Below are positions 1-37,304 of a DNA stretch of 37,304 bases, piece after piece. Numbering within the stretch: the stretch's first letter is position 1; the number at the start of each line of letters is the position of its first letter. A program made the translations under genes and the position numbers. This stretch comes from Alistipes sp. (lineage in GTDB: Bacteria; Bacteroidota; Bacteroidia; Bacteroidales; Rikenellaceae), in NCBI GenBank assembly GCA_017504265.1, contig JAFVRN010000028.1, forward strand, positions 1-37,304. Reading direction: 5' to 3'. A model generated the notes under the pieces. The model was given only the letters and a program-made list of their open reading frames with translations, was not told where the DNA came from and ran no database searches.

Positions 1-196
1 ACCCATAGAACCCACTGAACCCACAGAACTCACTGAACCTGCAGAACCCACAGAACCCACAAAACACACAGAACCCACAAAACACACAAAACACACAAAA
101 CACACAAAACACACCGAACCCATAGAACCCATAGAACCCACCGAACCCATAGAACCCACCGAACCCATAGAACCCACCGAACCCACCGAACCCACA
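1..196. repeat. 9-bp tandem repeat array (window-edge copy)
   Basis: A partial unit at 1-7 is followed by 21 consecutive 9-mers from 8 to 196. The consensus is GAACCCACA or GAACCCATA or GAACCCACC, with a block of AAACACACA variants at about 62-115. The array begins before the window, so its full length is unknown. It runs directly into a linker (acactcgggataatcagcgg) and then into the long hairpin element at 226-351. A second array of the same unit followed by nearly the same linker lies at 23084-23188. The unit length is a multiple of three, so open frames run through it (GSV/GSM-type peptides on the - strand), but nothing else supports translation. Confidence 0.9.
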
Positions 197-225
197 ACAC
201 TCGGGATAATCAGCGGTTAAACACC

Positions 226-351
226 AATTTTTGTCAGAGCGGTGCAGATGTTGCGCCGATAAAGAAGTTGGCTCGGATGGGACATACTTGGCGTATTTCC
301 CATTCGAGCCAACGATTGAGGTGCGACAGATGCGCCGCTATCACAAAAATT
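226..351 (+). repeat. Long imperfect inverted-repeat element, copy A
   Basis: The ends are AATTTTTGTCAGAGCGG and CCGCTATCACAAAAATT, which are near-perfect inverted repeats. Inside, TTGGCTCGGATGGGACATAC (273-292) pairs with CGTATTTCCCATTCGAGCC just downstream, giving one long hairpin with internal loops. The right terminus overlaps the TAA stop (350-352) of the - strand outer-membrane protein gene. Related copies are at 23218, 23364 and 27260, with a truncated one at 27168. It could act as a terminator, a structured RNA or a non-autonomous mobile repeat; the sequence does not decide between these. Confidence 0.8.
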
Positions 352-3298
352 AACGCATTGGTGGACGCCCAAACGCATGAGCATTTGTCTTGATATCCAT
401 ACCCTCATACTTCGAAATATCCTTAGAGGCATTCTTACCGAAGTAACGTAGGTTGTAGTTAAACTGTACGGTAAAGTAACGACCTACGGTAGAGTTCCAC
501 GCATTCTCGGTATAACCACTACCCACGCTACGAGCAAAGGCTGTATTCTCGTTAAGGAGGTCGTTTACGCCGACAAGAACCTCACCACGTTGATTCTTGA
601 AGAGCTTCTTACCAAGGTAGATGTTACATATAAGGTAGTCCTCATTGTAGTCGTTGGTGAAACCGATGTATTGGTTGTAGTTCACGGCTGCAGTAAGAGT
701 AAAGCCCTTCCAGAATACCCACTTCAACGTACCTGATGCCGTATGGTTGAAGTACTGATTCTTACCACCCTTAGATGCAAGTGACTGTTTGGTATCGTTA
801 AACGTACCGTTCCACTGTATAGTAAAGTCGATATTCTCCGAGATGTTACTACCGAGCGTGAACATAGCATCGTAGCCGAGGTTGCTTGTGAAGTTAAGGT
901 CTTGGTTAATCATCGAGGGGGTACGTGTCCAGCTTACACCTGCCATCATATTGAGGTTACACTTGATAGCACTGATAGGAAAGCCGTAGCTAAGGTGTGT
1001 ACGCAGCTGAGCATAGCCATCCATATTCTCATATGTAGAGTACTGCAAAGGGTTATACTCCACATCATCGATGATGATGGTATCGGGGTTATACTCTATC
1101 GACTGTCCTATGTAATCCTGTGTAAGTTGCGTAGAGAACATCCACATAAAGGTGCGACCCTTCTCGACATTCGAGCGTATGTAGTGGAAGTTGATACGAT
1201 GGTTGTACGACGATACAAGGTTTGGATTACCCTTAGACAGATACTGAGCATTCGACATATCGTATATATCCTGCAAGTTACGCACATCGGGGTTATGCGT
1301 ATATGAGTTGATGAACACGCGGATAGTATTCTGCGGGTTGAAGGCTATGTTACCCATCATAAAGTATGTAATATGGTCGAAATCGCGCTTGATATTCTCA
1401 CCCTTGACAGCACCATCAAGCGTAGAGTGCTGATAGTATACGTTTGCCACAAAGGTGTTGCGGTCCTTAGCATAGCGGAAGCCCGGGCCTATGCGGTGCT
1501 CGATACTACGGCTATCGGTCATCGACGATAGTGATACATCGGGCGTAAGGCCTATGATATCATAGTCGCTGCCTGTGATATATGCGGTCTTCTCTATATC
1601 CTGATCCTCGTAGTCGAAGCGATACTGCATACTTATCTGCGCATTCTTAGCCACAGGCTCGGTATATGTAAAGTTGGCACTAATATCTGTCTCGGACTGT
1701 GGTGCCGTAGACGACACGTAGCGTAGCTCGGGAGTTGCGATAAGCGTCTCGGGGTCGTAGAGCGTCGCCATCGTCGAGAAGCTGTTGGTCCACGAACGTG
1801 GCGTGCTACGCAGAGCATAGCGGCCATCAACGGTAATGGTACGTCCGGGCTTACCCAACAGCAAACGATACTGCAAAAATTCGCTGAAACGGAAGGCCTG
1901 CGACGAAGCCTCAGAGCCACTATATAGAATATCGTATGGCAGGCCCTTACTTGTAGCGGTCTCGCCCGACTGCTCACCATACTGTATGCTATATGGGGTA
2001 TTACCCTGCAAGCTAAAATTCGTACGCGACATTATCGACATATTCTTGTTTATCTTCCAGTCGAGACGTACATTGAAACGGTGGTTGTAGTTGCGTATCT
2101 CAGACTCGCCCTCCTGTATAAGATCGTCATCAGGAAGAGGTGCTTCGTACCATCTCTCCAAGACACTCTGATTCTTGGTATTGGTGTTGTTATAGAAGTA
2201 CGAGCCGTTGAGTTTGAGCTTATCGGCCTCACCCCACGAGTCGGAGTATTGCACGCCCACTGAGCCTACACGTGCCACACCACTCTGCGGGCGTACCATA
2301 TAACGTCCTACGCCACGGCCACGACCCATGCCGCCACCACCGCCCGTAACACCGAGGATATCCTCGAACGAGAAGTTCTGCTGATTGACATTATTGAACA
2401 GACCTATGACCGACACTCGTGAAGAGCCGTGAAAGAGGTTGATGTTACCGCCGATGTTATACTTATGGTGCGAGGTAACACTCTCCAATGCAGGGGTGTA
2501 GAGGCTGCTGGCGAAGTCCAACTCCGGAGCACCGCCATCCGTATCGGGCTGATAGCCGTAACCACCATATAGCTTACCAAATACACCCTGACGCATATTG
2601 GAATGGGTAACGATATTTATTGCCTTGTAACCCTCGCCATCGTCCATCCCCGAGAACTCGGCATTATCCGAGAGTTTATTGAATACCTCGATGCGGTCCA
2701 CCGACTCGGCAGGCAACGAGCTGAGTGCCGTAGAGACATCCTCGCCAAAGAACTCCTTGCCATCCACAAATATCTTCTTAACCTGCTCACCCTGAGCCTC
2801 AACCGAGCCATTAGATACGGTTATGCCGGGCATCTTTTTGAGAAGTCCCTCCACATCGGCATCCGAGGCCACCTTAAAGGCAGCAGCATTGTAGGCAACT
2901 GTGTCGCCATTTTGCGATGTGCGCAATGCCTGCACCTCTTTAACGACAGTCTCGATAGCAACATTCTCCGGCGAGAACTCTATATTGCCGAGGTCTACCG
3001 CACCACCGACCTTAACACTCTGCCTGTAGGTAGCATAGCCGATAAACGACACGGATAATTCATACTCACCATTACGCAGTGATGTGATGCTGAAAGCACC
3101 GCCCGCACCAGTCGTTGTATGCTTTCTATACTCTGCATCGGTTGTAGATACCACCTCGACGATAGCTCCCAACACACCCTCCTTTGTTTCGCCGTCGATA
3201 ACCTTTGCTGTAATACGTCCCGACTGCGCCCACGCACCTATCGTCATAAAGAGCATCACGGCAAGTGCAAAAATTCTTCTCATATTATTTCTATTCAT
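350..3298 (-). CDS. Outer-membrane beta-barrel receptor (TonB-dependent-like) with carboxypeptidase regulatory-like domain
   Basis: A protein of about 982 residues. An N-terminal signal peptide (core FALAVMLFMTIGAWAQ) is followed by a carboxypeptidase-regulatory-like/CNA-B beta-sandwich (about residues 27-105), a plug-like segment with KKMPGITV and KIFVDGKEFFGED (about 150-215), and a long beta-barrel region. A Gly/Arg-rich patch (GGGGGMGRGRG) lies near residue 330. This arrangement is the outer-membrane beta-barrel family common in Bacteroidota, which is related to TonB receptors but usually lacks a SusD partner; none is encoded next to it. The substrate is unknown. The ATG at 3298 is preferred over a TTG eight codons upstream (3322); an ATG at 3283 is also possible. 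The gene is monocistronic, with a candidate promoter at 3404-3434. Confidence 0.85.
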   Translation of the reverse strand: MNRNNMRRIFALAVMLFMTIGAWAQSGRITAKVIDGETKEGVLGAIVEVVSTTDAEYRKHTTTGAGGAFSITSLRNGEYELSVSFIGYATYRQSVKVGGAVDLGNIEFSPENVAIETVVKEVQALRTSQNGDTVAYNAAAFKVASDADVEGLLKKMPGITVSNGSVEAQGEQVKKIFVDGKEFFGEDVSTALSSLPAESVDRIEVFNKLSDNAEFSGMDDGEGYKAINIVTHSNMRQGVFGKLYGGYGYQPDTDGGAPELDFASSLYTPALESVTSHHKYNIGGNINLFHGSSRVSVIGLFNNVNQQNFSFEDILGVTGGGGGMGRGRGVGRYMVRPQSGVARVGSVGVQYSDSWGEADKLKLNGSYFYNNTNTKNQSVLERWYEAPLPDDDLIQEGESEIRNYNHRFNVRLDWKINKNMSIMSRTNFSLQGNTPYSIQYGEQSGETATSKGLPYDILYSGSEASSQAFRFSEFLQYRLLLGKPGRTITVDGRYALRSTPRSWTNSFSTMATLYDPETLIATPELRYVSSTAPQSETDISANFTYTEPVAKNAQISMQYRFDYEDQDIEKTAYITGSDYDIIGLTPDVSLSSMTDSRSIEHRIGPGFRYAKDRNTFVANVYYQHSTLDGAVKGENIKRDFDHITYFMMGNIAFNPQNTIRVFINSYTHNPDVRNLQDIYDMSNAQYLSKGNPNLVSSYNHRINFHYIRSNVEKGRTFMWMFSTQLTQDYIGQSIEYNPDTIIIDDVEYNPLQYSTYENMDGYAQLRTHLSYGFPISAIKCNLNMMAGVSWTRTPSMINQDLNFTSNLGYDAMFTLGSNISENIDFTIQWNGTFNDTKQSLASKGGKNQYFNHTASGTLKWVFWKGFTLTAAVNYNQYIGFTNDYNEDYLICNIYLGKKLFKNQRGEVLVGVNDLLNENTAFARSVGSGYTENAWNSTVGRYFTVQFNYNLRYFGKNASKDISKYEGMDIKTNAHAFGRPPMR

Positions 3299-3358
3299 TT
3301 TATCTTCTGGATAATTATTCAAATGCGAAAGTAATACTTTTTTCTCAAATTATAAGCC

Positions 3359-3380
3359 TTTGGTCGGTGAAATGACCAAA
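3359..3380. promoter_or_regulatory. Palindrome in the leader of the outer-membrane receptor gene
   Basis: TTTGGTC (3359-3365) and GACCAAA (3374-3380) form a 7-bp inverted repeat with an 8-nt spacer. It lies between the candidate promoter at 3404-3434 and the receptor start on the - strand. It could be an operator or a 5'-UTR hairpin. It is short, so chance is not excluded. Confidence 0.35.
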
Positions 3381-3403
3381 ATAGGCTGTCAGCAAACATT
3401 TAT

Positions 3404-3434
3404 CCAAGGTAAAGCACTGATATCAATTTAACAA
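3404..3434 (-). promoter_or_regulatory. Candidate promoter of the outer-membrane receptor gene
   Basis: Read on the - strand there is a TTG (-33) at 3432-3434, then 20 nt, then TACCTTGG (-7) at 3404-3411. This differs by one base from the Bacteroidota TAnnTTTG -7 element. The expected transcript start is near 3398, giving a leader of about 100 nt. Confidence 0.4.
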
Positions 3435-3458
3435 CATCGCGTTTTATGTTTGGCGGTA

Positions 3459-3489
3459 TTGCAATTTTCATTTTTTTATCGTACCTTTG
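3459..3489 (+). promoter_or_regulatory. Promoter of the 3520-8777 gene run
   Basis: TTG (3459-3461), 20 nt, then TACCTTTG (3482-3489) matches the Bacteroidota housekeeping promoter pattern TTG-N19/20-TAnnTTTG. Transcription would start about 25 nt before the ATG at 3520. Confidence 0.65.
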
Positions 3490-3519
3490 ATACGTTATAT
3501 ATCCATATAAATATTGGCA

Positions 3520-4584
3520 ATGAAATATAGAATTATTGACGAGCAACTATCTCGTATCGCAACACTCGTGGAGAGCTGGAAGAGTGGCAACACAGTATCG
3601 GCCATCGAGCGTGACATAGCACTCTCCATACTACGTTCACTATATGACAACATCGGAAATATAAACGCCGAGCAACACTGCGACAGTGGCAATACCCGAC
3701 CCGACAAGGCGGTTGTCGTAGAGGCCGAGTATCAAGAGAAAACCAAGGCGGAGAGAGATGTAGAGGCGGAGACAGACAGCGACGCATCCTTCGACGATGC
3801 ACTCGACATAGATGCCCTGCTCGGTCTGTCAGCACCGATAGGCGACGTGGCCGACAAGGCCGAAGAGGAAACGGCAGCAGAGGCAGAGAGAGTTGAAGAG
3901 GCTGTCAAGGAGGCAGAAGAGGTAACTGAAGAGGCTATCGAAGAGGGTGCGGCATCAGGCAGTAGCGAGTCTACGCAGATATCCAAGATAGGCGGTTTGT
4001 TCGATATAGATGATATTCCCGTACGCAGCAGGTCGAGCCGCAAGATGATATCGCTATACAACACCCCTGCACAGCAGCCTAAGGCCGAACCTCAGCACAA
4101 CACACCCAAGCCTGAATCTACACCCGCAGCTGAGATAAAAGAGGTGGTTGATAGAGAGGTTAAAATCGACGCAACGCCCACGGTAGTGGAGCATCACAAG
4201 GCGACAGAGCCATCGGCAGATGAATCGGCACAGAAGAGCATCGCCGAGGTAGTAGGAGCCGCATCGGAGGATAAGCGTTTAGGCGAGGTGCTCGGTGGTG
4301 GCATTACAACCCTTGCCGACAAGATGGCCTCGGAGGAGCAGCCTACGACACCCTTCAACCGTATCAGCGACCTACACAAGGCAATCGGCCTTAACGACAA
4401 GTTTCTGATGATACGCGATCTTTTTGAAGGCGATGCCGAGAGGTACAACGACACCATAGATACGCTCAACGAATTTGACGACTTGGATGAGTGTATGATA
4501 TATATCGTCGAGAACTTCGCATGGAATCCCGATTCGGAGGGAGCGAAATTACTTGTGTCACTAATAGAAAGAAAACTATCGTAA
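3520..4584 (+). CDS. Acidic hypothetical protein with conserved C-terminal helical region
   Basis: A 354-residue protein with no signal peptide. The N-terminal ~50 residues (IDEQLSRIATLVESWKSG) look helical. The middle (about 60-270) is a low-complexity Glu/Ala/Asp-rich, probably disordered linker. The last ~75 residues form a compact helical segment (core FLMIRDLFEGDAERYND, ending EGAKLLVSLIERKLS). I recall this tail in Bacteroidales hypothetical proteins but know no function for it. The ATG at 3520 is chosen over a TTG two codons upstream. The gene is translationally close to rsmI: its TAA ends at 4584, one base before the rsmI ATG. A scaffold or division-related role is only a guess. Confidence 0.8.
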   Translation: MKYRIIDEQLSRIATLVESWKSGNTVSAIERDIALSILRSLYDNIGNINAEQHCDSGNTRPDKAVVVEAEYQEKTKAERDVEAETDSDASFDDALDIDALLGLSAPIGDVADKAEEETAAEAERVEEAVKEAEEVTEEAIEEGAASGSSESTQISKIGGLFDIDDIPVRSRSSRKMISLYNTPAQQPKAEPQHNTPKPESTPAAEIKEVVDREVKIDATPTVVEHHKATEPSADESAQKSIAEVVGAASEDKRLGEVLGGGITTLADKMASEEQPTTPFNRISDLHKAIGLNDKFLMIRDLFEGDAERYNDTIDTLNEFDDLDECMIYIVENFAWNPDSEGAKLLVSLIERKLS

Positions 4585-4585
4585 G

Positions 4586-5305
4586 ATGGCAAAGCTCTAC
4601 ATAGTCCCCACGCCCATAGGCAACCTTGAAGATATTACGCTGCGTGCAATAAATGTATTGCGTGAGGTCGATTTTATCCTCGCCGAAGATACACGCACAA
4701 CATCGCATCTGTTGCGACATCTCGGCATAGAAAAGCCCATGCACTCTCACCATAAGTTCAACGAGCACGCCACCGTAAGCCGTGTTGCCGACAGTATAGC
4801 CGCCGGCCGCAACGTAGCACTCGTATCGGATGCAGGAACTCCGGGCATATCCGACCCGGGCTTTCTGCTTGTGCGTAAATGCGTGGAGGAGGGCATAGAG
4901 GTTGAGACACTCCCGGGTGCAACCGCACTTATACCGGCTGTTGTACAGAGCGGATTCCCCTGCGACAGATTCTGTTTTGAGGGTTTCCTGCCGCAGAAGA
5001 AGGGGCGAATGAAGCGTATCACGGAGCTATCGACAGAGCCACGTACAATGATATTCTACGAATCGCCATACCGTGTAGTAAAGTGTTTGGAGCAGTTGGG
5101 CGAAGTGATGGGCACGGAACGTCGCGTGGCTGTGGTACGTGAGATAACCAAGAAGTTCGAGCAAACCGTACGGGGCACAATAAGCGAGGTGACGGCACAT
5201 TTCAAGAGTCACGAGCCCAAGGGCGAGTTTGTAATCGTCGTCGAAGGCTACGATGCCAAAGCCGGTCGTACAGCAGGTGACGATGAGCCGGAGGAGGATG
5301 AGTAG
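4586..5305 (+). CDS. rsmI: 16S rRNA (cytidine-1402-2'-O)-methyltransferase
   Basis: A 239-residue SAM-dependent tetrapyrrole-methylase-fold enzyme. The RsmI hallmarks are in order: PTPIGNLEDITLRA (8-21), AEDTRTTSHLLRHL (about 34-47), SDAGTPGISDPG (about 80-91) and LPGATALIPAVVQSG (about 108-122). It methylates the 2'-hydroxyl of C1402 in the ribosomal P site. The length is slightly short of the E. coli enzyme, and the acidic C-terminal tail (DDEPEEDE) replaces the usual end. It is second in the + strand run. Confidence 0.95.
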   Translation: MAKLYIVPTPIGNLEDITLRAINVLREVDFILAEDTRTTSHLLRHLGIEKPMHSHHKFNEHATVSRVADSIAAGRNVALVSDAGTPGISDPGFLLVRKCVEEGIEVETLPGATALIPAVVQSGFPCDRFCFEGFLPQKKGRMKRITELSTEPRTMIFYESPYRVVKCLEQLGEVMGTERRVAVVREITKKFEQTVRGTISEVTAHFKSHEPKGEFVIVVEGYDAKAGRTAGDDEPEEDE

Positions 5306-5342
5306 CATTGCCGATAAATAATCACACAATAGATAGAGCCAC

Positions 5343-6266
5343 ATGGCCAAGGATAACAACAGATATACATTAACTCCATTGCAGAGGTTTGCATCGAACA
5401 CTCTATATGTGATGTGTCGAGGCTTCGCCATACTACCCCGCTGGGTACGCTACTACGTCATAGAGGAGATACTCTTCTTTGTGCTGTACTACCTCATACA
5501 TTACCGCTATAAGGTTATCACCACCAACCTGCGCAACGCCTTCCCGCACTACGATGAAGCCACAATACGAGGCATAGCCAAGCGCAACTACCGTAACCTT
5601 GCCGAACAGATAATAAATACGCTGAGCGTAACGGGAGCATCGAGCCAACGTATGCGTAAGTACCTCACATTCCCCGAAGCGAAGGCATATAGCGAGGCTA
5701 CGAAGGATAACGATGTGATACTTATGGGCGGCCATCATGGATGCTGGGAGTACTTCGCATCAGTAGCACTGTACGACAGCGGACATAAGCTGATGTGCAT
5801 ATACCACCCTTTGCAGAACAGCATCCTCGACGATCTGTTCAAGCGTATGCGACACATAGACAATAGCGATCTTATACCTCGTGACGACAGTCTGCGCTAC
5901 TTCATCAAAAATCGTGGTGGCAAAGGCTGTGGCAAACACCTTGCAATGGGTCTTATTGCCGACCAGAACCCCTATCGACATAAGGATTCACGTTGGTTCC
6001 GATTCCTAAATCAAGATACCATTTTTGCCGAGGGCGGTGAGCAATTGGCACGAAAGTTAGGTATACCGGTATGGTTTGCCGATATGAAGTGGCTGCGCCG
6101 TGGCGAATATGAGCTACATATGGAGCTACTATACGACGGTAGCGATGAGGTTTCGGAAGGTGAGATTACGGAGCGATATGTACGTCGCCTCGAACAACAG
6201 ATTACAGATTGTCCCGAGCGATGGTTATGGTCGCACCGCAGATGGAAGTACAAAAGAGAGGAGTAG
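5343..6266 (+). CDS. LpxL/HtrB-type lysophospholipid or lipid A acyltransferase
   Basis: A 307-residue, probably inner-membrane-associated protein of the bacterial lipid A acyltransferase family. A hydrophobic stretch (about residues 37-52) precedes the catalytic H-x4-E motif HHGCWE (His131 to Glu136). ADQNP and WFRFL downstream fit the family's second conserved region. These enzymes add a secondary acyl chain to Kdo-lipid A or a related lipid; in Bacteroidales they can also serve other aminolipids. The gene lies 37 nt after rsmI and 3 nt before a glycosyltransferase, so a role in envelope glycolipid synthesis is likely. Confidence 0.88.
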   Translation: MAKDNNRYTLTPLQRFASNTLYVMCRGFAILPRWVRYYVIEEILFFVLYYLIHYRYKVITTNLRNAFPHYDEATIRGIAKRNYRNLAEQIINTLSVTGASSQRMRKYLTFPEAKAYSEATKDNDVILMGGHHGCWEYFASVALYDSGHKLMCIYHPLQNSILDDLFKRMRHIDNSDLIPRDDSLRYFIKNRGGKGCGKHLAMGLIADQNPYRHKDSRWFRFLNQDTIFAEGGEQLARKLGIPVWFADMKWLRRGEYELHMELLYDGSDEVSEGEITERYVRRLEQQITDCPERWLWSHRRWKYKREE

Positions 6267-6269
6267 GCT

Positions 6270-7271
6270 ATGGCTAAGGTTAGTGTTGTTATACTCAATT
6301 GGAATGGCCGTCACCACTTGGAGCGTTATTTGCCGAGTGTTGTGAAGTACACCACGGGCGATGCCGAGGTTATTGTCGCCGACAATGGCTCGACAGACGA
6401 CTCATTGGCGTGGTTACGCATCACCTATCCGGAGGCAGGTGTGGTGCGCTTAGATCGCAACTACGGATTTGCCGGAGGATACAACAGAGCCTTAAAAGAG
6501 ATTGGGAGCAAGTACTATATACTTCTTAACTCCGATGTGGAGGTTACCGAAGGTTGGTGGCAGCCACTTGTAGCATGTATGGACGAGGAGGAGGATATAG
6601 CAGCAGCAGCACCCAAGTTATTATCCGTGGAGCGACGCGAAGAATTTGAGTATGCCGGAGCTGCAGGAGGCTTTATCGACTATCTGGGCTACCCCTTCTG
6701 TCGTGGTCGTATACTATCCACAGTTGAGCGGGATAATGGTCAATATGACGAGCGTCGCGACATATTCTGGGGCAGTGGTGCAGCACTGTGCTGCCGTGCC
6801 GATGTATACCACTCTCTCGGAGGCTTAGACGAGGAGTTCTTTGCTCATATGGAGGAGATAGACCTGCAATGGCGTATGCAACTCGCCGGATGGCGCATAG
6901 TTGTCGAGCCTCGCTCAAAGGTGTATCACCTTGGCGGAGGCACACTGCCGGCATCACCACAAAAGGTGTATCTCAACCACCGCAACAATCTGGCTATGCT
7001 GATGAAGTGCGCATCGCCTATGCAACGCATGGTAGTCGCCATAGTTAGACCCCTGACCGATGGTATTGAGGCAGTGGTACACCTGCTAACGTTGCATCCC
7101 GAAAGGGCTTGGGCTGTAGTACGTGCCTGGGGCAGTTTCATCGCATGTCACAAGAGGCTGATGGATAAACGCAAGGCTATATTGCGCAAAAAAAAGGTTA
7201 CGGGGATATACCCCTATTCGATTGTACTACGTTATCTCTGTGGACAACGTAGGTTTAATAATATGATGTAA
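6270..7271 (+). CDS. Family 2 glycosyltransferase, rhamnosyltransferase-like
   Basis: A 333-residue GT-A fold enzyme. VSVVILNWNG (4-13) and VIVADNGSTDDS bind the nucleotide sugar. ILLNSDVEVTEGWW carries the metal-binding DxD-like motif. GLDEEFFAHMEEIDLQWR is the catalytic ED-containing motif typical of the WcaA/rhamnosyltransferase branch. No strong membrane helix is visible. The TAA stop overlaps the next gene's ATG (TAATG), so the two are translationally coupled. The donor and acceptor sugars cannot be told from sequence. Confidence 0.9.
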   Translation: MAKVSVVILNWNGRHHLERYLPSVVKYTTGDAEVIVADNGSTDDSLAWLRITYPEAGVVRLDRNYGFAGGYNRALKEIGSKYYILLNSDVEVTEGWWQPLVACMDEEEDIAAAAPKLLSVERREEFEYAGAAGGFIDYLGYPFCRGRILSTVERDNGQYDERRDIFWGSGAALCCRADVYHSLGGLDEEFFAHMEEIDLQWRMQLAGWRIVVEPRSKVYHLGGGTLPASPQKVYLNHRNNLAMLMKCASPMQRMVVAIVRPLTDGIEAVVHLLTLHPERAWAVVRAWGSFIACHKRLMDKRKAILRKKKVTGIYPYSIVLRYLCGQRRFNNMM

Positions 7272-7996
7272 TGAGACGAGTTATCATTATTCCCACATAC
7301 AACGAGCGTGAAAACATTACGCAGATGATCGAGCGTGTGATGGCTATGGAGGAGTGCTTCGACCTGCTTATAGTAGATGACAACTCTCCCGATGGCACAG
7401 CACAACTGGTACGTAATGCACAAGAGAGGTATGGCGAACGCCTGCATCTCTTGGAGCGCAGCGGCAAGCTCGGATTGGGAACGGCCTATATTGCAGGATT
7501 TAAGTTCGCCTTGGAGCATGGCTACGATCGTATCTTCGAGATGGACTGCGACTTCTCGCACAACCCCGACGACCTGACACGCCTCGATGCTATGCTTGAG
7601 AGCAAAGATATGGCCATAGGCTCACGCTACTGCAAGGGGGTAAACGTGGTTAATTGGCCTATGGGGCGACTACTGATGTCGTACTTCGCATCGAAATATG
7701 TGCGTACGATTACCCGTATGCCGATATGCGATGCCACAGCGGGATTTGTGGGCTATCGTCGTGAGCTTCTCGATGCCATAGACCTCGACCGTGTAAAGAT
7801 GAATGGCTACGGTTTTCAGATAGAGATGAAGTATAGTGCTTGGCGACTGGGGTACGAGATTGGCGAAGTATCTATAATCTTTATAGACCGCGAGGCCGGC
7901 ACCTCGAAGATGTCGAGTGGCATATTTGGCGAGGCATTCTTCGGAGTACTAAAACTTCCATTTAGACGCATAAAACGAAAAACTAATATACAATAG
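7271..7996 (+). CDS. Polyprenol-phosphate mannosyltransferase-like GT2 (DPM1 type)
   Basis: A 241-residue soluble GT2 enzyme without C-terminal membrane helices, as in short DPM1-type polyprenyl-phosphate mannose/glucose synthases. Visible motifs are IIPTYNERENI (5-15), LLIVDDNSPDGTA, EMDCDFSHNPDDL (the DxD region) and ICDATAGFVGYRRELL. It would charge polyprenyl phosphate with a hexose on the cytoplasmic face of the membrane, for later use in glycan or lipid modification. It is coupled to the upstream glycosyltransferase by a TAATG overlap, and mazG starts 1 nt after its stop. Confidence 0.9.
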   Translation: MRRVIIIPTYNERENITQMIERVMAMEECFDLLIVDDNSPDGTAQLVRNAQERYGERLHLLERSGKLGLGTAYIAGFKFALEHGYDRIFEMDCDFSHNPDDLTRLDAMLESKDMAIGSRYCKGVNVVNWPMGRLLMSYFASKYVRTITRMPICDATAGFVGYRRELLDAIDLDRVKMNGYGFQIEMKYSAWRLGYEIGEVSIIFIDREAGTSKMSSGIFGEAFFGVLKLPFRRIKRKTNIQ

Positions 7997-7997
7997 T

Positions 7998-8777
7998 ATG
8001 GATATGAAAGAGGCCGAAAAGGCCACAGCACGACTACTTGAAATTATGGATACGTTGCGCAGGGAGTGTCCCTGGGATAGGGAGCAGACCTTTGACACGT
8101 TGCGCAACAATACCATAGAGGAGACCTATGAGCTTGCGGATGCCATCACCGACAAGAATATGGATGGCATCAAGGAGGAACTTGGCGATCTACTGCTGCA
8201 CATCGCCTTCTACTCGAAGTTGGGCGAGGAGCAAGGTGCGTTCGACTATACGGATGTTGCCAATGCCGTCTGCGACAAGCTTATATACCGACATCCGCAT
8301 GTCTATGGCGATATTCACGCCGACACGCCCGAGGAGGTTAAGCAGAATTGGGAGGAGCTGAAACTGCGTAAGAAAAAGCGCAAGAGTGGCACGCTTGGCG
8401 GTGTTCCCGTATCACTTCCATCTATGGTTAAGGCGTTCCGCATAGGCGAGAAGGCCGCGGCCACAGGCTTCGACTGGCAGCGCAGAGAGGATGTGTGGGA
8501 GAAGGTACGTGAGGAGCTACACGAGGTAGATGCCGAAATTGAGGCAAAAGATAAGGAGCATCTTACAGATGAGATGGGCGATCTATTCTTTGCATTGGTC
8601 AATGCCTGCCGCCTATACGGCATAGACCCCGAGGCAGCGTTGGAGCGCACCAATAAGAAGTTTATACGCCGCTTCAACTATATGGAGCAGCAAGCGGCTG
8701 ACAGCGGCATCTCACTCCACGATATGTCGTTGGAGCAGATGGAAGAACACTGGCAGGCGGCCAAGAAATTTGAATAA
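7998..8777 (+). CDS. mazG: Nucleoside triphosphate pyrophosphohydrolase MazG
   Basis: A 259-residue protein of two tandem all-alpha MazG domains, close to the E. coli length. The first domain has LRRECPWDREQTFDTLR, then NTIEETYELADAI and ELGDLLLHIAFYSKLGEE with the metal-binding ExxE/ExxD pattern. The second domain has EELHEVDAEIEAKD and DEMGDLFFALVNACR. It hydrolyses NTPs/dNTPs to the monophosphate and pyrophosphate, cleaning the pool of aberrant nucleotides. An in-frame ATG two codons downstream is an alternative start. Confidence 0.95.
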   Translation: MDMKEAEKATARLLEIMDTLRRECPWDREQTFDTLRNNTIEETYELADAITDKNMDGIKEELGDLLLHIAFYSKLGEEQGAFDYTDVANAVCDKLIYRHPHVYGDIHADTPEEVKQNWEELKLRKKKRKSGTLGGVPVSLPSMVKAFRIGEKAAATGFDWQRREDVWEKVREELHEVDAEIEAKDKEHLTDEMGDLFFALVNACRLYGIDPEAALERTNKKFIRRFNYMEQQAADSGISLHDMSLEQMEEHWQAAKKFE

Positions 8778-8807
8778 TAAAGGTGATAACAATAGATACT
8801 TTAACAT

Positions 8808-9344
8808 ATGGCAATTATTAGAAACGTACGAGGCTTTAAGCCCGAGATAGGAGATAAGACTTGGTTGGCCGAGACTGCAACAATCATCGGTGATGTTAAG
8901 ATTGGAGAGGATTGCTCTATATGGTACAATGCTGTGCTACGTGGCGATGTAAACTCTATAACCATAGGCAACCACACCAACATTCAGGATGGAGCAGTCA
9001 TCCATACGCTCTTCGATGGTTCGAAGAACCCATCACAGACACATATAGGCAACTACGTATCGGTGGGTCACAACGCCGTAATCCACGGAGCGACGATCGA
9101 GGACGACTGCCTCATAGGTATGGGTGCAATTGTGCTTGATAATGCTGTGGTAGCCTCGGGTTGTATCGTGGCAGCGGGTGCTCTGGTACTGTCGAACCAA
9201 AAGTTGGAACCCAACTCGGTATATGCAGGTGTCCCTGCCAAGAAGGTTAAGGATGTAACACCCGAGCAACGCAACGAGATTATCAAGCGTACGGCACGAG
9301 ACTATCGTCTATACGCCTCGTGGTACGAACAGGAAGAGATTTAA
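8808..9344 (+). CDS. Gamma-class carbonic anhydrase family protein
   Basis: A 178-residue left-handed beta-helix protein built of hexapeptide repeats (for example IGDVKIGEDCSIWYNAVLRG). The three metal-binding histidines are present: His66 in DGAVIHT, and His88 and His93 in VSVGHNAVIHG. It belongs to the YrdA/PaaY/CaiE branch, whose members form trimers and bind Zn or Fe; carbonic anhydrase activity is proven for only some. The gene is 30 nt downstream of mazG with no clear promoter between them, so it may be the last gene of that run. Confidence 0.92.
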   Translation: MAIIRNVRGFKPEIGDKTWLAETATIIGDVKIGEDCSIWYNAVLRGDVNSITIGNHTNIQDGAVIHTLFDGSKNPSQTHIGNYVSVGHNAVIHGATIEDDCLIGMGAIVLDNAVVASGCIVAAGALVLSNQKLEPNSVYAGVPAKKVKDVTPEQRNEIIKRTARDYRLYASWYEQEEI

Positions 9345-9353
9345 TCATACCGA

Positions 9354-9366
9354 GTGGCTATGCCAC
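9354..9366. repeat. Short palindrome with 3-nt loop
   Basis: GTGGC-TAT-GCCAC lies in the spacer between the carbonic anhydrase and lytS genes. It has the same shape (perfect arms around a 3-nt centre) as the cluster at 22901-23037. Confidence 0.5.
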
Positions 9367-9385
9367 ACATAACCTAATAGAGTAG

Positions 9386-10741
9386 ATGAGGCGACCGAAG
9401 AACAACATAGGATTACACATGCTCACGGCTGTAGCACTGAGTCTTGTAATCAACTTCTCGTACCTGCTGCTACCCATCATCACCGATCGTGGCATGAATC
9501 AGCGTGGTGATAGTGCCCACGACAACAATGGCGAGGAGCTGCACGATAGCGGTATTCTATATCTGAGCGATGACCTGCACGGATATATCGTATGCGACTG
9601 CGAGGCACGCGACAGCGTATATGTCTCAGCATGGCAGGTACACAGCCTCAAGTTGCAAAACGGCGACCATCTACAATTCAGCCGACAACCGGCATGGGGC
9701 GATACCTACTCTCAGGAGGAGCTACGTAAGGCGCATCCCCGCCTCAACGAGGTCTTTATGCGCAATGGCGAGAAGTTCGATATCGACTCGTTATACGATC
9801 GTCCCAGCCGCACGGTAGAGTTTATATGGCAGATAGCCTACTATGCTATCATTTCGTTTTTGATGCTCATAATACTCACGTGGCCACAGCGCAACGGAGC
9901 CTTCTCAAATCGAAAATTTGCACAACGCACGCTGCTTGTCATACTACTCTCGGCAGCAGCCATCTCGTTAGCCCCCGTGACGACATTCCGCCATGGCGTT
10001 ATGCGTATCGTCTTTTTCTTCTCGGCGGATGCCCACAGCAACACCTATCTTATTGTGCTTACCAAGTCGTTGTTTATGCTCGTTGTAAGCATACTCTATG
10101 CCCGCATATATATCCTTATGCGCCAGCGTCAGGCGATAGTCATCGAAAACGAGAGGCTCAAAAACGAGAACCTCTCCACGCGATACAATATGCTTGTAGG
10201 ACAGATAAACCCACACTTCTTCTTCAACTCTCTTAACTCGTTGGCAATGCTCGTTCGCGAACACGACGATGCACGTGCATTGGAGTATATAGATCAGCTA
10301 TCCTACACATTCCGCTATATTATTCAGAACGGACAGAGCGGCAAGACCACACTTGCAGAGGAACTTGCCTTTGCCGAGGCCTATGCCTACCTGTTTAAGA
10401 TACGCTACGCCGATAAACTCTTCTTCGAGTTCGACATCGACCCGAGATACAATAGCTGGCAACTACCAGCACTGTCGCTACAACCGCTCATTGGCAATGC
10501 TGTTAAACACAATAGTATAACAACTAAGAAGCCTCTGCATATCATCATCCGCATCGTAGATGGCACCTTGGAGATTGAAAACCAAAAACAACCGAAACTC
10601 GATAGCGAGCCCTCAACAGGCATAGGCCTACAAAACTTAAACAGCCGCTGGCAGATAATATCGGGCAAGGAGATAGAGATTATCGATGAGGCTACACGCT
10701 TTATGGTACGCCTGCCCCTTGAACCACCCAAACAGTCGTAA
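9386..10741 (+). CDS. LytS/YehU-type sensor histidine kinase
   Basis: A 451-residue membrane kinase. A membrane helix at about 11-32 is followed by an extracytoplasmic region to about 143. Three more hydrophobic segments follow (about 147-166, 183-200, 221-245). A short coiled linker (ENERLKNENLS) leads to the His_kinase dimerisation motif QINPHFFFNSLNSL, with the phosphoacceptor His277. The ATPase domain carries NAVKHNS (N-box) and STGIGLQNL (G-box). The signal is unknown. The cognate regulator starts 2 nt after its stop. Confidence 0.92.
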   Translation: MRRPKNNIGLHMLTAVALSLVINFSYLLLPIITDRGMNQRGDSAHDNNGEELHDSGILYLSDDLHGYIVCDCEARDSVYVSAWQVHSLKLQNGDHLQFSRQPAWGDTYSQEELRKAHPRLNEVFMRNGEKFDIDSLYDRPSRTVEFIWQIAYYAIISFLMLIILTWPQRNGAFSNRKFAQRTLLVILLSAAAISLAPVTTFRHGVMRIVFFFSADAHSNTYLIVLTKSLFMLVVSILYARIYILMRQRQAIVIENERLKNENLSTRYNMLVGQINPHFFFNSLNSLAMLVREHDDARALEYIDQLSYTFRYIIQNGQSGKTTLAEELAFAEAYAYLFKIRYADKLFFEFDIDPRYNSWQLPALSLQPLIGNAVKHNSITTKKPLHIIIRIVDGTLEIENQKQPKLDSEPSTGIGLQNLNSRWQIISGKEIEIIDEATRFMVRLPLEPPKQS

Positions 10742-10743
10742 TT

Positions 10744-11496
10744 ATGAGAAGAGTTGTAATTGTTGAGGATGAGACAGCTGCTGCAGTAAACCTACGCAGC
10801 ATGCTACATAGCATAGAGCCCACGACCGAGGTTGTTGCCATCTTGGAGTCGGTAGAGGAGGCCATAGAGTTCTTCTCGTCGAAGGTCGAAGCCGACATCA
10901 TCTTTATGGATATACATCTTGCCGATGGCGACTCGTTCCGTATATTCCGCAGTGTTGATATAGACATACCTATAATTTTTACCACTGCCTATGACCAATA
11001 TGCCATTGAGGCCTTTAAGGTAAACAGCATAGACTACCTCTTAAAGCCATTCAAGGAGGAGGAGCTGCGACGTGCACTAAATAAGCTGCGCCGCCTGACA
11101 GCAAACGAGCAAAACGAGATGTCGAAAATCGACGATGTAGCATCGGAGAGCATGGTAAAGACTATGCTTATACGCTACAAGGATCGTATAATACCTATCA
11201 ACGTGGAAGATGTAGCATTCTTCTACACCTTCTCAGAACGCGTTACATTGACAACGCTAAGCGGCGAATGTTACCATGTGGACAAGACTCTCGAAACTCT
11301 TATACAGCAACTGCCACCGGAGCAATTTTTCCGTGCCAACCGCCAATTTATCGTATCACGACGTGCCGTAAAGGATATAGCTGTATGGTTTGGTAGCCGC
11401 CTTACGCTTAATCTGAGTGTGGAGCTACCCGAACGCATAGTGATACCTAAGGCACGCGTTGCCGAGTTCAAGCAGTGGCTGATGGATAATAACTAA
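10744..11496 (+). CDS. LytTR-family response regulator
   Basis: A 250-residue regulator. The receiver domain (1-120) has the acidic pocket ED at 8-9, the phosphoacceptor Asp56 in IIFMDIHLADGDSF, TTAYDQYAIEAF, and the conserved lysine in DYLLKPF. The C-terminal LytTR DNA-binding domain (about 145-250) includes PINVEDVAFFYTFSE and FFRANRQFIVS. It pairs with the LytS-type kinase directly upstream. Targets cannot be read from the sequence; the neighbouring genes on both sides are possible but unproven. Confidence 0.93.
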   Translation: MRRVVIVEDETAAAVNLRSMLHSIEPTTEVVAILESVEEAIEFFSSKVEADIIFMDIHLADGDSFRIFRSVDIDIPIIFTTAYDQYAIEAFKVNSIDYLLKPFKEEELRRALNKLRRLTANEQNEMSKIDDVASESMVKTMLIRYKDRIIPINVEDVAFFYTFSERVTLTTLSGECYHVDKTLETLIQQLPPEQFFRANRQFIVSRRAVKDIAVWFGSRLTLNLSVELPERIVIPKARVAEFKQWLMDNN

Positions 11497-11530
11497 CCTA
11501 TATAATACACATATATAATATAAATAGAGA

Positions 11531-11558
11531 CGAGGCCGACTATCATTAGCCGGCCTCG
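11531..11558. terminator. Bidirectional hairpin between convergent genes
   Basis: CGAGGCCG (11531-11538) and CGGCCTCG (11551-11558) form an 8-bp GC-rich stem with a 12-nt loop. It sits between the LytTR regulator (+) and the lipoprotein gene (-). The flanking T-runs are weak on both strands, so termination is probable but not strong. Confidence 0.65.
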
Positions 11559-11577
11559 CAACTATTTCGTAAGCTAT

Positions 11578-12306
11578 TTAGAGCAGTGATACCGTATAGG
11601 TAAGGTCATCCATACATATATATAGCGGTGTGTTTGCACCCCACTCTCCCACATCCGTGGTCTCGATAGTCACACGTATACCCCACAAATCGCCACTTAG
11701 CGCACTTATATCGAAGTTCGTCCACTCGTTGGCAAAGAGACGCTTACCATCACGGAAGTCTACAACATAGCAATCTACACTATCACCCTCCTGTTTATCC
11801 TCAAGAAGTGCCGTAAAGCGCACCTTCATATAGTCGCCATCGGTGAATACTCGGGCAAACGTGTTACTCTCCTCCTCGGTAATCGACTTATAGGTATAGG
11901 TCGTAAGATTTAGGCGCACCGTAGTGAAGTGATATTCGCCAAAGTAGCGACATAGTATATCGCACGGCTCGTTGAAACTATCGTAGTAATATACCAAGTA
12001 TCCCTCGCCCGAGGCGGCTGCGCTGTTATATGCGCTGTACTGGTTCTCGTAGCTACCATCCATCATATTGATAATCATAGAGTGAGCAAAACCACCCCAA
12101 TAGCCATACTCCTCGTTTTTGAAATACTCGAAATCCAGATAATCCGACGTGTAGCCAAGTTTGAAACCTGTATCTACGGGTAACTCTTTCTCAAAATTCT
12201 CTACAACAGCTTCAGTAAAGGCATTCTGTATCTCTTCAAAGGCATCATCTACCATCTGACAACCTGCTAATAGAAATAATGCGAATACCGTGAATAATCT
12301 CTTCAT
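11578..12306 (-). CDS. Lipoprotein, probable DUF4465-like beta-sandwich
   Basis: A 242-residue protein with a lipoprotein signal: hydrophobic residues 4-13, lipobox LAGC and Cys16. Acidic residues soon after the Cys (QMVDDAFEE) resemble the Bacteroidota surface-export signal, so an outer-face location is possible. The body has WGGFAHSMI, NSAAASGEGYLVYYYDS and ICMDDLTY, which resemble DUF4465 domains as I remember them; this match is moderate. The function is unknown. It lies 34 nt after the LolA-like gene and is probably last in the ftsK-lolA-lipoprotein unit. Confidence 0.75.
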   Translation of the reverse strand: MKRLFTVFALFLLAGCQMVDDAFEEIQNAFTEAVVENFEKELPVDTGFKLGYTSDYLDFEYFKNEEYGYWGGFAHSMIINMMDGSYENQYSAYNSAAASGEGYLVYYYDSFNEPCDILCRYFGEYHFTTVRLNLTTYTYKSITEEESNTFARVFTDGDYMKVRFTALLEDKQEGDSVDCYVVDFRDGKRLFANEWTNFDISALSGDLWGIRVTIETTDVGEWGANTPLYICMDDLTYTVSLL

Positions 12307-12340
12307 ATAAAATTTGGTTAGTTGTTAATATTACATCATA

Positions 12341-12943
12341 TTATAAGAACGACACAATGTCGTATGCTCTGTACTCCGTCTTATCCCACCTGGGCACATC
12401 CATACTCTCGTTGATAATATCGAGTGATACAGCATAGCTGTCACCATCATAATCATATGTTATACTGCGAGGCAACACTCTCTCGCCACTACGCTTAACA
12501 ACAACATATATCACAACGTCGGCCACATCATCCTTGGGCTGCACCTTAATCTTAGCTCCATCCGTGTAGATCTCGACAATATCTATCTGATAGCTGTCCG
12601 AGAGGAAGTCAAATGCGCGTGTAGGATTCGTCAAAATATCCTTTGCAGCCAAGTCCACTACGTCCTCTACCACCTCTTTACGGTCGTTATTTACCTCGTA
12701 ACGCACATCTCCATCGCTATACACCTCCATGCTGCCGAGTGTAAGGTAGTAGCTATCGCCATCGACAACAAAGTAGCCGCTAAGTGGCGATATGTCATCT
12801 GCAAGTACGGTGATATGCGTCGCATATCGCTTTCCGAGTGCCCGTGACACACCTTCGAGCCACTCACGAGGCTGACTCTGCGCCCATAGTGCAACCGTAG
12901 ACAAGAGCAAAACAGCTGTAAAAACTACTCTTTTCATATCCAT
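12341..12943 (-). CDS. LolA-like outer-membrane lipoprotein carrier
   Basis: A 200-residue secreted protein with signal peptide (core VVFTAVLLLSTVALWAQ, cleavage about 22). The body follows the LolA pattern of consecutive beta strands: ISPLSGYFVVDGDSYYLTLG, then MEVYSDGDVRYEV (in place of the usual W-DG-T-W), then a helix (AAKDILTNPTRAFDFL). LolA carries lipoproteins across the periplasm. The position immediately downstream of ftsK (5 nt between the ftsK stop and this start region) matches the common Bacteroidota ftsK-lolA order. Similarity is seen by pattern only; some Bacteroidetes LolA-like proteins may have other cargo. Confidence 0.7.
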   Translation of the reverse strand: MDMKRVVFTAVLLLSTVALWAQSQPREWLEGVSRALGKRYATHITVLADDISPLSGYFVVDGDSYYLTLGSMEVYSDGDVRYEVNNDRKEVVEDVVDLAAKDILTNPTRAFDFLSDSYQIDIVEIYTDGAKIKVQPKDDVADVVIYVVVKRSGERVLPRSITYDYDGDSYAVSLDIINESMDVPRWDKTEYRAYDIVSFL

Positions 12944-12948
12944 CGCGA

Positions 12949-15486
12949 TTAGTATATACCCAACTCCTGTAACTTAGCCTCCAACGATGGCAGGTCGTAG
13001 AACTTTATCTCACGCGGCTTCGAGCCTATCTGAGGGCCTACAATACCGGCACGCTCCAACTGCAACATAATACGGCCTGCACGGTTGAAGCCTACCTCGA
13101 AGTTACGCTGTATCATCGATGTAGAGATAATACCATTTGCCACAGCCTCTCGTGCTATATCTCCGAACTTAGGGTCATACTTCTGCGGAGCACTGCTCTC
13201 CTCGCTACCAAACGAAGGCATACCCTCTCCAGCACCGGCCTCGGGCGTGTAGTCCGGAAGGTTATATGCCGAGGGATATCCCTGCTGTGAATAGATGTGG
13301 TCTACCACCTTCTCCACCTCGGGGGTATCGATAAAGGCACACTGTATACGTGTCAGCTCACCGCCATTCGACAGCAACATATCGCCACGACCTATAAGCT
13401 GGTTAGCTCCAGGCTGGTCGATGATTGTACGTGAGTCGGTCATCTGCATCACTCTAAAGGCGATACGTGCCGGGAAGTTTGCCTTGATACCACCAGTGAT
13501 AACCTTCACATCGGGACGCTGCGTAGCCACAATAAGGTGAATACCTATGGCACGTGCCTTCTGCGCAAGACGCATAACGGGGGCCTCAACCTCCTTGGCA
13601 GTCATTATAAGGTCGGCAAACTCGTCTATAACAACCACTATGTATGGCAAGAAGCGATGACCCTTCTCGGGATTGAGTTTACGGTGCAGGAACTTCTCAT
13701 TGTACTCCACGATATTCTTTGCGTGTGCCGTCTTACACAGCTCCAAACGGTTGGCCATCTCCGTACATAGCGCATTGAGAGTATATACAGCCTTCTTTGG
13801 GTCGGTAATTATCGACTCCTCTTCGGACTCCATCTTGGCAAGGAAGTGCTTCTCCAACTTGTTGTAGAGCGAGAACTCCACCATCTTGGGGTCTATAAGC
13901 ACAAATTTCAGCTCTGCGGGGTGCTTGCGATAGAGCAACGATGTGATAATGGCATTAAGTCCCACAGATTTACCCTGACCCGTAGCACCTGCCACCAACA
14001 AGTGCGGCATCTTGGCCAGGTCGAAGGTATAGTTCTCGTTCTGTATTGTACGGCCGATGACCACAGGTAGCTCGGCCTTGGATTGTTGGAACTCCTCGGA
14101 ACATAGTGCCGAGCGCATAGATACAGTCTGTTTGGTGAGGTTAGGCACTTCGATACCTATCGTACCCTTACCAGGGATAGGGGCAATGATACGTATACCC
14201 AAGGCTTTTAGGTTTTGAGCAATATCGCTCTCCAAGCCCTGAATCTTGGATATCTTAACACCCTGCTCCTGTACAATCTCATAGAGCGTGACAGTAGGAC
14301 CCACCGTAGCGTGCATACTGCGGATAGGTATACCGAAGTTAAGCAACGTCTCGCGTATACGCTCCTTGTTCTGGAATATCTCTTCGTCATCGACCACCGC
14401 CTTAGACTTATGATCCACAAGTAGCGATGGCATAGGTGGAATATAGTTGTGCAGGTCACGCATAGGGTCGTAGAGGTCATTGTCGATATCCTCCTCGTCT
14501 ACCTGCTTTGAGGTTATCTGCTCAACGGTGATTATTAGTTCGTCACTATCATCTCCCTCAACACCCAACACATCCTCTGCCTCCGAGGCACTCATTGGCT
14601 CATCGGCCTTTATAGGAGCATCGCCCATAGTGGTCGTTGCATCATCGACAATAGGCATCTCCATAAGTTCTCCCGCGTTCTGCTCCTCTGCCTTATCGCC
14701 AACAGCAACTACCTCGAACTGAGGCTCTTCCGCAACCGGAGAGTCTGCTACATTCTCCTCAAAGGCCTCGTCCGTATCATCGTCAAAAGATAAGTCATCC
14801 TCCTTATTACGACGTATAGTACCCCATAGGCGACGGGTAACACTACTCACGCCACCTACCACCTTCGTGCCCTTATCATCTACGACACGCAGGAAGTTAC
14901 GGTTGATAAGTAGTCCCACAAGAATCCATCCTGCAACGATTATAAGCAGTGTACCGATAGGGCCTGCAACACCTTTTAGCGCATCACGCATAGCCAAACC
15001 ATACTCACCACCAAGGCCCGAGCCGAAGAGATCCCAGCTGCTGCCAAAGATAAAGCCCAGAGTAAGCGAGCCAAGCAACAACACAAGGCAATATATAGGT
15101 GCTGTATGCAAGATACGCAGAGGCACATAGCGGAAAAGCCGCCAGCCCCACAACAGAATGACAACAGGGATGATAATGGAGAACAGGCCGAAACCTCCAC
15201 CCACAATGCTATTAGCCACACGCGCGCCACCCGAGCCGCATATATTGCTGAAACGTGGGTCGGCCATAGGCACACCCACCTGCGACAATGCGCTCATATC
15301 CTCCTTCCAGTAGAAGAAGTACGATAGAATAGAGAAGAAGAGGAAAGCTCCGAGAACCATCATCATAAATCCCGATACAAGACGTATATTCTCACGTGTC
15401 GATAGCGATGTGTCCTTACTGCCCTTACCCCTACTATTAGTGTTTTTTGTAATTTTATCCCTATTATCTTTAGTCATAAACGACAT
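12949..15486 (-). CDS. ftsK: DNA translocase FtsK
   Basis: An 845-residue septal DNA pump. Four membrane segments lie in the first ~210 residues (about 38-60, 100-120, 132-150, 175-192). They are followed by an acidic linker (about 225-330) and the motor. The motor has Walker A GATGQGKS, Walker B VVVIDEFADLIM and ATQRPDVKVITG. A C-terminal winged-helix gamma domain (SMIQRNFEVGFNRAGRIM, about 785-845) reads the chromosome orienting sequences. It moves and resolves the terminus region at division. An in-frame ATG at 15477 is an alternative start. The upstream region is the phage remnant, so its promoter is unclear. Confidence 0.96.
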   Translation of the reverse strand: MSFMTKDNRDKITKNTNSRGKGSKDTSLSTRENIRLVSGFMMMVLGAFLFFSILSYFFYWKEDMSALSQVGVPMADPRFSNICGSGGARVANSIVGGGFGLFSIIIPVVILLWGWRLFRYVPLRILHTAPIYCLVLLLGSLTLGFIFGSSWDLFGSGLGGEYGLAMRDALKGVAGPIGTLLIIVAGWILVGLLINRNFLRVVDDKGTKVVGGVSSVTRRLWGTIRRNKEDDLSFDDDTDEAFEENVADSPVAEEPQFEVVAVGDKAEEQNAGELMEMPIVDDATTTMGDAPIKADEPMSASEAEDVLGVEGDDSDELIITVEQITSKQVDEEDIDNDLYDPMRDLHNYIPPMPSLLVDHKSKAVVDDEEIFQNKERIRETLLNFGIPIRSMHATVGPTVTLYEIVQEQGVKISKIQGLESDIAQNLKALGIRIIAPIPGKGTIGIEVPNLTKQTVSMRSALCSEEFQQSKAELPVVIGRTIQNENYTFDLAKMPHLLVAGATGQGKSVGLNAIITSLLYRKHPAELKFVLIDPKMVEFSLYNKLEKHFLAKMESEEESIITDPKKAVYTLNALCTEMANRLELCKTAHAKNIVEYNEKFLHRKLNPEKGHRFLPYIVVVIDEFADLIMTAKEVEAPVMRLAQKARAIGIHLIVATQRPDVKVITGGIKANFPARIAFRVMQMTDSRTIIDQPGANQLIGRGDMLLSNGGELTRIQCAFIDTPEVEKVVDHIYSQQGYPSAYNLPDYTPEAGAGEGMPSFGSEESSAPQKYDPKFGDIAREAVANGIISTSMIQRNFEVGFNRAGRIMLQLERAGIVGPQIGSKPREIKFYDLPSLEAKLQELGIY

Positions 15487-15526
15487 TTTTTCAATATAAA
15501 TATTTGGCGAAGTTACTACATTTTTT

Positions 15527-15745
15527 TTACATATAAAAATTTATGCTGTAACCTACCTCTACTGGTAGTTCTATGAGCGATGCGCACAACTTGTAGCAAT
15601 CCTCTCTACTGAGGCGTAAGCCCGCCTATGCGTACACCTTATAGCGTAGCTGATTGAATACCGATTTCTTGCATCCTTTGTTGGCTGGCTGATTCGTGGA
15701 GGAGAACCTATTGCCTTTGCCTATTACATTCTCGGGGGTTGGCAT
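15527..15745 (-). pseudogene. Decayed phage-associated small gene
   Basis: The ATG at 15745 opens a frame starting MPTPENVIGKGNRFSST and continuing NQPANKG-KKSVFNQL. It is interrupted by an in-frame TAG (15626-15628) after 39 codons. The same frame then continues for 32 codons with a family-like segment (LSREDCYKLCASLIELPVEV) to a TAA at 15527-15529. I recall the opening as typical of a small protein encoded near the head/packaging genes of Bacteroidota prophages, usually over 100 residues. The internal stop and early end mark it as broken. Family assignment is from memory. Confidence 0.6.
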
Positions 15746-15765
15746 ACTATTTCGTAGTTAATTCG

Positions 15766-15795
15766 TTGTTTTGTCATTATTTTTGCTTATCTTTG
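15766..15795 (+). promoter_or_regulatory. Promoter inside the phage remnant, reading right
   Basis: TTG (15766-15768), exactly 19 nt, then TATCTTTG (15788-15795) is a full match to the Bacteroidota promoter pattern. No coding gene follows on the + strand; a terminator-like hairpin lies about 100 nt downstream. This suggests a short non-coding transcript. Confidence 0.6.
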
Positions 15796-15801
15796 TGTCG
15801 T

Positions 15802-15917
15802 CTATTAAGACATTGGAAGAAGTCAGGCGCAAATATTTTTTTTGTTGCAGCTCTCAACCTCTTACCCCGAAGTATCGCAGGACATTTTTCTGTCAGGGCT
15901 TCGGGGATTTATTTTTC
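15802..15917 (+). ncRNA. Candidate small RNA, about 115 nt
   Basis: The promoter at 15766-15795 predicts a start near 15802. At 15865-15906 a hairpin with outer stem CCCCGAAG/CTTCGGGG and inner GACA/TGTC is followed by ATTTATTTTT, a good intrinsic terminator on the + strand. No convincing ORF lies between. It is transcribed away from the - strand phage gene fragment, and its first part may be antisense to that gene's leader. It could be a phage-encoded regulator that outlived the prophage. Confidence 0.45.
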
Positions 15918-16082
15918 CATAACCGAACGCAAATAGTATTTCTTTCCTTGTCCTTGTGCTGGCTCATAGGCCACCTTGAAATATATCCCTCTTCCCTGCT
16001 TGTCTTTATACTTAAAGAAGTATTCTATTCCATCTTTACGTCCCTTGTAGAGTTCGTGCGATGTAGGTACATATTCTGCTGT
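15909..16082 (-). pseudogene. Phage-protein C-terminal fragment fused in frame behind murI
   Basis: Directly after the murI TAA, the same reading frame continues for 57 codons (…AEYVPTSHELYKGRKDG, then IEYFFKYKDKQGRGIYFKVA, ending YYLRSVMEK) and stops at 15909-15911. It has no start codon of its own, yet codon usage and composition look like real protein. From memory it resembles the nuclease-like tail of phage head-morphogenesis proteins in Bacteroidota. It is best explained as the 3' end of a phage gene left next to murI after most of a prophage was lost. Confidence 0.6.
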
Positions 16083-16856
16083 TTACAATAGTTGCTTTGC
16101 CTTATACTCAATACGTTTGCGGTACTCTTCATCGGCAAAGGTAAGGAACTTGAATGTAGGAGTGTTACCCTCAGGCGCTTTGATATCGTAACGCTCCAAA
16201 AGCCACTCTACACGTCGTGCCACAGCCTCGCCCGAATCGATAACATCAATACCACTACCAGACAGCACACGCTCGATATGCTCTCTGAGAAATGGATAGT
16301 GCGTACACCCCAGCACCACCTTATCTATACCCGAGCCTAAAAGTGGCTCGATAACACGTCGTACAGCCATCTCGGCACGTGGCGTATGCTCGGCATTGGC
16401 CTCGACAATCTCAACGAAGTCCCGCCCAACGACCTTCAACACCTCGATACCCGAAGCGTAGTGACGCGCAGTACGCAAAAACATATCACTCGATAGGCTA
16501 TGCTCCGTAGCTAACACTGCTATACGCCCGGTTTGTGTCGCAAGACAAGCAGGCTTCACGGCAGGCTCCAACCCCACAATAGGCATATCAGGCCAACGCT
16601 CTCGCAATGTCTCGATAGCTGCCGTAGTTGCAGTATTACACCCCACAACCACCATCTTAACATCCTCCTTAACAAGTCGTTCGACAGCCGAGAGCGCGAA
16701 ACCTGTAATCTGCTCCCTCGTTCTGCCACCATAGGGACAATTCTTGCCGTCACCCAGATATATAAGCGATTCGTTGCTGACCCGATGTCGTAGTTCACGC
16801 CACACCGAAAGGCCACCAAGACCAGAATCGTACACACCTATACTACGACAATCCAT
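16083..16856 (-). CDS. murI: Glutamate racemase
   Basis: A 257-residue enzyme that interconverts L- and D-glutamate for peptidoglycan in the cytoplasm. YDSGLGGLSVW (Asp10 region), VGCNTATTAAIE (catalytic Cys73) and LGCTHYPFL (catalytic Cys184) are intact. The C-terminal ~20 residues (FADEEYRKRIEYKAKQLL) do not look like the usual MurI ending, and the frame continues past the stop into a phage-like fragment; the end may therefore be chimeric. It lies 3 nt after aroK, as the probable last gene of the plsC-parE-parC-aroK-murI operon. Confidence 0.93.
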   Translation of the reverse strand: MDCRSIGVYDSGLGGLSVWRELRHRVSNESLIYLGDGKNCPYGGRTREQITGFALSAVERLVKEDVKMVVVGCNTATTAAIETLRERWPDMPIVGLEPAVKPACLATQTGRIAVLATEHSLSSDMFLRTARHYASGIEVLKVVGRDFVEIVEANAEHTPRAEMAVRRVIEPLLGSGIDKVVLGCTHYPFLREHIERVLSGSGIDVIDSGEAVARRVEWLLERYDIKAPEGNTPTFKFLTFADEEYRKRIEYKAKQLL

Positions 16857-16859
16857 AGC

Positions 16860-17378
16860 TTATGCCTTAATACTTTCAACTATTCTGTTAAGTAGCTCAT
16901 CATCACTCGATGACGAGCAATCTACGCACATCGAGGCCTGCATATAATATGGCTCACGCAGCTTCATCTGCTCCTCCATAAATGCCAATAGCTCCTCGTC
17001 GCTCTTGCCCCTGAACATCGGACGCTTCTCACGTCCGTAGGCCGATAGACGAGCGAGGATGTTGGCTGCATCACGGCGAAGATATATGGTCTGACCCCTC
17101 TCTTTCATCCAAGACATATTATCTTGCCACACGGGCAAACCTCCACCCGTAGCCACTATAATATCGCCTCCTGCGGATACAATATCCTCGATGGCACGAC
17201 GCTCAGCACGACGAAAATACTCCTCACCCTCGTAGTAGAAGATATCGGCAATTGTTGCACCTACACTACTCTCGACAGCCTTGTCCGTATCGACAAAACG
17301 ATAACCGAGGCGTTGTGCAAGACGCTTACCCATAGAGCTCTTACCCGAGCCTGCATATCCCACCAAGAATATTATCAT
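16860..17378 (-). CDS. aroK: Shikimate kinase
   Basis: A 172-residue P-loop kinase that phosphorylates shikimate in aromatic amino-acid synthesis. The Walker A is GYAGSGKSSMG (7-17). DTDKAVE (30-36) holds the shikimate/Mg aspartates, and ATGGGLPVW is the Gly-rich substrate loop. The lid region RPMFRGKSDEELL carries the nucleotide-contact arginines. The length is normal. It follows parC by 17 nt. Confidence 0.93.
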   Translation of the reverse strand: MIIFLVGYAGSGKSSMGKRLAQRLGYRFVDTDKAVESSVGATIADIFYYEGEEYFRRAERRAIEDIVSAGGDIIVATGGGLPVWQDNMSWMKERGQTIYLRRDAANILARLSAYGREKRPMFRGKSDEELLAFMEEQMKLREPYYMQASMCVDCSSSSDDELLNRIVESIKA

Positions 17379-17395
17379 ACCCCGCCGCTATCGCA

Positions 17396-20155
17396 TTAAA
17401 AGAGGTTTAACTGCTCGGCCGAAAAGCCTATATCATCCGTCTCGCCACGTTTGCTATAATCTACATTGGGATCGGCCTTAACTCCTTCACCGATAATCTC
17501 CTCAACATCTATCAAGCTATCCTCCGTATCGACCATATCATCCGCGACATCCTCTGCAATGTCCTCTGCAATATCCTCTGCAATATCCTCATCAACAGGA
17601 TCTTCGGGCTCGATAAAACGCAACGACGCAACATCATAGGTGGTAATACGTTTACCCTTGGCTCTATGGCTCTTGATGGCGATAAACTCATCCACATCGA
17701 TTAGCTCCGTGGCACGCTGCGAATGTTGCCCGCCAAAGACCACCTCCAACGATGCATTTCGGCAATAGGTTATAGCCTCGACTCGCATCGGAGCGCCCTC
17801 TTCCAGGAAGAACTGAGTCTTATCACCTGCCTCCAACGAGAAGCGTTTCAGATAGTAGTATTTTTGCTCGCCATCGTAGTAACATAGAGCATATACCCTA
17901 TCTGCCACATATCTCTCGACACGTACCGTATCGTCGGGGAAGTGCTGCTGAATATCGAAGCCCGTGATGTAGTATTGATTCTTGGCTGTCCACACCACAA
18001 TCTTATCATCACCCTTGAACTCGCCAAGGAGCATACCTCGACCATCGGTATTGAGGCGACGCACATCCTCATCATACCATATATCCTGGCCTCCGAGTGT
18101 CGATGCACCCTTCTCTTTGAGTACAATCTTATTAATGCTGTATCGCGTAACAAGGTTTCCCACACTCTGACGACCCTTGATTGCGAGTGTCGATAGATCC
18201 AAATCTATGATACACTTCTTCAAGCGGGCACGTGGGCGCAGATATATTTTGAGTACCTCGGCCTCGCCATTCGGATTTGCCGAGAGGTACAACAACTCGC
18301 TCTTGGGCGTACCCTTAGTCAGATCGTACTCCTTATCTCGGGTGACACTCTTAATGGCACATCGCTTCATCATAATAGCACCACCACGGCCATCACGATA
18401 CAACATATTGTATATCGTACGTTCATCGTTGCGCTTATATACTCCGATGTAGTATATACCCTTGTCAAAGAATGCCTTATCCGAGATTTTGGTGATCTTA
18501 TATCTACCATCCTTCAAGATGACAATCACATCATCGAGATTCGAGCAGTCGCATACAAACTCCGAATCCTTCATACTCTTACCATAGCCGAAGAAGCCCT
18601 CTGCTCTATCCACATAGAGCTTAGCATTAGACGATGCCACCTTCCACGCCTCGATAGTATCGAACTCGCGTATCTCGGTACGACGACCACGACCCTCGCC
18701 ATACTTAGCCTTGATACGCTCGAAGTAGGCGATAGTATACTCTACAAGATGCTCCAAGTCGTGTTTCGTCTGCTTGATATCTGCCTCTATCTGCTTTATC
18801 TCGTTATCGGCCTTATCTGAGTCATAACGCGATATACGGATGAATTTAAGCTCGGTAAGATGCTGTACGTCGTCGAGTGTAACCTCCCTGCGCAGTCGCT
18901 TCTTGAACGGCTCCAACCCCTTGTCCACAGCCTCGTATGCCGCCTCGCGAGTACGACACCCTTCGATGAGCTGGTATAGCTTGTTTTCGATAAATATACG
19001 CTCCAACGATGCTGCATGCCACGCCTCGTTAAGTTCATCAAGACGAATATTCAACTCCTTGCCAAGCAAGGACTTGGTATGGTCGGTAGAGTATCGCAAA
19101 ATATCGCTGACACCCATAAATACCGGCTTGTCATCGACAATAACACAGGCATTGGGCGAGATGGATACCTCGCAGTCCGTAAAGGCATACAATGCATCGA
19201 TAGTCTTATCCGACGACTCGTCGGCAGCAACCTGAATAATAATCTCGACCTTCTCGGCGGTATTATCATCAACCTTCTTTATCTTTATCTTACCCTTATC
19301 GTTAGCCTTGATTATAGACTCCTTTATCGACTCTGATGTTGTGGTATATGGAATCTCCGTAATGGCCAACGTACGCTTGTCTATCTTAGATATTCTGGCA
19401 CGCACCCGCACCGAGCCTCCGCGCAGACCATCGTTATAGTTGCTGGCATCCATAACACCTCCTGTTTGGAAATCGGGCAGCAGCATAAACTCCTCGCCAC
19501 GAAGATAGGCTATCGAGGCATTTATAAGCTCGAGGAAGTTGTGAGGCAATATCTTCGAGGCAAGACCTACGGCGATACCGTCGGCACCCTGCGCCAAGAG
19601 CAACGGGAACTTTACGGGCAACGTCACAGGCTCCTCCTTACGGCCATCGTAGGCCAACATCCACTCCGTTGTCTTTTTGTTGTAAACAACATCCAGCGCG
19701 AACTTCGACAGACGAGCCTCGATATATCGTGCAGCAGCAGCCTCATCTCCGGTAAGGATATTACCCCAGTTACCCTGCATATCTATGAGCAGACCCTTCT
19801 GTCCGAGCTGCACCAACGCATCCTTGATTGAGGCATCGCCGTGTGGATGGTACTGCATAGCCTGACCCACGACATTGGCTACCTTATTGTAGCGGCCATC
19901 CTCCACACACTTCATGGCGTGAAGTATACGTCGCTGCACAGGCTTCAAGCCATCTGCCAAATGGGGCACGGCACGCTCCAAAATCACATACGAGGCATAG
20001 TCCAAAAACCAATTCTTGTACATACCCGTAAGGCGACGCACATCTTCCTCGGCAGAGGTAAGAGCATCATACTTACCCTTAGGCGCATCATCGGCCATAT
20101 CCTGGTTATCGACAACCTCCTGCTCAACCTCCATTATATCTTTGTTATCCTCCAT
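17396..20155 (-). CDS. parC: DNA topoisomerase IV subunit A
   Basis: A 919-residue breakage-reunion subunit. The conserved start is YASYVILERAVPHLADGLKPVQRRI (about 54-77, split here by helices). HPHGDASI (103-110) is the quinolone-region segment, and AARYIEARLS contains the catalytic Tyr144. A beta-pinwheel C-terminal domain occupies about 530-830, followed by a very acidic tail with tandem EDIA units. The tail makes it longer than enterobacterial ParC, as is usual in Bacteroidota. It works with ParE to decatenate daughter chromosomes. Its ATG overlaps the parE stop by one base. GyrA is the alternative, but the pairing with a 624-residue ParE-type B subunit favours topoisomerase IV. Confidence 0.93.
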   Translation of the reverse strand: MEDNKDIMEVEQEVVDNQDMADDAPKGKYDALTSAEEDVRRLTGMYKNWFLDYASYVILERAVPHLADGLKPVQRRILHAMKCVEDGRYNKVANVVGQAMQYHPHGDASIKDALVQLGQKGLLIDMQGNWGNILTGDEAAAARYIEARLSKFALDVVYNKKTTEWMLAYDGRKEEPVTLPVKFPLLLAQGADGIAVGLASKILPHNFLELINASIAYLRGEEFMLLPDFQTGGVMDASNYNDGLRGGSVRVRARISKIDKRTLAITEIPYTTTSESIKESIIKANDKGKIKIKKVDDNTAEKVEIIIQVAADESSDKTIDALYAFTDCEVSISPNACVIVDDKPVFMGVSDILRYSTDHTKSLLGKELNIRLDELNEAWHAASLERIFIENKLYQLIEGCRTREAAYEAVDKGLEPFKKRLRREVTLDDVQHLTELKFIRISRYDSDKADNEIKQIEADIKQTKHDLEHLVEYTIAYFERIKAKYGEGRGRRTEIREFDTIEAWKVASSNAKLYVDRAEGFFGYGKSMKDSEFVCDCSNLDDVIVILKDGRYKITKISDKAFFDKGIYYIGVYKRNDERTIYNMLYRDGRGGAIMMKRCAIKSVTRDKEYDLTKGTPKSELLYLSANPNGEAEVLKIYLRPRARLKKCIIDLDLSTLAIKGRQSVGNLVTRYSINKIVLKEKGASTLGGQDIWYDEDVRRLNTDGRGMLLGEFKGDDKIVVWTAKNQYYITGFDIQQHFPDDTVRVERYVADRVYALCYYDGEQKYYYLKRFSLEAGDKTQFFLEEGAPMRVEAITYCRNASLEVVFGGQHSQRATELIDVDEFIAIKSHRAKGKRITTYDVASLRFIEPEDPVDEDIAEDIAEDIAEDVADDMVDTEDSLIDVEEIIGEGVKADPNVDYSKRGETDDIGFSAEQLNLF
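17541..17588. repeat. 12-bp tandem repeat in the parC tail
   Basis: Four 12-bp units (TCTGCAATATCC and close variants) encode the EDIA/EDVA repeats in the acidic C-terminal tail of ParC. The number is a multiple of three, so copy-number change would keep the frame. Confidence 0.8.
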
Positions 20156-22029
20156 TAGTTAAGTTGTTTCAGGTTTTCGACTATATCCTCCTCAACACGC
20201 AGATTACCCACGATAAAATCCTTTCTGTCGGGGGTATTCTTACCCATATAGAACTCCAACATATCCTTTATCGGATCATCCTTCGTAAGGCGTACCCTAT
20301 CGAGGCGCATACCCTCGCCTATAAACTCCTTGAACTCGGCGGCAGATATCTCACCAAGACCCTTGAATCGCGTTATCTCTGCCTGCGCACCACAGCTCTT
20401 TATGGCTGCCTGACGCTCCTCATCGCTGTAGCAGTAGTGCGTCTCCTTCTTGTTGCGCACACGGAACAGAGGTGTTTGCAGGATGTATAGGTGTCCGAGG
20501 CGAATCACATCGGGGAAGAACTGCAAGAAGAACGACGTGAGCAACAGACGGATGTGCATACCATCGACATCGGCATCCGTTGCTATGATAACCTTGTTAT
20601 AGCGCAAGTTATCCATATCTTCCTCGATATTGAGTGCCGCCTGCAAAAGGTTAAACTCCTCGTTCTCGTATACCACCTTCTTGGTCAGACCATAGCAGTT
20701 CAGCGGCTTACCACGCAGCGAGAACACCGCCTGCGTACGCGGGTCACGACTCGAGGTTATAGAGCCCGATGCCGAATTACCCTCGGTGATAAATATCATC
20801 GTCTGCTCGGCAAGCTCGTTCTTATCCGTATAGTGTATCTTACAGTCACGCAACTTCTTATTGTTGAGCGACACCTTCTTGGCAGCCTCCCTTGCCTTCT
20901 TCTGCACACCCGATATTGCCTTACGCTCCTTCTCGTTCTCTACAATCTTGCGTTGTAGGGTCTGTGCCGTCTCAGGATGTTTATGCAGGTAGTTATCGAG
21001 GTTTGTCGAGAGGAAGTCGCCGACAAACTGACGCATCGTAACACCCTCCTCCTTATCCTTCGAGCCGAGCTTCGTCTTTGTCTGCGACTCAAAGATAGGG
21101 TCGTTCACCCTCACCGAGATAGCCGCAATTATCGAGGTACGTATATCTGCCGGCTCGTAGTCCTTGTGATAGAACTCTTTGATGGTCTTAGCCACAGCCT
21201 CGCGTAATGCCGCCTGATGAGTACCTCCCTGCGGAGTATACTGGCCATTTACAAACGAGTAGTATGCCTCACCATAGCCATTGCCGTGGGTTATAACCAC
21301 CTCGATATCATCACCCGAGATATGTATGGGCTGATATAGCGGCTCCGACGACAGGTTGTCATTCACAAGGTCCAAAAGTCCATTTTTTGAGGTATATGGC
21401 TTGCCGTTAAGCACAATGGTAAGTCCAAGATTCAGATAGGTATAGTTCTTAACCATCTGCTCGACAAACTCCATGTTGTAGCTATACTCACCGAATACCT
21501 CGGTGTCTACGACAAACTCTACGTATGTTCCATTCTGCTCGGTCAGGCCACTCTCCTCTCTATCGGTTAGCTCCAAGCCCTGGGAGAAGGTTACTGTACG
21601 CGCCATACCCTGACGCACAGAGCGTGCAAGGAAGTGGCTCGACAGCATATTTACGGCCTTTACACCTACGCCGTTTAGACCCACAGTCTTTTTGAATGCT
21701 TCACCGCCATACTTACCTCCTGTGTTCATCTTGCTCACCGCATCCGACAATGCTTCAAGAGGTATTCCTCGGCCATAGTCGCGCACCGACACCCTATCAC
21801 CCTCGATAGTTATCTCTATACGCTTACCGGCACCCATGATAAACTCGTCGATAGAGTTATCGACAACCTCTTTGAGCAGCACATATATACCGTCGTCGGC
21901 CTGCGTGCCATCACCCAGCTTACCGATATACATTCCCGGACGCAAACGTATATGATCTCGTGGCGAGAGCGTTATGATAGCATCCTTGTCGTAATCGGCA
22001 ACACTATTATTTAAGATGAGTTCTGCCAT
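20155..22029 (-). CDS. parE: DNA topoisomerase IV subunit B
   Basis: A 624-residue ATPase subunit. The GHKL ATPase motifs are [19 protein letters not shown] and [11 protein letters not shown]. The transducer domain follows (to about 385). The TOPRIM domain has [10 protein letters not shown] and [12 protein letters not shown] with the Mg-binding acidic triad. The length and the absence of the GyrB insertion fit ParE. It is co-transcribed with parC (stop/start overlap) and lies 29 nt after plsC. Confidence 0.95.
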
Positions 22030-22058
22030 ATATCTTTCTCTACTTCGTTTTCTCGCTA

Positions 22059-22793
22059 CTACTTATTCTTTTCGGCACGTACCTCGGCCAATGCAGCCAC
22101 CATTCTCTCGTGTACCTCGGCCATAACATCCTTCACATCACGCTCTGCAACCTCCTCCTTACTTACCGGCTTTAACACCTTTATCGTAATACGATTGCCC
22201 CAATTCATAAGCCAACCATGACGTACCATCGTCGTTGTACCATCCAATACTATCGGCAAGATAGGCACGCCGGCATCCTTAGCCAGAAGGAATGCTCCCG
22301 CCTTGAAGTTATGTATCTCGCCATCCTTAGAGCGCGTACCTTCAGGAAAGATACTCACCGAAGCACCACGCTTGAGCCACTCCTTACCCTGATTATGCAC
22401 CATCTGCATCGCCTCACGTGTACTCGCTCTGTTTATTACGATATCGCCATGAGCATAGAGCAGAGGCCCTACGATAGGTATGCGATATACCTCCTTCTTT
22501 GACACCCACTTAAATACAAGCGGCAATTTATAAAGGCAGATGATATCGACCATCGAGTTGTGGTTGAGCGTTATTACATATGGCTGCTTAGGATCGATAT
22601 ACTCTGCGCCTATTATGTCACGTCGCATCTTCGGAGGAAGTCCGAAAATGGTGTCTGTTATCCACTTCGACAACGTGTGTACAACAACACGCTTACGGTC
22701 AAACGGATAGCACACCACCAATGCTATAAATGATGCAATAAATAGGATTGTTGCAATCACTAAAACAACGACATAATAGAGAATAGTTAACAT
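22059..22793 (-). CDS. plsC: 1-acyl-sn-glycerol-3-phosphate acyltransferase
   Basis: A 244-residue membrane enzyme that makes phosphatidic acid from lysophosphatidic acid. An N-terminal membrane helix (about 5-28) is followed by the H-x4-D motif NHNSMVD (His78, Asp83), then the substrate motif [10 protein letters not shown] (about 142-151) and [11 protein letters not shown]. It is the first gene of the plsC-parE-parC-aroK-murI group and has a strong promoter 39 nt upstream. Confidence 0.93.
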
Positions 22794-22831
22794 AATAAAC
22801 GGCGTTTAATTCGTATATTTTTATCAAGTTG

Positions 22832-22862
22832 CAAAGATACAACATTTTTCAAAAACGCACAA
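22832..22862 (-). promoter_or_regulatory. Promoter of the plsC-parE-parC-aroK-murI operon
   Basis: On the - strand, TTG (22860-22862), 20 nt and TATCTTTG (22832-22839) match the Bacteroidota promoter pattern exactly. The predicted start is near 22826, about 33 nt before the plsC ATG. Confidence 0.7.
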
Positions 22863-22900
22863 TCCTCAAGGAAAATAAAATCCATCTAAAAGTATCGTTG

Positions 22901-23037
22901 CAAGGCTGTGCCTTGCCCTCTGCTTTGCAGAGGAAAGGGTAGTTCACGCCTACGGCGTTAAAGGGTAGTTAAAGAGTAGCTGAAGGGAGCGTGGCTTTTT
23001 GTTTTGCAGGGCGAAGCCCTGCCACTGCAAAGCAGTG
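22901..23037. repeat. Cluster of five short palindromes with 3-nt centres
   Basis: Five perfect arms-plus-triloop palindromes: CAAGGC-TGT-GCCTTG (22901-22915), CCTCTGC-TTT-GCAGAGG (22917-22933), ACGCC-TAC-GGCGT (22946-22958), GCAGGGC-GAA-GCCCTGC (23006-23022) and CACTGC-AAA-GCAGTG (23023-23037). The last two are adjacent with no gap. They sit between the plsC promoter and the 9-bp repeats. The intervening sequence (22934-23005) has repeated AAAGGGTAGTT strings. Confidence 0.75.
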
Positions 23038-23038
23038 T

Positions 23039-23188
23039 GGGTCAGATGGGTTAAATGGGTCCAATGGGTCAGATGGGGATTTTCCCACCGAACCCACAGA
23101 ACCCATAGAACCCACAGAACCCACAGAACTCATAGAACCCACAGAACCCATAGAACCCATAGAACCCACCGAACCCACCGAACCCACA
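23039..23188. repeat. Inverted 9-bp repeat arrays flanking a short loop
   Basis: Four 9-mers of type GGGTCAGAT/GGGTTAAAT (23039-23074) are followed by GGGGATTTTCCC and then eleven 9-mers of type CCCACAGAA/CCCATAGAA (23084-23182) plus a partial unit. The left units are roughly the reverse complement of the right units, so the block can fold as a hairpin with GGG/CCC pairing every 9 nt. The right array matches the array at 8-196. Confidence 0.8.
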
Positions 23189-23217
23189 ACACTCGGGATA
23201 ATTAGCGGTAAGACCCC

Positions 23218-23343
23218 AATTTTTGTCAGAGTGGCGCAGATGTTGCGCCGATAAAGAAGTTGGCTCGGATGGGACATACTAAGCGTATTTCCCATTCGAG
23301 CCAACAATTGAGGTGCGACAGATGCGCCGCTATCACGAAAATC
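23218..23343 (+). repeat. Long imperfect inverted-repeat element, copy B
   Basis: Nearly identical to copy A (226-351), including the linker before it (acactcgggataattagcgg). It has the same terminal arms, the same central hairpin (TTGGCTCGGATGGGACATAC paired with CGTATTTCCCATTCGAGCC) and a changed apex tetranucleotide (TAAG for TTGG). It ends 20 nt before copy C. Confidence 0.8.
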
Positions 23344-23363
23344 CCAATCAGCGGTTAAACCCC

Positions 23364-23489
23364 AATTTTTGTCAGAAGGGGTTAGCTGTGGCCTCGATTA
23401 AGAGATTGCCCCGGATGGATAGTACTTGACGTACATTCCATTCGGGGCAATGATTGAGAGGTCGCAGATGACCCCTTATCACAAAAATT
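23364..23489 (+). repeat. Long imperfect inverted-repeat element, copy C (divergent)
   Basis: Same architecture as A and B but with different arm sequence that still pairs. AGAAGGGGTTAGC faces GATGACCCCTT, and TTGCCCCGGATGG faces CCATTCGGGGCAA (A and B have TTGGCTCG/CGAGCCAA). The apex stem is GTAC/GTAC in place of ATAC/GTAT. Termini AATTTTTGTCAGA and TTATCACAAAAATT are conserved. Confidence 0.8.
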
Positions 23490-23490
23490 A

Positions 23491-23508
23491 GCCGCTATCA
23501 CAAAAATT
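23491..23508 (+). repeat. Solo right end of the inverted-repeat element
   Basis: GCCGCTATCACAAAAATT, identical to the last 18 bases of copy A, stands alone directly after copy C. It overlaps the dnaA stop codon (23507-23509). It suggests that copy C was inserted into, or recombined with, an earlier copy at the dnaA 3' end. Confidence 0.7.
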
Positions 23509-24910
23509 AATTGCGTCCTGTAACAATCCGCCCAATCTCCTCAATCTGGAGTTTGAACTGCTTGTCGGTATCCATCATATCTGAGACAGCCTTACAGCTG
23601 TGAAGTACCGTTGCATGGTTACGGCCACCTATCGAAGAGCCGATGACGGTAAGAGGTGCCTTGGTATGCTGCTTTGCAAGATACATAGCCACCTGTCGTG
23701 CTTGCGCCACATCGCGTGTGCGCTTAGCCGAGTTGAAGGTATCGAGCTCGATGTTGTAGTAGTCACATACGACCTTTACGATGTGGTCGATGGTAATCTC
23801 CTTCTGCGTGAGCTTCACATATACCTTCAATATATCCTTAGCCAACGAGATGGTTATCTTGCGACCCAGGAACGAAGCATTTGCTATGAGCGATGAGAGC
23901 GCGCCCTCAATCTCACGCACGTTGGCCGAGATGTTGTCGGCCAAATAGCTTACAACCTCCTCCGGAATGTTAGCCCCGAGACGCTGTGCCTTGGCACGTA
24001 TAATCTTAACCTTGGTCTCGTAGTCGGGGATACTGAGGTATGCCGACAATCCCCACTTAAAACGGGTAAGCAATCGTTGCTCGATATCTTTTAGCTCCAC
24101 GGGTGGCTTATCCGAGGTAAGGATAAGTTGCTTTCCTGCGAGCTGCAAGTGGTTGAAGATATTGAAGAAGGCATTCTGTGTACCTGTCTTGCCCGTAAGC
24201 TCCTGAATATCGTCTATGATGAGGACATCGACCATCTGATAGAAGTGGATGAAGTCGGTAATCTCTCCGTTCTTATAGGCCGTCTGGAACTGTGCCTGGA
24301 ACTTATTCATAGAGACGTACAACACCTGTAACTCGGGATGACGCTGACGCACCTCGTGTCCTATGGCCTGTACTATATGTGTCTTACCCAATCCCGAATC
24401 GCCATAGATATACAGCGGATTGAAGGCATTGCCTCCGGGTGACACAGCCACCGCCATACCTGCCGAGCGAGCCAAGCGATTGCACTCGCCCTCGATGTGA
24501 TTTTCGAAGGTATAGTTGGCATTGAGCTGCGGATCGAAAGTTATGCGTCGAAGACCCGGAATTACAAAAGGATTTTTTATATTTGCAGTGTCGGTAGGTG
24601 CTGCAAACTTAGGTAGGGCCGAGGCATCGGCACTTACGGCCTGCTGCATCGTACGACGAGGCACGGCATAGCAGAGCTTGATACCTGCGCCATACAACTC
24701 CGCGATGATCGGATCGAGATAGCGTAGATAGCGTTTCTCGATGCTTGACACGAAGCTCTCGTTAGGCACCCTGAGACGTAGCGTCGAGCCATCGAAACCT
24801 ATAGGCCAAATAGGCTTGATCCACTTGGCAAACTCCTCCTCGGTAAGAGAGGGGCGAAGCTTGTCAAGGCAATCCTGCCACAAATCGCTATATGTATCGG
24901 CCTGCATCAT
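23507..24910 (-). CDS. dnaA: Chromosomal replication initiator protein DnaA
   Basis: A 467-residue AAA+ initiator. Domain I is YSDLWQDCLDKLRPSLTEEEFAKWI (about 6-30). The AAA+ core has Walker A GDSGLGKT (170-177), Walker B VLIIDDIQEL, and an arginine finger region QRLLTRFKWG. The DnaA-box-binding helix-turn-helix is at the end (ARQVAMYLAKQHT and GGRNHATVLHSCK). A longer frame with a GTG at 25045 adds 45 residues of unlike composition, so the ATG at 24910 (or the adjacent 24907) is chosen. The stop lies inside the repeat end at 23491-23508. Confidence 0.95.
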   Translation of the reverse strand: MMQADTYSDLWQDCLDKLRPSLTEEEFAKWIKPIWPIGFDGSTLRLRVPNESFVSSIEKRYLRYLDPIIAELYGAGIKLCYAVPRRTMQQAVSADASALPKFAAPTDTANIKNPFVIPGLRRITFDPQLNANYTFENHIEGECNRLARSAGMAVAVSPGGNAFNPLYIYGDSGLGKTHIVQAIGHEVRQRHPELQVLYVSMNKFQAQFQTAYKNGEITDFIHFYQMVDVLIIDDIQELTGKTGTQNAFFNIFNHLQLAGKQLILTSDKPPVELKDIEQRLLTRFKWGLSAYLSIPDYETKVKIIRAKAQRLGANIPEEVVSYLADNISANVREIEGALSSLIANASFLGRKITISLAKDILKVYVKLTQKEITIDHIVKVVCDYYNIELDTFNSAKRTRDVAQARQVAMYLAKQHTKAPLTVIGSSIGGRNHATVLHSCKAVSDMMDTDKQFKLQIEEIGRIVTGRN

Positions 24911-25155
24911 CGCTACCAGTTCTTTACAAATTATATTATCACTATTTATCAAGCAGTTATCCTCGCAACTCACACCCCAAATAAAAGCCTGCCTACATTG
25001 TCGTATGACACATGCCACTTTTGGAGAGGGGCGATAAACGGTCACTAAAACAGTCTTTTATTTCTGTTTCAGCACGTTATGAAAACCGCCTGATTTTTTG
25101 CTTTAACAACCCTTGAAAATGCCTTGGCAAAAGGGATGTTTTGACATTGCAAAGA

Positions 25156-25164
25156 TGTGGATAA
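25156..25164 (-). promoter_or_regulatory. Perfect DnaA box upstream of dnaA
   Basis: TGTGGATAA, the exact complement of the consensus TTATCCACA, lies in the AT-rich spacer (24911-25349) between dnaA and the divergent phosphohexomutase gene. Weaker 7-of-9 matches occur nearby (for example TTGTCCATA near 25239). This suits dnaA autoregulation or an origin. No clear TAnnTTTG promoter for dnaA is seen here. The rest of the spacer holds T-rich runs and nothing else I can name. Confidence 0.6.
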
Positions 25165-25285
25165 TTTTATTAAAATATTCTCGAAATTCAGTTGCAAAAT
25201 TCGATTTTTTTGATATGGATTAACCGGCTCGATTTTTGTCCATATATTTAATTGTCTGATACTGCATAAAATGAGATTTTTTTAT

Positions 25286-25293
25286 TATATTTG
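25286..25293 (+). promoter_or_regulatory. -7 element of the phosphohexomutase gene
   Basis: TATATTTG matches TAnnTTTG. A good -33 TTG is missing at the right distance (CTG at 25262-25264, 21 nt away). The leader to the ATG at 25350 would be about 50 nt. Confidence 0.5.
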
Positions 25294-25349
25294 CATATTA
25301 GAAATTTTACCAACCGACATTACAAATCATAAATATAACTAATAGTACT

Positions 25350-27095
25350 ATGGCAAACGAATTGGATAAGCAGGTATTGGCCAAGGCTCAAGCATGGCTA
25401 AATGGCGACTACGATGAAGCCACAAAGCAGGAGGTACGCCTTCTCATAGAGAATAACCCCAAGGAGCTTGTTGAGAGCTTCTACAAAGATTTAGAGTTTG
25501 GCACAGGTGGCTTGCGAGGCATTATGGGTGCCGGCACCAACCGTATGAATATCTACACTGTAGGTGCTGCCACACAGGGACTTGCCAATTATCTAAAGAA
25601 GAACTTCCCCGGCGAGAATATCAAGGTAGCTATCTCGCACGACAGCCGTAACAACTCTCGACTATTTGCCGAGCGCGTTGCCGACATCTTCGCATCTAAC
25701 GACTTTACCGTATATCTATTCGATGCACTGCGTCCCACACCGGAGCTTAGCTTCGCCATCCGTGAGCTTGGCTGTCACTCGGGTGTGATGGTTACAGCAT
25801 CGCACAACCCCAAGGAGTACAACGGATACAAAGCCTATTGGACAGATGGCTCACAGGTCACCTCTCCTCACGATGTGAATATCATCGAGGAGGTAGGCAA
25901 GGTTACCGAGGTGAAGCAGGTACTCACCGGCAAGAATCCCGAGAATATACATATCCTCGGAGAGGAGTTCGACCAAAAGTATCTTGCAGCTATCAAGGCA
26001 TTATCGCTATCGCCCGAGGCTGTTGCCAAGCATAACGATATGAAGATTGTATACACCCCACTACACGGTGCCGGTGTTAAGCTTGTGCCACAGTCGTTGA
26101 GAAACTATGGCTTTAATAATATTATATGTGTAGAGGAGCAGATGGTCCTCGACGGCAACTTCCCAACCGTAGCATCTCCCAATCCCGAGGAGCGCAAGAC
26201 TATGGCGATGGCTATCGAACGTGCCGAGAAGGAGGGTGCCGACTTTGCTATGGCCACCGACCCCGATGCCGACCGTCTTGGCGTAGCTCTGCGCACCGGC
26301 AAGGGTGACTACGTACTCCTAAACGGCAACCAGACGCTCGTACTGCTTATGAGCTATCAGCTAACACGCTGGGCCGAGCTTGGCAAGATTACAGGCAAGG
26401 AGTTCGTCGTGAAGACCATCGTGACATCTATGATGCCCGACACTATTGCCGAGCACTACGGCGTTAAGTGCTACAACTGTCTTACAGGCTTTAAGTATAT
26501 CGCAAAGATCATTCGTGAGCAGGAGGGTAAGACGAAGTACATCGGCGGTGGTGAGGAGTCATTCGGCTATCTCCCCGGCGACTTTGTACGCGATAAGGAT
26601 GGCGTTGCTGCCATTACGCTTGTTGCCGAGGCTGCCGCTTGGGCACGCGAGACTATGGGCATCACACTTTACGAGTGGTTGCAGCAGTTGTATGTTAAGT
26701 ATGGCCTCTTCCGCGAAGGTCTCGTAAATGTTGTTCGCAAGGGCAAGGATGGCGCAGCCGAAATCCAGCAGATGATGGTGGACTTCCGAGCTAATCCTCC
26801 CAAGTCACTTCTCGGCTCTCCTATTGTCAAGATTCTCGATTACAAGACATTGGAAGAGATTGATGTTAAGAGCGGCGAGCGTAAGGCTATCGAGGGTATC
26901 GACGATAAGAGCAACGTATTGCAGTGGTTTGCCGAGGATGGCAGCAAGGTATCGGTACGTCCATCGGGTACAGAGCCTAAGATTAAGTTCTACTTCGGTG
27001 TTAAAGCTGCACTTGCATGCGTAGAGGACTTCGAGCGCGTAGAGAAGGAGCTCGACCAGAAGATTGCAGATATCGCTAAGGAGCTTAACCTATAA
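25350..27095 (+). CDS. Phosphoglucomutase/phosphomannomutase
   Basis: A 581-residue alpha-D-phosphohexomutase of the long PGM2-like type. FGTGGLRGIMGAGTNRMN (50-67) is the N-terminal motif. TASHNPKEYNGYKAYW holds the phosphoserine Ser151, DPDADRLG (about residue 306) the metal site, GGEESFGYLPGD the sugar-selecting loop, and RPSGTEPKIKFYF the phosphate-binding site. It interconverts hexose 1- and 6-phosphates in the cytoplasm, feeding nucleotide-sugar synthesis. It is alone on its transcript, between its own promoter and the hairpin at 27121-27152. Confidence 0.93.
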   Translation: MANELDKQVLAKAQAWLNGDYDEATKQEVRLLIENNPKELVESFYKDLEFGTGGLRGIMGAGTNRMNIYTVGAATQGLANYLKKNFPGENIKVAISHDSRNNSRLFAERVADIFASNDFTVYLFDALRPTPELSFAIRELGCHSGVMVTASHNPKEYNGYKAYWTDGSQVTSPHDVNIIEEVGKVTEVKQVLTGKNPENIHILGEEFDQKYLAAIKALSLSPEAVAKHNDMKIVYTPLHGAGVKLVPQSLRNYGFNNIICVEEQMVLDGNFPTVASPNPEERKTMAMAIERAEKEGADFAMATDPDADRLGVALRTGKGDYVLLNGNQTLVLLMSYQLTRWAELGKITGKEFVVKTIVTSMMPDTIAEHYGVKCYNCLTGFKYIAKIIREQEGKTKYIGGGEESFGYLPGDFVRDKDGVAAITLVAEAAAWARETMGITLYEWLQQLYVKYGLFREGLVNVVRKGKDGAAEIQQMMVDFRANPPKSLLGSPIVKILDYKTLEEIDVKSGERKAIEGIDDKSNVLQWFAEDGSKVSVRPSGTEPKIKFYFGVKAALACVEDFERVEKELDQKIADIAKELNL

Positions 27096-27120
27096 TCATA
27101 ACATAGACCTTAGATAAGGT

Positions 27121-27152
27121 TTAAGGGCGACACTCACGAGTGCCGCCCTTAA
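27121..27152. terminator. Terminator hairpin after the phosphohexomutase gene
   Basis: TTAAGGGCG-A-CACTC-AC-GAGTG-C-CGCCCTTAA forms a 14-bp stem with one internal mismatch and a 2-nt nominal loop. TTAATATTATAATATA follows. It lies 25 nt after the stop and could also serve the opposite strand. Confidence 0.75.
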
Positions 27153-27167
27153 TATTATAATATAGGT

Positions 27168-27247
27168 AAGGCTCGGATGGAACATACTCGGCGTATTTAC
27201 CATTAGAACTGATAACTGAAATGTGAAAGGTAGCTAATATCACAAAA
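27168..27247 (+). repeat. Truncated, degenerate inverted-repeat element, copy D
   Basis: GGCTCGGATGGAACATAC and CGTATTTACCATTAGAAC match the central hairpin of copies A, B and E with several pair-breaking changes. The right arm (TGAAATGTGAAAGGTAGC, then TATCACAAAA) is present but the left outer arm is missing. It precedes the intact copy E by 12 nt. Confidence 0.65.
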
Positions 27248-27259
27248 TCTTGCAACAGT

Positions 27260-27386
27260 GATTTTTCGTCAGAGAGGGTTAGATTTGGCATTGACACGAA
27301 ATTGGCTCGGATGGGACATACTTGACGTATTTCCCATTCGAGCCAATGACTGAAATGCCAAAGATAGCCCTCTATCACGATAAATC
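27260..27386 (+). repeat. Long imperfect inverted-repeat element, copy E
   Basis: The outer ends GATTTTTCGTCAGAG and CTATCACGATAAATC pair. Next, GGGTTAGATTTGGCATT faces AATGCCAAAGATAGCCC, then the same central hairpin as copy A. The outer arms differ from A, B and C but still pair. The right end covers the TGA stop (27375-27377) and the last three codons of the phosphate transporter gene. Confidence 0.8.
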
Positions 27387-29591
27387 CACGAAGTGTTCGA
27401 GCGACTTCATTATATTTCGTGAGTGAAGAACCATGGTCTTAGTCTCGGTGAGGATGTTGAAGAAGAGCATATTTGCGGATGACGAACCACCGGTATCGCG
27501 TAGTCGGCGAAGCTGATTTTGCATCACCTCATCGATAAGGTCGAACATCTTATCTCGCTTATTTAGCACCATCTCCATATTCTCGAACGAACGTGTGCGC
27601 AGCATTGTATTAATATCGCCGAAGATATCCTCCACGCGGTCGTTGATACGTTTAAGGTCGTATACCTGCTCCTTGGATAGTCCTGTATGGTTGTTGTCCA
27701 CATGCTTATAGCAAGGACGGGCTATATGTAGTAGAGCCTTACTTGTCTCGGATATGTAGTCCACAACCTGAACGTAATAGTGACCCGTACTAATCTCGCT
27801 ATCCTCCAATGAGCGCAACAGAGGCATTATCTCGTACTTCTGCTGGCGTGTATATTGGTAGAACTCCTCGGCCTCGCGCACCATATCACGCAGCACCTTA
27901 CGATTCTCTTTGAATACGGCTACAATCGTGCGGTCGTAGATGACCGTAACCTTCTCCATTGATGAGCATACCAACTCGGTATATGTCATCAACGCCTCCT
28001 CGGGGCTCTTTTTGAGTGTATCGCCCAACTTCGCCACAGCCGATGCCTCGGTACTCTTCTCTTTCTTCTTCTTCGAGAAGTTGCTCTTAACGATAAGGAA
28101 TACACAGAGTATGGTGACGCATACGATCGCTACCTTACCACCATAGGCAAGTAGCAGCGTGACACCCAAGGCTATAATAAATCCACCCAAGGCCGTAACA
28201 AACCAGCCGGTAATAACGGTCATAACACCTGTAATGCGGTATACGGCACTCTCTCTACCCCACGCTCTATCGGCAAGCGACGAGCCCATAGAGACCATAA
28301 ATACCACATAGGTAGTAGAGAGCGGCAATTTGAGCTGTGTACCAACCGATATAAGTATGGCTGCTGCCGTCAGGTTTACCGTAGCACGTATCAGGTCGTA
28401 GTTCACATCGCCACGCTCCTCCTCCGGAAGTTGTTCAAAGCGATGGTTGATAAACTCGCGCAGACTCTTAGGGGTGATAGCAGCCAGCGCATCATTCATA
28501 TGACGCACGCCACGCACTATACCACGTGATACGGGCGATGCATCACTATTTGTCGGTGCTGACTCGCTCTGCGACGACAGAGCACGTTCGGTCTCAATGA
28601 CACGCAATGCCTTTTTAGAGGTAAACAACGTAACGACCATAACCAAACCGGCAGCACACATAATCCAGAAGTTAGCCTTCGTAGGATTAGAGAGAGCAAC
28701 CATGGAGCTTAAGTCGGCACCCTCGCTATGAGCATACATATATGAATCGTAGCCTGCATATGGAACTCCGATAAAGTTCACAAGGTCGTTACCGGCAAAG
28801 GCCAAGGCTAACGAGAATGTTCCGGCGAGGATAGATACTCTGAGGATATTCACCTTGCAGCGTTGCAATACCCACAGCAATAGCGAGCTGCCTGCCCACA
28901 GAATCAGTAGCGACAAACCTGTATTCTCGTTCACAAACTCTTTGAGTACCTCCGGAATAAGAGTTGTACTCTTCAAACCCTTGAATACGGTGAAGTATAT
29001 GATGCCCGCCATTGTGACACCACACCATAGCGCACCATAGCGATTGAACAGCTTGTGATAGCGGAACGAGAATATAAAGCGCGATATATACATCAGGAGA
29101 TGACCCGTAAAGAAGGCCAGCACCACCGAAATCAAGATACCCGATACAATGGCCAACGCATTTCCCGAATTGATAAAGTCACCAAGGTCGGCTGTGGTAT
29201 AACCGCCCCAGATGTTGTACAGAGCGAGTGCCATAGCCGAGCCAAGCAAGCCAAAGACGAGTGACACGGTAGTCGAAGTTGGCAGACCAAGCGAATTGTA
29301 TATATCAAGCAGGATGATATTCGAGAGCATCATACCCAGGAATAGTATCATAATCTCCTGATAGGAAAACATATTCGGATAGAATACACCGCTACGAGCC
29401 ACATCCATCATACCGCTCGATGTCATAACACCTACCATTACACCACAGCCGGCAATAGTCAGTATTATACGCTTCGAGGCCGCCTTCGAACCAAATGCAG
29501 AATTAAGAAAGTTTACAGCATCGTTCGACACACCGACCACGATGCCCATTACCGCCAACAAGGCAAGTGTAATGACAATAAATAGATCCAT
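27375..29591 (-). CDS. PiT-family inorganic phosphate transporter with PhoU-like C-terminal domain
   Basis: A 738-residue inner-membrane carrier. The two PHO4 signatures are VGVSNDAVNFLNSAFGSKA near the N-terminus and AGNDLVNFIGVPYAG near residue 270. About 11-12 membrane helices are split by a cytoplasmic loop (about 335-395) and end near 510. The remaining ~225 residues are helical and soluble, resembling a PhoU-like regulatory domain, a known fusion in Bacteroidota. It takes up phosphate with H+ or Na+. The ATG at 29591 is preferred; an in-frame ATG at 29612 is possible. It is divergent from a two-component system and has an attenuator-like leader. Confidence 0.88.
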   Translation of the reverse strand: MDLFIVITLALLAVMGIVVGVSNDAVNFLNSAFGSKAASKRIILTIAGCGVMVGVMTSSGMMDVARSGVFYPNMFSYQEIMILFLGMMLSNIILLDIYNSLGLPTSTTVSLVFGLLGSAMALALYNIWGGYTTADLGDFINSGNALAIVSGILISVVLAFFTGHLLMYISRFIFSFRYHKLFNRYGALWCGVTMAGIIYFTVFKGLKSTTLIPEVLKEFVNENTGLSLLILWAGSSLLLWVLQRCKVNILRVSILAGTFSLALAFAGNDLVNFIGVPYAGYDSYMYAHSEGADLSSMVALSNPTKANFWIMCAAGLVMVVTLFTSKKALRVIETERALSSQSESAPTNSDASPVSRGIVRGVRHMNDALAAITPKSLREFINHRFEQLPEEERGDVNYDLIRATVNLTAAAILISVGTQLKLPLSTTYVVFMVSMGSSLADRAWGRESAVYRITGVMTVITGWFVTALGGFIIALGVTLLLAYGGKVAIVCVTILCVFLIVKSNFSKKKKEKSTEASAVAKLGDTLKKSPEEALMTYTELVCSSMEKVTVIYDRTIVAVFKENRKVLRDMVREAEEFYQYTRQQKYEIMPLLRSLEDSEISTGHYYVQVVDYISETSKALLHIARPCYKHVDNNHTGLSKEQVYDLKRINDRVEDIFGDINTMLRTRSFENMEMVLNKRDKMFDLIDEVMQNQLRRLRDTGGSSSANMLFFNILTETKTMVLHSRNIMKSLEHFVDLS

Positions 29592-29621
29592 ATTAAAGAT
29601 ATTTATGAGCATCGATAGTAC

Positions 29622-29664
29622 AAAAAAAACTCACTGCAAGAGCCTAAGAGCCTTGCAAAGTGAG
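29622..29664 (-). terminator. Intrinsic terminator in the phosphate-transporter leader (possible attenuator)
   Basis: On the - strand CTCACT-TT-GCAAG pairs with CTTGC-AGTGAG across an 11-nt loop, followed by eight T residues (29622-29629). It ends about 10-30 nt before the transporter start. No - strand gene lies upstream in the divergent spacer, so it cannot be another gene's terminator. It is best read as conditional termination in the leader. Confidence 0.65.
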
Positions 29665-29665
29665 A

Positions 29666-29692
29666 TTATATGGTAATAACAATGCCCTGCAT
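29666..29692 (-). other. Possible 8-codon leader ORF
   Basis: ATG CAG GGC ATT GTT ATT ACC ATA TAA (MQGIVITI) ends one base before the terminator hairpin at 29622-29664. It starts about 14 nt after the predicted transcript start. The position fits a translated attenuator leader. It is short enough to arise by chance. Confidence 0.35.
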
Positions 29693-29712
29693 ATTATCAC
29701 AATGAACGATGA

Positions 29713-29720
29713 CAAAGGTA
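29713..29720 (-). promoter_or_regulatory. -7 element for the phosphate-transporter leader
   Basis: TACCTTTG on the - strand fits TAnnTTTG. The nearest TTTG upstream is 25 nt away, so the -33 spacing is poor. It would start transcription near 29706, upstream of the leader ORF and hairpin. Confidence 0.45.
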
Positions 29721-29806
29721 AGAAATAATTGTTACATTTTCATTACAAAATTATTAAGCCGATGTAACATCGAGATGTACGATTTATCATTTTTAGCGAT
29801 ATTTTG

Positions 29807-29837
29807 TTGGTATTCTCACAAGAAACCACTATATTTG
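29807..29837 (+). promoter_or_regulatory. Promoter of the response-regulator operon
   Basis: TTG (29807-29809), 20 nt and TATATTTG (29830-29837) match the Bacteroidota pattern. A start near 29844 leaves too little leader for the ATG at 29851, which supports the ATG at 29866. Confidence 0.65.
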
Positions 29838-29865
29838 TATATTATTTATAATGTGTGCGCGAATA

Positions 29866-30567
29866 ATGAGCAAGCAACGAATACTTATCATTGACGACGA
29901 AGAGTCATTGTGTGAGATTCTAAAATACAATCTCGAGAAGGAGGGTTACGAGGCTACTACGGCCAATAGTGCAGAGGAGGCATTGGCACTGGATCTTGCC
30001 GGCTTCGATCTGCTGATATTGGATGTGATGATGAATGAGTTGAGTGGCTTCGGCCTCGCCCGCATACTACGCAAGCGTAGCGATACCGCATCGTTGCCCA
30101 TAATATTTTGCTCGGCACTCGACTCCGAGGAGGATAAGATAAAGGGATTTGATGTAGGTGCAGACGACTATATTGCCAAGCCCTTCTCCGTGGCCGAGGT
30201 AATAGCACGTGTACGCAGCGTTCTACGTCGCTCGTCACGCACCTCGACAGCAACAAATAGCACTGCCTCTAACGAGGAGATAATATCATATCGCGGGTTG
30301 GTGGTAAACAACCTCGATAAGAGTTGTTATGTGGACAATGTGGAGATAGCTCTAACGCGCAAGGAGTTTGACATCCTCGTACTGCTACTATCGAATCGAG
30401 GCACGATACTCTCTCGCGAACAGATTATGAAGCGCGTATGGAGCGACGAAGTGGTGGTATTGGACCGTACCATAGATGTCAATATAACACGTATGCGCAA
30501 GAAATTAGGAGAATACGGCAATAATATAATCACAAGAACAGGATACGGCTATGGCTTCAAAGACTAA
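29866..30567 (+). CDS. OmpR/PhoB-family response regulator
   Basis: A 233-residue regulator (from the ATG at 29866). The receiver domain has DDEESL, the phosphoacceptor Asp53 in LLILDVMMNEL, and DDYIAKPFSVAEV with the conserved lysine. The C-terminal OmpR-type winged helix (about 138-233) has LTRKEFDILVLLLSNRG, VWSDEVVVLDRTIDVNI and RTGYGYGF. Its end overlaps the kinase start by 17 nt. Divergence from a phosphate transporter suggests, but does not show, a PhoB-like role; RprY-like is the alternative. Confidence 0.93.
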   Translation: MSKQRILIIDDEESLCEILKYNLEKEGYEATTANSAEEALALDLAGFDLLILDVMMNELSGFGLARILRKRSDTASLPIIFCSALDSEEDKIKGFDVGADDYIAKPFSVAEVIARVRSVLRRSSRTSTATNSTASNEEIISYRGLVVNNLDKSCYVDNVEIALTRKEFDILVLLLSNRGTILSREQIMKRVWSDEVVVLDRTIDVNITRMRKKLGEYGNNIITRTGYGYGFKD

Positions 30568-31657
30568 TGTTTTCAGCTACAGAGGTGGGATGTACATATT
30601 GCTCACGCTGCTTATTGTAACATTTATCGGCGGATTTATCGTTTATCGCTTCTCGCTTGTACACCACAAGGGTACACCACAGGAGCTCGACGAGGTGATA
30701 TTCTTCTCTATAATAGGTGTTGCCATCACCGCTACGTGCATAGCACTGATACTCGCCATACGTCTTAACCGCAATATACGAAGCCTGAAACGTGCCGCAG
30801 AGGCCATGGAGAATGGAGCCGACATAGAGTCAGCACCGCAATTCGCCAACGATGAGCTGGGCGATATATCGCGCCATATTATTGACCTATACAGCCGTCT
30901 GCATCAGGCGAGCGTAGATATCAACCGTGAGCACGACCTCGCTCTACACGAACACCAGGAGAAGCTACGTATCAAGCGACAGCTCACAAACAACATCAAC
31001 CACGAGCTCAAAACGCCCGTAGCAGCCATACAAGGCTACCTTGAGACGCTTATAAACAACAAGGATATGAGCGACGAGGAGCGTAACTCGTTCATAGAGA
31101 AGAGCTATACGCATAGTCAGCGTCTTACGCAGCTACTACAAGACGTATCGACCATCACCCGTCTGGAGGATGGCAGCAGCCGCATAGAGTGCGAGATAGT
31201 CGATTTGCGCGCCATAATCGACGAGATAGGTGCCGACATAGCCCTACTTCCCGAAGTAAAGCGTATGCGCTACAACGTAGACCTGCCTGCGACGATGCCC
31301 GTAAAGGGTAACTCGACACTACTGATGTCGATATTCAAGAACCTCACGGACAATGCCTTGTCTTACTCCGGAGGTCGTGACATCTTCATACGTCTGCTCG
31401 CAATCGAAAACTCGATGTATGTGATAACGCTGTCGGATAACGGCATTGGAGTGGATAATGACCACATAAACCACATCTTCGAGCGTTTCTACCGCATAGA
31501 CAAGGGTCGCTCACGCAAACTCGGAGGCACGGGTCTTGGTCTATCTATTGTTAAAAATGCAATTCTTTTCCATGGTGGCGACATCAAGGTATACAACAGG
31601 CCGCAGGGAGGCTTGGAGTTTAAGATAACCCTACCCGTGGGAGAGGAAACAGCATAA
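30551..31657 (+). CDS. Sensor histidine kinase (PhoR-like HisKA/HATPase)
   Basis: A 368-residue membrane kinase. Two helices (about 14-34 and 50-70) enclose only ~15 extracytoplasmic residues. A HAMP-like linker (to about 118) leads to the HisKA motif NNINHELKTPVAAIQGYLE, with the phosphoacceptor His151. The HATPase domain has FKNLTDNALSYS (N-box), LSDNGIGVD (G1) and GGTGLGLSIVKNA (G2). With so small a sensor loop it probably senses the membrane or partner proteins, as PhoR does. It overlaps and pairs with the upstream regulator. Confidence 0.93.
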   Translation: MASKTNVFSYRGGMYILLTLLIVTFIGGFIVYRFSLVHHKGTPQELDEVIFFSIIGVAITATCIALILAIRLNRNIRSLKRAAEAMENGADIESAPQFANDELGDISRHIIDLYSRLHQASVDINREHDLALHEHQEKLRIKRQLTNNINHELKTPVAAIQGYLETLINNKDMSDEERNSFIEKSYTHSQRLTQLLQDVSTITRLEDGSSRIECEIVDLRAIIDEIGADIALLPEVKRMRYNVDLPATMPVKGNSTLLMSIFKNLTDNALSYSGGRDIFIRLLAIENSMYVITLSDNGIGVDNDHINHIFERFYRIDKGRSRKLGGTGLGLSIVKNAILFHGGDIKVYNRPQGGLEFKITLPVGEETA

Positions 31658-31669
31658 AGCATTGGAGAA

Positions 31670-32734
31670 ATGAAACGAACTCTCTTCAAATACCTCACCC
31701 GACTACTTCCGGCCGAAGCAGCACATAGTCTACACACAACACTTCTCGGTGCTATGGGTGCGCTACCAATGGGAAAATGGTGGCTAAGGACGATGCTTGC
31801 GCCCAAACGGAAGATAGCTCTCGACAAAGAGGTATTCGGCATACACTTCCGCAACCCGATAGGTGTTGCCGCGGGCTTCGACAGCGATGGCGACAGACTG
31901 GAGGAGCTTGCTGCCGTAGGCTTCGGCTTTGTGGAGATAGGGTCTGTGGTATCGCGTCCGCAGCCCGGAACATCACGTCCGCGCATCAAGCGACTGCGTA
32001 GCAGTGACTCGCTTGTAGACCGCTCGGGGTATCCGAGTGGAGGATTGGAATATGCACTCAACAATGTGCGCAGAAGAACAAAATATACGCGTAATTTGGT
32101 CATCGGCTGCAACATAGGCAAGCTCACGGCATCGCACGCTGAAGATACCGTAAAGGAGTATCTGCGAGTATTTCGCAATATGTATCAGTATGTCGATTTC
32201 TTCGTCATCAACGTGGCTTGCAACACCGCATCCAAGAGATTTATTCCACGCTCACGCGAGGAGTTGCTCGCCCTTGTCGAGCCGCTGTTCGAATTTCGTC
32301 GAGGCCAGCCCGACTACCGACCTATACTTCTGAAAATATCTCCCGACCTGACACAAGAGGAGATAGATGTGGTCATCGACATACTTATAGAAACCCCATT
32401 AGATGGCATCGAGGCTGTAGCAGGCTCGCTTAACCTCCTTCCGGAAGAGGCAGGGGCTGTGAGTGGCGCACGCCTTACCGAGCGCGCCTTGGAGGTCGTG
32501 CGATACATTGCCGAGCGTACCGAGGGCAACTACCCTATCATCGGCTCGGGAGGTATGATGCAACCCGAGGATATATCGCGTATGTTGGCGGCAGGAGCAT
32601 CGCTTGTTGCCCTTAACACCGGATTGCGCGAGAATGGACTACGCCTGCTGTCACGAACATCAAAGCTACTATTTACAGAGCAAGAAGAGCAGAAGATTGA
32701 GAATGAAAGCAACAATAATAACCATAGGCGATGA
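31670..32734 (+). CDS. pyrD: Dihydroorotate dehydrogenase (quinone), class 2
   Basis: A 354-residue FMN enzyme of pyrimidine synthesis that oxidises dihydroorotate with quinone at the inner membrane. The N-terminal helices (FKYLTRLLPAEAAHSLH) are the class 2 membrane-binding part. NPIGVAAGFDSDGDRL, EIGSVVSRPQPGTSRPR and INVACNTASK (the catalytic position is Cys here in place of the usual Ser) follow. LLKISPDLT and IIGSGGMMQPEDI complete the FMN-binding barrel. The end overlaps cinA by 32 nt. Confidence 0.93.
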   Translation: MKRTLFKYLTRLLPAEAAHSLHTTLLGAMGALPMGKWWLRTMLAPKRKIALDKEVFGIHFRNPIGVAAGFDSDGDRLEELAAVGFGFVEIGSVVSRPQPGTSRPRIKRLRSSDSLVDRSGYPSGGLEYALNNVRRRTKYTRNLVIGCNIGKLTASHAEDTVKEYLRVFRNMYQYVDFFVINVACNTASKRFIPRSREELLALVEPLFEFRRGQPDYRPILLKISPDLTQEEIDVVIDILIETPLDGIEAVAGSLNLLPEEAGAVSGARLTERALEVVRYIAERTEGNYPIIGSGGMMQPEDISRMLAAGASLVALNTGLRENGLRLLSRTSKLLFTEQEEQKIENESNNNNHRR

Positions 32735-33968
32735 GATACTCATCGGACAGATTGTCGATACCAACAGCGTAAGCATCGCCAAGAAGCTTAACGCCATAGG
32801 TATCACCATTTGCAAGAAGCTCTCTATAGGCGACAGTGCCGAGGAGATTGTAGCAGCCGTGGGAGATGCAATGCAGGAGTCGCAGGTGACGATTATCACA
32901 GGCGGACTGGGCCCCACAAAGGATGACATCACCAAACACACCCTCGCCAAGATGTTCTCATCGAAGCTGGTATACGACAGCGTCGAGGCTGAGCATATAC
33001 GCACTCTGCTGGCACGACGCGGCATAGCCTTCACCGAGCTTAACCAAGGCCAGGCAATGGTTCCGGAGTGCTGCGTGGTGCTTCACAACGCCCACGGCAC
33101 AGCCCCTGGAATGTGGTTCGATGGCGAGGATGGAAGAGTTGTGGTATCACTACCGGGTGTACCCTTCGAAATGGAGCATCTGATGGAAGATATTGTAGTG
33201 CCGCGCCTCAAAGAGCGTTTCGAGCTAAACGATATTGTACACCGCACGCTGATAACACGCGGCATACCCGAGTCGATACTCGCCGCACGTATCGCCGAGT
33301 GGGAGGATGCTCTACCCGACTATCTGCACCTCGCATATCTGCCCGCACCCAATGTAGTACGTCTGAGGCTATCGGCCTATGATGTAGATAGAGAGAGTGC
33401 TACGGCCGATATAGAGGCGGCCTTCGACAGGTTGCACAACATTTTGGGTGATAACATAGTAGGATTGGAAGGCGACAGCATCGAACGACATATACACGAT
33501 ATACTCACCGCACGCCACAAGAGCCTTGCCGTTGCCGAGAGCTGCACGGGAGGCAGCATCGCCTCAAAGTTTACCGCTATGGCGGGTGCTTCAGCCTACT
33601 TTCACACAGGAGTAGTCAGCTACTCAAACGAGTCGAAATGCCGCATTTTAGGCGTAGATGCCTCGTTGATAGAGCAGCATGGAGCAGTCAGCCAAGAGGT
33701 GGCTCTTGCTATGGCCGAGGGCGTGAGAGGTGTTGGTAATGCCGACTATGCAATAGCTACAACAGGCATAGCAGGACCTACAGGAGGTAGCGAACATAAA
33801 CCCGTAGGCACCGTATGGATGGCTATAGCAACAGAGAGAGGCTCGCGAGCTGTAATGCGAAACTGCGGCACGGACCGCTCGCAGATAATAAGCCGAGCCA
33901 CAGCATATGCTATCGAGATGCTATACGAAGAGCTCAAAGCATATAATAACGAACACAACAACGCATAA
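32703..33968 (+). CDS. CinA family protein (nicotinamide-nucleotide amidase/competence-damage)
   Basis: A 421-residue two-domain protein. The N-terminal MoCF_biosynth-like domain starts MKATIITIGDEILIGQIVDTNS and carries ITGGLGPTKDD and SLPGVPFEMEHLM. The C-terminal amidohydrolase domain has LAVAESCTGGSIASKFT (about residue 278) and ATTGIAGPTGG. It deamidates NMN to NaMN and/or hydrolyses ADP-ribose. The ATG at 32703 fits the family start; longer frames from upstream are shadows over pyrD. The gene beside pncB strengthens an NAD-recycling role. Confidence 0.93.
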   Translation: MKATIITIGDEILIGQIVDTNSVSIAKKLNAIGITICKKLSIGDSAEEIVAAVGDAMQESQVTIITGGLGPTKDDITKHTLAKMFSSKLVYDSVEAEHIRTLLARRGIAFTELNQGQAMVPECCVVLHNAHGTAPGMWFDGEDGRVVVSLPGVPFEMEHLMEDIVVPRLKERFELNDIVHRTLITRGIPESILAARIAEWEDALPDYLHLAYLPAPNVVRLRLSAYDVDRESATADIEAAFDRLHNILGDNIVGLEGDSIERHIHDILTARHKSLAVAESCTGGSIASKFTAMAGASAYFHTGVVSYSNESKCRILGVDASLIEQHGAVSQEVALAMAEGVRGVGNADYAIATTGIAGPTGGSEHKPVGTVWMAIATERGSRAVMRNCGTDRSQIISRATAYAIEMLYEELKAYNNEHNNA

Positions 33969-33984
33969 ACAAAAACCTGAAACT

Positions 33985-35151
33985 ATGATACGCTCAATCT
34001 TAGACACCGACCTGTACAAGTTTACCACGTCGTACGCCTACTTCAAATTGTACCCACAGGCAATAGGTACATTTACCTTTAACGACCGAGCCAAGACCCG
34101 TTACGACGAGGACTTTCTCGATGACCTCAAAGCCGAGTTCAAAGCCTTGGAGCGCATATCGCTATCCGATGATGAGTTCCGCTATATGAACGAAAATTGC
34201 AAGTATATTCCACAAAACTACTTCGAGTGGCTCACAGGATTTAGATTTGATGCCTCGAAGATAAACGTATGGTTAGACGAGGAGCAGCACCTGCAAATCA
34301 ACGTCACAGACTATATGTATAAGGTTACACTCTACGAGATACCTATCCTTGCCACCGTATCCGAACTTTTCCACCTGCGCAACAGCTTCGATGCCGAGGC
34401 TATGATCGAGCGATTGGAGAAGAAGGAGCAGATAGCACGCGACAATGGCATCACATTCTCGGACTTCGGCACTCGCCGCCGCTTCTCATATGATGTGCAA
34501 CGCATGGTCGTCAAACACCTTAAGAACAACCCTTGCGGCTGCACAGGCACATCCAACTGCCACCTCGCTATGGAGCTTGATATGAGGATGATAGGAACAT
34601 ATCCTCACGAACTGCCGATGTTTATTGCAGCAGTTAATGGTGGCCCCCGTAATGCCAACTACCTCACTATGGAGGATTGGGTTAAGGTATACGACGGCTA
34701 CCTTGGAACAGCACTTACAGATAGCTTCGGCTCGGAGGTATTCTTCAACAACTTCTCAAAGAAACACGCCTGTCTGTTTGATGGTGTTCGCCACGACTCA
34801 GGCGACCCTATCACCTTTATCGATATGGCTATCAACCGATATAAGGAGCTCGGTATCGACCCAATGACCAAGAGTATCGTATTTAGCGACTCGCTAAATT
34901 TTGAGAAGTGCGTGGAGATAAAGAGGGCCTGCGAGGGACGCATCAAGTGTATGTTCGGCATAGGCACAAACCTCACGTGCGACACCGGCCACCCCTCGTG
35001 CAACATCGTAATGAAACTTTCATCATGCCAGATTAACTCACGTAAGCCCAAGGAGTTGTGCGTGAAGCTATCGGATGTCGAAGGCAAGGAGATGGGCGAT
35101 CCGGAAGAGGTTAGAGTATACCGCTACCTGCTCCGCAACCAAGGAAAGTAA
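33985..35151 (+). CDS. pncB: Nicotinate phosphoribosyltransferase
   Basis: A 389-residue enzyme that makes nicotinate mononucleotide in NAD salvage. It starts MIRSILDTDLYKFTTSYAYF, typical of bacterial PncB. TFSDFGTRRRFSYDVQ, then GTYPHELPMF, and DGVRHDSGDPITFID contain the substrate and phosphoribosyl contacts. Its ATG is 16 nt after cinA, so deamidated nicotinamide products may flow between the two. Confidence 0.95.
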   Translation: MIRSILDTDLYKFTTSYAYFKLYPQAIGTFTFNDRAKTRYDEDFLDDLKAEFKALERISLSDDEFRYMNENCKYIPQNYFEWLTGFRFDASKINVWLDEEQHLQINVTDYMYKVTLYEIPILATVSELFHLRNSFDAEAMIERLEKKEQIARDNGITFSDFGTRRRFSYDVQRMVVKHLKNNPCGCTGTSNCHLAMELDMRMIGTYPHELPMFIAAVNGGPRNANYLTMEDWVKVYDGYLGTALTDSFGSEVFFNNFSKKHACLFDGVRHDSGDPITFIDMAINRYKELGIDPMTKSIVFSDSLNFEKCVEIKRACEGRIKCMFGIGTNLTCDTGHPSCNIVMKLSSCQINSRKPKELCVKLSDVEGKEMGDPEEVRVYRYLLRNQGK

Positions 35152-35357
35152 ACTAGTGAAGGAGGATGTGAGCCCAAAGAGCTGCAACAATAGCATTCAA
35201 CCTATCTGAAACTATCACCCATACAACCGCACAGGTAGGTAGAAGTATACCCGAATCATAGGAAGGGTACAACGTAGTTGGGATGAAAGATGCTATAATC
35301 GGCGGGGTGAGTGATATAGACATAAAGATAATGTTTAGCAAATAAGAGCGTACAAAG

Positions 35358-35388
35358 TTTGCAGAATGAAAAATATTTTGTATCTTTG
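35358..35388 (+). promoter_or_regulatory. Promoter of the rpmB-rpmG operon
   Basis: TTTG (35358-35361), 19 nt and TATCTTTG (35381-35388) form a perfect Bacteroidota promoter. The leader has the palindrome GTGCCA-CGG-TGGCAC (35398-35412), another arms-plus-triloop sequence that could be a regulatory hairpin. The spacer 35152-35357 to its left holds only a doubtful - strand frame. Confidence 0.8.
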
Positions 35389-35432
35389 TGCGCTTTTGTG
35401 CCACGGTGGCACTAAGTTAAATGAAAAGTACA

Positions 35433-35666
35433 ATGAAAGTTTGTGAAATCACTGGTAAGGTAGCGATGGTGGGTAACAATGTTTCTCACTCGCACATCCG
35501 CACCAAGCGTAAGTTCTCTCCAAACTTGAGAACCAAGCGTTTCTGGTCGGAGGAGGAGGGCCGCTGGATCACTTTGAAGGTTTCGGCTGCCGGTATCAAA
35601 ACAATCAACAAGAAGGGTCTTGCAGCTGCACTTCGTGAGGCTAAGGCCGCTAAGAAGGTTTACTAA
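35433..35666 (+). CDS. rpmB: 50S ribosomal protein L28
   Basis: A 77-residue bL28. [20 protein letters not shown] and [16 protein letters not shown] fit the family. The ATG at 35433 aligns with other Bacteroidota L28 starts; an ATG four codons upstream (35421) is possible. It is followed by rpmG after 16 nt. Confidence 0.95.
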
Positions 35667-35682
35667 AAAAAGCTGAAAGAAA

Positions 35683-35865
35683 ATGGCAAAGAAAGGTAAC
35701 AGAGTGCAGGTGATCCTTGAGTGCACTGAGCAGAAGGAGAGCGGCGTTGCAGGTATGTCACGCTACGTAACCACCAAGAACAAGAAGAATACTCCCGATC
35801 GTTTGGAGCGTAAGAAGTACAATCCTTACTTGAAGCGAGTAACTTTACACCGTGAGATTAAGTAA
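35683..35865 (+). CDS. rpmG: 50S ribosomal protein L33
   Basis: A 60-residue bL33 with [29 protein letters not shown] and [18 protein letters not shown] zinc-binding CxxC pair is absent, so it is the zinc-free type. It lies between rpmB and the DUF4295 gene, the standard order in Bacteroidota. Confidence 0.95.
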
Positions 35866-35885
35866 TTTTAACAAGTAGGTAAAGT

Positions 35886-36044
35886 ATGGCAAAGAAAGTA
35901 GTTGCAACCCTTAAAACGGGTACCGCAAAGAAGTACACTAAGTGTATCAAGATGGTTAAGTCGGAGAAGACCGGTGCTTACGTTTTCCAGAGCCAGAACA
36001 TTCTGGACGACGAGGAGATCAAGGCATTCTTCGCACAGAAATAA
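35886..36044 (+). CDS. DUF4295 small basic protein (possible bL38-type ribosomal protein)
   Basis: A 52-residue lysine-rich protein, too short for usual ORF length cut-offs. It starts MAKKVVATLKTGTAKKYTK and ends NILDDEEIKAFFAQK. It follows rpmG by 20 nt and precedes a strong terminator, the standard place of DUF4295 genes in Bacteroidota. I recall that a Bacteroidota-specific ribosomal protein named bL38 was found in a Flavobacterium ribosome structure, and this family may be it; that link is from memory. Confidence 0.9.
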   Translation: MAKKVVATLKTGTAKKYTKCIKMVKSEKTGAYVFQSQNILDDEEIKAFFAQK

Positions 36045-36069
36045 TTGCATTAGTTGATTACAACTAATA

Positions 36070-36100
36070 CAAAAGGCGACCGATTGGTCGCCTTTTGTGT
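36070..36100 (+). terminator. Terminator of the rpmB-rpmG-DUF4295 operon
   Basis: CAAAAGGCGACC-GATT-GGTCGCCTTTTG is a perfect 12-bp stem with a 4-nt loop whose 3' arm supplies the T-run, followed by TGT. It could act in both directions because the permease gene converges from the right. Confidence 0.9.
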
Positions 36101-36137
36101 TTATGGCATCACTTTCGTATAATCATATATGATAGCC

Positions 36138-37106
36138 TCACAAAATCCAATTAAATAGATAGCCCGAGATAACAATCAACAGCGTTACCACACCGAAGAA
36201 GATACCTATCAATCGCCAAGTCATCACCTTTTTGAGCATCGTGGCTTCCGGGATAGATAGCCCGATGATAGCCATCATAAAGGCAATAGCCGTTCCAAGC
36301 GGAATGCCCTTTGCCACAAAAACCTCAATGATGGGCACAATACCAGCTGCATTGGCATACATCGGCACTGCAAGCACCACAGCAAGCGGCACGCCCCACC
36401 AATTCTCTGCCGAGAGGTATTGCTCAAAGAAGCCTTCGGGTACATAGCCGTGCATCGTAGCACCAATACCGATACCAATCAGGATATAGAGTAAAACGCC
36501 TCGCACAATACCCCACGATTCACGAGTGATAGTAGGCAGTCGCTTGATGAATGGTGTTTTCTCTGCCTCCCATCGTTGGCTCTGCGCAGATGATTGTGCT
36601 TGTGCCGCTTGCACCCAATCGCTTAAATAGGGTTCAAGGTGCATACGGCTCAATATCAAGCCCGCAATCATTGACAGTAGCGTACCGCTCACAACATAAA
36701 TAAGTGTTACCTTGACTCCAAACGAGCCGAGGAACATTGCCACCGCCACCTCGCTAACCAGAGGCGAGGCGATAAGGAATGTAAGTGTTACGCCCAACGG
36801 TATTCCTCCCTTGACAAAGCCGATAAAGAGTGGCACCGAGGAGCAGGAGCAGAACGGAGTAATGCCACCAAAGATAGCCGCCAAGAAGTAGTCCAAGCCG
36901 TAGAGCTTATGCGTAGCGAGATATTGGCGTAGTCGCTCAATGGGGAAGTAGGCATTGATAATACCCATCACAAAACTTATGCTGAAAAGCAGTATTATAA
37001 TCTTGATGCTGTCGTAAAAGAAGAAATTGACAGCAGTGCCCAATGGTGTGGCGGCATCCAACCCGAAAATGCCATAAACCAACCAATCTGCAAAACTCTG
37101 TATCAT
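36138..37106 (-). CDS. ArsP/DUF318-type permease
   Basis: A 322-residue inner-membrane protein with about 8-10 helices. The family hallmark is GGITPFCSCSSVPLFIGFVKGG (about 81-102, a Cys-Ser-Cys metal or arsenical site). A cytoplasmic loop with QAAQAQSSAQSQ (about 165-185) splits two half-bundles, and the second half has YANAAGIVPIIE. Members export arsenicals or metals, or have unknown substrates. Its ATG overlaps the stop of a thioredoxin-like gene (ATGA), a common pairing for these permeases. Confidence 0.88.
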   Translation of the reverse strand: MIQSFADWLVYGIFGLDAATPLGTAVNFFFYDSIKIIILLFSISFVMGIINAYFPIERLRQYLATHKLYGLDYFLAAIFGGITPFCSCSSVPLFIGFVKGGIPLGVTLTFLIASPLVSEVAVAMFLGSFGVKVTLIYVVSGTLLSMIAGLILSRMHLEPYLSDWVQAAQAQSSAQSQRWEAEKTPFIKRLPTITRESWGIVRGVLLYILIGIGIGATMHGYVPEGFFEQYLSAENWWGVPLAVVLAVPMYANAAGIVPIIEVFVAKGIPLGTAIAFMMAIIGLSIPEATMLKKVMTWRLIGIFFGVVTLLIVISGYLFNWIL

Positions 37107-37303
37107 ACACCCAATAACTCCTTAATCTCCTTTTCACTTGGCACATAGCCCTTGATTTTCACCTCGCCATCAACCACTACGGCAGGGGTTGTGAGGATAT
37201 TGTAGTTCATAATCTCCATAATATCCTCTACCTTGGTAAGAGTTGCCGTGATGTTGTTCTCCTTGATGACCTTTTCAATAACTGCGTAGGTTGTCTTGCA
37301 CTT
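37103..37303 (-). CDS. Thioredoxin-like small redox protein (partial)
   Basis: The last 66 codons are in the window; the start is beyond the right edge. A Cys-containing start (KCKTTYAVIEKVIKEN), a cis-Pro segment (NILTTPAVVVDGEVKIKG) and the end EKEIKELLGV match the 'redox-active disulfide protein 2' Thioredoxin_3 family. The first Cys of its CxxC is probably just outside the window. It probably hands electrons or metal to the adjacent permease system. Confidence 0.85.
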   Translation of the reverse strand, partial: KCKTTYAVIEKVIKENNITATLTKVEDIMEIMNYNILTTPAVVVDGEVKIKGYVPSEKEIKELLGV

Positions 37304-37304
37304 A

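Follow-up and report, generated by a model that had tools for sequence, protein, structure and literature searches.

A covarying hairpin repeat family seated at gene stop codons in Alistipes

The stretch of DNA analysed here (the window, 37,304 nucleotides from a draft genome of Alistipes sp.) carries copies of a hairpin repeat on its plus strand next to genes that read on the minus strand. Copy A (type 1, 226..351) overlaps with its final bases the TTA stop codon (350-352) of a gene for an outer-membrane beta-barrel protein (350..3322). Copies B (type 1, 23218..23343) and C (type 2, 23364..23489) form an array that abuts the stop codon of dnaA (23507..25045), B being the distal copy and C the proximal full copy; a 19-nt right-end fragment of an additional copy (23491..23509) follows C and ends on the dnaA stop TTA (23507-23509). 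In the case of copy E (27260..27386) the stop codon (TGA, 27375-27377) of a gene of the phosphate transporter family (PHO4, 27375..29612) lies inside the TATCA of the copy itself. A degenerate copy, D, at about 27153..27250 has lost the fold.

The repeat unit is about 126 nt long, or about 146 with an 18-nt left linker (AATCAGCGG..., 208..225 in the case of copy A), which also precedes B and C. To the left of the linker of copy A there is a 9-bp minisatellite, (AACCCACAG)n, at 1..207, terminating in ACTCGGGAT, and the left arm of the dnaA array (22898..23200) is made up of short palindromes, a G-rich block and minisatellite. At both places in the window (1-207 and about 23070-23200) the minisatellite faces a complementary G-rich block and small palindromes.

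Read from its base, the hairpin has first a 9-pair outer stem that ends in GT/AC; a three-by-three loop CAG/ATC leads to a 9-pair stem, and a two-by-two loop, often GA/GA, to another stem of 9 pairs. Beyond an uneven loop lies the central stem, with ATAC/GTAT or GTAC/GTAC as its cap. A, B, C and E have minimum free energies between -70.6 and -75.6 kcal/mol, with z from -10.6 to -11.9, and 200 shuffles gave no fold as good. The complements of these four copies also fold significantly, to a lesser degree (-55.1 to -61.8, z -6.4 to -9.0), and the decayed copy D has no significant fold (z +0.83). A preliminary description, made from the letters of the window, had recognised four full copies of one long two-part hairpin, with stem pairs that differ in sequence and yet keep their pairing, and both points are borne out at the coordinates given above, the fold being made up of several stem blocks. 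The tandem G.A site that it reported is present as AGAT/AGAT in A, B and E, with AGCT/AGAT in C.

That description also proposed that the copies are a structured repeat family under selection on the fold, and this is supported by strong covariation. Among 7 related copies there are changes on both sides at 20 of the 47 pairs, with 97.9% of cells paired. With 62 copies less than 80% identical the number of doubly changed pairs rises to 39 of 47, with 92.3% of cells paired in an alignment (A6) from which 8 of the 70 representatives are absent on account of their length or, in most cases, because they aligned poorly, an omission that raises the percentage; before it, pairing averaged 83% (68 representatives and one consensus, with a simpler mapping). 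The covariation score for the 62 copies is 0.609, as against at most 0.112 for slid partners and a mean of 0.198 for shuffled ones. In the finder that collected copies we required both GTCAG and TATCA, pairing at 7 of the 9 positions of the first inner stem, and a plus-strand energy below -30. The outer stem in the 62 copies is 95.7% paired with all 7 variable pairs doubly changed, and beyond its GT/A this stem was ignored by the finder, although some loci came by way of a covariance model (R1) that includes it. Some of the paired changes are exchanges of whole modules and not single compensating mutations, as the apex was swapped on both arms together between two genomes. The preliminary description missed these modular changes, as it did the strand preference and the seat on stop codons.

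That description knew of no named family with such features. There was no Rfam match at the gathering threshold over the whole window and none at E up to 1 for four related loci. A relaxed search of 23100-23600 gave five weak matches to snoRNA and microRNA families, with E of 0.42-3.7 and all far under gathering scores. Among the open-licence papers listed in literature searches there was none that we recognised as a description of the hairpin family.

The genome from which the window comes is a draft of 1.83 Mb in 48 contigs, 90% complete. There were 69 blastn matches to the hairpin in it, and a profile search of stretches fetched from it yielded 40 arrays with 74 copies, fragments counted; the true total is above 74, as covariance models list extra copies (for example C13:1, C43:30293 and C34:17145). 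The arrays have one unit (18 arrays), two (13), three (7), four (1) or five (1), with tandem units separated by the linker of about 18 nt or by none, and the copies sort into about six stem types. The outer stem is an inverted repeat whose sequence varies among genomes. Two mosaic copies (L041 and L050) have arms from two different types and fold poorly, and a type 1 copy at L037 carries a type 2 apex, which suggests that hairpin types recombine within the conserved apex.

The minisatellite left arm is present in 25 of the 40 arrays. An alternative left arm (TTTAAGGAGTATAGGG...CCCAAGTGGGAAAGCCATAACC...) was seen before 6 of the 40, coinciding with contig breaks; the loci with this arm are L034, L035, L036, L043, L044 and L065 (contig ends) and L069. 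At L038, L039 and L046, as at 23491-23509 in the window, a full copy is separated from the stop codon by a right-end fragment of some 19-23 nt, and there are left-end fragments at L033 and L049.

The position of the hairpins relative to genes is very regular. At the end of 36 of the 40 arrays there is the stop codon of a gene on the opposite strand, either 5-7 nt past TATCAC or within TATCA; of the other four arrays two run into the end of the sequence, a third has its stop at 15 nt and the last lacks one. Counting only reading frames of at least 100 codons with a stop at -4 to +15, the figures are 30 of 38 for the same genome, 13 of 19 and 13 of 17 for two other genomes, G072 and G058, and 25 of 35 for named records, among which G072 and G058 recur so that the sets overlap. 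In the mirror-image control, at the other end of the hairpin, the count was 1 of 91, and at shifted positions it was 0.7-2.1%. The stops used include TAA, TAG and TGA. Outside the genus an opposite-strand stop (reading frames of at least 60 codons, counted without a control) is found at -4 to +15 in 15 of 26 loci, and the 11 other loci include three within arrays, one cut short and one badly anchored. At one locus of G072, presumably that of rplS, the hairpin comes after the native terminator and not the stop. A short target such as TAA combined with purging of harmful insertions should leave intergenic copies elsewhere, and that is not the main pattern.

The hairpins do not shorten the native protein in the two genes for which we compared orthologues. 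In the case of dnaA there is an element at the stop in 8 of 30 orthologues from the genus, and, with the element or without it, DnaA finishes on the aligned residue or no more than two codons away from it. For PHO4 the signature of the element was found in 11 of 29 orthologues (30 were taken, one with too little sequence), and among those more than 65% identical, whether they carry it or not, the end is no more than three codons from the aligned one; two distant orthologues are longer at this end, by 22 and 27 codons. The occupation of dnaA and PHO4 that many species share could be an old inheritance.

The two strands of the hairpin are not equivalent. The strand reading GTCAGA...TATCAC folds better in 58 of 61 unique copies from the genome of the window, the complement in two, with one tie; this set was found by sequence similarity with both boxes kept, and the bias holds in copies not chosen by fold. 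The three exceptions all belong to stem type 4, for which the gene strand has a fold that is about as good or a little better. In the larger set of 182 unique finder copies, drawn from all fetched loci (other finder runs and the stop-codon counts used 80 of 115 apex-pattern loci), the plus strand folds better in 181, with means of -70.7 and -55.3 kcal/mol, a result favoured by construction as the finder demanded pairing and low energy on that strand. On the folding strand G.U and A.C oppositions are in the ratio 295:59, or 217:53 without the stem that the finder required, and strand-biased mutation could account for part of the G.U excess. The better-folding strand is antisense to the gene at the right end of the hairpin. 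A locus in another family (L369) is the opposite, at -30.4 for the folding strand and -45.0 for the gene strand.

Comparison of orthologous stops in G058 and G072 shows that the occupants of a site change. At 5 sites with intact copies in both genomes the hairpins are 68-94% alike, and at 2 further G072 sites G058 has no intact copy. A copy in G058 matches one from a different locus of G072 exactly, but is 88% like its own orthologue, and hairpins of different types can be found at orthologous sites. The simplest reading of these sequences is that copies move, or convert one another, between fixed sites.

With regard to host range, the apex pattern occurs in at least 115 stretches of the genome collection, and the 80 matches listed are all titled Alistipes sp. 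or Rikenellaceae bacterium, many of them from ruminant or deer hindgut. No viral contig matched the apex pattern, the one pattern tried there. Model R1 matched 47 of 120 relatives, 46 from the genus (the genome of the window included) and one from another family. A broader model matched 12 of 393 Bacteroidales genomes in seven families, again including our own, in a survey with rough E-values and 8 candidates scored per genome. The two boxes drift outside the genus, for example to TTTCAGA...TTATGAG.

The reading that we tentatively prefer, and which could well be correct, is that of a mobile non-coding hairpin for which the folded single strand is the form recognised, and which is set at the ends of genes, in the position of the terminator. 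Its starting points are the covarying fold, the strand bias, the seat on stop codons, the unshortened proteins of dnaA and PHO4 and the rarity of ordinary terminators where these two genes are occupied, the tandem arrays and the turnover at fixed sites. Under this proposal the unit would be recognised as the folded strand antisense to the adjacent gene and would be placed at the 3' end of that gene, at its native stop codon; further units would accumulate in tandem at a stop already occupied, and a hairpin once seated would substitute for the ordinary terminator. The acting form would be single-stranded DNA and not RNA, the hairpin would presumably be moved by a recombinase or transposase, and it would end transcription.

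The last of these steps also stands at the centre of the alternative that survives best, which we consider possible but on the whole doubtful: that the hairpin works on the gene strand, to terminate transcription or to stabilise the 3' end of the mRNA, and has spread between genes by gene conversion, its seat at the stop reflecting a role in forming the 3' end. Ordinary terminators are indeed scarce at occupied dnaA and PHO4 ends, with an intrinsic terminator lying within 150 nt of 1 of 19 occupied ends, compared with 16 of 40 unoccupied ones (Fisher p 0.006), in counts for which a strict terminator finder was used that overlooks some terminators visible by eye at empty sites, and in which some sites counted as empty resemble decayed or variant copies (L106, L111, L119 and L291). 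At a locus whose left gene we take to be folC, the convergent genes are separated in G072 by 50 nt that include a two-way terminator, and in G058 by about 15 nt and a hairpin, with no terminator seen beside it. The hairpin occupies the position of the terminator at this locus, which is the sole clean filled/empty pair seen, from two genomes about 90% alike, and either state may be the older. The gene strand also folds well, and in some type 4 copies slightly better than the other. There is no run of T after the last stem, but many copies have on the gene strand a T-rich stretch after the central stem, which is strong in some types and reaches 8 T in one dnaA copy. That stretch is weak in many copies, however, and the outer and second stems lie beyond it, so that their covariation is not explained by a terminator, and the opposite strand folds better in all but three of the 61 copies.

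The same strand-specific fold, with its internal loops, tandem G.A and covariation, would also be expected of a functional RNA made from the folding strand, antisense to the 3' end of the gene. We think this improbable. Of 41 loci with a callable left neighbour (15 more have none), 25 have this neighbour reading in the same direction as the right gene, and in those 25 neither gene transcribes the folding strand; tandem units set about 18 nt apart or directly joined, and the lack of an Rfam match at threshold, also speak against it.

Modular changes on both arms and the mosaic copies could be taken to mean that the hairpins are neutral palindromes perfected by template switching or arm-to-arm conversion, with the compensatory changes then only apparent. 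We think this equally improbable: copying between arms should erase wobble pairs and internal loops, whereas the loops persist and G.U pairs are concentrated on one strand, neither the G.U excess nor the strand bias is expected of palindromes kept in this way, and the association with stop codons would have no explanation. Least probable is a retro-element for which RNA of the folding strand would be the template, in the manner of a bacterial SINE: the right-end fragments beside stops resemble 5'-truncated copies, but left-end fragments are found too, the draft of our genome has no match to RVT_1, and RVT_1 is present in 15 of 46 genomes with the hairpin and 9 of 27 without, with no correlation.

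Returning to the mobile hairpin, we looked among 111 genomes of the genus, all drafts, for an enzyme that could move it. The Y1 transposase family (PF01797) was matched in 1 of the 111, which is not the genome of the window (90% complete), and no integron integrase (TIGR02249) was above the curated cut-off in any. No mobilising partner emerged, as Y1 transposase, integron integrase and reverse transcriptase do not fit. Tyrosine-recombinase matches below the cut-off were found in all 111 genomes and in all 14 control genomes, and as they are present throughout they cannot be told apart as candidates. A four-helix-bundle reading frame beside a broken copy (C41:82412, L069) was also considered and set aside: it is present in 15 of 27 genomes with the hairpin and 2 of 18 without (p 0.004, uncorrected for kinship), but its homologue loci have no whole hairpin, neither the 10 that were fetched (L248-L257, with half a motif at L249, our own copy) nor L072. 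At L069 (1913-2460) the pieces of this reading frame have both the alternative left arm and the broken hairpin as neighbours; they overlap in different frames, and match TIGR02436 under and TIGR04258 above cut-off.

With regard to known systems, the hairpin resembles BOX, REP or attC in various respects, with membership in none of them established. The BOX element of Streptococcus pneumoniae is described as a modular interspersed repeat with a variable number of central modules and a predicted RNA fold, and it encodes the stop codon of 36 of 58 annotated overlapping genes, without strong evidence of truncation (PMC3049150). The hairpin arrays have 1-5 units with a left arm, and by description the likeness lies in the modular make-up, the variable number of units, the predicted fold and the overlap with stop codons. 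BOX differs in having distinct A, B and C modules, whereas here the hairpin is itself the repeated unit, with variable stem sequence, and the seat on the stop codon is the rule. YPAL (RU-2) of Yersinia is reported to be an intergenic palindrome of about 168 bp with empty and filled sites, expressed with upstream genes, and with target duplications of 3-26 bp at or beside dyad symmetry (PMC2229807). For the hairpin no such duplication was defined, and the folC pair has no clear one. Among known elements BOX comes closest in position, and YPAL in size and mobility.

The REP sequences that are associated with RAYT (Y1) transposases are known for strand-specific folding. They are extragenic imperfect palindromes, often in arrays (PMC2817692, PMC3733652), with a palindrome length of 20-40 bp (PMC3733652). 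Our hairpin differs in its length of about 126 nt, and the Y1 family is unmatched in 110 of the 111 genus genomes.

In integrons the attC sites lie directly after the stop codon of the gene, and their R box has the consensus GTTRRRY/RYYYAAC. By eye, and at unit ends only, GTTAAAC is present in some linkers of the hairpin and not in others. The attC site is a hairpin of little sequence conservation with an active bottom strand (PMC2727003). Our hairpin has a strand-specific fold as predicted from sequence, and attC is nearest in showing how a hairpin of low conservation with one active strand can be recognised. However, there is no integron integrase over cut-off, gene cassettes were not seen and the sites are scattered behind ordinary genes. 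A wider proposal, that hairpins folding as single strands are inserted at stops by a recombinase throughout the Bacteroidales as a chromosomal counterpart of attC, we think unlikely; if true, genes might acquire such sites by this route.

Porphyromonas gingivalis is in the same order as the host of the hairpin. Its BrickBuilt MITE is intergenic and contains a minisatellite, with 23-nt repeats and IS-like terminal inverted repeats (PMC4596501). The minisatellite is a likeness to the left arm of the hairpin arrays; as a difference, the term "stop codon" is absent from the text of PMC4596501.

Some gut bacteria of the Bacteroidales hold dozens of these hairpins of about 126 letters, and the combination of changing letters, a kept fold and a near-exact ending on the stop codons of ordinary genes is unusual. 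Interspersed repeats are usually recognised by sequence, and as this family conserves two short boxes (partly an artefact of selection) and its fold, plain sequence searches will miss much of it. The seat on stop codons without shortening of the protein, in the two genes compared, poses the puzzle of how the element locates the point where a reading frame stops; with their patchy occurrence and rapid change, the copies provide many natural test sites. The hairpin may explain gene ends in Bacteroidales that are without ordinary terminators. Near dnaA in related genomes (L112 and L128) there are what we take to be repeat-like sequences of another kind (GAGCGAAGCGATAGCGCAGTCGAAACATCTC and similar).
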